In this document: in pieces, positions 1-64,000 of the stretch
Layout: every line of letters starts with the position of its first letter
How positions within the stretch are numbered: the stretch's first letter is position 1
Source of the DNA: Cellulomonas chengniuliangii
Lineage (GTDB): Bacteria > Actinomycetota > Actinomycetes > Actinomycetales > Cellulomonadaceae
Length of the DNA stretch: 64,000 nt
NCBI RefSeq assembly: GCF_024508335.1
Contig: NZ_CP101988.1
Span: 992,001 to 1,056,000, forward strand
Direction of reading: 5' to 3'
The notes under the pieces: model-generated
Databases searched by the model: none
Told to the model about the DNA's origin: nothing
Seen by the model: the letters and a program-made list of their open reading frames with translations, nothing else
Position numbers and translations under genes: made by a program

Positions 1-1
1 G

Positions 2-643
2 ACGCCGCCGCGCGCGGCGCTCACCGCCTCGTTCGCGTTGCGGCCCACGGCGCCGCCGGAGTCGTACGGATGGATCCCGCTGGTGGCCGGGCTGGGGGCG
101 GTGCACGCGCTGCGCGCCACCGCCGGTGTGGCGGCCATGCTCAAGTGGCCGAACGACGTGATGGTCCGGGCGTCCGACGGCAGCGAGGTTCCGGGGTGGG
201 GCGACCTGCGCAAGCTCGGCGGGGTCCTCACCGAGATGGTGCGCACCCCCGCCGGCGACGTGGTCGTGGTGGGCCTGGGGATCAACGTCTCCCAGCGGCC
301 CGACGAGCTGGTGACGCCGAGCGCGACGTCGCTCGTGGCAGCGGGCTGCGCGCACCCGGACCGCGAGCTGCTGCTCGTCGCCCTGGTGTCCTCGCTCGCG
401 GAGGTGCTGGGACGGTGGCGTGCGCACGGGGGTGACGCCGCGGCCGCCGGGCTCGCCGACGAGGTCGTGTCGGTGTGCGCGACCATCGGGGACCGCGTGC
501 GCGTCGAGCTGCCGGGCGGCGGTGAGGTGGTCGGCCTGGCCAGCGGGCTGGACCGGGACGGCGGGCTCGTGGTGGTCGACGACCACGGGGACGAGCACCA
601 CGTGCTCGCTGGTGACGTGCGCCACATCCGGGCAGCCGGGTGA
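2..643 (+). CDS. birA: Biotin--[acetyl-CoA-carboxylase] ligase, 5' truncated by window edge
   Basis: The frame is open from base 2, so the N-terminus lies outside the window; 213 residues are visible. The protein attaches biotin, through biotinyl-AMP, to the biotin carboxyl carrier domain of acyl-CoA carboxylases in the cytoplasm. The hallmark KWPNDVMV motif (about residues 45-52 of the visible part) and the following LGGVLTEM and GLGINV segments are the central catalytic domain of the family. The small C-terminal beta-barrel domain follows (GDRVRVELPGG). No N-terminal DNA-binding domain can be assessed. The next gene begins 15 bp downstream but has its own promoter-like -10. Confident family assignment. 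Confidence 0.95.
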   Translation, partial: TPPRAALTASFALRPTAPPESYGWIPLVAGLGAVHALRATAGVAAMLKWPNDVMVRASDGSEVPGWGDLRKLGGVLTEMVRTPAGDVVVVGLGINVSQRPDELVTPSATSLVAAGCAHPDRELLLVALVSSLAEVLGRWRAHGGDAAAAGLADEVVSVCATIGDRVRVELPGGGEVVGLASGLDRDGGLVVVDDHGDEHHVLAGDVRHIRAAG

Positions 644-645
644 TC

Positions 646-651
646 TACGCT
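646..651 (+). promoter_or_regulatory. -10 element TACGCT, leaderless start of cyclase gene
   Basis: TACGCT fits the actinobacterial TANNNT -10 and ends 7 bases before the GTG at 659, which would put transcription start at or next to the start codon. No ribosome binding site precedes the GTG. Inferred leaderless transcript. Confidence 0.5.
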
Positions 652-658
652 CGACCCC

Positions 659-1741
659 GTGGCAGCGGACAGGGTCGAGCATGACGCGGACGGAGCGTCG
701 GGGCGCTCCTCGACGCTGGACGGGCTGGACGACGCGCTGCTCGGCGGCCCGCGCACGCTGACGCTGCGGGACCTCGCCGAACAGGTCGGCATCGACCTCG
801 ACCTGGTGCGGTTGTACTGGCAGACCCTCGGGCTGCCGCACCCCGCGGCGGACGAGGTCGTCTTCACGCAGCAGGACGCGGAGGCGGTGCGCCGCTGGGC
901 CGACCTGCAACGCGAGCACGGCGTGGACCGGCGGACGGCCATCTCGCTCACCCGGGCCCTGGGCCACACCAGCGACCGCCTCGCCCTGTGGCAGGTGGAG
1001 GCGCTTGTGGAGGACCTCAGCCGCCGGCACCAGCTCGACGACACGTCGGCGCGGCTGCTCGTCCTGGACCGCCTGGCCGACATCGCGCCGCTGCTCGAGT
1101 CCCAGCTGGTGCACTCGTGGCGGCGACAGCTCGCGGCCATCGCCGGCCGGCTGTCGGCGGAGTTCGCCCATCAGCGTGACGAGCGGCCCGACCCGACTGC
1201 ACTGCCGCTCGCCCGGGCTGTCGGCTTCGCCGACATGGTCTCCTTCACCCGCCGCACTGCGGGGCTCGGCTCGACGGACCTCTCCGAGTTCGTCCAGCGC
1301 TTCGAGTCCGTCGCCCGGGACGTGGTCACCGACGCCGGTGGGCGGGTGGTCAAGACGATCGGTGACGCGGTGCTGTTCGTCGCGGACGACGTGGAGACGG
1401 GCGCGATGGTCGCCCTCGGCCTGGCCCGCGTGCTGGGCGGCGAACTCGACGTCGAGCGCGAGAAGGAGGCCGGAGGCCTGGCCGAGGGCGCCCGGGGCGT
1501 CACCCCCGTGCGCGTCGGCTTCGTCTGGGGGCGGGTGCTGTCCCGGTTCGGGGACGTGTTCGGGCCGTCCGTGAACCTCGCGGCCCGGCTCACGGACATC
1601 GCCGACCCCAGCTCGGTGCTCACCGACGGCTCCACGGCGGCGCTGCTGGCAGACGACCGGCGGTTCCGCGCAGTGCAGCAGCCGACGCGTGACCTCGCGG
1701 GCATCGGGCCCATCGCGCCCGTGCTGCTGAGCGAAGCCTGA
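659..1741 (+). CDS. Class III adenylate/guanylate cyclase with Rv1264-like N-terminal domain
   Basis: 360 residues. The C-terminal half (about 185-345) is a class III cyclase domain: metal-binding Asp192 (GFADMVSF) and Asp236 (KTIGDAVLF), substrate-specifying Lys232 and Asp299, and the transition-state pair Asn306 and Arg310 (NLAAR). The Lys/Asp pair predicts ATP as substrate, so cAMP production. The N-terminal 130 residues (LTLRDLAEQVGIDLDLVRLY, later ALWQVEALVEDL) resemble the autoinhibitory domain of mycobacterial Rv1264, a pH-responsive cyclase; this is recognised from memory, not aligned. No membrane segment is seen. The GTG start is chosen because a -10 element lies 7 bases upstream. 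What signal it senses here is unknown. Confidence 0.85.
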   Translation: MAADRVEHDADGASGRSSTLDGLDDALLGGPRTLTLRDLAEQVGIDLDLVRLYWQTLGLPHPAADEVVFTQQDAEAVRRWADLQREHGVDRRTAISLTRALGHTSDRLALWQVEALVEDLSRRHQLDDTSARLLVLDRLADIAPLLESQLVHSWRRQLAAIAGRLSAEFAHQRDERPDPTALPLARAVGFADMVSFTRRTAGLGSTDLSEFVQRFESVARDVVTDAGGRVVKTIGDAVLFVADDVETGAMVALGLARVLGGELDVEREKEAGGLAEGARGVTPVRVGFVWGRVLSRFGDVFGPSVNLAARLTDIADPSSVLTDGSTAALLADDRRFRAVQQPTRDLAGIGPIAPVLLSEA

Positions 1742-1798
1742 CCAGCGGGCGACGCGCCGGGCGGGCGCGCCCGGCGGCTCACCGGCGTGGGAGGGCCG

Positions 1799-2539
1799 TC
1801 AGGGGGCGGGGGTGGACGGCCCTTGGGGCTCGATGAGCTCTGGCCCGTTGTTGCCGACCTTGTTGACACGGGTGGAGACCTCCGTGGCCACGAGCTCGGG
1901 GGCTGGGGCCCGCAGCAGGTCGGCGGCGTCCTCGGCGCCCACGGCGGGGTCGAGCCACGCGTCCCACGCGTCGGGGCGCAGCATGAGCGGCTGCCGGTCG
2001 TGGATGTGCGCGAGCGGCTCGCTCGCGTCGGTGGTGACCACGGTGGTGGTCACCAGCCACCGGGCGGGGTCGTCCGCGGCCTTGGACGGGTCGCGCCAGA
2101 ACTCGTAGAGGCCGGCCAGGGCGAGCGGCTCGTCGACGGCTGGGTGGATGTAGAAGGGCTGCTTGGCCTTGGTCAGCGCTCCGGGGCGCGGGCGCAGCCA
2201 CTCGTAGTACCCGTCGGCGGGGAGCAGGGCGCGGCGCTGGGCGAAGGCCTTGCGGTAGGCGACCTTGTCGAGGAGGGTCTCTGCGCGGGCGTTGATCATC
2301 CGGTTGCCGACAGACGGGTCCTTGGCCCAGGAGGGCACCAGCCCCCACTTCGCGGCCTGCAGCTGGCGGGTGATCTCGCCGGTCTCGCGGTCGGCCCGCT
2401 CGACGACCATGCGCACGGGGTCGGTGGGCGCCACGTTCCACGACTCAGGGAGCAGGCGGGCGTCCTGGGCGACCTCGGCGATGCGGAACGCGTCCTCGAG
2501 GGCCTGGACCCGGCGGAAGGAGGCATATCGACCACACAT
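1799..2539 (-). CDS. SRAP domain protein (YedK/HMCES family)
   Basis: 246 residues. SRAP proteins form a DNA-protein crosslink with abasic sites in single-stranded DNA and shield them during replication. The start is fixed by biology: Cys2 after the initiator Met (MCGRYASF) is the catalytic nucleophile, so the longer upstream frame must be ignored. Other family signatures are WNVAPTDPVR (active-site Asn), ARAET, AGLYEFW (Glu) and LAHIHDRQPLML (His). Length is typical. It is transcribed divergently from the exporter at 2613, and the 73-bp gap holds two overlapping palindromes. No SOS box was recognised. High confidence in family and start. Confidence 0.93.
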   Translation of the reverse strand: MCGRYASFRRVQALEDAFRIAEVAQDARLLPESWNVAPTDPVRMVVERADRETGEITRQLQAAKWGLVPSWAKDPSVGNRMINARAETLLDKVAYRKAFAQRRALLPADGYYEWLRPRPGALTKAKQPFYIHPAVDEPLALAGLYEFWRDPSKAADDPARWLVTTTVVTTDASEPLAHIHDRQPLMLRPDAWDAWLDPAVGAEDAADLLRAPAPELVATEVSTRVNKVGNNGPELIEPQGPSTPAP

Positions 2540-2565
2540 CCCCCCAGTGTGACGGACACCGCCCA

Positions 2566-2589
2566 CGACACGGTGTCGAATCGATTCGC
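2566..2589. promoter_or_regulatory. Overlapping palindromes between SRAP and exporter genes
   Basis: CGACAC-G-GTGTCG (2566-2578) runs directly into the perfect 12-bp palindrome CGAATCGATTCG (2577-2588). The second sits inside TCGAATCGATTCGC (2576-2589), which differs from the glycoside-locus operator consensus TCGAANCGNTTCGA only at the last base. It lies upstream of both divergent genes. Regulator not identified; a LacI-family protein is the obvious candidate. Confidence 0.5.
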
Positions 2590-2612
2590 TCCAGGGTGGG
2601 CCCGGTGCGAGC

Positions 2613-3887
2613 ATGGAGGTGATGAACTCCCGCCCGACCCCCGCCCTGCCCCCTGAGCCGACCGGGGCGCCCGCCAGCACTGATGCCCCCGCCTACGTCC
2701 CCAACGCGAAGTACGTGCTGCTGCTGGGCGCCATGTGCGCGCTCCCCGCCGTCTCCACCGACATCTACCTCCCGTCGCTGCCCGACGTCGCGCGCGACCT
2801 GGGCGCCACGGCCACCGGCGCCCAGCTCACCATGACGGGGATGCTGCTCGGCGGCGCCGTCGGCCAGCTCGTCATCGGGCCGGCCTCCGACCGCCTCGGG
2901 CGGCGCCTGCCCGTGCTGATCGGCATCGCGCTGCACGTCGTCACGTCGCTGCTGTGCGCGCTGGCCCCCGGCATCGTGCCGCTCATCGCGCTCCGCGTCC
3001 TGCAGGGGTTCTTCAACGCGTCGGCCTCCGTGGTCGCGATGGCGCTCATCCGCGACCGGTTCGTCGGCTCCGACGCCTCGCGGCTGCTGTCCCGCCTCAT
3101 GCTGGTGATCGGCGTGGCGCCGCTGTTCGCGCCAACCATCGGCGGCCTCATCGCCGGGTTCGCGGGATGGCGCGGTGTCTTCGTGGCGCTCGCGGTGTTC
3201 GGGGCGGGCCTGTGGGTGGTGGTGTGGCGGCGCATGCCGGAGACGCTGCCCGCCGAGCGGCGCCGCGACGGCGGCCTGCGCGCCGCGATCGCGGGCTACG
3301 CCACACTGCTGCGGGACCGGCACTTCGTCGCCCTGGCCGTGTTGCCCGGCTTCGGCGCCGCGGTGCTGATGAGCTACGTGGTCGGCTCGCCGTTCGTGCT
3401 GCGCGAGGGCTACGGCCTCAGCGCCAACCAGTTCGCGCTCATCTTCGCCGTCAACGGCGCCGGGCTCGTGCTCGGCGCGCAGGTCAACGCCTCGCTCGTG
3501 CGCCGGTACGCGCCCATCCGGATCATCCGCATCGTGCTGCCGCTCTCCGTGACCCTCACCCTCGCGCTGCTCGCGCTCGCGCTCACCGGGTTCGGCGGGC
3601 TCCCAGCACTGCTGGTGGTGATGTGGATGCTGCTCGCCCTGGTGAACTTCACACCGCCGAACGCCTCCGCGCTGGCGCTCGGCCGGCACGGCGCCATCGC
3701 CGGCACCGCGGCCGCGTTCATCGGCGCCACGCAGGCCGGGGTCTCCGGCACGGTCAGCCCCCTGGTCGGCGTGCTGGGCGGCGACGTCGTGGCCATGGCG
3801 GCGGTCATGGCAGGATCCGCGACCATCGGGTTCATCGTGCTCGCGCTGGCGACTCCCGCGTACCGTGCGGGCGGCTGGACCACCTAG
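2613..3887 (+). CDS. MFS multidrug exporter, Bcr/CflA type
   Basis: 424 residues with about 12 predicted membrane segments. The first, near residues 30-50, ends with STDIYLPSLPDVARDLG, characteristic of Bcr/CflA drug exporters, and MFS motif A follows as GPASDRLGRRLPVLIG. Proton-driven export of drugs or metabolites across the cytoplasmic membrane is the family role; the substrate is unknown. ATG 2613 opens the frame, but ATG 2622 directly follows GGAGG (too close for an ideal Shine-Dalgarno), so the exact start is uncertain by three residues. The last codons are 53 bp from a DUF1349-like gene on the same strand. Confidence 0.88.
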   Translation: MEVMNSRPTPALPPEPTGAPASTDAPAYVPNAKYVLLLGAMCALPAVSTDIYLPSLPDVARDLGATATGAQLTMTGMLLGGAVGQLVIGPASDRLGRRLPVLIGIALHVVTSLLCALAPGIVPLIALRVLQGFFNASASVVAMALIRDRFVGSDASRLLSRLMLVIGVAPLFAPTIGGLIAGFAGWRGVFVALAVFGAGLWVVVWRRMPETLPAERRRDGGLRAAIAGYATLLRDRHFVALAVLPGFGAAVLMSYVVGSPFVLREGYGLSANQFALIFAVNGAGLVLGAQVNASLVRRYAPIRIIRIVLPLSVTLTLALLALALTGFGGLPALLVVMWMLLALVNFTPPNASALALGRHGAIAGTAAAFIGATQAGVSGTVSPLVGVLGGDVVAMAAVMAGSATIGFIVLALATPAYRAGGWTT

Positions 3888-3940
3888 GAGCCTGCCCGCG
3901 CGGCGTCGTCGTGCGGTCCCCGACCATCGAGAGCGGCGCC

Positions 3941-4564
3941 ATGACCACTGCGCACCACATCCCCGGCATCCCGTTCGAGCTGACCGCCTCGGCGGGCTCG
4001 TCGTGGGCCGTGGACCTGGCCACCGGCACGGTCCGGTCGACGGCGCTGCCGCGCACCGACATCTTCATCGACCCCGCCGCGTCCCCGCTCGAGGTGCAGC
4101 CGGTGCTCGACGCCGCGACGCTCCTCGGGTCCCCGCCCGCGGGCGACTTCCAGCTCAGCGCGCGCGTGAGCGTCGACTTCGCCGCGACCTTCGACGCCGG
4201 CGTCCTGCTGCTGTGGATCGACGATCGGCACTGGGCCAAGCTGTGCTTCGAGTACTCGCCCGACGGGGAGCCGATGGTCGTCTCGGTGGTGAACCGGGGA
4301 GTGAGCGACGACGCCAACGGGTTCGTGGTCGACGGGCGCTCGGTGTGGCTGCGGGTGTCCCGCATCGACCACGCCTTCGCCTACCACGCGTCGCTCGACG
4401 GGCAGGCGTGGCGGTTGATCCGGTCGTTCGCGCTCGACGACCCCGCAGGGGCGGTGGCCCTCGGCCTCGAGGCGCAGTCGCCCACCGGCGAGGGCTGCGC
4501 GGTCGCGTTCGAGCAGGTCGCCTTCACGTCCTCGCGGCTCGGGGACCTGCGCGACGGCTCCTGA
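3941..4564 (+). CDS. DUF1349 (YesU-like) family protein
   Basis: 207 residues, no signal peptide or membrane segment. The segment FDAGVLLLWIDDRHWAKLCF and later SVWLRVSRIDHAFAYHASLDG match the concanavalin-like beta-sandwich of DUF1349/YesU proteins, often found beside carbohydrate or transport genes. Function of the family is not established; a ligand-binding or regulatory role is a guess. It follows the exporter by 53 bp on the same strand and may share its transcript. No strong ribosome binding site is visible before the ATG. Confidence 0.75.
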   Translation: MTTAHHIPGIPFELTASAGSSWAVDLATGTVRSTALPRTDIFIDPAASPLEVQPVLDAATLLGSPPAGDFQLSARVSVDFAATFDAGVLLLWIDDRHWAKLCFEYSPDGEPMVVSVVNRGVSDDANGFVVDGRSVWLRVSRIDHAFAYHASLDGQAWRLIRSFALDDPAGAVALGLEAQSPTGEGCAVAFEQVAFTSSRLGDLRDGS

Positions 4565-4568
4565 GGGG

Positions 4569-4697
4569 TCAGACCCCGACGCCGGCGGCGGCCGCGAGCC
4601 CGGCGAGGACCAGCAACGCCAGGGACAGCCAGGCGCCGAGCACCCACCAGTCGACGTGCCGACGCCGCACGACCCGCTCCGTCCGAGGGACTCCCAT
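4569..4697 (-). CDS. Small single-span membrane protein, 42 residues
   Basis: An ATG at 4697 opens 42 codons on the minus strand ending with TGA at 4569. The product has a basic N-terminus (about residues 5-13 rich in Arg), then a hydrophobic stretch of about 23 residues (WVLGAWLSLALLVLAGLAAA) and a short Gly/Val end. AAGGGG lies just upstream of the ATG as a possible but closely spaced ribosome binding site. It fills an otherwise empty gap between the DUF1349 gene and the lipoprotein gene, and points the same way as the latter. No family recognised; N-in single-span topology predicted from the positive-inside rule. Confidence 0.45.
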   Translation of the reverse strand: MGVPRTERVVRRRHVDWWVLGAWLSLALLVLAGLAAAAGVGV

Positions 4698-4820
4698 GCC
4701 CCTTGATCGGCAGGTGCGGGCGGTTCCGTGAACTGTCGAGGTCTCCTCTGTGCCCGCGTCCGAGGTGAAGTATCCCCGTCGCCCTCGGCCGGGATCCGAC
4801 GGCGGCGGGTGCGCGCCGCC

Positions 4821-5351
4821 CTATCGGGCGGCCGCCTCCTCGACCTTCTGGCGCAGCTCCTCGACCCGTGCGGACAACTCGTCGAGGGCGGCGCGGGCTG
4901 AGCCGTCTGCCGTGCCGGCGGCCTTCTCCACGTTCGCGCGCGCGTCGGCCAGCGTCGACTGGGCTTCGGCGAGCTGCTCCTTCGCCGTGGCCGATCCATC
5001 GGTGGCCGCCTCGTCCAAGGCGGTGGTGGCCTCGTCCATCGCCGAGCTGGCGCTCGCGACGGCGTCCTCGGCAGCGCCGCGCGCGTTGGCGTCGAGCTGC
5101 TGCAGCTGTGCACGGGCGTCCTCCGCGGCGGTGCGGGCCTTGTCCAGGCCGTCCCGGGCGGAGTCGACCTTGGCGCGCACCTCGTCCATGGCGTCCCGGG
5201 CCCCGTCGACGGCGCCCTGGGCGCCATCGCGCGCCTCGTCGATCTGGGTGGACGCCTCGGAGCATCCGGCGAGCCCGACCGCCAGGGCGGCGACCGTGGC
5301 GACCGCCAGAGGGCGGGAGAGGGGGCGGGGGAGGCCTCGGGGGATGCGCAT
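4821..5351 (-). CDS. Coiled-coil lipoprotein
   Basis: 176 residues. ATG 5351 is preferred over the upstream in-frame start because AGGAG lies about 5 bases before it. A signal peptide ends in a lipobox (VGLAGC), so the mature protein is lipid-anchored outside the membrane. The rest is almost entirely Ala/Asp/Glu/Lys heptad sequence with 11-residue-like periodicity (ARDGAQGAVDGARDAMDEV, then TAAEDARAQLQQLDANARG), resembling apolipoprotein-like or envelope-spanning coiled coils. No enzymatic motif. Function unknown; a structural or periplasmic-space role is inference. The strong hairpin at 5456-5492 insulates it from adhE upstream. Confidence 0.75.
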   Translation of the reverse strand: MRIPRGLPRPLSRPLAVATVAALAVGLAGCSEASTQIDEARDGAQGAVDGARDAMDEVRAKVDSARDGLDKARTAAEDARAQLQQLDANARGAAEDAVASASSAMDEATTALDEAATDGSATAKEQLAEAQSTLADARANVEKAAGTADGSARAALDELSARVEELRQKVEEAAAR

Positions 5352-5455
5352 GGGAACTCCTCGCGTGGGGGGACGGGGCACCAGTGTGACCTGAAGGAGA
5401 CCAGGACGACACCGGAGGAACCGGGCGGCGGGCGGCCGGGCGGCCCGGACAGCGC

Positions 5456-5492
5456 GACGCCCCGCCCGCGTGGAGCACGCGGGCGGGGCGTC
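5456..5492 (-). terminator. Strong hairpin terminator after adhE
   Basis: A perfect 17-bp stem (5456-5472 with 5476-5492, GC-rich) closes a 3-base loop GAG. It lies 40 bp past the adhE stop in the direction of adhE transcription. There is no T-run, as usual in GC-rich actinobacteria. Confidence 0.8.
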
Positions 5493-5531
5493 GTCAGCGC
5501 ATGACCGGCGGGGCCGGTCGGGCGCCGAGGG

Positions 5532-8273
5532 TCAGGCGGTGACCGTCTCGTCCTCGCCAGCGGCGGCCTCGTCGGCCACCGGCTCCGCGACGGCCGAGCC
5601 CTTGGCCGGCGCCTTCGCGTCGCGACGGCTCCGGATGTCCTCGATCGACGTGCCGTAGTACGCCGCGGCCATGATGTCCTTCATGTCCGCCAGCATCGGC
5701 ATGCGCGGGTTGGCCGGCGCGCACTGGTCCTCGTAGGCGCCCATCGCGACCTCGTCGAGGCGGCCGATGAACTCCTGCTCGTCCACGCCCTGCGCCTGGA
5801 ACGACGCGGGGATGCCGACCTTCGCCCGCAGCGACTCGACGGCCAGCGCGTACGACTCCACGCCCTGCTCCGGCGTCTCGGCCGGCAGGCCCAGGGTCTG
5901 GGCGATCTGCTGGAACCGCTCCGGAGCGACGTAGTGCTCGTACTTCGGCCAGCTCGTGAGCTTGGTCGGGATCGTGCCGTTGTAGCGGATGACGTGCGGC
6001 AGCAGGGTCGCGTTCGTGCGGCCGTGCACGAGGTGGAACGTGGAGCCCACCACGTGCGCCATGGCGTGGACGATGCCCAGGAACGCGTTGCCGAAGGCCA
6101 TGCCGGCGATCGTGCCCGCGTTGTGCATCTTCTCGCGGGCGTCGGCCGTCTCCGGGGTGCCCGGCTCGCCGTTGACGCTCGCGGCCAGGTTCTCGAAGAT
6201 CAGCCGGATCGCGTGCAGCGCCATGCCGTCCGTGAAGTCGTTCGCGTAGACGCTGACGTACGCCTCGGTGGCGTGCGTCAGGGCGTCGAAGCCCGAGTCG
6301 GCGGCGAGCGACCGCGGCATCTTCGACGTCAGCACCGGGTCGATGATCGCGACGGTCGGGGTGAGCGCGTAGTCCGCGAGCGGGTACTTCTTGCCCGCGT
6401 CGGGGTCGGAGATGACCGCGAACGGCGTGACCTCGGCGCCCGTGCCCGACGTGGTCGGGATGCACACGAGCTTGGCCAGGTCGCCCAGCACGGGGAACTT
6501 GAACGCGCGCTTGCGCACGTCGAAGAACTTCTGCTTGAGGTCGGAGAACACGATCTCCGGGTGCTCGTACAGCAGCCACATGACCTTCGCGGCGTCCATC
6601 GGCGAGCCGCCGCCCAGCGCGATGATCGTGTCCGGGCGGAAGTGGCGCATCTGCTCGGCGCCCGCCTTCACGGTGCGGACGCTCGGCTCGGGCTCCACCT
6701 GGTCGATGATCTGCAGCGCGACCTTGTTGGGCCGACGGTTCAGGACCTCGATGATGCGGTCCACGAAGCCCAGCTTCGTCATGGTCGCGTCGGTCACGAT
6801 GGTCACGCGCTCGACGTCGGCCATGTCCGCGAGGTAGCGGATCGCGTTCGGCTCGAAGTACGTCTTGGCCGGGACCTTGAACCACTGCAGGTTGTTGTTC
6901 CGGCGGCCGATGCGCTTGATGTTCACCAGGTTGACCGCCGAGACGTTGTTGGAGACCGAGTTGTGGCCGTACGAGCCGCAGCCGAGGGTCAGGGACGGGA
7001 TGAAGGCGTTGTAGATGTCGCCGATCCCGCCGAGAGAGGACGGCGCGTTGGCGATGACGCGGATCGCCTTGACGCGGCTGCCGTAGACCTCGGTCAGCTT
7101 CTCGTCCTGCGTGTGGATCGCGGCGCTGTGGCCCAGGCCGTCGAACTCGACCATCTGCTCGGCGTACGTGATTCCCTGCTCGGTCGAGCCCGCGCGCAGC
7201 ACGGCGAGGACGGGGCAGAGCTTCTCGCGGGTGAGGGGCTCCTGCGGGCCGACGCCGCTGACCTCGGCCAGGATGATCGACGTCTCGGCCGGGACGGTGA
7301 AGCCGGCGCGCTCGGCGATCCAGGCGGGCGTCTGGCCGACGACGGAGGCGTTGAGCTTGGCCTCGCCGCAGTTCTTGCCCTGCGCCTGCACCCCGAAGAT
7401 GAACTTCTCGAGGAGGGCCTTCTCCTTGGCGTTCACCCGGTACGCGTGCAGCGTGGCGAACTCGGCCATCGCCGCGTCGTAGATCTCGTCGTCGAGGATG
7501 ACGGCCTGCTCGGACGCGCAGATCATGCCGTTGTCGAACGACTTGGACAGCACCACGTCGTTGACCGCGCGCTTGAGCTTCGCGGACTTCTCGATGTAGG
7601 CCGGGACGTTGCCCGCGCCGACGCCGAGGGCGGGCTTGCCGCACGAGTAGGCGGCGCGGACCATCGCGTTCCCGCCGGTGGCGAGGATGAGGGCGACGCC
7701 CGGGTGGTTCATCAGCAGGCCGGTGGCCTCCATCGACGGCTGCTCGACCCACTGGACGCAGTGCTCGGGGGCGCCGGCGGCGACGGCCGCGTCGCGCACG
7801 ACCTTGGCGGCGGCCACCGAGGACGCCTGCGCGCTCGGGTGGAACGCGAAGATGATCGGGTTGCGGGTCTTCAGCGCGATGAGGGCCTTGAAGATCGCCG
7901 TCGACGTCGGGTTGGTCACCGGGGTCATCGCGCAGATGACGCCCACGGGCTCGGCGATCTCGGTGATGCCGCTCAGGTCGTCGCGGCTGATCACGCCGAC
8001 GGTCTTGAGCGAGCGCATGGAGTTCGTGACGTGCTCGCACGCGAAGATGTTCTTCACGGCCTTGTCCTCGAACACCCCGCGGCCGGTCTCCTCGACGGCG
8101 TGGCGGGCCAGCTCGCCGTGCTGGTCGAGCGCGGCGACGGCCGCCTTCTTGACCAGGTGGTCGACGTCTTCCTGGGTGAATCGCGCGTACTCCGCGAGGG
8201 CCTTCGCGGCGTTGGCGACGAGTCCGTCGATGGCGCCGCCAATTGTCGTGTCGGGGCGGGCAGTTGTGCTCAC
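5532..8273 (-). CDS. adhE: Bifunctional acetaldehyde-CoA/alcohol dehydrogenase
   Basis: 913 residues, typical for AdhE. The N-terminal aldehyde dehydrogenase half (about 10-440) reduces acetyl-CoA to acetaldehyde with catalytic Cys252 (DNGMICASEQA). The C-terminal iron alcohol dehydrogenase half (about 480-890) reduces acetaldehyde to ethanol and shows TTSGTGAEVTPFAV and the metal-binding Asp/His set (DALTHATEAYVS, HAMAHVVGSTFHLVHGRTN). It regenerates NAD+ during anaerobic mixed-acid fermentation. Start GTG 8273 has GAGGGAG about 8 bases upstream. A -10 at 8332-8337 and a palindrome at 8355-8373 indicate regulated, probably oxygen- or redox-dependent, transcription. A perfect terminator hairpin follows. 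Confidence 0.97.
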   Translation of the reverse strand: MSTTARPDTTIGGAIDGLVANAAKALAEYARFTQEDVDHLVKKAAVAALDQHGELARHAVEETGRGVFEDKAVKNIFACEHVTNSMRSLKTVGVISRDDLSGITEIAEPVGVICAMTPVTNPTSTAIFKALIALKTRNPIIFAFHPSAQASSVAAAKVVRDAAVAAGAPEHCVQWVEQPSMEATGLLMNHPGVALILATGGNAMVRAAYSCGKPALGVGAGNVPAYIEKSAKLKRAVNDVVLSKSFDNGMICASEQAVILDDEIYDAAMAEFATLHAYRVNAKEKALLEKFIFGVQAQGKNCGEAKLNASVVGQTPAWIAERAGFTVPAETSIILAEVSGVGPQEPLTREKLCPVLAVLRAGSTEQGITYAEQMVEFDGLGHSAAIHTQDEKLTEVYGSRVKAIRVIANAPSSLGGIGDIYNAFIPSLTLGCGSYGHNSVSNNVSAVNLVNIKRIGRRNNNLQWFKVPAKTYFEPNAIRYLADMADVERVTIVTDATMTKLGFVDRIIEVLNRRPNKVALQIIDQVEPEPSVRTVKAGAEQMRHFRPDTIIALGGGSPMDAAKVMWLLYEHPEIVFSDLKQKFFDVRKRAFKFPVLGDLAKLVCIPTTSGTGAEVTPFAVISDPDAGKKYPLADYALTPTVAIIDPVLTSKMPRSLAADSGFDALTHATEAYVSVYANDFTDGMALHAIRLIFENLAASVNGEPGTPETADAREKMHNAGTIAGMAFGNAFLGIVHAMAHVVGSTFHLVHGRTNATLLPHVIRYNGTIPTKLTSWPKYEHYVAPERFQQIAQTLGLPAETPEQGVESYALAVESLRAKVGIPASFQAQGVDEQEFIGRLDEVAMGAYEDQCAPANPRMPMLADMKDIMAAAYYGTSIEDIRSRRDAKAPAKGSAVAEPVADEAAAGEDETVTA

Positions 8274-8300
8274 GGGAGGTTCTCCCTCGGGTCGCGGTGA

Positions 8301-8373
8301 GTGTGAGAAGTCGCCGTTGACCTCGGTTCACACGCTAGGAGGCGAAAAGTCATGGGACCTGTGCCCAAGGTCC
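8301..8373 (-). promoter_or_regulatory. adhE promoter with GGACCT-N7-AGGTCC palindrome
   Basis: On the minus strand a -10 TAGCGT occupies 8337-8332, predicting a start near 8325 and a leader of about 50 nt. The palindrome GGACCT-N7-AGGTCC (8355-8373) is centred about 39 bases upstream of that start, the place of a class II activator. A second inverted repeat, GTGTGA (8301-8306) and TCACAC (8328-8333), spans the predicted start. The half-sites recall DosR/DevR-like boxes (GGGAC/GTCCC) but do not match exactly. Confidence 0.45.
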
Positions 8374-8438
8374 TGATTTTTACGCGGGCATCGCCGTGTT
8401 CGCGCACGGCGAGCGGCGTGGGCCGGGGAGGCGGGGGC

Positions 8439-8591
8439 TCAGATCCGGGTGACCCACGAGGCGGACATCCGCTCCTCCTCGAGGTCGAGCTCGCGCAGCA
8501 CCCGCTGCATCACCGCCTCGTCGAGCTGGCCCGAGTCACGGCGCTCCACGAGCACCTCGACACGAGCGCGAAGATCCCGTTCGCGTGCATC
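8439..8591 (-). pseudogene. Possible orphan C-terminal fragment of a CPA1-type Na+/H+ antiporter
   Basis: The minus-strand frame ending at 8439 encodes about 50 residues (ARERDLRARVEVLVERRDSG then MQRVLRELDLEEERM) that look like the cytoplasmic helical tail of bacterial Na+/H+ antiporters, which commonly end in a DLDLEE-type segment. No membrane domain lies upstream; the frame continues as low-complexity sequence into the 5' region of the MscS gene, and no convincing start codon or ribosome binding site is present. Interpreted as a gene remnant, though a short independent protein cannot be excluded. Similarity is from memory only. Confidence 0.3.
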
Positions 8592-8695
8592 GGCGGGGCC
8601 TCTCGGTGCGGGGGAGGATGACGACGACGGTACGCCGGAGCGCTGGACGAGGGCGCTGCGCCTCGGTTTCGGACGAATCGGACCGTGGACCTGTC

Positions 8696-8701
8696 TACCC
8701 T
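8696..8701 (+). promoter_or_regulatory. -10 element TACCCT, leaderless start of MscS gene
   Basis: TACCCT ends 7 bases before GTG 8709, favouring that GTG as a leaderless start over the in-frame GTG at 8685, which lies upstream of the -10. Confidence 0.5.
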
Positions 8702-8708
8702 GGTCCGC

Positions 8709-10319
8709 GTGCATCCCCTTCTCGTCATCCTCGTCGCCGTCGTCCTGGCCCTCGTCGCGGAGATCTTCGTCGCCACGCTGGTGCACCGGGCTGTGCGCCG
8801 CTCACCCCTCGCCGTGGCCCTCGTCGACGTCAGCCGCCGCCCGCTGCGCGTCACGCTCGTGGCGGCCGCCGCGTGGATCGCGCTGGGCGCCTCGGCGGAT
8901 CCCACACCGGCCGTCCTGGTCCTCGAGTCCCTGCTCCTCGCCGCGCTGATCCTGGCGCTGGCGTGGCTGCTCACCGCCGTCGTGCTGCGCTTGGAGGACG
9001 CCGCCCTGGCGCACCACCAAGCCGTCGCGTTCGACGCGCGCGGGCAGGACGAGGCGGGCTTCGACCCGCATGCCCTCGCGCTGCAGACCCGGGTGCGCTC
9101 GCTGCTGCGGGGCGCGACGCGCGCCGCGCTCGGCTGCGCCGGCGCCGGCGCCGCGCTGCTGGTGTTCCCTGTGGTGCGGCCGGTGGGCGTCGGGTTGCTC
9201 GGGCTCGTGGCCGTCGCCGCTGTGGTGCTGGCCCTGGCTGCCCGCGAGCTGCTGGCCGACGTGGTCGCCGGCGTGCGCCTCGCGTACACCGACGCGGTGC
9301 GGGTCGGCGACGTGGTGGTGCTCGACGGCGACTGGGGCCTGGTCGAGTCGGTCGCCCTGACGACGCTGACGGTGCGCCTGGGCGAGGACCGGCACGTCCC
9401 GCTGCCCGCGTCGCAGGTGGCCACGGGGCGGTTCGAGAACCGCACCCGGGGCGCCGCGGAGATCGTGGGGGAGGTCGCGCTGGACGTCCCGCGCGACGTG
9501 GGCCTGCACGCCGTGCGGGAGCAGCTGCAGCAGGTGCTCGACGGGACGCCGCTGTGGGACGGCCACGTCGTGCGGCTGCGGGTGCTCGACGCCGTCGGGG
9601 CGCACGTGCGCGTGCGGGCCGAGGCCAGCGCGGCCGACGGGCCCTCGCTGCTCGCGCTGCGCGAGCACGTGCGGGAGTCGCTCGTGGGATGGCTCTCGGC
9701 GACGAGCCCCCAGACGGTCGGCGTGGGGGCGGGCGCGTGGGGGGCCGGGACCGCGGCGAGCAGTGTCACGACGTCCAGCGCCACGACGTCCAGCGCCACG
9801 ACGTCCAGCGCGTGGCGGCAGACGGCTGCGGCGATCGCGACGCCCACGACGAGCCGCTCGACCGCGCGCGAGCCCGTCGCGCAGCCGGCTGTCGAGCCGC
9901 AGCACGCCGCCGCGCAGCCCGGCCCTGCCCCGCACACCGGCCCTGCCCCGCACACCGGCCCTGCTCCGCACACCAGCCCAGCCCTGCAGCCCAGCCCCGT
10001 CCCGGAGCCGGGTCCTGCCTACCAGCCCGGCCCGGCCCACCAGTCCCGCGCGGAGCAGGCCCAGCCCGCCGAGAGCCGTCTGCCGGTGCGCCGCAGCGCT
10101 GTCCCGCGGGCGGCCGCCGCGCCCGCCCCGCAGGCATCGGCCCCCGACCAGTGGCTCGGCGGAGGCGCGGCCCCCGACCAGACCCAGGTCTACGCCCCGG
10201 CGCAGCTCGCCGGCCTGTACGACCAGGACCCGCGCGCCGGCGCCGCCGACGAGACCCAGGTGCTGGACCCGGCCGTCTTCGAGCGGCGGTCCAGCCGGCG
10301 AGAGCTCCGCGACTACTGA
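8709..10319 (+). CDS. MscS-family mechanosensitive channel with long repetitive C-terminal tail
   Basis: 536 residues. Four to five hydrophobic segments occupy roughly residues 2-190; the last (VGLLGLVAVAAVVLALAARE) merges into the MscS pore-helix and beta domain (LLADVVAGVRLAYTDAVRVGD, then FENRTRG). The protein should gate ions and solutes on hypo-osmotic shock in the cytoplasmic membrane. After about residue 340 comes a 190-residue Ala/Pro/Ser/Thr-rich tail absent from classical MscS, with three TTSSA-type units and three GPAPHT units. It ends with two related motifs, PDQTQVYAPAQ and DETQVLDPAVF. Start GTG 8709 is chosen from the -10 element. Confidence 0.82.
   Translation: MHPLLVILVAVVLALVAEIFVATLVHRAVRRSPLAVALVDVSRRPLRVTLVAAAAWIALGASADPTPAVLVLESLLLAALILALAWLLTAVVLRLEDAALAHHQAVAFDARGQDEAGFDPHALALQTRVRSLLRGATRAALGCAGAGAALLVFPVVRPVGVGLLGLVAVAAVVLALAARELLADVVAGVRLAYTDAVRVGDVVVLDGDWGLVESVALTTLTVRLGEDRHVPLPASQVATGRFENRTRGAAEIVGEVALDVPRDVGLHAVREQLQQVLDGTPLWDGHVVRLRVLDAVGAHVRVRAEASAADGPSLLALREHVRESLVGWLSATSPQTVGVGAGAWGAGTAASSVTTSSATTSSATTSSAWRQTAAAIATPTTSRSTAREPVAQPAVEPQHAAAQPGPAPHTGPAPHTGPAPHTSPALQPSPVPEPGPAYQPGPAHQSRAEQAQPAESRLPVRRSAVPRAAAAPAPQASAPDQWLGGGAAPDQTQVYAPAQLAGLYDQDPRAGAADETQVLDPAVFERRSSRRELRDY
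9767..9811 (+). repeat. Three tandem 15-bp repeats in the channel gene
   Basis: Three exact copies of CACGACGTCCAGCGC (9767-9781, 9782-9796, 9797-9811), in frame and coding for Thr/Ser/Ala repeats at the start of the disordered tail. The repeat is a likely length-variable site. Confidence 0.9.
9921..9974 (+). repeat. Three tandem 18-bp repeats in the channel gene
   Basis: Two exact copies of GGCCCTGCCCCGCACACC (9921-9938, 9939-9956) and a third with one substitution (9957-9974), in frame and coding for GPAPHT units in the channel tail. Confidence 0.9.
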
Positions 10320-10439
10320 CCTCGGCCAGGGCGCGTCGATAGACCGCCCCCGGTGCTCCGTCGTGCGGTAGCCCGGGGTGCGGGAGACAGTGGAATCCCC
10401 CCTGCAGTGTCCGGCACGCACTCGCACAGGAGGACTCAC

Positions 10440-11093
10440 ATGCATGTGGCCCGTCGCACCCTCATCTCCCTGGCAGCCGCGCTGGGGATCGTGGTCCTGG
10501 CCGTCCTTCCGGCCCAGGCAGCACCGTCGCAGCAGGACCAGAACTGGTTGGTCACCGCCCACCAGGGCAACCTCGCGGAGATCGCAGCGGGCCAGGCCGC
10601 GCTGCAGCAGTCCAGCAATGCCGAGGTCCGCGACCTCGGGCAGATGATCATCGACGACCATCAGCGGCTCGACGCTGACGTCACGGCCGCCGCGGGGCAG
10701 CTCGGCGTGACCCTCCCGGGCACGCCGAACGCGACGCAGCAGGCCGAGCTCGCGCAGGTCTCCGGGCTCACCGGAGAGCAGTTCGACCGTGCCTGGATCG
10801 CCTGGCAGATCACCGCGCACCGGCAGGCGCTCGCCGCCGGCGAGCAGGAGGTCGCGTCCGGGTCCGACCCGGCGGTCAAGGCGCTCGCGGCCGCCGCGGC
10901 GCCCGTCATCCAGGCGCACCTGGACATGACCCTGGCGCTCGCGCAGGCCTATGGCGTGCCGACGTCGGTGGCGGCCGGGAACGGCGGGTCCGAGGCCGGC
11001 TCGAGCCTCGGCCTCGGCGTGGGGCTGGCCGCCGGCGGGCTGCTCGTGATCGTGCTGTCCGGGGCGGCACTGGTGCGGCGCGCACGCGCGTGA
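10440..11093 (+). CDS. DUF4142 protein with C-terminal membrane anchor
   Basis: 217 residues. ATG 10440 has AGGAGGA six bases upstream. An N-terminal signal peptide ends near AQA (about residue 28). The DUF4142 ferritin-like helical bundle follows, with QDQNWLVTAHQGNLAEIAAG and DLGQMIIDDHQRLDADV as the hallmark helices. The C-terminus is a hydrophobic span followed by RRARA, laid out like a cell-wall sorting signal, but no LPXTG-like motif precedes it, so plain membrane anchoring is more likely. The stop overlaps the sortase start by 4 bp (GTGA), implying coupled translation. DUF4142 function is unknown. Confidence 0.85.
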   Translation: MHVARRTLISLAAALGIVVLAVLPAQAAPSQQDQNWLVTAHQGNLAEIAAGQAALQQSSNAEVRDLGQMIIDDHQRLDADVTAAAGQLGVTLPGTPNATQQAELAQVSGLTGEQFDRAWIAWQITAHRQALAAGEQEVASGSDPAVKALAAAAAPVIQAHLDMTLALAQAYGVPTSVAAGNGGSEAGSSLGLGVGLAAGGLLVIVLSGAALVRRARA

Positions 11094-11812
11094 CCCCTCG
11101 GACGGGCCTCGTGACGCGCGTCCTCGGGGGCGCGCGTCGCGGGGCGTCCCGGGCGTGGTCTCGCATCGCCCGCCTGGCGCTCGTGCTCGGTGTCGCCGTC
11201 GGACTGGCGGCCGTCGGGACGGGCGCCTACCTGGCGTCGCAGCCCGCCCGGCTCGACATCGCCGAGGCGGGGGCGGCGCCGCTCCCGCCGCAGCCCGTGG
11301 CGGGCGGGAGCCCGTCTCCGCCGACTGCGGCGCCACCGGCGGCACCGGCGCCGGGCCGCGCCCCGGTCGAGCTGCGGCTGCCGGCCCCGGGGGACGGCGC
11401 CGCGGCGCCGCGACCTGCCGCCGTGGTCCCGGTGGGGGTGGAGCCGTCGGGCGCGCTGCAGGTGCCGACCGACGGCGCGGTGGTCGGCTGGTGGTCCTCG
11501 GGCGCGGCGCCGGGTGGCACGCAGGGCGCCGTGGTCCTGGCGGGCCACGTCGACACCGTGGCGGGCGCCGGCGCGATGCGCCAGGTGCTCGACCTGCCGC
11601 TGGGGTCGGTCGTGGAGGTCGTGGACGAGGCGGGCGGCGTCCTCGGCTACCGGGTCACGGGCCGCGAGCAGTTCGACAAGGCGGCGCTTCCCCGCGGGCT
11701 CTTCCGGGTGGATGGCCCTCCAGGGCTCGTGCTCATCACCTGCGGAGGGACCTTCGACGCCCGGACGGGCCACTACAGCGACAACGTGGTGGTGTACGCC
11801 GAGCCGGTCTGA
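11090..11812 (+). CDS. Class F-type sortase domain protein
   Basis: 240 residues. One membrane span near residues 28-46 follows a basic cytoplasmic N-terminus; a Pro/Ala linker leads to a sortase domain from about residue 115. Catalytic His153 (AGHVDT) and Cys218 (LITCGG) are present. The catalytic Arg is less clear: Arg225 lies seven residues after Cys, while the position just before DN in HYSDN, often Arg in my memory of the family, is Ser. Sortases join surface proteins to the wall or act as housekeeping transpeptidases. Translational coupling to the DUF4142 gene suggests a functional pair. GTG start overlaps the upstream stop. Confidence 0.8.
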   Translation: MTPRTGLVTRVLGGARRGASRAWSRIARLALVLGVAVGLAAVGTGAYLASQPARLDIAEAGAAPLPPQPVAGGSPSPPTAAPPAAPAPGRAPVELRLPAPGDGAAAPRPAAVVPVGVEPSGALQVPTDGAVVGWWSSGAAPGGTQGAVVLAGHVDTVAGAGAMRQVLDLPLGSVVEVVDEAGGVLGYRVTGREQFDKAALPRGLFRVDGPPGLVLITCGGTFDARTGHYSDNVVVYAEPV

Positions 11813-11907
11813 GCCGGTCCCGGGCGGCGCCCTGTGCGGATGCGCGCCGCGCTGGACCGGTCGAGCATGGGCCCACGACACACGTCACGACCGACGGGAG
11901 GCCTGCC

Positions 11908-12342
11908 ATGCCGATGACGGACAAGAAGGGCAAGGTCAAGAAGCGCGAGCTGCCCAGCACGGTGGCGCGCTCGAGCAAGAAGGCGCAACGGACGTTCGCG
12001 AAGGCGCATGACGCCGCCGCCGACGAGTACGGCGAGGGCGAGCGCGCGTACCGGGTCGCATACTCGGCGCTCAAGCACACCCACGAGAAGATCGGCGACC
12101 GCTGGAAGCGCAAGGACAAGGGCGCCAAGGGCCCCTCCGACGCGAAGGCCGCGGGCGGCCGTCAGGCGAGGGCGGCCACCTCGGGCGGGGTCGACGCCAA
12201 CTCGAGCAAGGCGCACCTGTACGACGTCGCGAAGCGGCTGGAGATCGCCGGGAGGTCGTCGATGTCCAAGGGGGAGCTGGTCGACGCGATCCAGAGGGCG
12301 AACGACTCCAAGACGCGGGCCGCGCGGAGCCGGAAGGGCTGA
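11908..12342 (+). CDS. ChaB and Rho N-terminal domain protein
   Basis: 144 residues, very basic and soluble. Residues about 12-65 match the ChaB fold (RELPSTVARSSKKAQRTFAK, then EGERAYRVAYSALKHTHEKIG). A Lys/Ala linker leads to a Rho_N/SAP-like helical motif at about 98-135 (AHLYDVAKRLEIAGRSSMSK, then GELVDAIQRAN), suggesting nucleic acid binding. Function is unknown; such proteins are common in stress-related gene groups of actinobacteria. GGGAGG precedes the ATG with good spacing. Nine bases separate it from the ThDP enzyme gene, so the two are probably co-transcribed. Confidence 0.82.
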   Translation: MPMTDKKGKVKKRELPSTVARSSKKAQRTFAKAHDAAADEYGEGERAYRVAYSALKHTHEKIGDRWKRKDKGAKGPSDAKAAGGRQARAATSGGVDANSSKAHLYDVAKRLEIAGRSSMSKGELVDAIQRANDSKTRAARSRKG

Positions 12343-12351
12343 GGCGCCGCC

Positions 12352-14160
12352 ATGACGAACGTCTCGGACGCGATGGTGGCACGGCTCTCCGACTGGGGCG
12401 TCTCGCGCGTCTTCGGGTACGCGGGGGACGGCATCGACCCGATCCTGGCGGCGATCGGACGCGCCGAGGACCGCGTCGAGCTGGTGACCGCACGGCACGA
12501 GGAGATGGCCGCGTTCATGGCCACGGGCCACGCGAAGTACAGCGGTGAGGTGGGCGTGTGCCTGGCCACCCAGGGCCCGGGGGCGATCCACCTGCTCAAC
12601 GGCCTGTACGACGCGAAGCTGGACCGCAAGCCCGTGGTCGCGATCGTGGGGCAGGTGGTCAGCACCGCCCTGGGCAGCGGCTACCTGCAAGAGGTCGACC
12701 TGCAGACCTTGTTCAAGGACGTGTGCGGCCAGTACGTCCAGACCGTCACCCGGCCCGAGCAGCTGCCCCTCGTGCTCGACGACGCGATCCGCACGGCGCT
12801 GGCCACCTCGAGCCCCACCTGCGTGATCGTCCCCCACGACGTGCAGAAGGCCGAGGTCCCCGAGGCGGAGCAGCACGGGCACGGCCTGGTCTCCACCTCG
12901 ACCGCGTTCGCCCGGCCCCGGGTCGTCCCGCACGACGCGGACCTGGATCGCGCGGCGGAGCTGCTGAGCGCTGGCGAGCGGGTCGCGCTGCTCGTCGGGC
13001 AGGGCGCCGCGGGAGCCGCCGCCCAGGTGGAGCAGGTGGCGGGGCGGCTCGGCGCGGGGATCACGACGTCGCTGCTCGGCAAGCCGCACCTCGACGAGTC
13101 GCTGCCGTGGAACTGCGGTGTGATGGGGCACCTCGGCACCATCGCCTCCGCTGATCTGCTGGGGAGCTGCGACACCTTCCTCATCGTCGGCAGCAGCGAC
13201 CCCTGGACGGAGTTCTATCCAGCGCCAGGCCAGGCCCGCACCGTGCAGATCGACCTGGCGGCGCGCAACATCGGCGCCAAGCACCCGGTGGACGTGCCGC
13301 TGCCCGGCGACGCCGCCCTGACGTTGGACGCGCTGCTGCCGCGGCTGCGGCCCGCTGGGCCCGGCTGGCGCGACGAGGTCGAGGGCTTCGTGACGGCGTG
13401 GCGCGACATCGCCGAGCGCCGGGCGAGCCAGCCCGCCGAGCCGCTCAACCCCCAGCTCGTCGTGCGCGAGCTCTCCGCGCAGCTGCCCGCCGACGCCCAG
13501 GTCGCCGTCGACGTGGGCTCGGTGACGTACTGGTACGCACGGCACCTGCTCCTGCCCGCCGGTGTGCCGGTCCACCTGTCGTCGACGCTGGCCTCGATGG
13601 GCTCGGCGATGCCCTACGGGATCGCGGCGAAGCTGCTGCGCCCCGACCGGCCGGTGGTCGCGCTCGCGGGCGACGGGGCGATGCAGATGAACGGCCTGTC
13701 CGAGCTCGTGACCGTCGCCGCGCGCTGGCGTGAATGGGCCGACCCCCGGTTCGTCGTGCTGGTGCTGCACAACGGCGACCTCTCCGAGGTGACGTGGGAG
13801 CAGCGGGAGATGGAGGGCGACGGGCGCCTGCCCGCCTCGCAGGAGGTGCCGTCGTTCCCCTACGCCGGGTACGCCGAGCTGCTCGGGCTGCGCGGCATCC
13901 GGGTGGACTCTCCCGACGGCGTGGCAGGCGCATGGCGTGAGGCGCTCGCGGCGGACCGCCCGTGCCTCATCGAGGCGGTGGTGGACCCGGACGTCCCGCT
14001 GCTGGCGCCCCGGCAGCTGCAGGAGAAGGTGGACCAGACGCGCCGTGGTCTGGCGCAGGAGCCCGCCGGCGACCGCGCGGAGGGCATGCTCGACGCGCAG
14101 CGCCGACACGAGCGCGACCACGACCCGGCGGGGATGTCCCGCCGCGACCAGGACGACTGA
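12352..14160 (+). CDS. Thiamine-diphosphate enzyme, pyruvate oxidase/dehydrogenase-like
   Basis: 602 residues in the three-domain layout of PoxB-type enzymes. Glu50 (RHEEMAAF) is the residue that activates ThDP; the cofactor motif starts GDGAMQMNG with Asp441 and closes at HNGDLSEV about 30 residues on. The family decarboxylates pyruvate to acetate or transfers to another acceptor, often with FAD; the exact substrate cannot be read from sequence. The last 50 residues are charged and unlike the E. coli PoxB membrane-binding helix, so quinone coupling is uncertain. It shares a transcript with the ChaB-type protein and ends at a shared hairpin with the convergent DUF6480 gene. Confidence 0.85.
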   Translation: MTNVSDAMVARLSDWGVSRVFGYAGDGIDPILAAIGRAEDRVELVTARHEEMAAFMATGHAKYSGEVGVCLATQGPGAIHLLNGLYDAKLDRKPVVAIVGQVVSTALGSGYLQEVDLQTLFKDVCGQYVQTVTRPEQLPLVLDDAIRTALATSSPTCVIVPHDVQKAEVPEAEQHGHGLVSTSTAFARPRVVPHDADLDRAAELLSAGERVALLVGQGAAGAAAQVEQVAGRLGAGITTSLLGKPHLDESLPWNCGVMGHLGTIASADLLGSCDTFLIVGSSDPWTEFYPAPGQARTVQIDLAARNIGAKHPVDVPLPGDAALTLDALLPRLRPAGPGWRDEVEGFVTAWRDIAERRASQPAEPLNPQLVVRELSAQLPADAQVAVDVGSVTYWYARHLLLPAGVPVHLSSTLASMGSAMPYGIAAKLLRPDRPVVALAGDGAMQMNGLSELVTVAARWREWADPRFVVLVLHNGDLSEVTWEQREMEGDGRLPASQEVPSFPYAGYAELLGLRGIRVDSPDGVAGAWREALAADRPCLIEAVVDPDVPLLAPRQLQEKVDQTRRGLAQEPAGDRAEGMLDAQRRHERDHDPAGMSRRDQDD

Positions 14161-14181
14161 GCGGGCTCAGAGCCAGCCCGC
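14161..14181. terminator. Bidirectional hairpin between convergent genes
   Basis: GCGGGCT (14161-14167) pairs with AGCCCGC (14175-14181) across a 7-base loop directly after the ThDP enzyme stop, overlapping the end of the convergent DUF6480 gene. Confidence 0.5.
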
Positions 14182-14430
14182 GCCCCATGCGGCCGCCAGC
14201 GCGGCGAGGACCACGACCAGCACGACGCCCGCGACGATCATGGCCCGATTCCGGGGCGTGGAGCGTCCGCTGACGAGGCCCTTCGGCTCGCGGAACGAGA
14301 CGCCGCCCGTGGCCGAGGCCTCCGCTGGCGGCGTGTCGCCGGGGTGCACGGACCCGCCGTGCCCGAGGCCGCTCGTGTCCTCGGGTGGGGGGTCGGTCGG
14401 CGGGTCCGACGGCGGCTGTCGCTCAGCCAT
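14167..14430 (-). CDS. DUF6480-like small membrane protein
   Basis: 87 residues. A hydrophilic Pro-rich N-terminal half carries GLGHGGSVHPGDTPPAEAS, which matches my memory of the DUF6480 signature (G-G-V-P-P-G-D-T-P-P-A-E). A single C-terminal membrane span follows (AMIVAGVVLVVVLAALAAAW). Function unknown. The ATG has no clear ribosome binding site. It converges on the ThDP enzyme gene and diverges from the permease gene. Confidence 0.7.
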   Translation of the reverse strand: MAERQPPSDPPTDPPPEDTSGLGHGGSVHPGDTPPAEASATGGVSFREPKGLVSGRSTPRNRAMIVAGVVLVVVLAALAAAWGAGWL

Positions 14431-14587
14431 GGCCGGCGGAGGTGGTCGGCGGGCAGTCGCGAGATTCCATCGGTCGACCTCTCGTCTGGTTGCTCGATCC
14501 GCTGGGTGCCAGCGTGCCAGTGCCGCCCCTGGGCCGCAGCCTGAGGAGAGCGCCGCATCTCGCCGCGCGAAGAGGGTGGGTCCTCTC

Positions 14588-14593
14588 CATACT
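14588..14593 (+). promoter_or_regulatory. -10-like CATACT, possible leaderless start of permease gene
   Basis: CATACT ends 7 bases before ATG 14601; there is no ribosome binding site in between, so a leaderless transcript is possible. Confidence 0.35.
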
Positions 14594-14600
14594 TCCCCTC

Positions 14601-15938
14601 ATGGCGACCACCGACCAGGGATCCGGACGGCTGCGGCGGGCCGTGACCGGCCCGCTGCTGTACTTGTTCATCCTCGGCGACGTCCTCGGCGCGGGCATCT
14701 ACGCGCTCGTGGGGGAGATGGCCGGCGCCGCGGCCGGCATGATCTGGCTCCCGTTGCTGGTGGCCCTGGGCATGGCGATGCTCACCGCGGCGTCGTACGC
14801 CGAGCTGGTGACCAAGTACCCCCAGGCGGGCGGGTCGGCTGTGTACGTGCAGCGGGCGTTCGGCCGGCCGCTGGCCTCGTTCCTCGCGGGGTTCTGCATG
14901 CTGGCCGCGGGGGTGACGTCCGCCGCGGCGCTGTCCCTGGCGTTCGCCGGGGACTACCTCGGGGAGTTCCTGGACCTGCCCCCAGTCCCCGTGGCCATCG
15001 TGTTCCTGGCCGCGGTGGGGCTGCTGAACGCGCGCGGCATCAAGGAGTCGGTGCGGGCCAACACCGTCATGACCGCCATCGAGCTCACGGGCCTGCTGAC
15101 CGTCGTCGTGCTGGGCGCCGTGGTGCTGGGCCGCGGTGACGGCGACCTGGGCCGCGTGCTCGAGCTGCCCACGGACGTGACGCTCGCCGGCGCCACCCTC
15201 GCCGGCGCCCTGATCGCGTTCTACTCGTTCGTCGGCTTCGAGACGTCGGCCAACATCGCCGAGGAGCTCACCGAGCCGAGCCGGATCTACCCGCGGGCGC
15301 TGTTCGCCTCGATGCTCACGGCGGGGGTGGTGTACCTGCTGGTGGGCGTGGTGGCGCCCGCTGTGGTGGCGCCCGCCGACCTGGAGGGCTCGTCTGGCCC
15401 GCTGGTCGAGGTGGTGCGCGTCGCCGGGGGAGTGCCGACCGAGGTGTTCGCGGTGGTGGCCCTGGTGGCGGTGGCGAACGGGGCGCTGCTGACCATGATC
15501 ATGTCGAGCCGGCTCGTGTACGGCATGGCGGACCAGCGCCTGCTGCCGTCGCCCCTCAGCCGGGTCCTCCCCGGACGGCGGACTCCCTGGGCGGCGATCG
15601 TGGTGACCACCGTCGTGGCGATGGGCCTCACCGCGATCGGCGACCTGGTGACCCTCGCGTCGACGGTGGTGCTGCTGCTCCTGCTCGTCTTCCTCATGGT
15701 CAACGTGTCGGTGCTCGTGCTGCGCCGCGACGCCGTCGAGCACCCCCACTTCCGCGCCTGGACCGTGCTGCCCGTGCTGGCCATCGCGTCGTGCGTGCTG
15801 CTGCTCACCCGGCAGGAGGCCCGGCACTGGCTCCTGGCAGGAGCGCTGGTCGGGGTGGGCGTCGTCCTGTACCTGGTGACAGGACGGGGGTCGGCGGTGC
15901 GGGCGGCGGCTCAGGGCGAGGACGCCGCCGCGGTCTGA
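14601..15938 (+). CDS. APC superfamily amino acid permease
   Basis: 445 residues with about 12 hydrophobic segments. The first (LLYLFILGDVLGAGIYALVG) carries the conserved GxGI-type unwound substrate site of APC transporters, and YSFVGFETSANIAEEL is the family's helix-6 motif. A secondary transporter for amino acids or related cations in the cytoplasmic membrane; substrate not predictable. The frame is open far upstream, but sequence resembling APC proteins starts at ATG 14601, where a -10-like element lies 7 bases upstream. Only 6 bp separate its stop from the convergent PPK2 gene. Confidence 0.87.
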   Translation: MATTDQGSGRLRRAVTGPLLYLFILGDVLGAGIYALVGEMAGAAAGMIWLPLLVALGMAMLTAASYAELVTKYPQAGGSAVYVQRAFGRPLASFLAGFCMLAAGVTSAAALSLAFAGDYLGEFLDLPPVPVAIVFLAAVGLLNARGIKESVRANTVMTAIELTGLLTVVVLGAVVLGRGDGDLGRVLELPTDVTLAGATLAGALIAFYSFVGFETSANIAEELTEPSRIYPRALFASMLTAGVVYLLVGVVAPAVVAPADLEGSSGPLVEVVRVAGGVPTEVFAVVALVAVANGALLTMIMSSRLVYGMADQRLLPSPLSRVLPGRRTPWAAIVVTTVVAMGLTAIGDLVTLASTVVLLLLLVFLMVNVSVLVLRRDAVEHPHFRAWTVLPVLAIASCVLLLTRQEARHWLLAGALVGVGVVLYLVTGRGSAVRAAAQGEDAAAV

Positions 15939-15944
15939 CCGATG

Positions 15945-16841
15945 TCAGGCGTACTTCTCGGGGTCGCCCATCAGCGCGGCCACGTGGTCGTCGACGTGCG
16001 TGGACAGCTCCCGCGGTGGGCGCACGTACCCGTTCGACGCGGCCGGGCGCTCGGGCAGCTCCACCTTCGCGTGCGGCACGTCCGTGTACGGGATGGTCGA
16101 GAGCAGGTGGGAGATCATGTTGAGCCGGGCGTGCTTCTTGATGTCCGACTCGACGATGTACCACGGGCTCGCGGGCACGTCGGTGTGCACCAGCATCTCG
16201 TCCTTGGCCCGGGAGTAGTCCTCCCAGCGGTTGATCGACTCGAGGTCCATGGGGCTCAGCTTCCACTGGCGCACCGGGTCGCCGAGCCGCGAGCGGAACC
16301 GCTTGAGCTGCTCGTCGTCCGAGACCGAGAACCAGTACTTGCGCAGCAGGATCCCGTCCTCGACGAGCATCTGCTCGAAGATCGGCGTCTGGCGCATGAA
16401 CTGCGCGTACTCCTGCGGGGTGCAGAACCCCATCACCCGCTCGACGCCCGCCCGGTTGTACCAGGACCTGTCGAACAGCACGATCTCCCCGGCCGCGGGC
16501 AGGTGCTCGATGTAGCGCTGGTAGTACCACTGGGTGCGCTCGCGCTCGGTGGGCGTGGGCAGCGCCGCGATCCGCGCGACCCGGGGGCTCAGGTACTCGG
16601 TGATGCGCTTGATCGTGCCGCCCTTGCCCGCCGCGTCCCGCCCCTCGAAGATCACCACCACGCGCGCCCCGGTGGCCTGGGCCCACAGCTGGAGCTTCAC
16701 CAGCTCGGCCTGCAACCGGAACAGCTCGGCCTCGTAGACGGCGTTCGGGATCTTGGCCGGGCGCGCGGCCTTGGCCTTCTTCTTGCCCGACCTCTTCGTC
16801 GCCCGCTCGGCGGGGGCCGCGTCGTCCGACGTCTTCGTCAT
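15945..16841 (-). CDS. ppk2: Polyphosphate kinase 2
   Basis: 298 residues, a usual length for single-domain PPK2. Walker A is EGRDAAGKGG with Lys73, Walker B is FDRSWYNRAGVE, and the lid segment TERERTQWYYQRY lies between. The enzyme phosphorylates nucleotides from polyphosphate (or the reverse) in the cytoplasm; preferred nucleotide cannot be told here. The first 30 residues are Lys/Ala-rich and probably disordered. A TAGTTT element six bases upstream of the ATG suggests a leaderless transcript whose -10 overlaps the stop codon of the upstream DUF2809 gene. Confidence 0.93.
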   Translation of the reverse strand: MTKTSDDAAPAERATKRSGKKKAKAARPAKIPNAVYEAELFRLQAELVKLQLWAQATGARVVVIFEGRDAAGKGGTIKRITEYLSPRVARIAALPTPTERERTQWYYQRYIEHLPAAGEIVLFDRSWYNRAGVERVMGFCTPQEYAQFMRQTPIFEQMLVEDGILLRKYWFSVSDDEQLKRFRSRLGDPVRQWKLSPMDLESINRWEDYSRAKDEMLVHTDVPASPWYIVESDIKKHARLNMISHLLSTIPYTDVPHAKVELPERPAASNGYVRPPRELSTHVDDHVAALMGDPEKYA

Positions 16842-16847
16842 GCTCGC

Positions 16848-16853
16848 AAACTA
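16848..16853 (-). promoter_or_regulatory. -10 element TAGTTT, leaderless start of ppk2
   Basis: Read on the minus strand, TAGTTT ends six bases before ATG 16841 and includes the TAG stop of the upstream gene. Confidence 0.45.
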
Positions 16854-17252
16854 CCGCTGACCGAGGCCCGCGTCTCGGCCTGCGCGCAGCGCGTGGTCGA
16901 GGGCGCCGCTGAGCAGCGCGCCCACGGCGTACGCGGGCAGGTCGTGCGCGGCGAACGTGGAGCCGAGCACATACCGGGCGGGGCCGAACGCGTCGACCAG
17001 CTGCGCGGGCACGCCGGTGAGCTGCGCGAGCTCGACGACGGCGCAGATCCCGGTGGCCACACCGGCGAGGACCGTGGGCCGCCAGCACGGTCGCACCGCG
17101 CCGAGCAGCACGTACACGAGCGCCGCGTACAGCGCCCCGCCGAGCAGGTCGCCCGCGAGGCCGTCCACGGCGCGGGTGGCCACGAGCCCTGCGCCGACGA
17201 CGACGGGCACGAGCAGGATGAGCGTCGCTCGGCGGCGCGGGGCAGGGGGCAC
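16851..17252 (-). CDS. DUF2809 family membrane protein
   Basis: 133 residues with four hydrophobic segments. GGALYAALVYVLLGA and VVELAQLTGVPAQLVD correspond to the conserved helix and Glu-containing loop of DUF2809 proteins. Role unknown. The GTG at 17252 is favoured because TAGGGT lies six bases upstream; an ATG two bases further upstream is in another frame. Immediately upstream (in transcription sense) of ppk2, with the stop inside the ppk2 -10. Confidence 0.75.
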   Translation of the reverse strand: MPPAPRRRATLILLVPVVVGAGLVATRAVDGLAGDLLGGALYAALVYVLLGAVRPCWRPTVLAGVATGICAVVELAQLTGVPAQLVDAFGPARYVLGSTFAAHDLPAYAVGALLSGALDHALRAGRDAGLGQR

Positions 17253-17258
17253 ATGGGC

Positions 17259-17264
17259 ACCCTA
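17259..17264 (-). promoter_or_regulatory. -10 element TAGGGT, leaderless start of DUF2809 gene
   Basis: On the minus strand TAGGGT ends six bases before GTG 17252, with no ribosome binding site between. Confidence 0.45.
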
Positions 17265-17326
17265 GGGCGACGGCTCCCGCCGGCGACGCGTGAGTCGTGC
17301 GCGTCCCGTGCAGGTCGCGTCCGGCT

Positions 17327-17776
17327 TCAGGAGCGGACCGCCTCGACCTCGGCGACGCGGAAACCCTCGACCGCGCTGCCCGAGAGCGCCATCTCGAGGG
17401 TCACGTCGGGCTCGATGTCCACACCGGTCCACGAGCAGACGAGGCCGGTCAGCACCGTCCCGCCGCCCTCCGTGCAGCCGTTGAACGTCATCTCAGGCTC
17501 CACGGCGACGAACGGCAGCTCGTCGGTCACGCCCTCGGCGCCGTACGCGCTCTCGAGCGTCTCGTCGTCAGCGATCCATGCCCGGTACACGCACGTGGCC
17601 GCCTGCTCGGCGCCGACCGGGTCCGTCGGCTCCATCGGGCACTCGATGTCGGACGACGGCGGCGAGGTCTCCGCGGGCGGCCCGGCGTCGGCTGCCTGCC
17701 CTGGGCCGCAAGCGGCGGTGACGAGCACGACGACGGCACAAGCCGAGGCAGCCGCCCGACGGCGTATCGCGCTCAT
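17327..17776 (-). CDS. Hypothetical lipoprotein
   Basis: 149 residues. ATG 17776 is preferred over a TTG three codons earlier. A basic n-region, hydrophobic core and lipobox VTAAC mark a lipoprotein anchored on the outer face of the membrane. The mature part is acidic with four or so further Cys residues (IECPME, AATCVYRAW, FNGCTEGG, LVCSWTG), which could form two disulfides. No family recognised. It stands alone, downstream of the tRNA-Arg on the same strand. Confidence 0.7.
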   Translation of the reverse strand: MSAIRRRAAASACAVVVLVTAACGPGQAADAGPPAETSPPSSDIECPMEPTDPVGAEQAATCVYRAWIADDETLESAYGAEGVTDELPFVAVEPEMTFNGCTEGGGTVLTGLVCSWTGVDIEPDVTLEMALSGSAVEGFRVAEVEAVRS

Positions 17777-17844
17777 GCGCCACAACGTAGTGGAGGAGGG
17801 GGCGCGGGGCGAGGGTGCGCGGTCCGCGGGAGCCGGGGAACGGC

Positions 17845-17875
17845 GAAGGCCCGGTCCGCAGGGGACCGGGCCTTC
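17845..17875 (-). terminator. Terminator hairpin after tRNA-Arg
   Basis: A perfect 13-bp stem, GAAGGCCCGGTCC with GGACCGGGCCTTC, encloses a 5-base loop two bases past the encoded CCA end of the tRNA. Confidence 0.8.
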
Positions 17876-17877
17876 TG

Positions 17878-17953
17878 TGGTGCCCGCGAAAGGACTCGAA
17901 CCTTCGACCTTCTGCTCCGGAGGCAGACGCTCTATCCACTGAGCTACGCGGGC
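17878..17953 (-). tRNA. tRNA-Arg (anticodon CCG)
   Basis: On the minus strand, 73 nt fold as a cloverleaf plus an encoded CCA (17880-17878). The acceptor stem pairs GCCCGCG with CGCGGGC; the D arm reads TAGCTCAGTGGATAGAGC; the anticodon stem TCTGC/GCAGA holds loop CTCCGGA, giving anticodon CCG for the Arg codon CGG, common in GC-rich genomes; the T arm contains GGTTCGAGTCC. No integrase or duplicated 3' end suggests an inserted element. Confidence 0.95.
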
Positions 17954-18021
17954 GTGCGCTAGTTGCTGGCGCAGGTCACGAGACTACCAGCAACCGCGGC
18001 CGTCGCCGCCAACCGAATGCC

Positions 18022-18675
18022 TCAGGAGACGTCGATCAGCCGCGACAGGTAGGTGTCCACCTCGGTCATCGAGGCGACGTCGTCCCCTGCCGCGATGGCG
18101 GCCACGAGGTCGTCGTGGCCGGGGTCGTCGTCGACGGGCCGCTCGAAGTTGAAGCGGATGTTCTCGGTGATCGCGTCGAGCAGGCTCTCGTAGAGCGAGA
18201 GCAGCACGGGGTTGTGCGCGGCGCGCGCGATCGCGAGGTGCAGGGCCAGGTCGGAGGCGACCATCGCGTCCAAGTCGCCCAGCGAGTAGGCGGTGGCCCG
18301 CTGGTCGCGCAGCTGCTCGAGAGCGGTGACGTCGGCGGTGGTCCGGCGGCGGGCGGCCAGCCGGGCTGCCTCGACCTCGAGGCTGCGCCGCACCTCGACC
18401 ACGTCGCGCTGGTGCGCGTCGGCGATCTGGCGTCCCATGGTCACGGCTAGCTCGGAGCTGGACAGCACATAGGTGCCGGACCCCTGGCGGCGGGCGAGCA
18501 GCCCGGCGTGCACGAGCGACTGGACGGCCTCGCGCACGGTGTTGCGGCCCACGCCGAGCAGCTCGGCGAGGGCGGGCTCGGGCGGGATGCGGGTGCCGAC
18601 CGGCCAGCGGCCAGAGGTGATGCGCTCGCGGATCCCGTCGACGGCGGTGTCGATCAGGCCTGTGCGTCGCCGCAT
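18022..18675 (-). CDS. GntR-family regulator, FadR subfamily
   Basis: 217 residues. ATG 18675 is preceded by AGGAGGACT at good spacing, so the longer frame is ignored. Residues about 10-72 are the winged helix of GntR regulators ([20 protein letters not shown], then [15 protein letters not shown]). The C-terminal part is an all-helical FadR/FCD ligand domain with the usual metal- or ligand-binding Asp/His positions ([19 protein letters not shown]). Ligand and targets are unknown; it stands alone, divergent from argS, and no gene beside it is an obvious target. Confidence 0.9.
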
Positions 18676-18913
18676 GTGGGGAGTCCTCCTTCGTCGTCGC
18701 CCAGTCCCGGGCGGCCACGGTGCGGACGTCGTTGTCGGCACGTGGTCGGAGCAGTCAACACCGCCGACGGCGTCGGCCGCCAGACCAACGTCCCATGTCT
18801 GCGCTCCGGCGGCACGCGGCTGGACCGCGACGCCCCTCCCGATCCACCACGCATCGGGCATGCCGGGCGCCACGCGCGCTGGATATCCGTGCGGGGCACC
18901 AGGCGGCGCTCGC

Positions 18914-18919
18914 TACCCT
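18914..18919 (+). promoter_or_regulatory. -10 element TACCCT, leaderless start of argS
   Basis: TACCCT ends six bases before GTG 18926 with no ribosome binding site between. Confidence 0.55.
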
Positions 18920-18925
18920 GGTGCG

Positions 18926-20605
18926 GTGACTCCCGCTGAGCTTTCTGCTGCCCTCCGTGACGCCCTCGTGGCAGCGGTGTCCGACGGCGCCTTCGCCCTC
19001 GACCCCGCCGACATCCCTACCACCGTCCACGTGGAGCGACCCCGGCAGCGCGAGCACGGCGACTGGGCGACGAACATCGCGATGCAGCTCGGCAAGAAGG
19101 CCGGCACGAACCCGCGCGCGTTCGCGGAGGAGCTCGCCTCGCGCCTGAAGGCGGCCCCGGGCATCGCGAAGGTCGACGTCGCCGGTCCCGGCTTCCTCAA
19201 CATCACCCTCGACGCGGCCGCGGCGGGCGAGCTCGCACGCGGCATCGTCGACGCGGGCCCGGCCTACGGCCGCTCCGAGGCGCTCACGGGCGAGAAGATC
19301 AACCTGGAGTTCGTCTCGGCGAACCCGACCGGCCCCATCCACATCGGCGGGGTGCGGTGGGCCGCCGTGGGCGACAGCCTGGCCCGAGTGCTCCAGGCCG
19401 CGGGCGCCGACGTGACCCGCGAGTACTACTTCAACGACCACGGCTCGCAGATCGACCGCTTCGCGCAGTCGCTGCTGGCGCGCGCGATGGGCCAGGAGGC
19501 GCCGGAGGACGGGTACGGCGGGCAGTACATCAGCGACATCGCCGACGCCGTCATCGCGCAGGCGATCGCGGCGGGGGAGCCCGACCCGCGCACGCTGCCC
19601 GCTGCCGAGGCGCAGGAGGTCTTCCGCAGCCGCGGCGTCGAGCTCATGTTCGGCGAGATCAAGGGCAAGCTGCACGACTTCCGCGTCGACTTCGACGTGT
19701 ACTTCCACGAGGACTCGCTGCACGAGTCCGGCGCCGTGGACCGCGCTGTCGAGCGGCTGCGCGGGCTGGGCCACATGTTCGAGGCCGACGGCGCGCTGTG
19801 GCTGCGGACCACCGACTTCGGTGACGACAAGGACCGCGTCATCATCAAGTCCGACGGCCAGGGCGCGTACATCTCGGGCGACCTCGCCTACTACCTGGAC
19901 AAGCGCGAGCGCGGCTTCGACCGGGCGATCATCATGCTGGGCGCGGACCACCACGGGTACATCGGGCGCATGATGGCCATGTGCGCGGCCTTCGGGGACA
20001 CCCCGTGGGTCAACCTGGAGATCCTCATCGGCCAGATGGTCAACCTGGTGCGCAACGGCGAGCCGGTCCGCATGTCCAAGCGCGCGGGCACGATCGTCAC
20101 CATCGACGACCTGGTGGACGCGGTGGGCGTCGACGCCGCCCGCTACTCGCTGGCCCGCTCGGCCGCCAACTCGAGCCTGGACATCGACCTGGACCTGCTG
20201 GTCACCGCGTCGAACGACAACCCGGTCCACTACGTGCAGTACGCCCACGCCCGCACGGTGAGTGTTGGCCGCAATGCCGCCGACTCCGGCGTGAGGCGGG
20301 AGGACTGCTTCGACGCCGCGCTGCTCGACCACCGCGCTGACACCGAGCTGCTGGGCTTGCTTGCCGAGTTCCCGCGCGTCGTGGTCCAGGCAGCCGAGCT
20401 GCGCGAGCCGCACCGGGTCGCGCGCTACCTCGAGGAGCTCGCCGGCAGCTACCACAAGTGGTACGACCAGCGCCGGGTCACGCCGTTCGGCGACGAGGAA
20501 GTCACAGACCTGAACCGCACGCTCCTGTGGCTCAACGACGCGACGCGCCAGGTGCTCGCCAATGGCCTCGACCTGCTCGGAGTGACCGCGCCGGAGCGTA
20601 AGTGA
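18926..20605 (+). CDS. argS: Arginyl-tRNA synthetase
   Basis: 559 residues, class I synthetase that charges tRNA-Arg; a tRNA-Arg gene happens to lie 1 kb away. The N-terminal ArgRS-specific domain spans about 1-90, then the Rossmann core with a HIGH-type motif (PTGPIHIGG) and a KMSKS-type motif (VRMSKRAGT), and an all-helical anticodon-binding domain ending in [15 protein letters not shown]. The GTG start is set by the -10 element and by family length; upstream in-frame sequence has no family character. The stop overlaps the lysA start by 4 bp (GTGA). Confidence 0.97.
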
Positions 20606-21981
20606 GCGCGCCCGGGCACGCGCTCGGGCAGCCGTGGTCGAGCGGCGCCACGCGCACGCCCGACGGCGCGCTCAGCGTGGCCGGGATCGACCTGCGCGCG
20701 CTCGCGGCTGAGCACGGCACGCCCGCCTACGTGCTCGACGAGGCGGACTTCCGCTCGCGGGCCCGCGCCTACCGTGAGGCCTTCGAGCACGCGTTCGCCG
20801 GGATCGGCACGGGTGTCGACGTGTACTACGCCGGCAAGGCGTTCCTCTCGGTGGCCGTCGCCCGCTGGGCGCACGAGGAGGGGCTGCGGGTCGACACCGC
20901 CACCGGCGGCGAGCTCGCGGTGGCCCTGCGCGCCGGGCTCTCCGGCGCGGACATCGGCCTGCACGGGAACAACAAGTCCGACGCGGAGATCGACCGCGCC
21001 CTGGCGGCCGGGGTCGGGCGGATCATCGTCGACTCCCTCGGCGAGGTGGAGCGCGTCGCCGCGGCGGTGCGCGCCCGTGGCGGCGAGCCCGCGCCGGTGA
21101 TGGTGCGCGTGACGACGGGCGTGCACGCGGGCGGCCACGAGTACATCTCCACCGCGCACGAGGACCAGAAGTTCGGCCTGTCGATGGCCGAGCCTGACGA
21201 CGGCTCCCTGAGCCCGGCGCTGACGGCGCTGCGCGCGGTGGTGGACCGCCCCGAGCTGCGCCTGCTCGGCATCCACTCGCACATCGGCTCGCAGATCCTC
21301 GACCCGTCGGGGTTCGAGGTCGCGGCGCACAAGGTGATGGGCCTGCGGGCGGCGCTGCTGTCGCAGACCGGCGTCCTGGTCCCCGAGGTGGACCTGGGCG
21401 GTGGCTTCGGCATCGCCTACCTGCCCGAGGACGTGCCGCTGGACCCCGCGCGGGTCGCGGACGACCTGGCCTCGGCGGTGGCCAGGGCCTGCGCGGCCCT
21501 CGGCACGCCCCTGCCGCGGATCTCGATCGAGCCGGGCCGGGCCATCGTCGGGCCCACCACCCTCACGCTGTACACGGTCGGCACCGTCAAGGACGTCACG
21601 GTGGACGGCGAGCAGCCGTTCACCCGCCGCTACGTGTCGGTGGACGGCGGCATGAGCGACAACCTGCGCCCCGCGCTGTACGGCGCGGCGTACCACGCCG
21701 ACCTGGCCTCGCGGACGGGCGACGCGGCGCCGGTGCTCGCCCGCGTGGTCGGCAAGCACTGCGAGAGCGGTGACATCGTGGTCCACGAGGTCCGCCTGCC
21801 GGGCGACGTCCGGCCTGGGGACCTGCTGGCCGTGCCCGCCACGGGCGCCTACGGCCGGTCGATGGCCTCGAACTACAACCACGTGCCGCGCCCGCCCGTG
21901 GTCGCGGTGCGGGACGGCTCCTCGCGCGTCATCGTCCGCAGGGAGACCGAGGACGACCTGCTCGCGCTCGACCAGGGCTGA
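20602..21981 (+). CDS. lysA: Diaminopimelate decarboxylase
   Basis: 459 residues, fold-type III PLP enzyme making L-lysine from meso-diaminopimelate, the last step of the pathway. PLP Lys79 lies in [18 protein letters not shown] and LGGGFGIAY are the barrel motifs; GKHCESGDI holds the Cys that completes the active site across the dimer. GTG overlaps the argS stop by 4 bp, so translation is coupled, an order seen in many actinobacteria. A hairpin at 22004-22029 ends this unit before the hom promoter. Confidence 0.97.
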
Positions 21982-22003
21982 CGCGCCGATCCAACGCCCG
22001 CCC

Positions 22004-22029
22004 AGCACCCGGACCCGCGTCCGGGCGCT
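22004..22029 (+). terminator. Terminator hairpin after lysA
   Basis: AGCACCCGGAC (22004-22014) pairs with GTCCGGGCGCT (22019-22029) with one mismatch around a 4-base loop, 22 bp after the lysA stop. Confidence 0.65.
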
Positions 22030-22042
22030 GGTGGCGGCGCAC

Positions 22043-22048
22043 TACCCT
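22043..22048 (+). promoter_or_regulatory. -10 element TACCCT for hom-thrC-thrB
   Basis: A consensus actinobacterial -10 follows the lysA terminator and lies 75 bases before the hom start, implying a short leader with GGAGG near 22110. No attenuator or riboswitch was recognised in the leader. Confidence 0.45.
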
Positions 22049-22123
22049 GAGGGCGCCGAGCGACGACCTCGCTCGCGTCCCACTCCCGGTCGCGCACCGG
22101 GCCCTTGAAGGAGGCGGCAACCC

Positions 22124-23500
22124 GTGGCAGTGCCCCAGCAGCCCCGACCCGACGACGCCGCGCCGGCCCAGGCCGCCGCGCTGACCGAGACCGCACCCAC
22201 CGAGACGCGGCGCACGCTGCGCGTCGCGGTGCTCGGCTGCGGGGTCGTGGGCACCGAGGTCGTCCGGCTCCTCACCACGCAGTCCGCCGACCTCGCCGCC
22301 CGGGTGGGCGCCCGGCTCGAGCTGGTCGGCGTCGCGGTGCGGGACACGTCCGTGGACCGGGACCCCGTGGTGGACCGCGCGCTGCTCACCGACGACGCCG
22401 AGGGCCTCGTCGAACGGGCCGACGTGGTGGTCGAGGTGATGGGCGGCATCGAGCCCGCCCGCACGCTGCTGCTGCGCGCCATCGAGCACGGCGCCGCCGT
22501 CGTGACCGCCAACAAGGCGCTCCTCGCGGAAGACGGTCCCACCCTCTACGCCGCGGCCGACGCGGCAGGCGTCGACCTCTACTTCGAGGCGGCCGTCGCC
22601 GGCGCCATCCCCATCGTCCGCCCCGTCCGCGAGTCGCTCGTGGGCGACCGGGTGCAGCGCGTGCTGGGGATCGTCAACGGGACCACGAACTACGTGCTCG
22701 ACAAGATGTCCACCGAGGGCCTGGACCTGGACGCCGCCGTCAAGGAGGCCCAGGCGCTCGGCTACGCGGAGGCCGACCCCACCGCGGACGTCGAGGGCTA
22801 TGACGCGGCCGCGAAGGCGGCGATCCTCGCGTCGCTGGCCTTCCACACCCGGGTGTCGATCGACGACGTCGACCGGGAGGGCATCACCGCCATCACCGCT
22901 GATGACGTCGTCTGGGCCCAGCGCACGGGCTACGCGATCAAGCTGCTGGCCATCGCCGAGCGCAGCGGCGACGGCGTCCAGGTGCGCGTGCACCCGGCCC
23001 TCGTGCCGCTGGACCACCCGCTCGCCGGTGTGCGAGGCGCCTACAACGCCGTGTTCGTCGAGGCCGAGGCCGCCGGCGAGCTCATGTTCTACGGCCGCGG
23101 CGCCGGCGGCGCGCCCACCGCGTCGGCGGTGCTCGGCGACGTGGTGTCGGTGGCACGGCACCGTGTGCTCGGCGGCAAGGGTCCTGTCGAGTCGTCGTAC
23201 GCGGCGCTCGCCGTGCTGCCCGCCTCGGCTGCCCGCACCCGGTACCAGGTCCGCGTCGACGTGGACGACCGCCCCGGCGTGCTCGCCACCGTCGCCGCCG
23301 TGTTCGCGAGCCACGACGTCTCGATCGAGGCCATGCGCCAGGCGCCTGCCCCGCTCGGCCCGGACGGCGTCGGGTTCGCCCGTCTGATCCTCACGACGCA
23401 CCAGGCGTCGGAGGAGTCGCTCGCCGCCACCGTGGCGGCGGTCGCCGACCTCGACGCGGTGCGTCGGGTCATCTCTGTGCTGAGAGTCGAGGGAGCCTGA
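22124..23500 (+). CDS. hom: Homoserine dehydrogenase
   Basis: 458 residues. NAD(P)-dependent reduction of aspartate semialdehyde to homoserine, the branch point to threonine and methionine. An N-terminal Rossmann motif ([11 protein letters not shown]) is preceded by about 28 disordered residues; the catalytic region includes [11 protein letters not shown] and [15 protein letters not shown] with the catalytic Lys. A C-terminal ACT domain (about 380-458, [20 protein letters not shown]) predicts feedback inhibition by threonine. GGAGG precedes the GTG. Its stop overlaps the thrC ATG by one base. Confidence 0.96.
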
Positions 23501-24591
23501 TGGCGCACCAGTGGCGGGGGATCATCGCCGAGTACGCAGACCGCCTGCCCGCCCACGTGCAGGAGAGGGTCGTGACCCTGGGGGAGGGCGGCACGCCGCT
23601 CGTGGCCGCGCCGGCCCTCTCGGAGCGCACGGGCGCCGAGGTCTTCGTCAAGGTCGAGGGCATGAACCCGACCGGCTCCTTCAAGGACCGCGGCATGACC
23701 ACGGCGATGTCCTCGGCGGCGGGGCGCGGCGCGAAGGCCGTGGTCTGCGCGTCGACGGGCAACACGTCCGCCTCGGCGGCCGCCTACGCCACCGCCGCCG
23801 GGATGCTGTGCGTCGTGCTCGTGCCGGACGGCAAGATCGCGATGGGCAAGCTCAGCCAGGCCATCGCGCACGGCGCCAAGCTGCTGCAGGTCGACGGCAA
23901 CTTCGACGACTGCCTCGTCGCGGCCCGCAAGCTGGCCGAGGTCTACTCGGTCGAACTCGTGAACTCCGTCAACCCGGACCGCATCGAGGGCCAGAAGACC
24001 GGCGCCTTCGAGATCGTCGACGCGCTGGGCGACGCCCCGGACATCCACGCGCTGCCTGTGGGGAACGCCGGCAATATCACCGCGTACTGGAAGGGCTTCC
24101 GCGAGTACGCGGGCCTGGACGCCGGCAGTGACCTCCCGGCCGTCGCGACCCGCACCCCCGCGATGTGGGGCTTCCAGGCCGCGGGCTCGGCGCCCATCGT
24201 CGCCGGCCACCCCATCACGCACCCGGAGACCATCGCGACGGCCATCCGCATCGGCAACCCGGCCTCGTGGCAGCAGGCCGAGCAGGCGCGGGACCAGTCC
24301 GGCGGGGTCATCGAGGCCGTCACCGACGAGCAGATCCTCGCCGCGCACCGGATCCTGTCGAGCGAGGTCGGCGTCTTCGTCGAGCCCGCCTCGGCGGCGG
24401 GGGTGGCGGGCATCCTCATGCGCGCCGAGCGGGGCCAGGTCCCGGCGGGCGCGCGCATCGTGGTGACGGTGACCGGCCACGGCCTCAAGGACCCCCAGTG
24501 GGCCCTGCGCAACGCCGACGGCTCGGACGTGACCCCGCAGCGTGTGACCGCGGACGTCGTCGCGATCGCTGACGCGCTCGAGCTCGGCTGA
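23500..24591 (+). CDS. thrC: Threonine synthase
   Basis: 363 residues, PLP fold-type II enzyme converting O-phosphohomoserine to threonine. PLP-binding Lys62 lies in [11 protein letters not shown], and the phosphate-binding glycine loop is [12 protein letters not shown]. The short form typical of actinobacteria. TGATG overlap with hom upstream; 8 bp to thrB downstream, so all three genes form one operon. Confidence 0.97.
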
Positions 24592-24599
24592 GCAGCGCG

Positions 24600-25541
24600 A
24601 TGGCACTCGGCCACGACCAGGCCCGGGTCCGCGTCCCGGCCACCAGCGCGAACCTGGGCCCGGGTTTCGACGCGCTCGGCCTCGCGCTCGCCCTGCACGA
24701 CGACCTCGAGGTGCGCGTGCTGCCCTCCGGGGTGAGCGTGCAGGTCACGGGTGAGGGCGCGGGCGAGGTGCCCGACGGCGAGCAGCACCTGGTGCTGCGC
24801 GCCCTGCGCCTGGCGCTGGACCACGTGGGAGCCCCGCAGCCCGGGTTGGCGCTGACCTGCGTGAACCGCATCCCGCACGGTCGGGGCCTGGGCTCCTCCG
24901 CGGCCGCCGCCGTGGGCGGGCTGCTGCTCGCCCGGGGGTTGCTGGCCGATCCGGCGGCGCTCGACGACGACACCGTGCTCGCCCTGGCCACCCGCCTCGA
25001 GGGGCATCCGGACAACGCCGCGCCCGCTCTGCTGGGCGGCGCCACCATCGCCTGGGTCGAGCAGGCCGACGGCACGGCGCCGAGGCCCCGCGCAGTCCGG
25101 TTCCCGGTGCACCAGGAGGTGGTCCCGGTGGTGCTGGTCCCGCAGGAGCGGCTCTCGACCCAGCACGCGCGCAGCGTCCTGCCCGCGGTCGTGACGCACA
25201 GGGACGCCGCGTTCCAGGCCGGACGGGCGGCCTTGCTCGTCGAGGCGCTGGGCCGCCGACCCGACCTGCTGCTGCCCGCCACCGAGGACCGACTGCACCA
25301 GGAGCACCGGCGGGAGGTCATGTCGGACTCGCTCGCGCTGGTCGACGAGCTCCGCGCGCAGGGCGTGGCGGCCGTCGTCTCCGGCGCGGGGCCGACCGTG
25401 CTGGCACTGACCCGGCGGGCCGGCGAGGGCATGGATGCCGACGAGGCGCTCGCCCGTGCCCTCTCGACCCGTGCGAGGGCGTGGCGGCTGCTCCGTCCCG
25501 GGGTGGACGACGAGGGCGGCCAGGTCCGGTCGGGCGCCTGA
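24600..25541 (+). CDS. thrB: Homoserine kinase
   Basis: 313 residues, GHMP-family kinase that phosphorylates homoserine with ATP, feeding ThrC. Motif 1 is VPATSANLGPGFDALGLAL, the ATP-binding motif 2 is PHGRGLGSSAAAAVGG, and motif 3 is SGAGPTVLAL near the end. Last gene of hom-thrC-thrB; the order (thrC before thrB) is the usual actinobacterial one. No terminator hairpin stands out after it. Confidence 0.96.
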   Translation: MALGHDQARVRVPATSANLGPGFDALGLALALHDDLEVRVLPSGVSVQVTGEGAGEVPDGEQHLVLRALRLALDHVGAPQPGLALTCVNRIPHGRGLGSSAAAAVGGLLLARGLLADPAALDDDTVLALATRLEGHPDNAAPALLGGATIAWVEQADGTAPRPRAVRFPVHQEVVPVVLVPQERLSTQHARSVLPAVVTHRDAAFQAGRAALLVEALGRRPDLLLPATEDRLHQEHRREVMSDSLALVDELRAQGVAAVVSGAGPTVLALTRRAGEGMDADEALARALSTRARAWRLLRPGVDDEGGQVRSGA

Positions 25542-25605
25542 CCAGGCCTCGATTCAGCCCTTCGGGTGAACGGACGGGGTTCACGTCCGGACGAGGGCGC
25601 GGTGC

Positions 25606-25826
25606 TAGGATGAACGGGTTCCCCGGCCTCGTGCCTACCCGCGATGGCGATGCCCCGCGTGTACAGCCGCACAGTTCTGATGAGAACTGACGAGCCGGGA
25701 ACGATCCAGCCCACGTGTGCAGACGTCGTCGTACGCACGTGCTGCTTCACCACACCGATCCGACCGCAATGGCCGGGCGTAGGCCGCGCCAGGGGCGCCG
25801 CCACCGACGAGGGGGAAGGGTCCTTC
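25606..25826 (+). promoter_or_regulatory. rho promoter and long 5' leader
   Basis: TAGGAT (25606-25611) is a good -10, predicting transcription from about 25618 and a leader of about 209 nt before the rho GTG. The interval has no gene of its own; a 26-codon frame from ATG 25610 to 25690 would begin at or before the transcript start and is not supported. Long leaders before rho commonly mediate autoregulation by Rho-dependent termination; that is known of other bacteria and only inferred here. Confidence 0.45.
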
Positions 25827-27896
25827 GTGACTGACACCATCCAGGCCGCCGGGAGCAAGAGCTCCGACGCGCCGAGCACCACCGGAGCGATCTCCGCGCT
25901 GCGTCTTCCGCAGCTCCAGGCCCTCGCCGCCGAGCTCGGGGTGACGGGCACGTCGAAGATGCGCAAGAGCGACCTCGTGGAGGCCATCAAGGCCAAGCGG
26001 GGAGGCTCCGCGCCCACGTCCGCCCGTCGTGCCGAGACCGCCGCGGAGGCGCCGGTCATCCCGGACGTCCGCGTGGACGTCGAGCCGAAGCGCGCGCCCC
26101 GCTCCACCGACGACGCCCCCGTGCGCCGCCCCGACATCGCCGCCGAGCTGCAGGCCGTCGAGCGGACGCTCGACCAGCGCCACGCCGCGAGCGAGACCCG
26201 CGACGACCGCGCCGCCCGTGCGGCCGACGCGGTCGGCTCCGTCACCGGGGAGCGTCGCTCCCGTCGCTCCGGCCGTGGAGCCGGCGCGCCCCGCGGTGAC
26301 GCCGCCGAGCAGGCCGTCGACGCCGCCCTCCGGCACGAGCCCGCCGAGCAGGCGGACGACTCCCCGCGCGGCGAGCGCTCCGAGCAGTCCGGGCACCGCG
26401 ACGGCGGCCAGCGCCAGCAGCGTGACGGGCAGCAGCGGGACGCCCAGCGTGACGGCCAGCAGCGTGACGGTCAGCAGCGCGACGGCCAGCAGCGCGACGG
26501 CCAGCAGCGTGACGGCGGCCAGCAGCGTGACGGCGGCCAGCAGCGTGAGGGCGCGGGCCAGAACGCGCAGCGCGACCACGCCGGGCACGAGGACGACGAG
26601 CGCGGCGGTCGCCGCCGCCGCTCGCGTGACCGCTACCGCGACCGCGACCGCACCAAGGGCCGCTCGCGCGGCGGGCGCGTCGCCGGCGGAGACGTCGCCG
26701 GCTACGAAGAGGTCGAGGTCAGCGCCGACGACGTGCTGCTGCCCGTCGCGGGCATCCTCGACATCCTCGACAGCTACGCGTTCGTGCGCACCAGCGGCTA
26801 CCTGCCGGGCGCGAACGACGTGTACGTCTCGCTGGGCCAGGTCAAGAAGGCCGGGCTGCGCCGCGGTGACGCGATCACCGGCGCCGTCCGCCAGCCGCGC
26901 GATGGCGACCCGCAGCCGCAGGGCAACAGCGCCCGATCGAAGTTCAACGCGCTGGTCCGGTTGGACTCCATCAATGGCATGTCTCCCGAGGAGGCGCGCC
27001 AGCGCCCCGAGTTCTCGAAGCTCACACCGCTGTACCCGCAGGAGCGCCTGCGCCTCGAGCACGACCCGAGCCAGGTCACCCCGCGCGTCATCGACATCGT
27101 CGCGCCGATCGGCAAGGGCCAGCGTGGACTGATCGTGTCGCCGCCGAAGGCTGGCAAGACGATCATCATGCAGCAGATCGCCAACGCCATCACGACCAAC
27201 AACCCTGAGGTCCACCTCATGGTGGTGCTCGTGGACGAGCGGCCTGAAGAGGTCACCGACATGGAGCGGACGGTCAAGGGCGAGGTCATCGCCTCGACGT
27301 TCGACCGCCCCGCCTCGGACCACACGATCGTCGCCGAGCTCGCGATCGAGCGCGCCAAGCGCCTGGTCGAGCTGGGCCAGGACGTCGTCGTGCTGCTCGA
27401 CTCGCTGACCCGGCTGTCGCGGGCCTACAACCTCGCGGCCCCCGCCTCGGGCCGGATCCTCTCGGGTGGTGTCGACGCCTCGGCGCTGTACCCGCCCAAG
27501 CGGTTCTTCGGCGCCGCGCGCAACATCGAGCACGGCGGGTCGCTCACGATCCTCGCCTCGGCGCTCGTGGAGACCGGGTCCAAGATGGACGAGGTCATCT
27601 TCGAGGAGTTCAAGGGCACCGGGAACATGGAGCTCCGGCTCACCCGCTCGCTCGCGGACAAGCGCATCTTCCCGGCGGTCGACGTCAACGCCTCGGGCAC
27701 GCGCCGCGAGGAGATCCTCATGTCGCCCGACGAGCTCAAGATCGTCTGGAAGCTCCGTCGCGTCATGGGCGCCCTCGACCAGCAGCAGGCCATCGAGCTG
27801 CTGCTCGGCAAGCTGCGCGACACCAAGTCGAACGTCGAGTTCCTGCTGCAGGTGCAGAAGACCACGCCCGGCACGGGCGGCCCGACCGACACGTGA
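25827..27896 (+). CDS. rho: Transcription termination factor Rho with large repetitive insertion
   Basis: 689 residues, far longer than the 419 of E. coli. GTG 25827 follows GGGGGAAGGG and yields a family-like N-terminus; the longer upstream frame is not used. Residues about 25-58 are Rho_N ([20 protein letters not shown]). Residues about 60-285 are a disordered Arg/Gln/Asp/Gly-rich insertion with many QQRDG units. The RNA-binding cold-shock domain and hexameric RecA-type motor follow, with Walker A Lys444 ([13 protein letters not shown]), [11 protein letters not shown] and [12 protein letters not shown]. Such insertions are typical of high-GC actinobacterial Rho, where they increase RNA binding. 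A hairpin follows the stop. Confidence 0.96.
26412..26556 (+). repeat. Tandem 15-bp repeats in rho
   Basis: Imperfect tandem copies of CAGCAGCGTGACGGC, some lengthened by an extra GGC, encode [11 protein letters not shown] repeats. The array stays in frame and is likely prone to length change. Confidence 0.85.
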
Positions 27897-27902
27897 GCCG
27901 AC

Positions 27903-27936
27903 GAGCGTGCCTCGTCCTGCGGGGCGGGGCACGCTC
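27903..27936 (+). terminator. Hairpin after rho
   Basis: GAGCGTGCC (27903-27911) pairs with GGCACGCTC (27928-27936) seven bases after the rho stop; the loop is GC-rich. Confidence 0.6.
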
Positions 27937-27981
27937 CCGGCCAGGTCAGCCGGAAGATTTCGAGGCCTGGCGCAGTTCTGG

Positions 27982-27987
27982 CAGAAT
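27982..27987 (+). promoter_or_regulatory. Possible rpmE -10 CAGAAT
   Basis: CAGAAT lies about 77 bases before the rpmE start with a weak TTCGAG at -35 spacing. It would let rpmE be transcribed apart from rho. Confidence 0.3.
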
Positions 27988-28063
27988 GACCCCTCGGTCT
28001 GCGGTTCACGGAGGCGCGCCTGCGCTTGCCGACCCGGAGGCATCCCAGTCAAGGAGAATCCCT

Positions 28064-28276
28064 GTGAAGTCTGACATCCACCCCGCGTACGTGGTCACCC
28101 AGGTGACCTGCACGTGCGGCAACACGTTCACGACGCGCTCGACGGAGACGTCGGGCGAGATCCGCGCGGACGTGTGCAGCGCCTGCCACCCGTTCTACAC
28201 GGGCAAGCAGAAGATCCTCGACACCGGCGGCCGCGTGGCCCGCTTCGAGGCCCGGTACGGCAAGAAGGCCAACTAG
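28064..28276 (+). CDS. rpmE: Ribosomal protein L31, zinc-binding form
   Basis: 70 residues, the usual length of L31. Cys16, Cys18, Cys38 and Cys41 (CTCGN and CSACH) mark the zinc-containing C+ form; a paralogous zinc-free form would be expected elsewhere under Zur control. HPFYTGKQK is the family signature. The GTG follows AAGGAG by seven bases. Sits between rho and prfA as in most actinobacteria. Confidence 0.97.
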
Positions 28277-28284
28277 TCCTCCTG

Positions 28285-28330
28285 CGCCGGTGGGACGGTT
28301 CTCGTCACGACGAGTCCCGGCCCACCGGCG
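28285..28330 (+). terminator. Hairpin between rpmE and prfA
   Basis: CGCCGGTGGG (28285-28294) is complementary to CCCACCGGCG (28321-28330). The 26-base interior holds a second small hairpin, CTCGT with ACGAG, giving a branched or extended structure nine bases after the rpmE stop. Confidence 0.5.
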
Positions 28331-28385
28331 TTGTCGTGCCCGCCGACCGGTGGGCAGAAGCTGGACGGACTAGAGGAGACCGGCG

Positions 28386-29471
28386 ATGACGGAGCACTTC
28401 GGGGCCGCTGAGGCCCTGCTCGAGGAGCACGCCGAGATCGAGCGGCAGATGGCCGACCCGGACGTGCACGCCGACGCGGGGCGCGCGCGCACCCTCGGCC
28501 GCAGGTATGCCGAGCTCGGCCAGGTCGTGGCCGCCTACCGCGCGTGGCGCGCCGCCGCCGACGACCTCGCGGACGCCACCGAGCTCGCGCAGGACGACGA
28601 GGCCTTCGCCGCCGAGCTGCCCGAGCTGCAGGCCGCGGCCGACACCGCCGCCGAGCGCCTGCGCCGCGTGCTCATCCCGCGCGACCCCGACGACGCCCGG
28701 GACGTGATCCTGGAGATCAAGGCGGGGGAGGGCGGCGAGGAGTCCGCGCTGTTCGCCGGTGACCTGCTGCGCATGTACCTGCGCTACGCGGAGCGGCGCG
28801 GCTGGCGCACCGAGATCCTCGAGAGCACCGACTCCGAGCTGGGCGGCTACAAGGACGTGCAGGTCGCGGTGAAGGCCCGGGGCGTGACCGACCCCGCCCA
28901 GGGCGTGTGGGCCAGCCTCAAGTACGAGGGCGGCGTCCACCGGGTGCAGCGCGTGCCTGTCACCGAGTCGCAGGGGCGGATCCACACCTCGGCCGCCGGC
29001 GTGCTGGTGCTGCCCGAGGCGGAGGACGCCGGCGAGGTCCAGATCGACCAGAACGACCTGCGAATCGACGTGTTCCGCTCGTCCGGGCCTGGCGGCCAGT
29101 CGGTCAACACGACCGACTCCGCAGTGCGGATCACGCACGTGCCCACCGGCATCGTCGTCTCGATGCAGAACGAGAAGTCCCAGCTGCAGAACCGCGAGCA
29201 GGCGATGCGGGTGCTGCGCGCCCGGCTGCTCGCCGCGCAGCAGGAGGAGGCCGCCGCCGCTGCCAGCGAGGCGCGCCGCTCGCAGGTGCGCACGGTGGAC
29301 CGCTCGGAGCGGATCCGCACGTACAACTACCCCGAGAACCGCATCGCCGACCACCGCACCGGCTACAAGGCCTACAACCTCGACGCGGTGCTCGACGGCG
29401 ACCTCGAGCCGGTGGTCCGCTCGGCCATCGAGGCCGACGAGGCCGCGCGGCTCGAGGCCGCGGGGAACTGA
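28386..29471 (+). CDS. prfA: Peptide chain release factor 1
   Basis: 361 residues. Recognises UAA and UAG stop codons and triggers peptide release on the ribosome. The GGQ motif is at residues 236-238 ([18 protein letters not shown]), whose Gln is methylated by the product of the next gene. [16 protein letters not shown] and the N-terminal helical domain are as in the family. RBS GAGGAG-like sequence precedes the ATG. prmC begins 2 bp after the stop. Confidence 0.97.
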
Positions 29472-29473
29472 CC

Positions 29474-30412
29474 ATGGGCGACGACGCCGCCAGGCTCCCG
29501 GAGGCGCTCCGCGCCGCTGAGCGCGCGTTGGCCGCGGCGGGGGTGCCCAGTCCCCGGGTCGACGCCGAGCTGCTCGCGGCGCACCTGCTCGGGATCGAGG
29601 CGGGCCGCGCGATGAGCCGCGGCGAGGTGCAGGCGGCCGCGATCCTGGGTCGGCCGGCGCCGGCCGGCCTCGACGAGCTGGTCGCCCGCCGGGCCGCGCG
29701 GGAGCCCTTGCAGCACCTGGTGGGCTCGGCCGCGTTCCGAGGGCTCGTGCTGTCGGTGGGGCCGGGGGTGTTCGTGCCCCGCCCGGAGACCGAGCAGGTC
29801 GCCGAGCACGCCGTCCGCGAGGCGCAAGCGCTGCTCGCGGGTGGCGCCCGGGCCCGGGTGGTCGACCTGTGCACCGGCTCGGCGGCGATCGCCCTGGCCG
29901 TGGCTCACGAGGCGCCCGGCGCCGAGGTGCACGCCGTCGAGCTCGACGCCGCCGCGCACGCTTGGGCGGCCCGCAACGTGGCCGCCGTCGCGCCCGGCGT
30001 GCGGCTGCTGCGCGGCGACGCCCGCACCGCACTGCGCGAGCTGGACGGCACGGTCGACGTGGTCGTCTCGAACCCCCCGTACGTGCCGCCGGGCGCGGTG
30101 CCGGTGGACCCCGAGGTCGCGGAGCACGACCCGGCCGTGGCGCTGTACGGGCTCGGCGCCGACGGCCTGGAGGTGCCGCGCGGGATCGCCGCCGCGGCCG
30201 CGCGGCTGCTGCGGCCGGGCGGGCTGTTCGTCATGGAGCACGCCGAGGTGCAGGACGCCGCCGCGCGAGCCCTGGTCGTCGCGACCGGGGCGTTCGCGGA
30301 GGTGCGCACCGAAACCGACCTCACCGGCCGCGCGCGCATGGTGCTGGCCCGCCGCCAGCCGGACGGCGGCGGTGTGGACGGCCCCCTCGGCGTGGGAGAC
30401 TCGCAGCCGTGA
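29474..30412 (+). CDS. prmC: Release factor glutamine methyltransferase
   Basis: 312 residues. Methylates the GGQ glutamine of release factors using S-adenosylmethionine. The N-terminal helical substrate domain spans about 1-85, PRPETEQ precedes the SAM-binding Rossmann motif VVDLCTGSAAIALAVA, and the catalytic SNPPYVP binds the glutamine amide. ATG 29474 is chosen since upstream in-frame sequence lies within prfA. The C-terminal 15 residues are Gly-rich. Its stop overlaps the tsaC start by 4 bp. Confidence 0.95.
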   Translation: MGDDAARLPEALRAAERALAAAGVPSPRVDAELLAAHLLGIEAGRAMSRGEVQAAAILGRPAPAGLDELVARRAAREPLQHLVGSAAFRGLVLSVGPGVFVPRPETEQVAEHAVREAQALLAGGARARVVDLCTGSAAIALAVAHEAPGAEVHAVELDAAAHAWAARNVAAVAPGVRLLRGDARTALRELDGTVDVVVSNPPYVPPGAVPVDPEVAEHDPAVALYGLGADGLEVPRGIAAAAARLLRPGGLFVMEHAEVQDAAARALVVATGAFAEVRTETDLTGRARMVLARRQPDGGGVDGPLGVGDSQP

Positions 30413-31149
30413 GTCTGATTCGCATCAAGGACGCCACCGACCCCCAGACGTGGGGACCTGCCATCGACGAGGCGGTCCACGCCATCGCGCGCGGCGAGCT
30501 GATCGTGCTGCCCACCGACACCGTCTACGGCGTGGGCGCCGACGCGTTCACCCCCGAGGCGGTCCAGGCGCTGCTCGACGCCAAGGGGCGCGGGCGGCAG
30601 ATGCCGCCGCCCGTGCTCATCCCCGACGTGCGCACCCTCGACGGCCTGGCCACCGACGTCCCCGACGGCGCGCGGGACCTCGCCGAGGCCTTCTGGCCCG
30701 GCGGGCTCACGCTCATCCTGCGGGCGCAACCGTCGCTGGCCTGGGACCTGGGGGAGACCCACGGCACTGTCGCCCTGCGCATGCCCGACCACCCCGTCGC
30801 CCTCGCCGTGCTGCGCCGCACCGGGCCGCTAGCCGTCTCGAGCGCCAACCTCACCGGGAAGCCGGCCACGGTCACGGCGCAGGAGGCGTACCAGCAGCTC
30901 GGCGCGTCGGTGCCCGTCTTCCTCGACGGCGGCCAGGCCCCGGGCCAGGTGGCCTCGACGATCGTGGACGCCACCGGCCCGACGCTGCGCGTCGTGCGGC
31001 TGGGCGCGCTGAGCCTGGCCGAGCTCAACGAGGTCGCCGAGGTCGTCGACCCGTCCGCCGAGACGGCCGCGCCCGATGGCGCCGCGACGACCGGCGCCGA
31101 CACCGCCGGCGAGGCCCCCGACATCGCGGAGGGTGAGCACGAGAGGTGA
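30409..31149 (+). CDS. tsaC: Threonylcarbamoyl-AMP synthase (YrdC/Sua5 family)
   Basis: 246 residues. Makes threonylcarbamoyl-AMP from threonine, bicarbonate and ATP for the universal t6A tRNA modification. LPTDTVYGVGADAF is the family signature, KGRGRQMPPPV the basic substrate loop and SSANLTGKPA the second. The last about 35 residues form an acidic Ala-rich extension without the Sua5 domain. GTGA overlaps join it to prmC upstream and wecA downstream. Confidence 0.94.
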   Translation: MSLIRIKDATDPQTWGPAIDEAVHAIARGELIVLPTDTVYGVGADAFTPEAVQALLDAKGRGRQMPPPVLIPDVRTLDGLATDVPDGARDLAEAFWPGGLTLILRAQPSLAWDLGETHGTVALRMPDHPVALAVLRRTGPLAVSSANLTGKPATVTAQEAYQQLGASVPVFLDGGQAPGQVASTIVDATGPTLRVVRLGALSLAELNEVAEVVDPSAETAAPDGAATTGADTAGEAPDIAEGEHER

Positions 31150-32264
31150 GGGCCTACCTCCTGGTCCTGATCGTCGCGGCGGCGGTGACGTACCTGATGA
31201 CGCCGCTGGCCCGCTGGTGCGCGCTGCGCTGGGGGGCCATCACCGCGGTGCGCGACCGCGACGTCCACGCGATCCCCACACCGAGGCTCGGCGGCCTGGC
31301 GATGCTCATCGGGCTCGTCGTGGCGTTCACGATGGCGAGCGGGCTGCCCTTCCTGTCCGACGTCTACGCCGACCCGGCGCCCATCCTCGGGATCGTGGGG
31401 GGAGCGGCCCTGGTGTGCCTGCTGGGGGTCGCGGACGACATCTGGGACCTCGACTGGCTGACCAAGCTGATGGGCCAGATCCTCGCCGGCGGGCTCGTCG
31501 CCTGGAGCGGCGTCCAGCTCTACCAGCTCCCGATCGCCGGGGTGATGGTCTACTCGGGCCGCACCACCTTCCTGCTGTCGGTGCTGACCGTGGTGGTCGC
31601 GATGAACGCGGTGAACTTCGTGGACGGGCTCGACGGGCTCGCCGCGGGGGTCATCGCGATCGGCGGCACGGCGTTCTTCCTCTACTCGTACCTCCTGACC
31701 GTCAACGCCGGCTCGATGGACTACTCGAGCCTGGCCACGCTGGTCATGGCGGTGCTGGTCGGCATCTGCCTGGGCTTCCTGCCGCACAACGTGTATCCCG
31801 CGCGGATCTTCATGGGCGACTCCGGCTCGATGCTGCTGGGGCTGGTCTTCGCCGTCGCGGCGATCCGTATCACCGGCCAGATCGACCCCGGCGTGGTCTC
31901 GACCCGGCAGTTCTTCCCCGCGTTCCTGCCCATCCTGCTGCCGGTGGCCGTGCTGCTGCTGCCTCTGCTCGACATGGGGCTGGCCATCATCCGACGGGTC
32001 GGCAAGGGCAACTCGCCGTTCCACCCGGACCGCATGCACCTGCACCACCGGCTGCTCGGCCTCGGCCACTCGCACCGCCGCGCGGTGGGCATCATGTACA
32101 TCTGGACCGCTGTCTTCGCGTTCGGCGCCGCCGCCCTGGTGGTGGTGTCCACGACCACGGCGCTGTGGGCGCTCGGCGTCGGCGTCGTGGTCGCGATCCT
32201 GCTGACCCTCGGCCCCCTGCGCGGCAAGCGTGCCGCGCCCATCGTCTCGGAGGACCCCGCGTGA
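31146..32264 (+). CDS. wecA: Undecaprenyl-phosphate sugar-1-phosphate transferase, WecA/TagO type
   Basis: 372 residues with about 11 membrane segments. Transfers GlcNAc-1-phosphate (by family) from the UDP-sugar to undecaprenyl phosphate, starting wall polysaccharide or teichoic-acid-type polymer synthesis. Asp97-Asp98 (VADDIWDLDW) and NFVDGLDGL with Asp160 and Asp163 bind magnesium and substrate; IFMGDSGSM and MHLHHRLL are further signatures that separate it from MraY. GTG overlaps the tsaC stop. The position upstream of the ATP synthase genes is a conserved actinobacterial arrangement. Confidence 0.93.
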   Translation: MRAYLLVLIVAAAVTYLMTPLARWCALRWGAITAVRDRDVHAIPTPRLGGLAMLIGLVVAFTMASGLPFLSDVYADPAPILGIVGGAALVCLLGVADDIWDLDWLTKLMGQILAGGLVAWSGVQLYQLPIAGVMVYSGRTTFLLSVLTVVVAMNAVNFVDGLDGLAAGVIAIGGTAFFLYSYLLTVNAGSMDYSSLATLVMAVLVGICLGFLPHNVYPARIFMGDSGSMLLGLVFAVAAIRITGQIDPGVVSTRQFFPAFLPILLPVAVLLLPLLDMGLAIIRRVGKGNSPFHPDRMHLHHRLLGLGHSHRRAVGIMYIWTAVFAFGAAALVVVSTTTALWALGVGVVVAILLTLGPLRGKRAAPIVSEDPA

Positions 32265-32758
32265 CCACCGCACCCCAGCCCCAGCCTGTGGCGCCGAAGA
32301 GCGAGCGCTCCGCCGCCGACGACGTCTTCCGCGCCGCCCTGCGCGGCATGCTCCTGCTCCTCGCCCTCGTGGGCGTCCTCGGCGTGGGCGTCGGCGCCCT
32401 GGTGGCGGGCACGCCGGGCGTCTGGGGGGCGCTGATCGGCGTCGGACTCGTGCTGGTTTTCTCCGGCACCACGGTGCTGTCGATGCTGCGGACCTCCGGG
32501 GCGAGCCCTTCCACCATGGCAGCCGTGGTGATGGGCGCCTGGCTCGGCAAGATCGTCGTGGTGATCATCGTCCTGGCGATCCTGCGCGACATGGACTTCT
32601 ACAACCGGGGCGTCCTGGCAGTCGTCGTCGCGGTGGGCGTGATCGGCTCGGCGCTACTCGACTACCGGGCCGTGGCACGCGGCCGGGTGCCCTATGTGGA
32701 GCCCGTCTCGCAGACCGTCTCACGAGCGGACGATCGTTCAGATAACGGCCAGCCATAG
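32261..32758 (+). CDS. AtpI-like membrane protein of the ATP synthase operon
   Basis: 165 residues with four hydrophobic segments (LLLLALVGVLGVGVGALVAG, IGVGLVLVFSGTTVLSML, AAVVMGAWLGKIVVVIIVLA, VLAVVVAVGVIGSALLDY). Position directly before atpB and topology fit the poorly conserved AtpI group, which assists c-ring assembly. The GTG overlaps the wecA stop by 4 bp. The TAG stop overlaps the -10 proposed for the atp operon. Function rests on context more than on motif. Confidence 0.75.
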   Translation: MTTAPQPQPVAPKSERSAADDVFRAALRGMLLLLALVGVLGVGVGALVAGTPGVWGALIGVGLVLVFSGTTVLSMLRTSGASPSTMAAVVMGAWLGKIVVVIIVLAILRDMDFYNRGVLAVVVAVGVIGSALLDYRAVARGRVPYVEPVSQTVSRADDRSDNGQP

Positions 32759-32766
32759 GTTAGGCT
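32756..32766 (+). promoter_or_regulatory. Possible ATP synthase operon -10 (TAGGTT/TAGGCT)
   Basis: Two overlapping TANNNT hexamers, TAGGTT (32756-32761) and TAGGCT (32761-32766), lie 33-43 bases upstream of the atpB start. An internal promoter here would add to read-through from wecA. Confidence 0.4.
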
Positions 32767-32798
32767 CCACACATCCATGACGGCCTGGTGCCGACGGC

Positions 32799-34582
<1,784 letters not shown>

Positions 34583-34583
<1 letters not shown>

Positions 34584-35398
34584 TGCGCGGGACGAGTCAG
34601 GTGTCGCTGCAGGCCGCGGAGGCCCGGTTCGAGCCGGTGCTGCGCGCTGCGGGCGCCCAGGCGTCGACGTTGGGCGAGCAGCTGTTCGCCCTGGTGGACG
34701 CGCTGGACTCATCCGGCTCGCTCCGGCGCACCCTGGCCGATCCGTCGGTCGACGGCGACGCCAAGGCACGGCTGGTGGGCCAGCTACTCGCTGGAGCCGA
34801 CCCGCGCACGATCGAAGCGGTCGACGGACTGGTGCGCTCGCGCTGGTCGGCGGACGCCGACCTGGCCGAGGCGGTCGAGCACCTCGCGTTCCATGCGGTG
34901 CTCGCCTCGGCGCAGGCTTCCCCCGGAGGCCTGGAGCAGGTCGAGGAGGAGCTCTTCACGATCGGCAAGGCCCTCGCGGGACAGCGTGAGCTCCGGCGGG
35001 CGCTGTTCGACGACAAGATCGGCGCCGCCGGTCGTGGCGCCGTGGTCGACGAGCTGCTCGGGGGCCAGGGAGCCCCGGCCACGGAGATCCTCGCCCGGCG
35101 GGCCGCCACGGCGCCCCGCGGTCGGCGGTACGTGGCCACGCTCGACCACCTGTCCGACCTGATCGCCGACCGTCGCAACCGCCAGGTCGCGACGGTCACC
35201 ACCGCGACAGGGCTCAGCACGGCCCAGCGCGCACGCTTGGTCCAGATCCTGGAGCAGTCGTACGGGCACCCGATGCAGCTCAACGTGATCGAGGACCCGC
35301 ACGTCATCGGCGGCCTCCGGGTCCAGGTGGGTCCCGAGGTCGTGGACGCGACGGTCCTGTCCCGGCTTGCCGATGCCCGACGACGACTTGCCAGCTGA
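34583..35398 (+). CDS. atpH: ATP synthase F1 subunit delta
   Basis: 271 residues, the longer form seen in many actinobacteria compared with about 177 in E. coli. The N-terminal helical domain that caps the alpha subunits occupies the first half; the C-terminal part has the family signature IEDPHVIGGLRVQVGPEVVD. Links the peripheral stalk to F1. ATG overlaps the atpF stop. Confidence 0.95.
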
Positions 35399-35476
35399 CG
35401 CCCGCGTCCACCCGACGCGCCGTCCCGAGAACGTGTTCGACCGCACGCACAGTGCAGTCATGACAGGAGAAGAGCA

Positions 35477-37105
35477 ATGGCTGAGCTGACGATCCGGCCG
35501 GAGGACATCCGGTCCGCTCTGGACAGCTTCGTGAAGTCCTACGAGCCGAACGGCGCGGTGACCGAAGAGGTCGGGCGCGTCACGCTGGCAGGCGACGGCA
35601 TCGCCCAGGTGTCCGGACTTCCCGGCGCGATGGCCAACGAGCTGCTGCGCTTCGAGGACGGCACGCTCGGCCTGGCGCTCAGCCTCGACGTGCGCGAGAT
35701 CGGCGTCGTCGTGCTCGGCGAGTTCACCGGGATCGAGGAGGGCCAGGAGGTCCGCCGCACCGGTGAGGTCCTGTCGGTGCCCGTCGGCGACGGCTACCTC
35801 GGACGCGTGGTCGACCCGCTCGGCCAGCCGATCGACGGCCTCGGCGAGCTCGTGACGGAGGGTCGTCGCGCGCTCGAGCTGCAGGCCCCCGGCGTCATGG
35901 ACCGCAAGAGCGTGCACGAGCCGCTGCAGACCGGCCTCAAGGCCATCGACGCGATGATCCCGATCGGCCGCGGCCAGCGCCAGCTGATCATCGGCGACCG
36001 CCAGACCGGCAAGACGGCCATCGCGGTGGACACGATCATCAACCAGAAGGCCAACTGGGAGACGGGCGACCCGACCAAGCAGGTCCGCTGCATCTACGTC
36101 GCCATCGGCCAGAAGGGCTCGACGATCGCCGCCGTGCGCAGCGCTCTCGAGGAGTCCGGCGCGCTCGAGTACACGACCATCGTCGCGGCCCCCGCCTCCG
36201 ACCCGGCTGGCTTCAAGTACCTCGCCCCCTACACCGGATCGGCGATCGGCCAGCACTGGATGTACGGCGGCAAGCACGTCCTCATCGTGTTCGACGACCT
36301 GTCGAAGCAGGCCGAGGCGTACCGCGCCGTGTCGCTGCTGCTGCGGCGCCCGCCGGGCCGCGAGGCCTACCCCGGTGACGTCTTCTACCTGCACTCCCGT
36401 CTGCTCGAGCGTTGTGCGAAGCTCTCGGACGAGCTGGGCGGCGGCTCGATGACCGGCCTTCCGGTCATCGAGACGAAGGCCAACGACGTCTCGGCGTACA
36501 TCCCGACGAACGTCATCTCGATCACCGACGGCCAGATCTTCCTCCAGTCGGACCTGTTCAACGCCGACCAGCGCCCCGCAGTCGACGTCGGCATCTCGGT
36601 GTCCCGCGTCGGTGGCGCCGCTCAGGTCAAGGCCATGAAGAAGGTCTCCGGCACGCTGAAGATCGACCTCGCGCAGTTCCGCTCGCTCGAGGCCTTCGCG
36701 ATGTTCGCCTCCGACCTGGACGCGGCCTCCCGCGGCCAGCTCACGCGTGGCGCGCGCCTCATGGAGCTGCTCAAGCAGGGCCAGTACAGCCCGTACCCGG
36801 TCGAGGACCAGGTCGCGTCGATCTGGGCCGGCACCAAGGGCAAGCTGGACGACGTCCCGCTCGAGGACGTGCGGCGCTTCGAGAGCGAGCTGCTCGAGAG
36901 CCTGCGCCGCAACACCGAGGTGCTCAGCACGATCGCCGCGACCGGCAAGCTCGACGACGACGTGGAGAAGGAGCTCGCCACGGCGATCGACGACTTCCGC
37001 GCCGGCTTCCTCAAGGGTGACGGCACCCCGCTCATCGGCGAGGAGCCGGCCGACGAGGCCGCCCCCGTCGAGCAGGAGCAGATCGTCCGACAGAAGAAGG
37101 GCTGA
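35477..37105 (+). CDS. atpA: ATP synthase F1 subunit alpha
   Basis: 542 residues. Non-catalytic nucleotide-binding subunit. Walker A is [11 protein letters not shown] with Lys179; the alpha signature [20 protein letters not shown] has the catalytic-site arginine finger region. C-terminal about 30 residues are an acidic tail ([14 protein letters not shown]). AGGAGAAGAGC precedes the ATG; a 78-bp gap separates it from atpH with no hairpin recognised. Confidence 0.98.
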
Positions 37106-37107
37106 GA

Positions 37108-39544
<2,437 letters not shown>

Positions 39545-39587
39545 CGACGTCCCATTCCCCCGTCCCCCCATCTGTGAAGGAGTGAGC

Positions 39588-39878
39588 GTGGCAGAGCTCG
39601 AGGTCGACATCGTCGCCCCCGACGGCAAGATCTGGTCGGGCACGGCGCAGCAGCTCAGTGCGCCCGCCGCAGACGGCGAGATCGGCATCCGTGTGGGCCA
39701 CACCCCCCTGCTCTCCGTGCTCCGGCGCGGAGAGCTGCGGGTCGCGCGCGCCGGCGGAGCCCCGCTCCGCTGGATCGTCGAGGGGGGCTTCCTCTCGGTC
39801 GACGCCGATCAGGTGACGGTCGTCGTCGACTCCGTCGAGCAGGTCTCGGGCGGCGCCCCCGCCCCGGCCGCGCACTGA
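39588..39878 (+). CDS. atpC: ATP synthase F1 subunit epsilon, short form
   Basis: 96 residues. The N-terminal beta-sandwich that binds gamma and the c-ring is complete (about 1-84, with GEIGIRVGHTPLLSVLRRGE). The C-terminal two-helix domain that inhibits ATP hydrolysis in many bacteria is missing: after VVVDSVEQVSGG only a short Ala/Pro tail remains. So epsilon-mediated autoinhibition by helix insertion is not expected. GTG is preceded by GAAGGAG. Last gene of the atp set; DUF2550 starts 12 bp later. Confidence 0.94.
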   Translation: MAELEVDIVAPDGKIWSGTAQQLSAPAADGEIGIRVGHTPLLSVLRRGELRVARAGGAPLRWIVEGGFLSVDADQVTVVVDSVEQVSGGAPAPAAH

Positions 39879-39890
39879 CGGCAGGCGAGG

Positions 39891-40301
39891 ATGGGGCTGT
39901 GGCTCGGCCTGATCCTCGGCGGGCTGCTGCTCGCCGCCGTCGTCCTGGGCGCCGTGTGGACGTCCCGGATGCGGACGCTCTCCGGCCGCGTCGGATCGTT
40001 CGAGTGCGGCGCCCGCACGGATGACGGCCCGTCCGCCGGCTGGGTGGCCGGCATCGGGCAGTACGGCGCGGAGAAGCTCTACTGGTGGCGGTCGTGGTCG
40101 TTGGCGCTGCGACCGTCCCGGTGCTGGGCACGCAGGGCCTTGGTGATCGTCTCCCGGGAGCCGATGGACGAGCCCGGGCGGGTGCTCGTGACGTGCCGGG
40201 CCGGAGGCGAGACGTTCGAGCTGACGATGTCACGCGAGGCCTATGCGGGCCTCACCTCATGGATCGAGGCGGCTCCGGCCGCGGTGGGCAGGGTGATCTG
40301 A
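39891..40301 (+). CDS. DUF2550 family membrane protein
   Basis: 136 residues: one N-terminal membrane helix (LWLGLILGGLLLAAVVLGAV) followed by a soluble beta-rich domain starting GRVGSFECGAR and containing YWWRSWSLALRPSRCWARR. A homologue follows atpC in mycobacteria (Rv1312), so linkage to the ATP synthase operon is conserved; function unknown. It abuts nucS with no intervening bases. Confidence 0.85.
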   Translation: MGLWLGLILGGLLLAAVVLGAVWTSRMRTLSGRVGSFECGARTDDGPSAGWVAGIGQYGAEKLYWWRSWSLALRPSRCWARRALVIVSREPMDEPGRVLVTCRAGGETFELTMSREAYAGLTSWIEAAPAAVGRVI

Positions 40302-40997
40302 GTGCGACTGGTCGTCGCACGCTGTGCCGCGAGATACAGCGGCAGGCTGAACGCGCACCTGCCCGAGGCCACACGGCTGATCGTCGTGAAGGCCGACGGC
40401 AGCGTGCTGCTGCACTCCGACGGCGGGTCGTACAAGCCGCTGAACTGGATGAGCCCGCCGTGCGTCCTCGCCGAGCGCGAGGTCGACGAGGCCGCGCGCG
40501 AACGAGGCGTGACGCAGGTGTGGCACGTGCAGCACGCCAAGAGCGACGACCGGCTCGAGATTGAGCTGTTCGATGTGCTGCACGACTCGGCGCACGACCT
40601 CGGTGTGGATCCGGGCCTGGTGAAGGACGGGGTCGAGGCGCACCTGCAGGAGATGCTCGCGGCGCAGATCGAGTTGCTCGGCGCAGGGCTGACGCTCGTC
40701 CGACGCGAGTTCCCGACGGCCATCGGGCCGGTGGACATCCTGGCGCGCGACGCGAGCGGCGGCACTGTCGCGGTCGAGATCAAGCGGCGCGGTGACATCG
40801 ACGGCGTCGAGCAGCTCACGCGCTACCTCGAGCTGCTCAACCGGGACCCGCTGATCGCCCCGGTGCGAGGTGTGTTCGCGGCGCAGGAGATCAAGCCGCA
40901 GGCGCGGGTGCTCGCGCAGGACCGCGGCATCGGCTGCCTCGTGCTCGACTACGACGCGATGCGCGGCGTCGACGACGTGGACTCCCGGCTCTTCTAG
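40302..40997 (+). CDS. nucS: Mismatch-specific endonuclease NucS
   Basis: 231 residues. Actinobacterial and archaeal NucS/EndoMS cuts both strands at mismatched base pairs and replaces MutSL-dependent mismatch repair. The N-terminal dimerisation and DNA-binding half ends near residue 100; the nuclease core has Asp145, Glu159 and Lys161 ([19 protein letters not shown]). The C-terminus DSRLF resembles the tail that contacts the sliding clamp in homologues. GTG starts directly after the DUF2550 stop, same transcript. Confidence 0.95.
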
Positions 40998-41020
40998 CCC
41001 GCGCACGGCAAGATGGCCTC

Positions 41021-42385
41021 GTGAGCACCTCCGAGGAGCCCGCCGCCGAGCGCGGACAGGTCATCACCCCCACAGGCGCGATCCCGGACGGCGTGGTCGT
41101 CGTCGAGGATGGGCTGATCACGTGGGTCGGGCCGGCGGCTGAGGCGCCGCCCCGGTGGGCGGCTTTGGTCAGGCAGACGGCGCCCGGGCCCGGGCGCTCG
41201 GTGCTGCCCGGGCTGGTGGACCTGCACAACCATGGCGGCGCGGGCGCCGGGTTCCCGGACGCGACGACGTCCGACGAGGCCCGCAGGGCCGCGCGCGAGC
41301 ATCTGCGCCATGGCACGACCAGCGTCGTCGCGTCACTGGTGACGGCCCCCCCGGAGGTGCTGCTGGCCCGGACAGCGCTGCTCGCAGACCTCGTGGAGGA
41401 GGGGGAGCTGGCGGGGATCCACCTGGAGGGCCCTTTCCTGTCCGCCCGGCGGTGCGGCGCCCAAGACCCGCGCGCGATGACGCCCGGCGACTCGCGGCTC
41501 GTCGAGTCGGTCGCGACGGCGGCCCGCGGCGGGCTGGTGACGATGACGATCGCGCCGGAGGTCCTCGGGGTGGTGGACGGCGGTGACGACGTCGTGGCGG
41601 CGCTGGCGCGAGTGGGCGCACTGCCGTCGTTCGGCCACACCGACGCGAGCGCCGAGCAGGTCGACGTGGGGGTGGCGCGGGCCATCGGGCTGCTCGGGGC
41701 GGACGGGTCGCGGTCGGCTCGCCCGACGGCCACCCACCTGTTCAACGGGATGCGACCGCCGCACCACCGGGATGCCGGACCGGTTGCCGCCTGCCTCGCC
41801 GCGGCGGCGCGCGGCGAGCTCGTGGTGGAGCTCGTCGCGGACGGCGTCCACCTGGACGCGGCCACCGTCCGTGCGGTGTTCGACCTGGTGGGTCCGGGCG
41901 CCATCGCGCTGGTGACCGACGCGATGGCCGCCACGGGGATGCCGGACGGCGACTACGAGCTGGGCGCGCTAGCTGTGCGGGTGGTGGGCGGTGTCGCGCG
42001 GCTCGCGTCTCCGGAGGGCCCGGGCGCCATCGCGGGCGGGACGGCGCATCTGCTGGACGTGGTCCGCGCGACGGTGCGGGGCGGCGTCCCGCTCGTCGAC
42101 GCGGTGCGCGCGGCCGCCACGACTCCCGCCGAGGTGCTCGGGCGCCCGGACCTGGGCGCCCTGGTCGCCGGTCGGCGCGCGGACATCCTGGTGGTCGACG
42201 ACGCGCTGCGCCCGGTCCGGGTGCGGCGAGCGGGGCGGCTGGTTCAGGGAGTGGGCGAGGCCCCAACCGCGGTCAGCTCGCCTGCGCGGACCGGTCCCGT
42301 CAGCACCACCCGGACGTCCACCACCTTCCCCACGAGCGACTCCCAGCCTGGGCCGGCGGCCACGGGAACGTCCCACCAGTCGTAG
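41021..42385 (+). CDS. nagA: N-acetylglucosamine-6-phosphate deacetylase with C-terminal extension
   Basis: 454 residues; the family usually ends near 380-410. Converts GlcNAc-6-phosphate to glucosamine-6-phosphate and acetate, for chitin or wall amino sugar recycling. Metal and catalytic residues: His69 and His71 (DLHNHGG), Glu136 (HLEGPF), His in FGHTDA, His in THLFNGM and the catalytic Asp in LVTDAM. After the normal end (about VRRAGRLVQG) the frame runs on for some 43 Ser/Thr/Pro-rich residues, overlapping the 3' end of the convergent GH3 gene by 142 bp. GTG start without a strong ribosome binding site. Confidence 0.9.
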   Translation: MSTSEEPAAERGQVITPTGAIPDGVVVVEDGLITWVGPAAEAPPRWAALVRQTAPGPGRSVLPGLVDLHNHGGAGAGFPDATTSDEARRAAREHLRHGTTSVVASLVTAPPEVLLARTALLADLVEEGELAGIHLEGPFLSARRCGAQDPRAMTPGDSRLVESVATAARGGLVTMTIAPEVLGVVDGGDDVVAALARVGALPSFGHTDASAEQVDVGVARAIGLLGADGSRSARPTATHLFNGMRPPHHRDAGPVAACLAAAARGELVVELVADGVHLDAATVRAVFDLVGPGAIALVTDAMAATGMPDGDYELGALAVRVVGGVARLASPEGPGAIAGGTAHLLDVVRATVRGGVPLVDAVRAAATTPAEVLGRPDLGALVAGRRADILVVDDALRPVRVRRAGRLVQGVGEAPTAVSSPARTGPVSTTRTSTTFPTSDSQPGPAATGTSHQS

Positions 42386-45141
42386 CGCCCGCCGTCGGTG
42401 GGCGCTTCGGCCGTCCCGGCCACCTGCCACGCCCCATCGTGGCCACGCGCCAAACCGGCCGCGTCCTCGGCCCCCCGGACCTCGACTCGAGCGCGTGCCT
42501 CGCCGGGGCCGGTGCGGGCCAGCGTGATCCGCAGGCTGTCGGAGCCCTGGGCGTCCACGGACCGCAGGAGCACCCATCCGCTCCGCGCGCCGGGGGCGGG
42601 CTGCACCACGTCACCGGCCTCGCGTGTCCGCTCGGCGAGCGTCGTGCTGTGCTGCTCGTCGTAGTCAGCCAGCCGGAGCGGCCTCCCGACGGCAGCCCGG
42701 GGCGGGACGGGTGGCCCGCCCACGCGCAACTCGGCGCGCAGCGGCTGCACGGCGCTCGACGGGCCCGCGTGCAACTCGTGGAGGCCAGGCTCGACCACCA
42801 TCTGGCTCCGGGTCACGTCCCAGGTCGCGAGGCGCGCGACCGGGGCCTCGAGCTCGACGGATCGAGTCTCGCCGGGCGCGAGCGGCACGCGCGCGTGCGC
42901 GACGAGCCGTCGGCGGGGGACCTGCAGGCGGTGGCCCGGTGACGCCCCGTACAGCTGCACGAGCTCGTCGACGGGTCTGGCCCCTCGGTTGGCGACCGTG
43001 ACCTGGGCCCGGACCACCGCGTCCGGGCCGACGTCGGCGCCGTCCAGCCGAAGCCCCGTGTACTCCACGTCGGTGTAGGACAGGCCATGGCCGAAGGCGT
43101 AGAGCGCCGGGTGCTCGGCGTACCAGTACGTCGCGCCGGCCTCGATCACGTCGTAGTCGAGGAGGTCGCCGACGTGGGACTCGTCAGCCGGCCAGGCCTG
43201 CGCGAGGCGGCCGCACGGCTCGCGGTCCCCGACGAGCACGTCGACCATCCCCGGCCCGAGCTCCTGGCCGCCGTGCGAGCTCCACACGACCGCCGCGGCC
43301 TGGTCCGCGACGTCGCCCAGGACGTACGGATAGGAGGACACGACGGCGAGCACAGCCCGCGGGTTGGCGTCGCGCGCCGCGCGCCACAGCTCGGCCTGCT
43401 CGTGGGGGAGGCGCAGGTGGGGGCGGTCCTCCGTCTCGCGGCCCAGCAGATGGGGGTCGTTGCCGACGGCGACCACCACGACGTCCGCGGCACGGGCCGC
43501 CTCGGCGACCTGCGCCAGTCCGGAGCGGACCGTGCGCAGGGTGAACCGCTCGGCGCCGGACAGGCTGGCGGCGTCGGCGGCGACCTGTCCGTGGCCGTGC
43601 TGCACCCGGAGCCAGCGTCCGCTGCCCAGGTGCAGGATCGACCACGTCGCGTCGTCGTGGCGGTGCAGGCGGAAGCTCTCCTGGACGACCCATCCGCCCA
43701 CCCGCTCGGCGTCGGCGCGGACCACCCAGCCCGCCGCGGACCAGAGGGCGCCGGTCTGGGCCGAGCGGAGCGTCACGACCCCGTCGCCCCACGCGGTGAT
43801 GTCGATCTGCGCGGCAGCGCGCGCGTCCGGGCCGTCTGCGAGGAGCGTCCCGTCGGCGTCAGGGCGCAGGTATCCGCCGGTGGTCGTGGAGCGGAGCGCC
43901 ACGCGATCGGCGCCCTCGGCCATCGTCACCGCGCCGGGGAGCCGCGCGGCCAGCGCGGTCGCGATGCCCACCGTGTACGGGGGCGTCCCGGAGTACCAGT
44001 CGTGCAGGACGCGGTCGGCGTGGGGGCCCACCACGGCGACGCGCTGGCCCGCGCCCAGCGGCAGCACCCCGTCGTTGGCGAGCAACACCACGGACCGCGC
44101 GACGGCCTCCCGGGCAAGGGCTCGGTGCTCGGGCAGGTCGATGTCCTGCGGGCCGATGCCGGCGTACGGGTCGAGGCCCGGATCGAGCTCGCCGGTGGCG
44201 AGGCGCAACTCGAGGTGGCGCCGCACGGCGCGGTCGATGTCGGCCTCGGTGAGCAGTCCGCGCTCCAGGGCGGCGGTGATCCGGTCGATCGTCGGCTGGG
44301 CGTCGGCGTCGTTGTCGGTGAACGAGTCCACCCCGGCCCGCAGCATGGCGGCGTGGCCCGCGACGTGGTCGGGGTAGAAGCGCTCGAAGGTCACCAGGTT
44401 GCCCGGCGCCGCGGCGTCGGAGACCACGAGCAGCGACGCGGGGGTCCAGCTCCGCAGCTCATCGAGCAGCTCGCGGGCGACGTGGTTGGGGCGGCCGTTG
44501 ACCAGGTTGTACGACGGCATGACCGCCCCGACGGCGCCTGCCTCGACCGGTCCGCGGTAGGCGGGCAGCTCGTACTCGTGGAGCACCCGGGGCCGGAGCC
44601 GGGAGCTGGTCAGCGCCCTGTCGGTCTCGTTGTTGTACGCGAGGAAGTGCTTGAGGGTGGGGACGGTGCGCCAGTACACCGGGTGGTCGCCGCGCAGCCC
44701 GCGGGCGTAGGCGGTGGCCAGCTCGGCGGTGAGGTGCGGGTCCTCGGAGAAGCCCTCCTCGTTGCGTCCCCAGCGTGGATGGCGCAGCGGGTTCACCACC
44801 GGGGCCCACACGTTGAGGCTGACGGAGGGGTCCTCGGCGTGCTTCGCGCGGACCTCGACGCCGACCGCCTCCCCGACTCGGGTGAGCAGCTCGGAGGACC
44901 AGGTGGCGGCGAGGCCGACGGGCTGGGGGAACACGGTGGCGGCGCCGAGCCAGGCCACTCCGTGCAGCGCCTCCGCCCCGGTGTGGAACGCGCGCAGCCC
45001 GAGGCGCTCCACGGCGGGGGCGTGCTGGTGCAGCAGCGCGATCTTCTCTGGGAGCGCGAGCTCGGCGAGCAGGGATCGGGCGCGCTCCGCGCGGAGGGCC
45101 GCTGCGTCGGGCTGGGTGGGCTGGACATCGTCGTCGGCCAC
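42244..45141 (-). CDS. Glycoside hydrolase family 3 enzyme with inserted beta-trefoil-like and C-terminal CBM6-like domains
   Basis: 965 residues, no signal peptide, so intracellular. Start GTG 45141 is chosen because the upstream frame crosses the promoter and operator. The N-terminal GH3 barrel (WGRNEEGFSEDPHL, VPTLKHFLAYNNETDR) carries the putative nucleophile Asp242 (LLVVSDAAAPGN). Between the second-domain halves (VAVVGPHADRVLHDWYSG and VVVVAVGNDPHLLGRETED) lies an insertion of about 125 residues resembling a fascin- or ricin-like trefoil (ATWSILHLGSGRWLRVQHG). A fibronectin-III-like domain follows, then a CBM6-like C-terminus. Likely beta-glucosidase or beta-xylosidase; specificity cannot be assigned. 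Confidence 0.88.
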   Translation of the reverse strand: MADDDVQPTQPDAAALRAERARSLLAELALPEKIALLHQHAPAVERLGLRAFHTGAEALHGVAWLGAATVFPQPVGLAATWSSELLTRVGEAVGVEVRAKHAEDPSVSLNVWAPVVNPLRHPRWGRNEEGFSEDPHLTAELATAYARGLRGDHPVYWRTVPTLKHFLAYNNETDRALTSSRLRPRVLHEYELPAYRGPVEAGAVGAVMPSYNLVNGRPNHVARELLDELRSWTPASLLVVSDAAAPGNLVTFERFYPDHVAGHAAMLRAGVDSFTDNDADAQPTIDRITAALERGLLTEADIDRAVRRHLELRLATGELDPGLDPYAGIGPQDIDLPEHRALAREAVARSVVLLANDGVLPLGAGQRVAVVGPHADRVLHDWYSGTPPYTVGIATALAARLPGAVTMAEGADRVALRSTTTGGYLRPDADGTLLADGPDARAAAQIDITAWGDGVVTLRSAQTGALWSAAGWVVRADAERVGGWVVQESFRLHRHDDATWSILHLGSGRWLRVQHGHGQVAADAASLSGAERFTLRTVRSGLAQVAEAARAADVVVVAVGNDPHLLGRETEDRPHLRLPHEQAELWRAARDANPRAVLAVVSSYPYVLGDVADQAAAVVWSSHGGQELGPGMVDVLVGDREPCGRLAQAWPADESHVGDLLDYDVIEAGATYWYAEHPALYAFGHGLSYTDVEYTGLRLDGADVGPDAVVRAQVTVANRGARPVDELVQLYGASPGHRLQVPRRRLVAHARVPLAPGETRSVELEAPVARLATWDVTRSQMVVEPGLHELHAGPSSAVQPLRAELRVGGPPVPPRAAVGRPLRLADYDEQHSTTLAERTREAGDVVQPAPGARSGWVLLRSVDAQGSDSLRITLARTGPGEARARVEVRGAEDAAGLARGHDGAWQVAGTAEAPTDGGRYDWWDVPVAAGPGWESLVGKVVDVRVVLTGPVRAGELTAVGASPTP

Positions 45142-45200
45142 GGAAGGTCCTCGGCTTCGGTGCTGGTGATCGGATGAATGGGCGGGCCGATGCTGTGTGG

Positions 45201-45214
45201 TCGAACCGTTTCGA
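45201..45214. promoter_or_regulatory. LacI-type operator TCGAACCGTTTCGA (GH3 side)
   Basis: Perfect 5-bp arms TCGAA/TTCGA around CCGT, 60 bp upstream of the GH3 start, between the proposed GH3 promoter and the gene. Matches the consensus TCGAANCGNTTCGA shared by the locus. Confidence 0.7.
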
Positions 45215-45330
45215 CGGATCGAGCCAGGCCTGCCCGCGCCACCAACCGTACGCGAAACGGGACTGTTTGCACCGCTGATCCGGAGCAACTGCCGAAAATC
45301 CGTCATGCGCGATCCGTGTAAAAAGGGGTA

Positions 45331-45381
45331 TTGCGAGATTCGCTCACCCTGCCCTAGAGTCGGCCCGTCGAACCGCTTCGA
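45331..45381 (+). promoter_or_regulatory. Promoter and operator of the sugar ABC operon
   Basis: TTGCGA (45331-45336) and TAGAGT (45355-45360) with an 18-bp spacer make a good promoter with start near 45367. The operator TCGAACCGCTTCGA occupies 45368-45381, right at the start site, the classical place for LacI-type repression. Confidence 0.7.
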
Positions 45382-45521
45382 TGTCGATGGTCGAGGTGGC
45401 TGACATTGCTGTCCCGGGTCATCCGATCACTGTCGATCAGCCCGGAGCTCATCCCGGCCGTGCCACCGCGCACGGCGGTCCCCTCCGCAGGTGCGTTTCC
45501 ACAAGGGAGTGAAGGGCGCTG

Positions 45522-47198
45522 ATGAACACCACCACACACCTCCGCCACGCCGGCCGGGTCGCGGACGTCGCCCTCGAGAGGCGGTCCTTCCTGGGCCTGG
45601 TCGCAGCGGGCGCCGCCGTCGTCGGGGTCCCCACGCTGCTGACCGGTTGCGGGAGCCCGAGCGACCCGCAGGGCGGAGCAGCCGCAGCGCTCCCGATCGA
45701 GGACGCCATCCCCACGTACATCCCGACGGACTACGTCGACCCGGACTTCCCCAGCGTCAACGGCTCCACGCCTGGCTTCAGCCGCCTGCCGGACACCCTG
45801 GTGACGTCGGTGCCCACACCGCCCGGCAGTGGCGCGGTGTTCACTGCCATGACCCCGCTGTGGGGCACCATCCCCCAGGCCAAGGGCAACCAGTACTACG
45901 CGGCCGTCAACGAGATGCTCGGCTCCACCATCGAGTTCCAGATCGCCGACGGCAACACCTACGGGGACAAGCTCGCCACCGTGCTCGCCTCGTCCAAGGA
46001 CGTTCCCGACTGGGTGTGCGTGCCCAACTGGAACCTGCCGCCCCGGTTCGCCACCGAGATCGTCGGCAACGTCTTCCAGGACCTCACGCCCTACCTGGCC
46101 GGGGACAAGGTCAAGGCGTATCCCAACCTCGCGAACATCCCGTCCGACGTGTGGAAGTTCTGCGTGTTCAACGGGCGGCTGTACGGGCTGCCGATGCCGG
46201 GGGAGATCCTCACCGACGCGACGTTCTACCGGCAGGACGTGCTCGACCAGCTCGGCATCACCCCGGACGTCAGGAACGGCGACGACCTGCTCGCGCTCGC
46301 GCTCGAGCTCACGGACGCAGGCTCGGGGCGGTGGGGCGCCGAGGACCTGTGGACCACCGCCGCCATCATCCACGGCGTGCCGCCGAAGTGGCGGCTCGAC
46401 GACGACGGCTCGCTGGTCCACCGGATCGAGACCGACGAGTACCGCGCGGCGCTGGCCTGGAACGCGAAGCTCTTCGCGTCCGGCGCCGTGCACCCCGACG
46501 CGGTCGCCGCCCAGGACGGCGACGCCAAGCAGCGCTTCCAGTCAGGGCGGTCGCTCATCATGGCCGACGGGCTGGGGAGCTGGAACGAGGCGCTGCGCGA
46601 CAACCTCGGCGCGAACCCGGCGTTCTGGCAGCAGCCCTTCGCGCCCTTCGCCGCGGACGGCGGAACGCCCGTGCTGTACAAGGGCAACCCGGCGAACATC
46701 TCCTCGTTCCTCAAGAAGACCGACGACGAGGACAAGGTCAAGGAGCTCCTCGCACTGGCGAACGCCCTCGCGGGGCCGTTCGGCACGGCGGAGTTCGACC
46801 TGGTCAACTACGGCGTCGAGGGCGTGCACTACACGAAGGACGCCGATGGCCTGCCGGTCCCGACCGAACTGGCCGCCAGCGAGGTGCAGCCCACCTACAT
46901 CTTCCTGCTGAGCGGGCCCGTGGTGAACGCGAAGGTGCAGTACCCGGGCTACGTCGAGGCGTCCTCCGCCTGGCAGGCCGACGCGGCCCAGTACCTCACC
47001 GATCCGCTGTTCTTCGGCCAGCAGATCTCCGAGCCCCAGCAGTACGCCTCGATCGGGCAACCGTTCCAGGACCTCGAGAAGGACATCTCCCGTGGGAGGA
47101 AGTCGCTCGACGACCTGGACGTGGCGGTCCAGACGTGGAAGTCCGCGGGCGGTGACGAGCTCCGCGCCTTCTACCAGGACATCCTGGACAACGCGTGA
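45522..47198 (+). CDS. ABC sugar-binding lipoprotein, Tat-type signal
   Basis: 558 residues, the large LplA-like type used for oligosaccharides. The signal has a twin-arginine motif (Arg20-Arg21, ERRSFLGLVAAG) and a lipobox with Cys43 (LLTGCGS), so it is probably exported folded through Tat and lipid-anchored outside. The mature part has the usual two-lobe pattern (DWVCVPNWNLPPRFATEIVG, KFCVFNGRLYGLPMPGEIL). Feeds the two permeases encoded next, with which it overlaps by 4 bp. Ligand is inferred from the neighbouring glycosidases. Confidence 0.92.
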   Translation: MNTTTHLRHAGRVADVALERRSFLGLVAAGAAVVGVPTLLTGCGSPSDPQGGAAAALPIEDAIPTYIPTDYVDPDFPSVNGSTPGFSRLPDTLVTSVPTPPGSGAVFTAMTPLWGTIPQAKGNQYYAAVNEMLGSTIEFQIADGNTYGDKLATVLASSKDVPDWVCVPNWNLPPRFATEIVGNVFQDLTPYLAGDKVKAYPNLANIPSDVWKFCVFNGRLYGLPMPGEILTDATFYRQDVLDQLGITPDVRNGDDLLALALELTDAGSGRWGAEDLWTTAAIIHGVPPKWRLDDDGSLVHRIETDEYRAALAWNAKLFASGAVHPDAVAAQDGDAKQRFQSGRSLIMADGLGSWNEALRDNLGANPAFWQQPFAPFAADGGTPVLYKGNPANISSFLKKTDDEDKVKELLALANALAGPFGTAEFDLVNYGVEGVHYTKDADGLPVPTELAASEVQPTYIFLLSGPVVNAKVQYPGYVEASSAWQADAAQYLTDPLFFGQQISEPQQYASIGQPFQDLEKDISRGRKSLDDLDVAVQTWKSAGGDELRAFYQDILDNA

Positions 47199-48196
47199 CG
47201 ATCCCGCTCCTGCACCGCCGGCGGGCCGAGCCGGCGCCTGAACGCCCCGACGGCGTGGCCGCGCCGTCGGGGCCGCCGCCTCGACGGCTGAGCCGTCGGG
47301 CGCAGATCGCGCGCGACCGATCGCTGCTGCTGATGGTGCTCCCCGCGGTCGTGCTCTTGGCGGTGTTCGCCTATGTGCCGATGCTCGGCAACATCATGGC
47401 GTGGTCGTCGTACTCGCCGTACCAGGGGTTCTTCTCGAGCCCGTGGGTCGGCTGGGAGAACTTCGAGCGGGTGTTCAGCAACCCGCTGTTCCTCAACGCG
47501 GTGGGCAACACCCTGGCGATCACGGCCTTCCAGCTCGTGTTCTTCTTCCCGGTGCCGATCTTCCTGGCACTGCTGCTCAACAGCGTGATGTCGCCGCGGG
47601 TCCGCACCACCATCCAGTCGATCGTCTACCTGCCGCACTTCTTCTCGTGGGTGCTGGTCGTCACGCTGTTCCAGCAGATGTTCGGCGGCGCCGGCCTGCT
47701 CAACCAGACGCTGCGCCAGCACGGCTACGCGGGCTTCGACCTGATGACGAACCCGGACACGTTCCTGGTGCTCATCACCATGCAGTCGGTCTGGAAGGAC
47801 GCCGGCTGGGGGATCATCATCTTCCTCGCAGCGCTCAGCACCGTGTCGCCCGAGCTGTACGAGGCGGCCGCCGTCGACGGGGCGAACCGGTGGCGGCGGA
47901 TGTGGCACATCACGCTGCCCGCGCTGCGCCCCGTCGTGATCCTGCTCCTCATCCTGCGGCTGGGCGACTCGCTCACCGTCGGGTTCGAGCAGCTGATCCT
48001 GCAGCGCGGGGCGGTGGGCGTGGGCGTCTCGGAGGTCATCGACACGTACGTCTACTACCAGGGCGTGGTCTACGGCGACTGGAGCTTCGCCGCGGCCGCC
48101 GGCCTGGTCAAGGGAGTCGTCAGCCTCGCGCTCGTCCTCGGGGCGAACAAGCTGGCGCACGTCTTCGGGGAGTCGGGAGTGTACAAGCGCGCATGA
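47195..48196 (+). CDS. ABC sugar permease, LplB/MalF-like
   Basis: 333 residues with about six membrane segments after a basic N-terminus. The ATPase-contact EAA loop is YEAAAVDGANRWRRMWHITL. First hydrophobic segment LLMVLPAVVLLAVFAYVPM is typical of LplB-type proteins, which serve large oligosaccharides. GTG overlaps the binding-protein stop by 4 bp and the stop overlaps the next permease ATG by 4 bp. Confidence 0.93.
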   Translation: MTIPLLHRRRAEPAPERPDGVAAPSGPPPRRLSRRAQIARDRSLLLMVLPAVVLLAVFAYVPMLGNIMAWSSYSPYQGFFSSPWVGWENFERVFSNPLFLNAVGNTLAITAFQLVFFFPVPIFLALLLNSVMSPRVRTTIQSIVYLPHFFSWVLVVTLFQQMFGGAGLLNQTLRQHGYAGFDLMTNPDTFLVLITMQSVWKDAGWGIIIFLAALSTVSPELYEAAAVDGANRWRRMWHITLPALRPVVILLLILRLGDSLTVGFEQLILQRGAVGVGVSEVIDTYVYYQGVVYGDWSFAAAAGLVKGVVSLALVLGANKLAHVFGESGVYKRA

Positions 48197-49182
48197 GCGG
48201 ACAGGTCTCACAGCTGACCCCGGGAGCGGCTCCCATGCCCCCCGTCCTCCCCGACGCCCCGCCGCCGCGAGCGCGGCCGAGGCGCTCGAGGCACCGGCCG
48301 GCATGGGAGGAGCCGCCGTCCAAGGCGGGCGCCGTCTCCAAGGTCGTCGTGCTGGCCGTGGTGGTGCTCGCGGTGGTGTTCCCGCTGTACACCGTGGTCC
48401 TCACGAGCCTGTCGACGCAGGCCGAGACGCTGCGCGCGGGCGGCCTGGTGACGGTGCCGGGCGAGCTGACCCTCAACGCGTACACCCAGATCCTCTCGGG
48501 CGGGGTCGTGACCCGCGCGGCCCTGGTCAGCGTGGGCGTCACGGCGGTCGGCACAGTGCTGTCGACGGTGGTCTCAGTGCTCGCGGCCTACGGGCTGTCC
48601 AGGCCGGGCTCGTACCTGCACCGCCCCATCCTGTTCGTCTTCCTCATCACGATGTTCTTCGGGGCCGGGCTGATCCCCACCTACCTGCTGGTGAGCGGCC
48701 TGGGCCTGATCGACTCGTACTGGGCGCTGATCCTGCCCGGCGCGGTGTCGGCCTTCAACGTGCTGATCCTGCGCAACTTCTTCATGGGCGTGGAGCCGGC
48801 GATCATCGACGCGGCGCGGATCGACGGCGCGGGGGACTGGCGCATCCTGGGCGCCATCGTGCTGCCGATGTCGAAGGCGGCGGTGGCGGTGGTCGCGCTG
48901 TTCTACGGGGTGGGCTACTGGAACGCGTTCTTCAACGCGATGCTGTACATCAACGACAACGCCAAGTGGCCGATCCAGCTGGTTCTGCGCTCGTACGTGC
49001 TGCAGGGCGTCTCGCTGCCCGGCGGCGGCACCGGCACCGTGGACGTCGCGACGGGCGTGGTCACGGGCCTGCCGGTGCAGATGGCCGTGATGGTGCTCGC
49101 GGTGGTGCCGATCCTGCTCGTCTACCCGTTCGTGCAGCGGCACTTCACCAAGGGCGTCATCTTCGGCGCCATCAAGGGTTGA
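48193..49182 (+). CDS. ABC sugar permease, LplC/YtcP (MalG-like)
   Basis: 329 residues. About 50 Pro/Arg-rich cytoplasmic residues precede six membrane segments. The EAA loop is IDAARIDGAGDWRILGAIVL. ATG 48193 overlaps the previous stop (ATGA). The last 11 bp overlap the end of the convergent LacI gene. No ATP-binding subunit gene follows, as is common in actinobacteria where a shared MsiK serves several sugar importers. Confidence 0.93.
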   Translation: MSGQVSQLTPGAAPMPPVLPDAPPPRARPRRSRHRPAWEEPPSKAGAVSKVVVLAVVVLAVVFPLYTVVLTSLSTQAETLRAGGLVTVPGELTLNAYTQILSGGVVTRAALVSVGVTAVGTVLSTVVSVLAAYGLSRPGSYLHRPILFVFLITMFFGAGLIPTYLLVSGLGLIDSYWALILPGAVSAFNVLILRNFFMGVEPAIIDAARIDGAGDWRILGAIVLPMSKAAVAVVALFYGVGYWNAFFNAMLYINDNAKWPIQLVLRSYVLQGVSLPGGGTGTVDVATGVVTGLPVQMAVMVLAVVPILLVYPFVQRHFTKGVIFGAIKG

Positions 49183-50197
49183 GGTGCGCCGCGGCCGTCG
49201 GTGGCGCCGCGGTGGTGGCGCGCGCCGTCAGCACGGGCGCCAGCAGGCGCGTCTCGGCCGGCTGCTCGCCCTCCACCCGCGCCATCGCCATCTCGACCGC
49301 GACCCGGCCGATGGTGTGCGCGGGGATGTCCACGGCGGTCAGCGGGGTGGGCTGGCCGACAGCGACGTCCTCGGGGCAGATCGCGACGACCGAGACGTCC
49401 TCTGGCACGCGGCGCCCGCGCTCGCGGAGCGTCGCGAGGACCGCGGGCAGCGCCACCTCGTTGTGCACGACGATGCCGGTGATCCCGGGCATGGCCGCGA
49501 GCACGGCGTCGACGGCCTCGACCGCGCCGGTGTGCGAGGACTCGCACGACTGCGTTGTCGCGTCCAGGCCGAACGACGCCGCCTCGCCGCTGAAGCCGCG
49601 CAGCATCCGGTCCGCGTAGGAGGTGTGCCGCTCCAGGACGGCCCGAGGGGACCCGATCAGGGCGATCTCGCGGTGCCCGAGCTCGGCGAGATGCCGGACG
49701 GCGACCCGCCCTGCGGCCTCGAAGTCCAGGTCGACGCAGGACAGGCCCTCGGGATCCTGCGGCAGCCCGATCAGCACTGCGGGCTGGCGCAGCCCCACCA
49801 GGACCGGCACGCGCGGGTCGTCGGCCTCGACGTCCATCATGATCAGGGCGTCGACCATGGAGCCGTCGGCCACCCGCTCGAGCCCGGCGGAGTCGTCCTG
49901 CGTGAGCAGCAGCACGTCGTGCTCGAACGCCCGTGCGCTGGTGACCACGCCGGTGACGAACTGCATGATGACGCTGACGTTGACGTCCGCGCGCAACGGC
50001 GCCATCAGGGCGAGCACGTTCGTGCGGCTCGAGGCGAGGGCGCGCGCGCCGGCGTGCGGCCGGTACCCGAGGTCGCGGATGCTCCGCTCGACGCGCTGCC
50101 GGGTGGGCGCGGAGATCGGCCGCTTGCCAGAGAGCACGTACGAGACGGTCGACGTGGAGACGCCGGCCGCTCGTGCGACGTCGTCGATGGTCGCCAC
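49172..50197 (-). CDS. LacI-family regulator of the glycoside locus
   Basis: 341 residues. GTG 50197 with AAGGGGG upstream starts exactly at the helix-turn-helix (ATIDDVARAAGVSTSTVSYV), and the hinge helix is HAGARALASS. The periplasmic-binding-protein-like effector domain follows from about residue 60. It lies between the ABC operon and the GH42 operon, and the recurring TCGAANCGNTTCGA sites at both and by its own upstream region make it the likely local regulator, releasing DNA when an imported or processed sugar binds. Target set and inducer are inference. Confidence 0.93.
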   Translation of the reverse strand: MATIDDVARAAGVSTSTVSYVLSGKRPISAPTRQRVERSIRDLGYRPHAGARALASSRTNVLALMAPLRADVNVSVIMQFVTGVVTSARAFEHDVLLLTQDDSAGLERVADGSMVDALIMMDVEADDPRVPVLVGLRQPAVLIGLPQDPEGLSCVDLDFEAAGRVAVRHLAELGHREIALIGSPRAVLERHTSYADRMLRGFSGEAASFGLDATTQSCESSHTGAVEAVDAVLAAMPGITGIVVHNEVALPAVLATLRERGRRVPEDVSVVAICPEDVAVGQPTPLTAVDIPAHTIGRVAVEMAMARVEGEQPAETRLLAPVLTARATTAAPPTAAAHLNP

Positions 50198-50322
50198 GGG
50201 GCGCCCCCTTCCGGTCCGGTTGTCGGGTGGACTATCGGGCCGTTGCGCCTCGACTGCGCTCACCCTAGCGGGGCGGGGGCCGTGACTAGTGCACTGGACG
50301 GATCCGTTCGCCCGTCCGTATG

Positions 50323-50336
50323 CGTAAGCGCTTCGA
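50323..50336. promoter_or_regulatory. LacI-type operator CGTAAGCGCTTCGA
   Basis: A perfect AAGCGCTT core (50326-50333) in the divergent region between the LacI gene and the GH42 gene. It matches the consensus less well in its left arm; suited to autoregulation of the LacI gene. Confidence 0.55.
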
Positions 50337-50404
50337 CGATCACTGGGCGCTTCGTGACGGGTGATGTCCACAGTTGCCGCTGGACTCGCTCACCGAGATC
50401 GGAT

Positions 50405-50425
50405 TATCGTGTTGAACCGCTTCGA
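50405..50425 (+). promoter_or_regulatory. GH42 operon -10 and operator TTGAACCGCTTCGA
   Basis: TATCGT (50405-50410) is a plausible -10; the operator TTGAACCGCTTCGA (50412-50425) sits at the predicted start site and differs from the ABC operon operator by one base. This places the GH42 start codon downstream, supporting GTG 50466. Confidence 0.6.
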
Positions 50426-50465
50426 TGAGCCTTCGCCCACGGGCGCGGGCAGGGACAGAGGGCAT

Positions 50466-52523
50466 GTGGACAGCACCACCCAGGACAGGCCGTCGGCCGC
50501 CGGGATGCTGGCGCCTACGGGGCGCACGGGCCTCGGCGCCCTGACGCGCGACCTCGGGATCCTGTTCGGCGGCGACTACAACCCCGAGCAGTGGGAGCCC
50601 GACGTCTGGCGGGAGGACGTCGCCCTCATGCGCCAGGCTGGCGTCAACCTCGTCACGCTGGGCGTCTTCAGCTGGGCCCGGATCGAGCCACGGCCCGGCG
50701 ACCACGACTTCGCCTGGCTCGACGAGGTGCTGAGCCTGCTCCACGCGGCGGGGATTGCCGTCGACCTGGCGACGCCCACCGCCTCGCCGCCGCCCTGGCT
50801 CGGCCTGCGGTGGCCCGAGACCCGCGCGGTCACCCAGGACGGTGTCCGGCTCAGCCACGGGTCCCGCAACCACTTCTGCCCCTCATCCCCGGTGTACCGG
50901 GAGCGGGCGCTCGCGATCGCCCGCGCCCTCGCCGAGCGGTACGGCGCGCACCCGGCGGTGCGGATGTGGCACGTCGGGAACGAGTACGGCCAGGTGTGCC
51001 ACTGCGACCTGTGCGGGGCCGAGCTGCAGGCGTGGCTGCGCCGCCGGCACGGCACGATCGCCGAGCTCAACAGGGCCTGGGGCACCGCGTTCTGGGGCCA
51101 GCGCTACGACGACTGGCGCGAGATCGTCCCGCCCCGCGCAGCGCCCTACCTGCTTAACCCGACCCAGGTGCTCGACCACCGTCGCTTCGCCTCCGACCAG
51201 CTGCTCGCGGTGTACCGCGAGCAGCGCGACGTGATCCGGCGCCTCGCGCCCGGGACCCCCGTCACGACGAACTTCATGGGGTTCCACCACGCCACCGACT
51301 ACTGGCGCTGGGCGCCCGAGGTCGACGTCGTCGCCGACGACGTCTATGGCGACCCCGCCGACCCGCGGTCCCCCGCGGCGCTGGCGCTGACCCATGACCT
51401 CATGCGCTCGCTGGCCGGCGGCGAGCCGTGGATGGTCATGGAGCAGGCGGCCGGCGCCGTCAACTGGCGCCCGCACAACGTCCCGAAGTCCCCGGCGCGG
51501 ATGCGGCTCGACTCGCTGCGGGCCATCGCCCGCGGCGCGGACGGCTCCTGCTTCTTCCAGTGGCGCGCCTCGGCCTTCGGCGCCGAGCGGTTCCACTCGG
51601 CGCTGCTGCCACACGCCGGGGCCGACACCCGCCTGCACCGCGCGGTCCAGGCGCACAGCGCCGAGCTGCGCCGGCTGGCGTCCGTGGTGGGGACCGGCGT
51701 CGAGGCGCGCGCGGCGATCGTCTTCGACTGGTCGAGTTGGTGGGCGGCTGAGGAGCCCGCCCAGCCCTCCGACCGGCTCCGTGTCCTGCCGCAGGCGCAC
51801 GCGTACTACCAGCCGTTGTGGCAGGCGGGCATCGCCGTCGACGTGGTCGGCCCCGGCGCGGACCTGGACGGGTACGACCTGGTCGTCGCGCCACAGCTGT
51901 ACCTCGTGGAGGACGACGACGCCGCGCGCCTCCGCGGGGTGGTCGAGCGCGGCGGCGTGCTGCTGCTGGGCCCTTTCTCGGCAGTCGCCGACCGCGACGG
52001 CCACGTGCGCCCCGGGCGGTTCCCGGCGCCGTTCTCCGACCTGGTGGGCGCCTCCGGCGAGGAGTACTGCCCGCTCCCGGACGCCGGCGCTCCCGTCGTG
52101 TCGGAGGCGCTTTGGGACTTCACGGCGTATACCTGGGCCGAGCGGCTGCGCCTCGAGGGCGGCGAGGCCGTCGCCCAGTTCGCCGGCGCGGACCTCGAGG
52201 GCTGCCCGGCGATCGTCCGGCGGCAGCACCCCTCCGGCGGCCAGGCCTGGTACGTGGCCACCACGCCCCCGCAGGAGGTGCTCGACGCGGTGGTGCGGCA
52301 GTGCGCCCACGCGGCCGGCGTGCGCGGCGTGCTCGACGACCTACCGGAGGGCGTCGAGGCCGTCCGGCGCGGACCCGTGCTCTTCCTGCTCAACGCGAAC
52401 CCGGACGAGCGTGTCGTGGCCCTGCCCGGGCCGTTCCGCGACCTGCTCACCGGCGACGACCACACCAGCACGGCACGCCTCCCCGCGGAGGGCGCCGTGG
52501 CCTTGATCGAGAGGACCCCATGA
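50466..52523 (+). CDS. Glycoside hydrolase family 42 beta-galactosidase
   Basis: 685 residues, cytoplasmic. GTG 50466 is chosen because the longer frame begins upstream of the promoter and operator; ACAGAGGG is the ribosome binding site. Catalytic acid/base Glu173 (MWHVGNEYGQ) and nucleophile Glu326 (WMVMEQAAG) are in the TIM barrel; CHCDLC nearby may form the family's zinc site. The trimerisation and small beta domains follow. Releases beta-linked galactose from oligosaccharides. Stop overlaps the GH31 ATG by 4 bp, so the two are coupled. Confidence 0.95.
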   Translation: MDSTTQDRPSAAGMLAPTGRTGLGALTRDLGILFGGDYNPEQWEPDVWREDVALMRQAGVNLVTLGVFSWARIEPRPGDHDFAWLDEVLSLLHAAGIAVDLATPTASPPPWLGLRWPETRAVTQDGVRLSHGSRNHFCPSSPVYRERALAIARALAERYGAHPAVRMWHVGNEYGQVCHCDLCGAELQAWLRRRHGTIAELNRAWGTAFWGQRYDDWREIVPPRAAPYLLNPTQVLDHRRFASDQLLAVYREQRDVIRRLAPGTPVTTNFMGFHHATDYWRWAPEVDVVADDVYGDPADPRSPAALALTHDLMRSLAGGEPWMVMEQAAGAVNWRPHNVPKSPARMRLDSLRAIARGADGSCFFQWRASAFGAERFHSALLPHAGADTRLHRAVQAHSAELRRLASVVGTGVEARAAIVFDWSSWWAAEEPAQPSDRLRVLPQAHAYYQPLWQAGIAVDVVGPGADLDGYDLVVAPQLYLVEDDDAARLRGVVERGGVLLLGPFSAVADRDGHVRPGRFPAPFSDLVGASGEEYCPLPDAGAPVVSEALWDFTAYTWAERLRLEGGEAVAQFAGADLEGCPAIVRRQHPSGGQAWYVATTPPQEVLDAVVRQCAHAAGVRGVLDDLPEGVEAVRRGPVLFLLNANPDERVVALPGPFRDLLTGDDHTSTARLPAEGAVALIERTP

Positions 52524-54799
52524 AGTTCACCGACGGTTACTGGCAGGTCCTGCCAGGCGTCAGCATCCTGCGCCCCCAGGCGGTCGACGACGTGGTCGCC
52601 GGCACGGACACGCTCACGCTGTACGCCGCGACCGGGCCCCTAGCCACCCGCGGCGACACGCTCAACCGCCCGCTCATCACGGTGTCGTTCCACACGCCGA
52701 TGGACGACGTGATCGGTGTGACCATCGAGCACTTCCAGGGCGGCGTCGAGCGGGGACCGCGGTTCGAGCTGGCGAGCGCGGTCGCGAACGTGAAGGTGTC
52801 CGGCCCCGACATGTCGGGCGAGGCGGCCGCGACGTTCCGCTCGGGAGCGCTCACCGCGCGCGTCGCGACGGAGGGGGAGTGGACCGTCGACTTCCAGGCC
52901 GACGGGCGCACCTTGACCTCCTCGACGCCGCGCAGCGTCGGCGTGATCACCGACGCCGAGGGCCGTCACTTCGTCCGCGAGCAGCTCACGCTCGGCGTCG
53001 GCGAGCACGTCTACGGCCTGGGGGAGCGGTTCGGCGCGCTGGTCAAGAACGGGCAGACCGTCGACATCTGGAACGCGGACGGCGGCACCGCCTCGGACCA
53101 GGCCTACAAGAACGTGCCGTTCTATCTGACCGACGCCGGCTACGGCGTGTTCGTGGACCAGCCCGAGCGGGTCTCGTTCGAGGTCGGCACGGAGGTCGTC
53201 TCGCGCGCCCAGTTCAGCGTCGAGGGCCAGTCCCTGCGCTACTTCGTGATCTACGGGCCCACGCCCAAGGACATCCTGCGCAAGTTCACGGCCCTCACCG
53301 GGCGCCCGGCGCGCGTGCCGGAGTGGTCGTATGGCCTGTGGCTGTCCACGTCGTTCACGACCAGCTACGACGAGGCGACGGTCACGAGCTTCATCGACGG
53401 CATGGCGGAGCGCGACCTGCCGTTGTCGGTCTTCCACTTCGACTGCTTCTGGATGCGGCAGTTCCACTGGTGCGACTTCGTGTGGGACCCGGCGACGTTC
53501 CCGGACCCCGAGGGGATGCTCGCCCGGCTCAAGGCCAAGGGGCTCAAGATCTGCGTCTGGATCAACCCCTACATCGCGCAGCGCTCGGCGTTGTTCGCCG
53601 AAGGGCGCGAGCGGGGGTACCTGGTGAAGAACCCGGACGGCTCGGTGTGGCAATGGAACATGTGGCAGGCCGGGATGGCGCTGGTGGACTTCACCAATCC
53701 CGAGGCCACCGCCTGGTACCAGGGCAAGCTCCGCGGGCTGCTCGACATGGGGGTCGACGCGTTCAAGACGGACTTCGGCGAGCGGATCCCCACGGACGTC
53801 GTCTGGCACGACGGGTCGGACCCGGCCGGGATGCACAACTACTACACGCACCTCTACAACAAGGCGGTCTTCGAGCTGCTCGAAGCGGAGAAGGGCGCCG
53901 GCGAGGCGGTGCTGTTCGCGCGCTCGGCGACCGCCGGGGGGCAGCAGTTCCCGGTGCACTGGGGCGGCGACTGCGAGTCGACGTTCGTGTCGATGGCCGA
54001 GTCACTGCGCGGCGGCCTGTCGTTGGCCATGTCGGGGTTCGGCTACTGGAGCCATGACATCGGGGGCTTCGAGGGCGTCCCGGACGCCGCGGTGTTCAAG
54101 CGGTGGCTCCCGTTCGGGCTGCTCTCCTCGCACAGCCGGCTGCACGGCTCCGACTCCTACCGGGTGCCGTGGGCCTTCGACGAGGAGGCCGTGGACGTCA
54201 CCCGGCGGTTCACCCGCCTCAAGCTGGCGCTCATGCCGTACCTCGCGCGGATCGGCGCCCAGGCGCACCAGGAGGGCGTGCCGGTGATGCGCCCGATGGC
54301 CCTCGAGTTCCTGGACGACCGCGGCGCCGCGACCGTCGACACGCAGTACATGCTCGGTGACGCGCTGCTGGTCGCGCCGGTGTTCAGCGCCGAGGGCGAC
54401 GTCGAGGTCTATGTGCCGGAGGGGACGTGGACCCACCTGCTCACGGGGGAGCGGGTCACCGGCCCCCGGTGGGTTCGCGAGCGGCACGGGTTCGACTCGC
54501 TGCCCCTGCTGGTGCGCCCGGGCACGGTGCTGCCGGTGGGCGCCCGCTCGGACCGGCCGGACTACGACTACTCCGACGGTGTGACCCTGCACCTGTTCGA
54601 GTTGGAGGACGGCCACACGTCGACCACCTGGGTGCCCGACCTCGGCGGCGAGGGCGGAGCGCGGTTCACCGTGACGCGCGAGGGGGGCCTCGTGCGCGTC
54701 GTGGCGACGGGGGCGCGGGGTCCGTGGTCGGCGCAGGTCGCCGGTGGCCCGCGGGCTGACGCCGCGCCCGGCGACGATCTGCTGGAGTTGCGGCTCTGA
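52520..54799 (+). CDS. Glycoside hydrolase family 31 alpha-xylosidase (YicI-like)
   Basis: 759 residues, close to the 772 of E. coli YicI. Nucleophile Asp418 lies in FKTDFGERIP and acid/base Asp484 in HWGGDCESTF, both at positions matching YicI (416, 482). The segment HFDCFWMRQFHWCDFVWD is typical of the alpha-xylosidase branch and not alpha-glucosidases. Removes alpha-1,6-linked xylose from the non-reducing end of xyloglucan oligosaccharides (isoprimeverose-type units). No signal peptide. ATGA overlap with GH42; a long hairpin follows. Confidence 0.93.
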   Translation: MKFTDGYWQVLPGVSILRPQAVDDVVAGTDTLTLYAATGPLATRGDTLNRPLITVSFHTPMDDVIGVTIEHFQGGVERGPRFELASAVANVKVSGPDMSGEAAATFRSGALTARVATEGEWTVDFQADGRTLTSSTPRSVGVITDAEGRHFVREQLTLGVGEHVYGLGERFGALVKNGQTVDIWNADGGTASDQAYKNVPFYLTDAGYGVFVDQPERVSFEVGTEVVSRAQFSVEGQSLRYFVIYGPTPKDILRKFTALTGRPARVPEWSYGLWLSTSFTTSYDEATVTSFIDGMAERDLPLSVFHFDCFWMRQFHWCDFVWDPATFPDPEGMLARLKAKGLKICVWINPYIAQRSALFAEGRERGYLVKNPDGSVWQWNMWQAGMALVDFTNPEATAWYQGKLRGLLDMGVDAFKTDFGERIPTDVVWHDGSDPAGMHNYYTHLYNKAVFELLEAEKGAGEAVLFARSATAGGQQFPVHWGGDCESTFVSMAESLRGGLSLAMSGFGYWSHDIGGFEGVPDAAVFKRWLPFGLLSSHSRLHGSDSYRVPWAFDEEAVDVTRRFTRLKLALMPYLARIGAQAHQEGVPVMRPMALEFLDDRGAATVDTQYMLGDALLVAPVFSAEGDVEVYVPEGTWTHLLTGERVTGPRWVRERHGFDSLPLLVRPGTVLPVGARSDRPDYDYSDGVTLHLFELEDGHTSTTWVPDLGGEGGARFTVTREGGLVRVVATGARGPWSAQVAGGPRADAAPGDDLLELRL

Positions 54800-54802
54800 G
54801 CT

Positions 54803-54856
54803 CCTGTGCGAGGCCCTGCCCTGGGTGGCCGCCACCTGGGCAGAGCCTCGCACAGG
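54803..54856 (+). terminator. Long hairpin after GH31 gene
   Basis: CCTGTGCGAGGC (54803-54814) pairs with GCCTCGCACAGG (54845-54856); inside, CTGCCC pairs with GGGCAG and GTGGC with GCCAC, giving an extended imperfect stem. It starts four bases after the stop and separates GH42-GH31 from GH1. Confidence 0.75.
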
Positions 54857-54870
54857 CGCACGCCGTGTTG

Positions 54871-54886
54871 TATCGTATCGATTCGA
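54871..54886 (+). promoter_or_regulatory. GH1 promoter -10 with operator-like TCGTATCGATTCGA
   Basis: TATCGT (54871-54876) overlaps the operator-like TCGTATCGATTCGA (54873-54886), which fits the locus consensus TCGAANCGNTTCGA at all but one arm position. It lies 74 bases before the GH1 start and after the GH31 terminator, so GH1 seems to be a separate unit under the same regulator. Confidence 0.5.
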
Positions 54887-54959
54887 CCCCGGGCGCCGCC
54901 CGCCGCGGTCCTGAGGCGCCTGAGATGGCGCCGGACGCCCCACACACGAAGGATCGACG

Positions 54960-56414
54960 ATGACCACCTCGCGCCCGTCCGGCAGGCAGTTCCCCGCCGA
55001 CTTCCTGTGGGGCTCCGCCACCGCCTCCTATCAGATCGAGGGAGCGGCGGCCGAAGACGGCCGTGGGCCGTCGATCTGGGACACCTTCTCCGCGACGCCC
55101 GGCAAGGTGCTGAACGGCGACACCGGTGCGGTGGCCATCGACCACTACCACCGCACGGCCGAGGACGTCGCGTTGATGAAGGCGCATGGCCTGCACGCCT
55201 ACCGCTTCTCGATCGCGTGGCCGCGCATCCAGCCCACTGGCTCGGGCGCCGTGAACCAGAAGGGCCTGGACTTCTACTCCCGGCTCGTCGACCAGCTCGT
55301 CGAGGCCGGCATCGACCCCGTCGTCACGCTGTACCACTGGGACCTCCCGCAGGCCCTCGAGGACGCGGGCGGCTGGCCGGCGCGCGACACCGCCTACCGG
55401 TTCGCCGACTACGCGGCCGTCGTCGCGGAGGCGCTGGGCGACCGCGTGAAGATCTGGACCACGCTGAACGAGCCGTGGTGCTCGGCCTACCTCGGGTACG
55501 CCTCGGGCGTGCACGCCCCCGGCCGGGAGAACCACGCGGACTCGCTCGCCGCGGTGCACCACCTCAACCTCGCCCACGGGCTCGGCGGCCGTGCGGTGCG
55601 TGAGATCGTCGGCGCCGAGACGCAGTTGTCCATCACGCTCAACCTGCACGTGACGCGCGCGGCGTCCACCTCTCCCGAGGACATCGACGCCAAGCGGCGG
55701 ATCGACGGCCTCGCGAACGGCGTCTTCCTCGGCCCGCTGCTCGACGGCGCCTACCCGGCCGACGTGCTCGCCGACACCGCCGAGATCACCGACTGGTCCT
55801 TCGTGCAGGACGGCGACCTCGAGACGATCAACACGGGAATCGACGTGCTGGGCGTCAACTACTACTCGACCGGCATGGTGCGGAAGTCGCAGACGCCGCG
55901 GGTCCCGGGCGACGGCACCCCCGGTCCTGACGGACACAAGTCCTCGCCGCTCAGCCCGTGGCCGGGCACCGACGACATCGAGTGGATGGCGATGCCCGGC
56001 CCGCACACCGCGATGGGCTGGAACATCGACCCCGAGGGGCTCACCGAGCTGCTGCTCGACCTGCACGCCGCCTACCCGGGTCTGCCGCTCGCGATCACCG
56101 AGAACGGCGCCGCCTTCGACGACGAGGTCACCCCCGACGGCCGCGTGCACGACGAGCGCCGCGTGAGCTACCTCCACGACCACATCGACGCGGTCGGCGT
56201 GGCCATGGACAAGGGCGTCGACGTGCGCGGCTACTTCGTGTGGTCGCTGTTCGACAACTTCGAGTGGGCCTACGGCTACGACCGCCGCTTCGGCATCGTG
56301 CGGGTCGACTACGACACGCTCGAGCGGACCCGCAAGGACTCGTCGTACTGGTACGCCGAGCTGGTCCGCACCGGCGCCATCCCGTCGGTCGAGTCCGCGC
56401 CCGAGCTGGGCTGA
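54960..56414 (+). CDS. Glycoside hydrolase family 1 beta-glucosidase
   Basis: 484 residues, cytoplasmic. N-terminal [20 protein letters not shown] is the GH1 signature; acid/base Glu171 (TLNEPWCS) and nucleophile Glu381 (ITENGAAF). Hydrolyses beta-glucosides such as cello-oligosaccharides, the backbone left after side chains are removed by the neighbouring enzymes. GAAGGATCG precedes the ATG. An 18-bp perfect hairpin terminates the gene. Confidence 0.96.
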
Positions 56415-56424
56415 CCCCACGACC

Positions 56425-56465
56425 CGGCCGCCCTCCCCGGTCCCGCCGACCGGGGAGGGCGGCCG
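56425..56465 (+). terminator. Strong hairpin terminator after GH1
   Basis: CGGCCGCCCTCCCCGGTC (56425-56442) pairs perfectly with 56448-56465 around the 5-base loop CCGCC, eleven bases after the stop. Confidence 0.85.
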
Positions 56466-56520
56466 TCTGCGTGCCCGGCAGCGTGCGCTCGACGCCAGAC
56501 GGGTGAGAGAGGATGGACGG

Positions 56521-56829
56521 GTGCCCAGCGGACGCCGATCGACCAAACGGCCCTACGGGACCGAGCACATCCCCCTGGACCCTGACCGCCTGCGCGGCGG
56601 GCGCCGCACCGAGCACGGGGCCGACGGCGAGTGGACCGTGCAGGACGTGCGCGGCTCCGACCGGCCCTACCGCTGCCCCGGATGCGACCAGCTCGTCGCC
56701 CCCGGCACCACGCACGTCGTCGCCTGGGCCGCCGATGGGATGTTCGGCCCCGCGGCGGCCCTCGACGACCGCCGGCACTGGCACAGCGCTTGCTGGGCGG
56801 CGCGCGGCCGGCGGCGTCCGACCCGTTGA
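56521..56829 (+). CDS. Small zinc-finger-like conserved protein
   Basis: 102 residues. GTG 56521 with GAGAGAGGA upstream. The N-terminal half is basic and Pro/Arg-rich (RRSTKRPYGTEHIPLDPDRL); the second half has YRCPGCDQLVAPGTTH and RRHWHSACW, a C-x2-C and H-x3-C arrangement likely to bind zinc in a treble-clef-like fold. Close relatives in actinobacteria are often labelled ATP/GTP-binding, for which I see no nucleotide motif. Function unknown. Confidence 0.7.
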   Translation: MPSGRRSTKRPYGTEHIPLDPDRLRGGRRTEHGADGEWTVQDVRGSDRPYRCPGCDQLVAPGTTHVVAWAADGMFGPAAALDDRRHWHSACWAARGRRRPTR

Positions 56830-56864
56830 CCCACGGGTCCCCGATCAGCGGCAGACAACCCGGC

Positions 56865-56870
56865 TAGGGT
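56865..56870 (+). promoter_or_regulatory. -10 element TAGGGT, leaderless start of HAD gene
   Basis: TAGGGT ends 7 bases before GTG 56878; no ribosome binding site between them. Confidence 0.5.
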
Positions 56871-56877
56871 CGGGCCC

Positions 56878-57696
56878 GTGCACCTCCGCGCCCCCCGCCT
56901 GATCGCCACCGACCTCGACGGCACGCTGCTGCGGTCGGACGGCGTCCTCTCCGACCGCACCCGCGACGCGTTGCGCGCCGTCGAGGAGGCCGGGATCGGC
57001 GTGGTCTTCGTGACCGCCCGACCGCCCCGCTGGGTGGACGGGCTGCGGGCGGCCGTCGGCGGCCACGGCGCCGCCATCTGCGCCAACGGCTCGGCCGTCT
57101 ACGACGTGCGCGAGCGGCGCGTGCTGCTCGACCGCGGCATGGGCCCGGAGCTGGTGGCCGAGCTGGTCGACGACCTCCGGCGATCCGTCGCGGGGGCGTC
57201 CTTCGCCGTCGAGGGCGTCCGCGGGCTCGTCGCCGAGCCAGCCTTCGGCGCCGACGAGGCCCCACCGTGGGACGCCGCGCCCGCGCGAGACGTGGCGCGC
57301 GCGTTGGACGGGTCGACGTTCAAGCTCCTGGTGCGGTCCACCCGGCTCGGGCCCGTCGAGCTGCTCGACCAGGTCCACGCCTCGCTCGCGGAGCGCGCCA
57401 TCGTCGCCGACTCCGGGGCCCAGGGCCTGGCGGAGATCACCGGGCCCGGGGTGACCAAGGCGTCGACCCTCGCGCACTGGGCGGCGGGCCACGGCGTCGA
57501 GCCGGCGGACGTCTGGGCCTTCGGCGACGCGCCCAACGACCTGCCGATGCTCGCCTGGGCGGGGCAGTCCTTCGCCGTGGCGAACGCCTACCCCGCCGTG
57601 CGGGCCGCCGCGTCGTGGACCTGCGCCGCGAACGACGACGACGGGGTCGCCCAGCAGCTCGAGGCCGCACTCGAAGCCCTGGCCCGGCACGGATAG
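56878..57696 (+). CDS. HAD-superfamily phosphatase, Cof type
   Basis: 272 residues. Motif I is ATDLDGTLL with nucleophile Asp12 and Asp14; motif II is VTARPPR; motif IV is AFGDAPNDLPML, and a C2-type cap lies between. Dephosphorylates a small metabolite in the cytoplasm with magnesium; substrate not predictable. GTG start supported by the -10 element. A 111-bp gap follows before the hydrolase, containing a possible leaderless small ORF. Confidence 0.9.
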   Translation: MHLRAPRLIATDLDGTLLRSDGVLSDRTRDALRAVEEAGIGVVFVTARPPRWVDGLRAAVGGHGAAICANGSAVYDVRERRVLLDRGMGPELVAELVDDLRRSVAGASFAVEGVRGLVAEPAFGADEAPPWDAAPARDVARALDGSTFKLLVRSTRLGPVELLDQVHASLAERAIVADSGAQGLAEITGPGVTKASTLAHWAAGHGVEPADVWAFGDAPNDLPMLAWAGQSFAVANAYPAVRAAASWTCAANDDDGVAQQLEAALEALARHG

Positions 57697-57707
57697 TCTC
57701 GTCGGCG

Positions 57708-57791
57708 ATGAGCATCTCCGGTTGGCCCGACTTCGCCGGCCGTCGACGCGACCGACTGCCGACGTCGGCCCCGGCGGCCGGACGACCCTGA
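57708..57791 (+). CDS. Possible leaderless small ORF, 27 residues
   Basis: TAGTCT (57694-57699) is a good -10 ending 8 bases before ATG 57708, from which 27 codons run to TGA at 57791, nine bases before the hydrolase ATG. The product would read MSISGWPDFAGRRRD at its start, with a Pro/Ala end. The short distance to the next start and the GAGGAG overlapping its stop suggest a regulatory or coupling upstream ORF. No family known; speculative. Confidence 0.35.
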   Translation: MSISGWPDFAGRRRDRLPTSAPAAGRP

Positions 57792-57800
57792 GGAGACCCC

Positions 57801-58643
57801 ATGACCGCGACGCCAGGCGAGGCCCCCGTGCGTGACGACCTGCTCGCGGTCCGCGAGCTCCGCCAGGGTTCGGACAACGCCGTCCCGCTGGTGCTGCTGC
57901 ACGGGTTCCCGGTGGACTCGCGCATGTGGGACGCGGCCGCTGCCGAGGCGCCGGGGGAGCGCGCCATCCTGGCGGTCGACCTGCCTGGGCTCGGCGGCTC
58001 TGCGGGGTTCCCGCTGCCCTCGCCGCCCTCGCTGGACGACGCCGCCGACGCGGTCGCCCGGACCCTCGCCGACCGGGGCGTGGAGAGCGCCGTCGTCGCC
58101 GGGCTCTCGATGGGCGGCTACGTCGCGCTCGCGCTGCTCGAACGCCACCCCGGCCTGGTCGCCGGGCTCGGACTGCTGGACACCAAGGCCACCGCGGACG
58201 ACGACGACGCGCGCGCGAACCGGCTCCGGATCGCCGACGCCGTCGAGATGGCCGGCGCCGTCGAGGAGGTCTTGCCCATGGGCGGCACGCTGCTGGGCGA
58301 GTCCACCCGGGCGTCCCGCCCGACGCTCGCCGACACGTTGACCGCCTGGATCGCGGGGCAGCGGCCCGAGGGCGTGGCGTGGTCCCAGCGGGCGATGGCC
58401 GCACGGCCGGACCGCAGCGGCCTGCTCGCGGGCTTCCAGGGCCCCGCACTGGTGCTCGTCGGCGACGAGGACCAGGTCACGCCCCCGGCCGTGGCCGAGG
58501 CGATGGCGGAGGCCCTGGCCGCCAGCCAGTTCGTCGTGGTGGTGCGCAGCGGGCACATGACCGCCGTCGAGGACCCGTCGGCCGTCGGCGCCGCCCTCGG
58601 CGACCTGGCGCAGCGGGTCGACGCGCTGGTCGAGCAGGGCTGA
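57801..58643 (+). CDS. Alpha/beta-fold hydrolase
   Basis: 280 residues. The oxyanion-hole segment is VLLHGFPVDSRMWD, the nucleophile elbow GLSMGGY gives Ser103, the acid is probably Asp in VLVGDEDQVTPP and the base His in SGHMTAVED. Family includes esterases, lactonases and C-C hydrolases; substrate not predictable. ATG preceded by GAGGAG. Seven bases separate its stop from the convergent hypothetical gene. Confidence 0.9.
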   Translation: MTATPGEAPVRDDLLAVRELRQGSDNAVPLVLLHGFPVDSRMWDAAAAEAPGERAILAVDLPGLGGSAGFPLPSPPSLDDAADAVARTLADRGVESAVVAGLSMGGYVALALLERHPGLVAGLGLLDTKATADDDDARANRLRIADAVEMAGAVEEVLPMGGTLLGESTRASRPTLADTLTAWIAGQRPEGVAWSQRAMAARPDRSGLLAGFQGPALVLVGDEDQVTPPAVAEAMAEALAASQFVVVVRSGHMTAVEDPSAVGAALGDLAQRVDALVEQG

Positions 58644-58650
58644 GCGGCCG

Positions 58651-59082
58651 TCAGCCGGCTCTGTCGTCGCCCAGCGCCCGGGCCAACGCGACCGGCAGGT
58701 CGAGTGACTCGCCGTCCTTGCCGCCGGCGCCGATGACCAGCGGGGGGTCACGCGGGGGCACCGAGGCGCCGCGCAGCGCGGACCGCAGCGACGCGGGGAC
58801 GCTCAGCACGTAGAACTCGCCGTCGTCGCCCACCGCCACGCTCTCGTCCCGGCGCAGGTACCACCCGCGCAGGTCGGTGCGGTAGCGGTGCCGCCCGTCA
58901 TAACTCCGCGCCCGCAGCGGCGTCGGCTCGACACCGCGGGCCTGCGCCTCGCTGACGAACTCGGCGATGAGCCCACGGGCGCGGGCGGACTCGGCGAGCT
59001 GGCGGCGCTCGAGCGCCTCCGCGTGCACGGCGGCGGCCTCGCGCCGCTGCTCACGCCAACTCGCCGGGTCCGGTGTGCTCAT
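58651..59082 (-). CDS. Conserved actinobacterial hypothetical protein
   Basis: 143 residues, soluble. An N-terminal helical, Ala/Arg/Glu-rich segment (about 7-50) resembles the coiled coil of the gene upstream; then RYRTDLRGWYLRRDESVAVG, FYVLSVPAS and DPPLVIGAGGKDGESLDLP form a compact beta-rich domain. I recall similar proteins widely in Actinomycetota without known function. Starts 20 bp after the coiled-coil gene on the same strand, so probably co-transcribed with it. Confidence 0.7.
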   Translation of the reverse strand: MSTPDPASWREQRREAAAVHAEALERRQLAESARARGLIAEFVSEAQARGVEPTPLRARSYDGRHRYRTDLRGWYLRRDESVAVGDDGEFYVLSVPASLRSALRGASVPPRDPPLVIGAGGKDGESLDLPVALARALGDDRAG

Positions 59083-59102
59083 CTCGTTGCTCCTCGCGCT
59101 GG

Positions 59103-61373
59103 TCAGGCCTGGGACGCGTCGCCCGACGGAGCCGGGTCGGACGTGCCCGCCTTCGACTTCCCTGACACGGCTGCCGGCGCCGCGCCACCCTCTGCGGGCG
59201 CCGGCTCCTTGGCGGGCCCGGAGCCCTTCGCCGCGGACGCCTTCGCGCTCGGGGCGGCCTCGGCGTCAGCCGCGGCCTTCTGCGGAGCGGGCGTCGCCGG
59301 GGCGGCGTCGGGGGCCGCCTCGGCCTTCGCGGCGGCCTTTCCCTGACCCCCCGCGGGCTTCTCGTCGCGGGGCGCCGCCTGGGAGGCAGCGGAGACCGGC
59401 GCCGGGCGGACCTTGCCGACGGGCCGCACGCTGCGCAGCGTCCCGGTGCTGGGCGGGGTCGGCGCGTCGGGTCGGGACCCGGCCGGCTTGTCGCTCTGCT
59501 GGGCGGCGAACTGCGCCTCCGCCTTCTCCGCCTGCTCGAGCGTCTTGCGGGTGGGCACCGGGTCGTTGCCGAGCAGGTTCCGCAGCTCGTCCAGGTAGGA
59601 CGTGATGGACTCGCGCTGGCGGTTGAGGTCCTCGACCTGGCGCTGCGCGGAGGTGCGCTCGCGCTCGGCCTCGGTCATGGCCTCCGAGAGCTGCTTCTCG
59701 GCGTGCTCCCGGGCCTCGGCGACCACGCGGTCCGCATTGCGGCGGGCGTTGGTGAGCAGCTCCTTGGCGTGCGACTCCGAGTCCACGCGGACCTTCTCCG
59801 CCTGCTCGAGGGCCCGCGCCACCCGCTGCTCCGCCTCGCTGGCATGCGCCTCGGCGTCCCGGACCAGGCGCTCGGTCTCCTGCCGGGCGACCTCGTGGCG
59901 CTCGGCGTCGGAGCGCTCGGCGGCCTCCCGGCGGGCGGCGATCGACAGCTCCGCGTCGGTCAGCGCCTCCTCGGTCTGCCGCACCAGCGCGTCCGCGCTG
60001 GCCTTGGCCGACGCGGTCATCTCCGCGACCGTGCGGTGCGTCTCGGTGAGCATGCGCTCGACCTCCAGACGCGTGGTCTCGCGCAGCTCGGCGGTCTCCC
60101 GCTCGGTCAGCTCGCGCAGCTCGGCGGCCTCGCGCTGGGCGGTGTCGCGCAGCTCGGCGCTCTCCCGCTCCGCGGCGGCCCGCAGGTGCTGGGTCTCGTG
60201 CTCGGCACGCTCGCGCAGCTCCGCGGTCTCGCGCTCGGCCTGGGCGCGCACCTCGACCGAGTAGTGCTCGGCCTCGAGGCGCATCGAGGTGATCGACTGC
60301 TCGGCCTCGGACCGGGCGGCGGCGACCTCGTCCGCCGTCGCGGCCCGCAGCTCGCCCGTCTCGCGCTCGGCGCTGGCCCGCACGAAGCCGGCGTACTGCT
60401 CGGCCTCGGCACGCAGCGCGGTGACCTCGGCGGCGACGCGCTGCTCGAGCGCCGTCGACTCGCGCTCGGCCTTCGATCGGACGTTGTCGGCGTACTCGTG
60501 GGCCTCGGCGCGCAGGGAGGTGACCTCGGCGGCGATGGCCTGGCGCGCCTCGGCGACCTCGGTGGCGGCGACCGATCGCTGCATGGCCGCGAACCGCTCG
60601 GCCTCGGTGCGCAGCGTCGCGAGCTCGGCGTCCACGCGCTGGCGCAGCGCGGTGGTCTCGGCCTCGGCGGTCTGTCGCAGGTCCTCGGCGTACCGCTCGG
60701 CCTCGGCGCGCTCCGCGCTCGTCTCGGCCTCGGTGCGGGTGCGCAGCTCGGTGGCGGCCCGCTCGGTCGAGATGCGCAGCTCGGTGGCCTCGCGCTCGAC
60801 GGTGGCGCGCAGCGTCCCGAGCTCGCGCTCGAGGGTGCTCCGGCGCTCGCTCTCCTCGGTGGTGATCGCGCTCTGGATGCGGGCGGCCTCGCGCTCAGCG
60901 GAGCCGACCAGCTCCTCGGCGCGACGCTGGGCGGCGGCGAGGGCGCTCTCGGCCTCGGTGTTCGCGGTGCTGCGGACCTCCTCCGCCTCACGGCGGGCCG
61001 TGGCGAGCAGCTCGGCGACCTCGTTCTCGGCGCGGGCGCGCAGCTGGCCGGCGGCGAGCTTGGCGCGGGCCAGCGCGTCGGAGGCCTGCGCGTTCGCCTG
61101 CTGGACGACGTCGGAGGACTGCTCCTCGGCCGAACGCAGCAGGTGCTCGATGCGCGACCCGAGCCCCGAGTACGTGGGGCGCTCGGCCTCGCGGAGCTGA
61201 CGGTGCGCCTCGGAGAGCTCGCCGGACACCTGCATGGTGCGGGAGTCCAGCGCCTCGACCTGGGCACGGGCGTCAGCCAGAGCCTTCTCGAGGGCCTCGA
61301 TACGGGCATCGACCGGCGCCCGTTCGTAGCCGCGGAAATTGACGACGGGGAAGGGTGAACGGTCCTCTGCCAC
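59103..61373 (-). CDS. Large DivIVA/FilP-like coiled-coil protein
   Basis: 756 residues. GTG 61373 follows CAGGAGGAT at good spacing, so the longer upstream frame is excluded. Residues about 8-30 (FPVVNFRGYERAPVDARIEA) resemble the DivIVA N-terminal membrane- and curvature-sensing motif. Residues about 30-590 are near-continuous coiled coil with a strong repeat of ERE-AxELR-type segments; the last 150 are Ala/Pro/Lys-rich and disordered. Scy and FilP of Streptomyces share this plan and organise the polar cytoskeleton. A scaffold role at pole or septum is inferred. Often mislabelled cellulose-binding protein. Confidence 0.75.
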   Translation of the reverse strand: MAEDRSPFPVVNFRGYERAPVDARIEALEKALADARAQVEALDSRTMQVSGELSEAHRQLREAERPTYSGLGSRIEHLLRSAEEQSSDVVQQANAQASDALARAKLAAGQLRARAENEVAELLATARREAEEVRSTANTEAESALAAAQRRAEELVGSAEREAARIQSAITTEESERRSTLERELGTLRATVEREATELRISTERAATELRTRTEAETSAERAEAERYAEDLRQTAEAETTALRQRVDAELATLRTEAERFAAMQRSVAATEVAEARQAIAAEVTSLRAEAHEYADNVRSKAERESTALEQRVAAEVTALRAEAEQYAGFVRASAERETGELRAATADEVAAARSEAEQSITSMRLEAEHYSVEVRAQAERETAELRERAEHETQHLRAAAERESAELRDTAQREAAELRELTERETAELRETTRLEVERMLTETHRTVAEMTASAKASADALVRQTEEALTDAELSIAARREAAERSDAERHEVARQETERLVRDAEAHASEAEQRVARALEQAEKVRVDSESHAKELLTNARRNADRVVAEAREHAEKQLSEAMTEAERERTSAQRQVEDLNRQRESITSYLDELRNLLGNDPVPTRKTLEQAEKAEAQFAAQQSDKPAGSRPDAPTPPSTGTLRSVRPVGKVRPAPVSAASQAAPRDEKPAGGQGKAAAKAEAAPDAAPATPAPQKAAADAEAAPSAKASAAKGSGPAKEPAPAEGGAAPAAVSGKSKAGTSDPAPSGDASQA

Positions 61374-61555
61374 GGGGATCCTCCTGGGCGCTCGAGCGCC
61401 GGTTCCGGGACGGCCTCGATCAAGGCTCGGCGCGGTCGGCCGGTAGTCCGGGCGCCAGGATACTGGCCGGTTCGGGGCGAGCCCTCCACACGGCGGCGGA
61501 TGGCGAGCCAGGTCCGGCTGTGACGGGTTCGTCCGGTCGCCCTCAGCGCTCTCGT

Positions 61556-61561
61556 CTACCC
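61556..61561 (+). promoter_or_regulatory. -10 element TACCCT of membrane protein gene
   Basis: TACCCT with a predicted start near 61568, followed by GGGAGGA seven bases before GTG 61590; a short leader of about 20 nt. The 216-bp divergent gap to the coiled-coil gene shows no other clear element. Confidence 0.5.
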
Positions 61562-61589
61562 TGGCCGTCGACGTCCGGGAGGATCCTGC

Positions 61590-63341
61590 GTGCTCCATCG
61601 ACTAACTGCCGCCGTTCTTAGCGCCCTTGGCCTGCTCGTCATGGGCCTCGGCGTCGCGTCCGCGACGGTGTGGCGCGGCGACGACGTGCTCGTCGCCACC
61701 GCCACGCCCGACGACGGGACCCAGCTGCTCGTCGCCGACCCCGGCGTGCTCGAGATGGCGGGCGACCCGGTGACCGTGACGGTCGAGGCATCGGGGGACA
61801 CCCCCGTTGCCATCGCGATCGGACGCGACACCGACGTCGCCGGCTGGGTGGGGCAGGACGCGCACCTGCGCGTGACCGGCCTCGCCGCCTGGGACCAGCT
61901 CCGCACCGAGGAGGTCGAGGGCTCGACCCCGGCCCCGACGGCGGAGGACGTCGCCGAAGAGCCCGAGGCCCCGCCGGCCGAGGGCGTCGAGGCGGCGCCA
62001 GCGGACGAGGCCGCCGCCGAGCCGGCGGTGCCCGCGGCGGACCCGCGCGGCTCCGACCTGTGGGTCGCCGAGGCCAGCGGCAACGGCTCCGCCACGCTGA
62101 CGTGGACCGACGAGCCCGGGCGCTGGAGCCTGCTCGTCGCCAGCGTCGGATCCGAGCCCCCCACGCTCACCCTGTCCTGGCCGCGCACCGTGACCACCCC
62201 GTGGCTCGTGCCCTCCCTCGCGGTCGGCGGGCTTCTGCTGGTCGTCGGGATCCTGCTGGGTGTGCGGCAGTGGCGCCGTGGCCGTCGCGGGGCGACGGAG
62301 GCCGAGTGGCACCCGGTGCACACCGGCGCGATCCCGGCCGTCACGGGGACGGTCGGCTCGCAGGCCCCCACCGCGCTGACGCGCCGACAGCTGCGCGAGC
62401 TCCAGGCCGCCGGTCCGGGCGTGCGCGCCCGAGACGAGCGCCAGGAGCCCTCCGAGGCCGCGACTCGTCCCGGCCCGTCGGCCCCCGCCGCGTCACCCTC
62501 CGCGCAGCCGTCCGCATGGGCAGACCGGCCCGGCGCCACCTCGGCGTCCTCCCCGTCGACTCCCGCGTCCTCGTCGAGCCCGGCGACGCCCGCGGGAACG
62601 CCCTGGGGCGCGGCGCCTGGTCGCCGTGAGGTCGACGCCGGCCCGGCACGGCCCGCCGCGCCTTCGCCAGCCGCGGCCTCGTCCGCCGCGCCTCACGCGC
62701 CCCGCTCGCCCGAGGCCCCGTCGGCGGACCGGTCTCGTCGGCCGTCGTGGCTGCAGGGCCGCCCTGCCGACGAGGCGCCCGCCGCGGCGTCGGTGCCGCC
62801 CCCCGCCCACGTCAACGGACCGGGCGCGCGCCCAGCGCCCGGCTCGGGCGCGGCGTCCGACGCGCCCGAGGAGTCGCGGCGCCGACGCGACCTGCCGACG
62901 CTCGGCAGCCGGTGGGTGTCACGCGGGGCCGAGCGCCAGCGTCCCGTGCCCTCGCCCGAGGGCGTCCCCGCCGAGCCGCACGTCGCCGCCCAGGCCGACG
63001 GTCCCGCGAGGCCGACGTCCCGCGCCGAGCTCCGGCGTGGGGCAGGCGACGGCCGACGGTCGATGGGCTGGGGCTCCCGACCTGAGGCGTCGCCCGAGCC
63101 TGTTCGCGGTCCTGTGCCGCCGACAGGCGCGCGCCCCGACGATGCCGCCGCCCGCCCAGGGCCCGCCGCGGGTACCGCGTGGCCGGTGACGACCCCCCAG
63201 CCGACGTGGTCGCACGTCGGCGCCGCCGAGGGCGCCGCGCCGCGGGCCGATGCCTGGCGCCGCGCGTGGGGCATTCCGGGGGAGACGGCTCCGGCCGACG
63301 ACGAGCCGGGCCGCGACCCGGAGGAGAGTGAGCGCAGATGA
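61590..63341 (+). CDS. Membrane protein with extracytoplasmic domain and long Pro/Ala-rich cytoplasmic tail
   Basis: 583 residues. An N-terminal hydrophobic segment (AVLSALGLLVMGLGVASATV) is a signal or anchor; about residues 25-200 form a beta-rich outside domain interrupted by an acidic Pro/Ala/Glu linker (TPAPTAEDVAEEPEAPPAEG). A second span (WLVPSLAVGGLLLVVGILLG) and RQWRRGRRG turn into the cytoplasm, followed by a disordered tail of about 360 residues. No enzyme motif or family recognised. It overlaps the following lipoprotein gene by 4 bp and diverges from the coiled-coil gene, an arrangement suggesting an envelope or cell-shape role. Confidence 0.65.
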   Translation: MLHRLTAAVLSALGLLVMGLGVASATVWRGDDVLVATATPDDGTQLLVADPGVLEMAGDPVTVTVEASGDTPVAIAIGRDTDVAGWVGQDAHLRVTGLAAWDQLRTEEVEGSTPAPTAEDVAEEPEAPPAEGVEAAPADEAAAEPAVPAADPRGSDLWVAEASGNGSATLTWTDEPGRWSLLVASVGSEPPTLTLSWPRTVTTPWLVPSLAVGGLLLVVGILLGVRQWRRGRRGATEAEWHPVHTGAIPAVTGTVGSQAPTALTRRQLRELQAAGPGVRARDERQEPSEAATRPGPSAPAASPSAQPSAWADRPGATSASSPSTPASSSSPATPAGTPWGAAPGRREVDAGPARPAAPSPAAASSAAPHAPRSPEAPSADRSRRPSWLQGRPADEAPAAASVPPPAHVNGPGARPAPGSGAASDAPEESRRRRDLPTLGSRWVSRGAERQRPVPSPEGVPAEPHVAAQADGPARPTSRAELRRGAGDGRRSMGWGSRPEASPEPVRGPVPPTGARPDDAAARPGPAAGTAWPVTTPQPTWSHVGAAEGAAPRADAWRRAWGIPGETAPADDEPGRDPEESERR

Positions 63342-64000
63342 CGTCCCCCATCCGCCGCGCGCGCGCAGGCGCCGTGGTCCTGGCCGGCTGCCTCGCGCTC
63401 GGCGCCTGCTCGGGCTCGCTGCCCGAGCCCGCCCCCGAGCCGGCCCAGGCTGTGGCGCCCCCGGTGCTCACCGCCGCGCAGTCCGAGACCGTGCTGGAAC
63501 GGCTGGGGGAGGTGCTGGGGCAGGCTGACGCCGCCCTCGACCCCGCGCTACTGGCTGAGCGGGTCTCCGGCCCGGCGCTGGCGATGCGCGGCGCGGAGTA
63601 CGTGCGCGCCAGCGCGACCGCCGGCGCGAAGCCGCCCACGGCGCTCCCGGTGACGGCCCAGTCGAGCGTGGTCCCCGACACGACGGAGTGGCCCCGGACC
63701 CAGCTGGTGGTCACCGAGCAGCCGGAGGACCTGCAGGCCCCGCGCATCCTGGTGCTGCAGCAGGCCTCGCCCCGTGAGCCGTACAAGTTGTGGGGGTGGG
63801 CCCGCCTGGGCGGCGGTGTGCAGATGCCGCCGACTGCCGACATCGCGTTGGGCAGCCAGCCGGTCGCCCTCGACGACGAGTCGCTGCTCGTGAAGCCGGC
63901 CGACCTGATGGGCCTGTACGCGGACGTGCTCACCAACGGGGACGCCTCCCCGCACGCGGCGACCTTCGGCCCTGACTTCTTCCGCACGACGATCGAGGGC
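63338..64000 (+). CDS. Lipoprotein, 3' end beyond the window
   Basis: 221 residues visible with no stop before the window edge. ATG 63338 overlaps the upstream stop (ATGA). A signal peptide ends in lipobox LGACS, so the protein is anchored on the outer membrane face. The mature part begins with a Pro/Glu/Ala linker, then VLTAAQSETVLERLGEVLGQ and a mixed alpha/beta region (PRTQLVVTEQP, KLWGWARLGGGVQMP). No family assigned with confidence. Coupled to the membrane protein gene, so the two products probably work together at the cell surface. Confidence 0.75.
   Translation, partial: MTSPIRRARAGAVVLAGCLALGACSGSLPEPAPEPAQAVAPPVLTAAQSETVLERLGEVLGQADAALDPALLAERVSGPALAMRGAEYVRASATAGAKPPTALPVTAQSSVVPDTTEWPRTQLVVTEQPEDLQAPRILVLQQASPREPYKLWGWARLGGGVQMPPTADIALGSQPVALDDESLLVKPADLMGLYADVLTNGDASPHAATFGPDFFRTTIEG

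Follow-up and report, generated by a model that had tools for sequence, protein, structure and literature searches.

Two adjoining genes lie on the forward strand of a 64,000-nucleotide stretch of DNA from the soil bacterium Cellulomonas chengniuliangii, the whole of which we call the window. The first, at 10440..11093 (ATG at 10440, stop codon at 11091-11093), encodes a DUF4142 protein of 217 amino acids, and the second, at 11090..11812 with a GTG start at 11090, encodes a sortase of 240 amino acids. As the initial annotation had noted, the stop codon of the former overlaps the start codon of the latter, the four shared nucleotides being GTGA (11090..11093, forward strand); an overlap of exactly 4 nt is possible at 8 of 15 DUF4142-linked loci and at 45 of 157 class F sortase loci. 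Upstream on the same strand, at 8685-10319, is a gene for an MscS-type channel (PF00924, 5.4e-9) with a long Pro/Ala-rich C-terminal part; 120 nt separate the end of this gene from the DUF4142 start codon. On the other side, the sortase gene is followed directly by a ChaB-domain gene (11908-12342, also forward), whose product carries a Rho_N-like C-terminal stretch scoring 24.2 bits, just below the cut-off of 24.9, and a gene for a thiamine-pyrophosphate enzyme of 602 amino acids occupies 12352-14160.

A close homolog of the DUF4142 protein (at least 56% identity) is present in 7 of 59 genomes, the host's own included, and in six of the seven a sortase gene is found directly downstream, one of these sortases being cut by the end of its contig. 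The seventh contig ends 38 nt past the DUF4142 stop codon, and another contig of that genome opens with a sortase fragment. A pair peculiar to this one genome, which the initial annotation had named as grounds for abandoning its reading, is thus not what we observe. The MscS-like, ChaB-type and thiamine-pyrophosphate neighbors were matched in none of 13 compared stretches (3.6-8.5 kb, each with all or part of the pair) at an E-value of 1e-6, which suggests that the two genes stay together while their genomic surroundings change.

Architecture and active site of the two proteins

The DUF4142 protein matches PF13628 with an E-value of 1.8e-37 (129.1 bits, against a gathering score of 27) and is the single DUF4142 match in the host genome. 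It has the layout of a protein with a sorting signal, in that a signal peptide, extending by eye to about residue 28, is followed by a helical bundle, a linker with the motif described below, a C-terminal membrane span and a basic tail. The bundle (10518..10952, forward strand) is ferritin-like in the AlphaFold model, with helices over residues 5-145 of the modelled stretch and a pLDDT of 95-99 per block of ten residues. Its nearest folds in Foldseek are DUF305 (3bt5, 2qf9) and the copper-bound CopM (5fej), with a TMt of 0.84 for 3bt5 and likewise for 5fej_B, described as Cu(I)-bound in its PDB title; a sequence search for solved DUF4142 relatives gave none at E ≤ 1. On the strength of these structural likenesses the domain may perhaps serve at the wall to bind a metal, copper or some other. 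This role as a metal binder fixed to the wall is a guess, because the Pseudonocardia branch has not retained most histidines of the domain. Five Pseudonocardia partners (L060, L066, L067, L075 and L078), in which most of the domain histidines are lost, have by eye a lipobox-like Cys near the N-terminus and keep the C-terminal signal and span too, that is, two anchors on one protein. Twin-arginine export was considered for the window protein, which has RR near its N-terminus, but was rejected because the RR is missing in the homolog L058.

Beyond the bundle, residues 154-167 of the modelled stretch have a pLDDT below 50 and no structure, and the motif sits in this unstructured stretch between the bundle and the membrane helix. 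The C-terminal membrane helix and the basic tail VRRARA (11007..11087, forward strand) are seen in a hydrophobicity scan and in the AlphaFold model, the latter showing a low-confidence helix of 27 residues (164-190 of the modelled stretch; pLDDT about 46-69). The hydrophobic span and terminal RRARA reported by the initial annotation are therefore present as described, and its statement that no LPXTG-type motif precedes the span also holds, because LPXTG, LAXTG and NPXTN are all absent there by eye.

The sortase comprises an N-terminal membrane span, a Pro/Ala-rich linker and a sortase barrel, and matches PF04203 with an E-value of 1.1e-12. Its match to the NCBIfam model class_F_sortase (NF033748) reaches 2.5e-29 over the core at 101.9 bits, below the cut-off of 166; the protein aligns and clusters with relatives that match this model, as all 28 aligned cores did, the window's included. 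The core is modelled with a pLDDT of 92.9, and all 50 Foldseek matches listed for it are solved sortases, with E-values from 2.1e-6. By sequence profile, solved sortases gave weak matches only, and the Cutibacterium acnes structure 5UUS is absent among the 52 profile matches listed and among the 50 Foldseek matches listed.

Both catalytic residues that the initial annotation had recognized are in place. Of 182 class F cores, 181 share His153 (11546..11548, forward strand), and 181 share Cys218 (11741..11743, forward strand), the remaining core having a gap at the Cys; this Cys lies within LITCGG, where the sortase superfamily has the pattern TLxTC. The Thr before the catalytic Cys is also found in 181 of the 182 non-redundant cores. 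Where class A sortases have their Arg, the window enzyme has Asn232 (11783..11785, forward strand), in a column that HMMER aligns to an Arg of 7s54 which we take to be the catalytic Arg of a class A sortase. This column holds 180 Asn, one Ser, one gap and no Arg in the 182 non-redundant cores. The Arg position that had been called unclear thus has no Arg, and this is no defect of the gene, since its relatives share the Asn. The window enzyme is a sortase by its fold and by its His and Cys, but it lies outside the His-Cys-Arg definition, which places the Arg on strand 8. Going by the sequences compared, the missing LPXTG and the missing clear Arg are both common to this type of sortase and not peculiar to the window gene. 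Another residue, Lys197 (11678-11680), is Lys in 172 of the 182 cores, which comes close to the conservation of the catalytic residues, and is a candidate for taking over part of the work of the missing Arg.

In a class A complex, according to the part of PMC9520033 available to us, the Arg hydrogen-bonds the carbonyls of the P4 Leu and the P3 Pro and is not clearly in contact with the scissile carbonyl. Because the Arg contacts these two carbonyls, its loss would fit the loss of the Leu-Pro pair from the signal. One could also argue that the enzyme has given up transpeptidation and serves as a binding protein, or as a simple protease that cuts the DUF4142 protein free from the membrane; the almost universal exchange of Arg for Asn speaks for this, as does the strongly reduced activity of a class A sortase with a changed Arg (reported in the accessible part of PMC13257024). 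However, the conservation of His, Cys and the preceding Thr makes a dead enzyme unlikely, and the Asn, itself nearly fixed, looks selected, so that we regard a loss of transpeptidase activity as very improbable, although these data would be compatible with simple release by proteolysis.

A conserved linker motif beside class F sortases

The linker of the window protein reads GVPTSVAAGNGGSEAGSS and contains the proposed sorting signal P174-T-S-V-A-A-G-N-G-G183 (10959..10988, forward strand), delimited from 17 aligned DUF4142 homologs that include Cellulomonas, Pseudonocardia and Gandjariella. In this alignment the linker core, P-x-x-V-x-A-G-x-x-G, is better conserved than the domain or the membrane span. 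Both Gly of A-G-x-x-G (G154 and G157 in alignment numbering) are invariant, accounting for 2 of the 11 invariant columns, and the Pro, Val and Ala of the core (P148, V151 and A153) are conserved to at least 90%. Mean pairwise identity within the DUF4142 group is 0.66 for the 12-residue signal, 0.47 for the domain and 0.34 for the span and tail, rising to 0.94 over four core signal positions that we had picked as conserved. The predicted scissile bond is Ala179|Gly180, between nucleotides 10976 and 10977. The initial annotation had left a choice between an unusual recognition sequence, perhaps in VPTSVAAGNGG, and another role for the sortase domain; the conserved pair and the conserved motif strongly support the former, while its interpretation as a whole is supported in part.

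The motif first came to notice in the flanks of 30 loci and next around 80 named loci, those ranking highest among 583 confirmed places. Two patterns, R1 and the strict R2, were fixed before 80 validation stretches from other genomes were fetched, each being the first listed match per genome among the best class F matches, with the host and the earlier relatives excluded; G165 was skipped for lying at a contig start and G185 for an internal stop, and for G324 the next match was used, again because of an internal stop. Four validation sortases at least 90% identical to an earlier one and one locus with too little upstream DNA were removed, leaving 75, and from the training loci four were dropped for identity and seven for short upstream DNA. 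When more than one tail-anchored ORF lay upstream, we used the longest, by a rule that the patterns set beforehand did not contain.

An upstream tail-anchored ORF was present at 67 of the 75 validation loci and missing at eight. R1 was found at 54 of the 75 (shuffled mean 20.1, maximum 31, in 1000 shuffles of the 67 segments) and strict R2 at 30 of the 75 (shuffled mean 2.7, maximum 10, in 1000 shuffles); 13 of the 67 loci with a tail-anchored ORF lack R1. The corresponding R1 and R2 counts in the earlier sets were 24 and 17 of 27 loci, and 57 and 40 of 72. As controls, we used the 100 tail-anchored ORFs among 4333 six-frame ORFs of the fetched DNA, many of them surely not genes, of which 17 contained R1 and 11 R2. 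Most of the motif-bearing control ORFs lie near a sortase, and nine of the ten controls that carry the two-grammar motif (described below) are in stretches whose sortase lacks the motif directly upstream. The two-grammar patterns, written after all data had been seen, are found in 55 of the 67 validation segments against a shuffled mean of 0.5 and a maximum of 4. Over the 147 loci of the last two sets, the two-grammar motif is directly upstream in 107 and either upstream or elsewhere in the stretch in 116, and about a fifth (31 of 147) have no such partner in the fetched stretch. At nine loci (L110, L126, L172, L175, L177, L190, L192, L242 and L247) the motif-bearing ORF is elsewhere and not directly upstream. 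Counts based on adjacency are consequently lower bounds.

The motif recurs in many actinobacteria, and the domains that precede it are diverse. Among R1-positive partners in the two sortase clades introduced below, those of clade II (n = 71) include 51 with DUF4397 and 15 with DUF4142, those of clade I (n = 64) include 13 with DUF4397, 11 with CHRD and seven with an ice-binding domain, and some motif carriers have no assigned domain. One signal on several unrelated domains beside one type of enzyme looks like a sorting signal.

The host genome holds further sortases. Its class E sortase scores 254.9 bits against a cut-off of 160 and retains an Arg C-terminal to the Cys. A further sortase, the second of class F type in this genome, scores 104.5 bits, also below the NF033748 cut-off of 166. 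A PF04203 profile search of the genome returned two sortases and missed that of the window, so the number of host sortases that it gives may be low. The second class F-type sortase (C1:2432527-2433407) has its own upstream partner ending in SNPSGVQAGQAGLVD followed by a span and a basic tail, which gives this genome two private pairs. At C1:2926699-2926806 lies a protein with a LAATG-type signal, which is likely a substrate of the class E sortase, and PF00746 had no match in the genome at E ≤ 0.001. Given the class E enzyme with its Arg and the LAATG-type protein, this cell also seems to sort proteins in the ordinary way, and it could be that the DUF4142 protein is merely tail-anchored and shares no more than an operon with a sortase that serves unlinked substrates with an ordinary signal. 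The sortase, however, stays beside DUF4142 while the surrounding genes change, the linker motif is more conserved than the domain or the span, and the motif recurs on unrelated domains beside most of the examined sortases of this type. We therefore judge simple tail anchoring to be unlikely.

Two dialects of the proposed signal and the sortase tree

The tree of 157 sortases, built from few columns and with many open forks, divides into two large groups, the clade lists being read off by hand. Clade I partners carry P-x-G-G-V-x-T-G-x-G-[GS], with Pro at -7 in 96%, Thr at -1 in 83% and Gly at +2 in 94% (n = 71), and clade II partners carry P-x-x-V-x-[AST]-G-x-x-G, with Pro at -6 in 97%, Val at -3 in 92% and Gly at +3 in 92% (n = 75); the way in which the site was chosen favors P, V and G in these percentages, but not the spacing of the Pro. 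Position -1 in clade II is Ala in 59%, Ser in 23% and Thr in 12% (n = 75). The invariant Gly of the three partner alignments is partly built in, because these alignments hold R1-positive partners only, one of them being a hand-chosen 72 of 135. The letter before the Gly requires 24 changes on the sortase tree, compared with a shuffled mean of 64.8 and a minimum of 57 in 300 shuffles, and the DUF4142 partners require 4 compared with a shuffled mean of 14.5. The signal type thus varies together with the sortase type, and this agreement is in part a consequence of the shared ancestry of neighboring genes.

The Thr dialect is already represented in NCBIfam (release of June 2026) by NF058571, GVDTG_CTERM, a "GVDTG sorting domain". 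At E ≤ 0.01 this model recovers 47 of 64 R1-positive clade I partners and only 7 of 71 from clade II, the best at 4.5e-4, so that the Ala/Ser dialect is mostly missed. The two have in common a linker motif, a membrane helix and a basic tail, and a place beside class F sortases, and differ in that the window signal, like those of clade II, has Pro at -6, Gly at +3 and Ala, Ser or Thr at -1, whereas clade I has Pro at -7, Gly at +2 and Thr at -1. GVDTG_CTERM aligns to the linker in four of six DUF4142 homologs, at the same place as the window signal (14.9-18.2 bits, below the cut-off of 29), and does not match the other two of the six, nor the window DUF4142 protein at E ≤ 1. In the host genome it yields nine places at E ≤ 1, all below the cut-off and none of them the window DUF4142 protein; the best is the protein that ends in the LAATG-type signal, the runner-up is the protein paired with the host's other class F sortase, and two further places (L250, L251) have a span at the end without the motif. 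We found no paper on either dialect and none that pairs DUF4142 or DUF4397 with a sortase, in a literature search that took in few subscription journals, and GVDTG itself led only to papers that are unrelated by their titles and the beginnings of their abstracts.

Across 296 genomes of the class, a class F sortase occurs in 87 of the 89 with GVDTG_CTERM and in 106 of the 207 without it, in raw counts that ignore kinship. The two exceptions (G258 and G315), which belong to one family, match GVDTG_CTERM and have no class F sortase match, and may reflect an orphan signal, a missed sortase or a false hit. These two, together with a single clade II partner (1 of 71) that matches GPS-CTERM at 2.7e-5, could be taken to mean that the linker is read by another envelope enzyme, such as a rhomboid-type or exosortase-type protease, with the sortase as a chance neighbor. 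Since the type of signal tracks the sortase clade, and a class F sortase accompanies GVDTG_CTERM in nearly every genome that has it, we consider such a chance association extremely improbable.

Known sorting systems and the proposed reaction

The closest canonical system is that of class E and LAXTG, which is also actinobacterial, has an x-T-G-like end to its signal and the same three-part C-terminus. It differs in having Leu-Ala where the window-type signal has Gly/Ser-Val, and the host class E sortase keeps the Arg after its Cys, unlike the Asn of the window sortase (compare PMC5148588, as far as its text was accessible). The name class F is also used for SrtF of Cutibacterium acnes (PDB 5UUS; Di Girolamo 2019, known to us through citing papers), a class F enzyme studied in vitro that is reported to take LPXTG (PMC13257024 and PMC7451113, both in the parts available). 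Around its active Cys, a primer given in the part of PMC7451113 that we saw, translated by eye, reads A-I-V-I-Cys-W-D-Y-V-K and not TCGG, and owing to this difference "class F" may cover two things. A nearer parallel is found in Actinoplanes missouriensis, where srtF1 (AMIS_11010) and srtF4 (AMIS_36440) each adjoin a gene for a secreted protein with a span and a basic tail but no pentapeptide. The authors state that these neighbors may be substrates and, in the sections of PMC13251363 available, set them aside for want of a known pentapeptide and name no motif. The same 2026 paper reports no change in phenotype after deletion of all four class F sortases, and the role of these enzymes may, on that part of the account, be small or conditional.

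In light of these comparisons, we propose, with a probability of about 0.82, that the window pair consists of a dedicated sortase and its own substrate, in which a non-canonical signal around VAA|GNGG replaces LPXTG; the pairing and the motif are read from sequence, and cleavage and wall attachment are what we infer from them. The DUF4142 protein would be exported, as its predicted signal peptide implies, and its C-terminal helix would insert and hold it in the membrane. The sortase, with His153 and Cys218 and with Asn232 in place of the Arg, would then recognize P-T-S-V-A-A-G-N-G-G, whereupon Cys218 would attack Ala179. A cut at Ala179|Gly180, corresponding to T|G of LPXTG, would release the tail, and the ferritin-like domain, with its putative role at the wall, would be handed to a peptidoglycan precursor. 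Class F sortases would on this view share a general signal, V-x-[T/A/S]|G-x-x-G with a preceding Pro, and the window protein would carry its Ala form.

Beyond this locus, we hold with moderate confidence that class F sortases of the TCGG type form a separate branch of transpeptidases in which the Arg has become Asn and which reads V-x-[T/A/S]|G-x-x-G in place of L-P-x-T|G. Most of them would be private enzymes with their own substrate, in two dialects, one with Thr and one with Ala or Ser, that co-evolved with the two sortase clades, and the window pair would be a ferritin-like case of the Ala dialect. A defined signal would make the substrates of class F sortases findable by sequence. It also points to the bond that deserves testing and hints at a reason for the absence of the usual Arg. 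Enzymes of this kind may also provide a ligation tool whose tag should presumably be ignored by LPXTG sortases.
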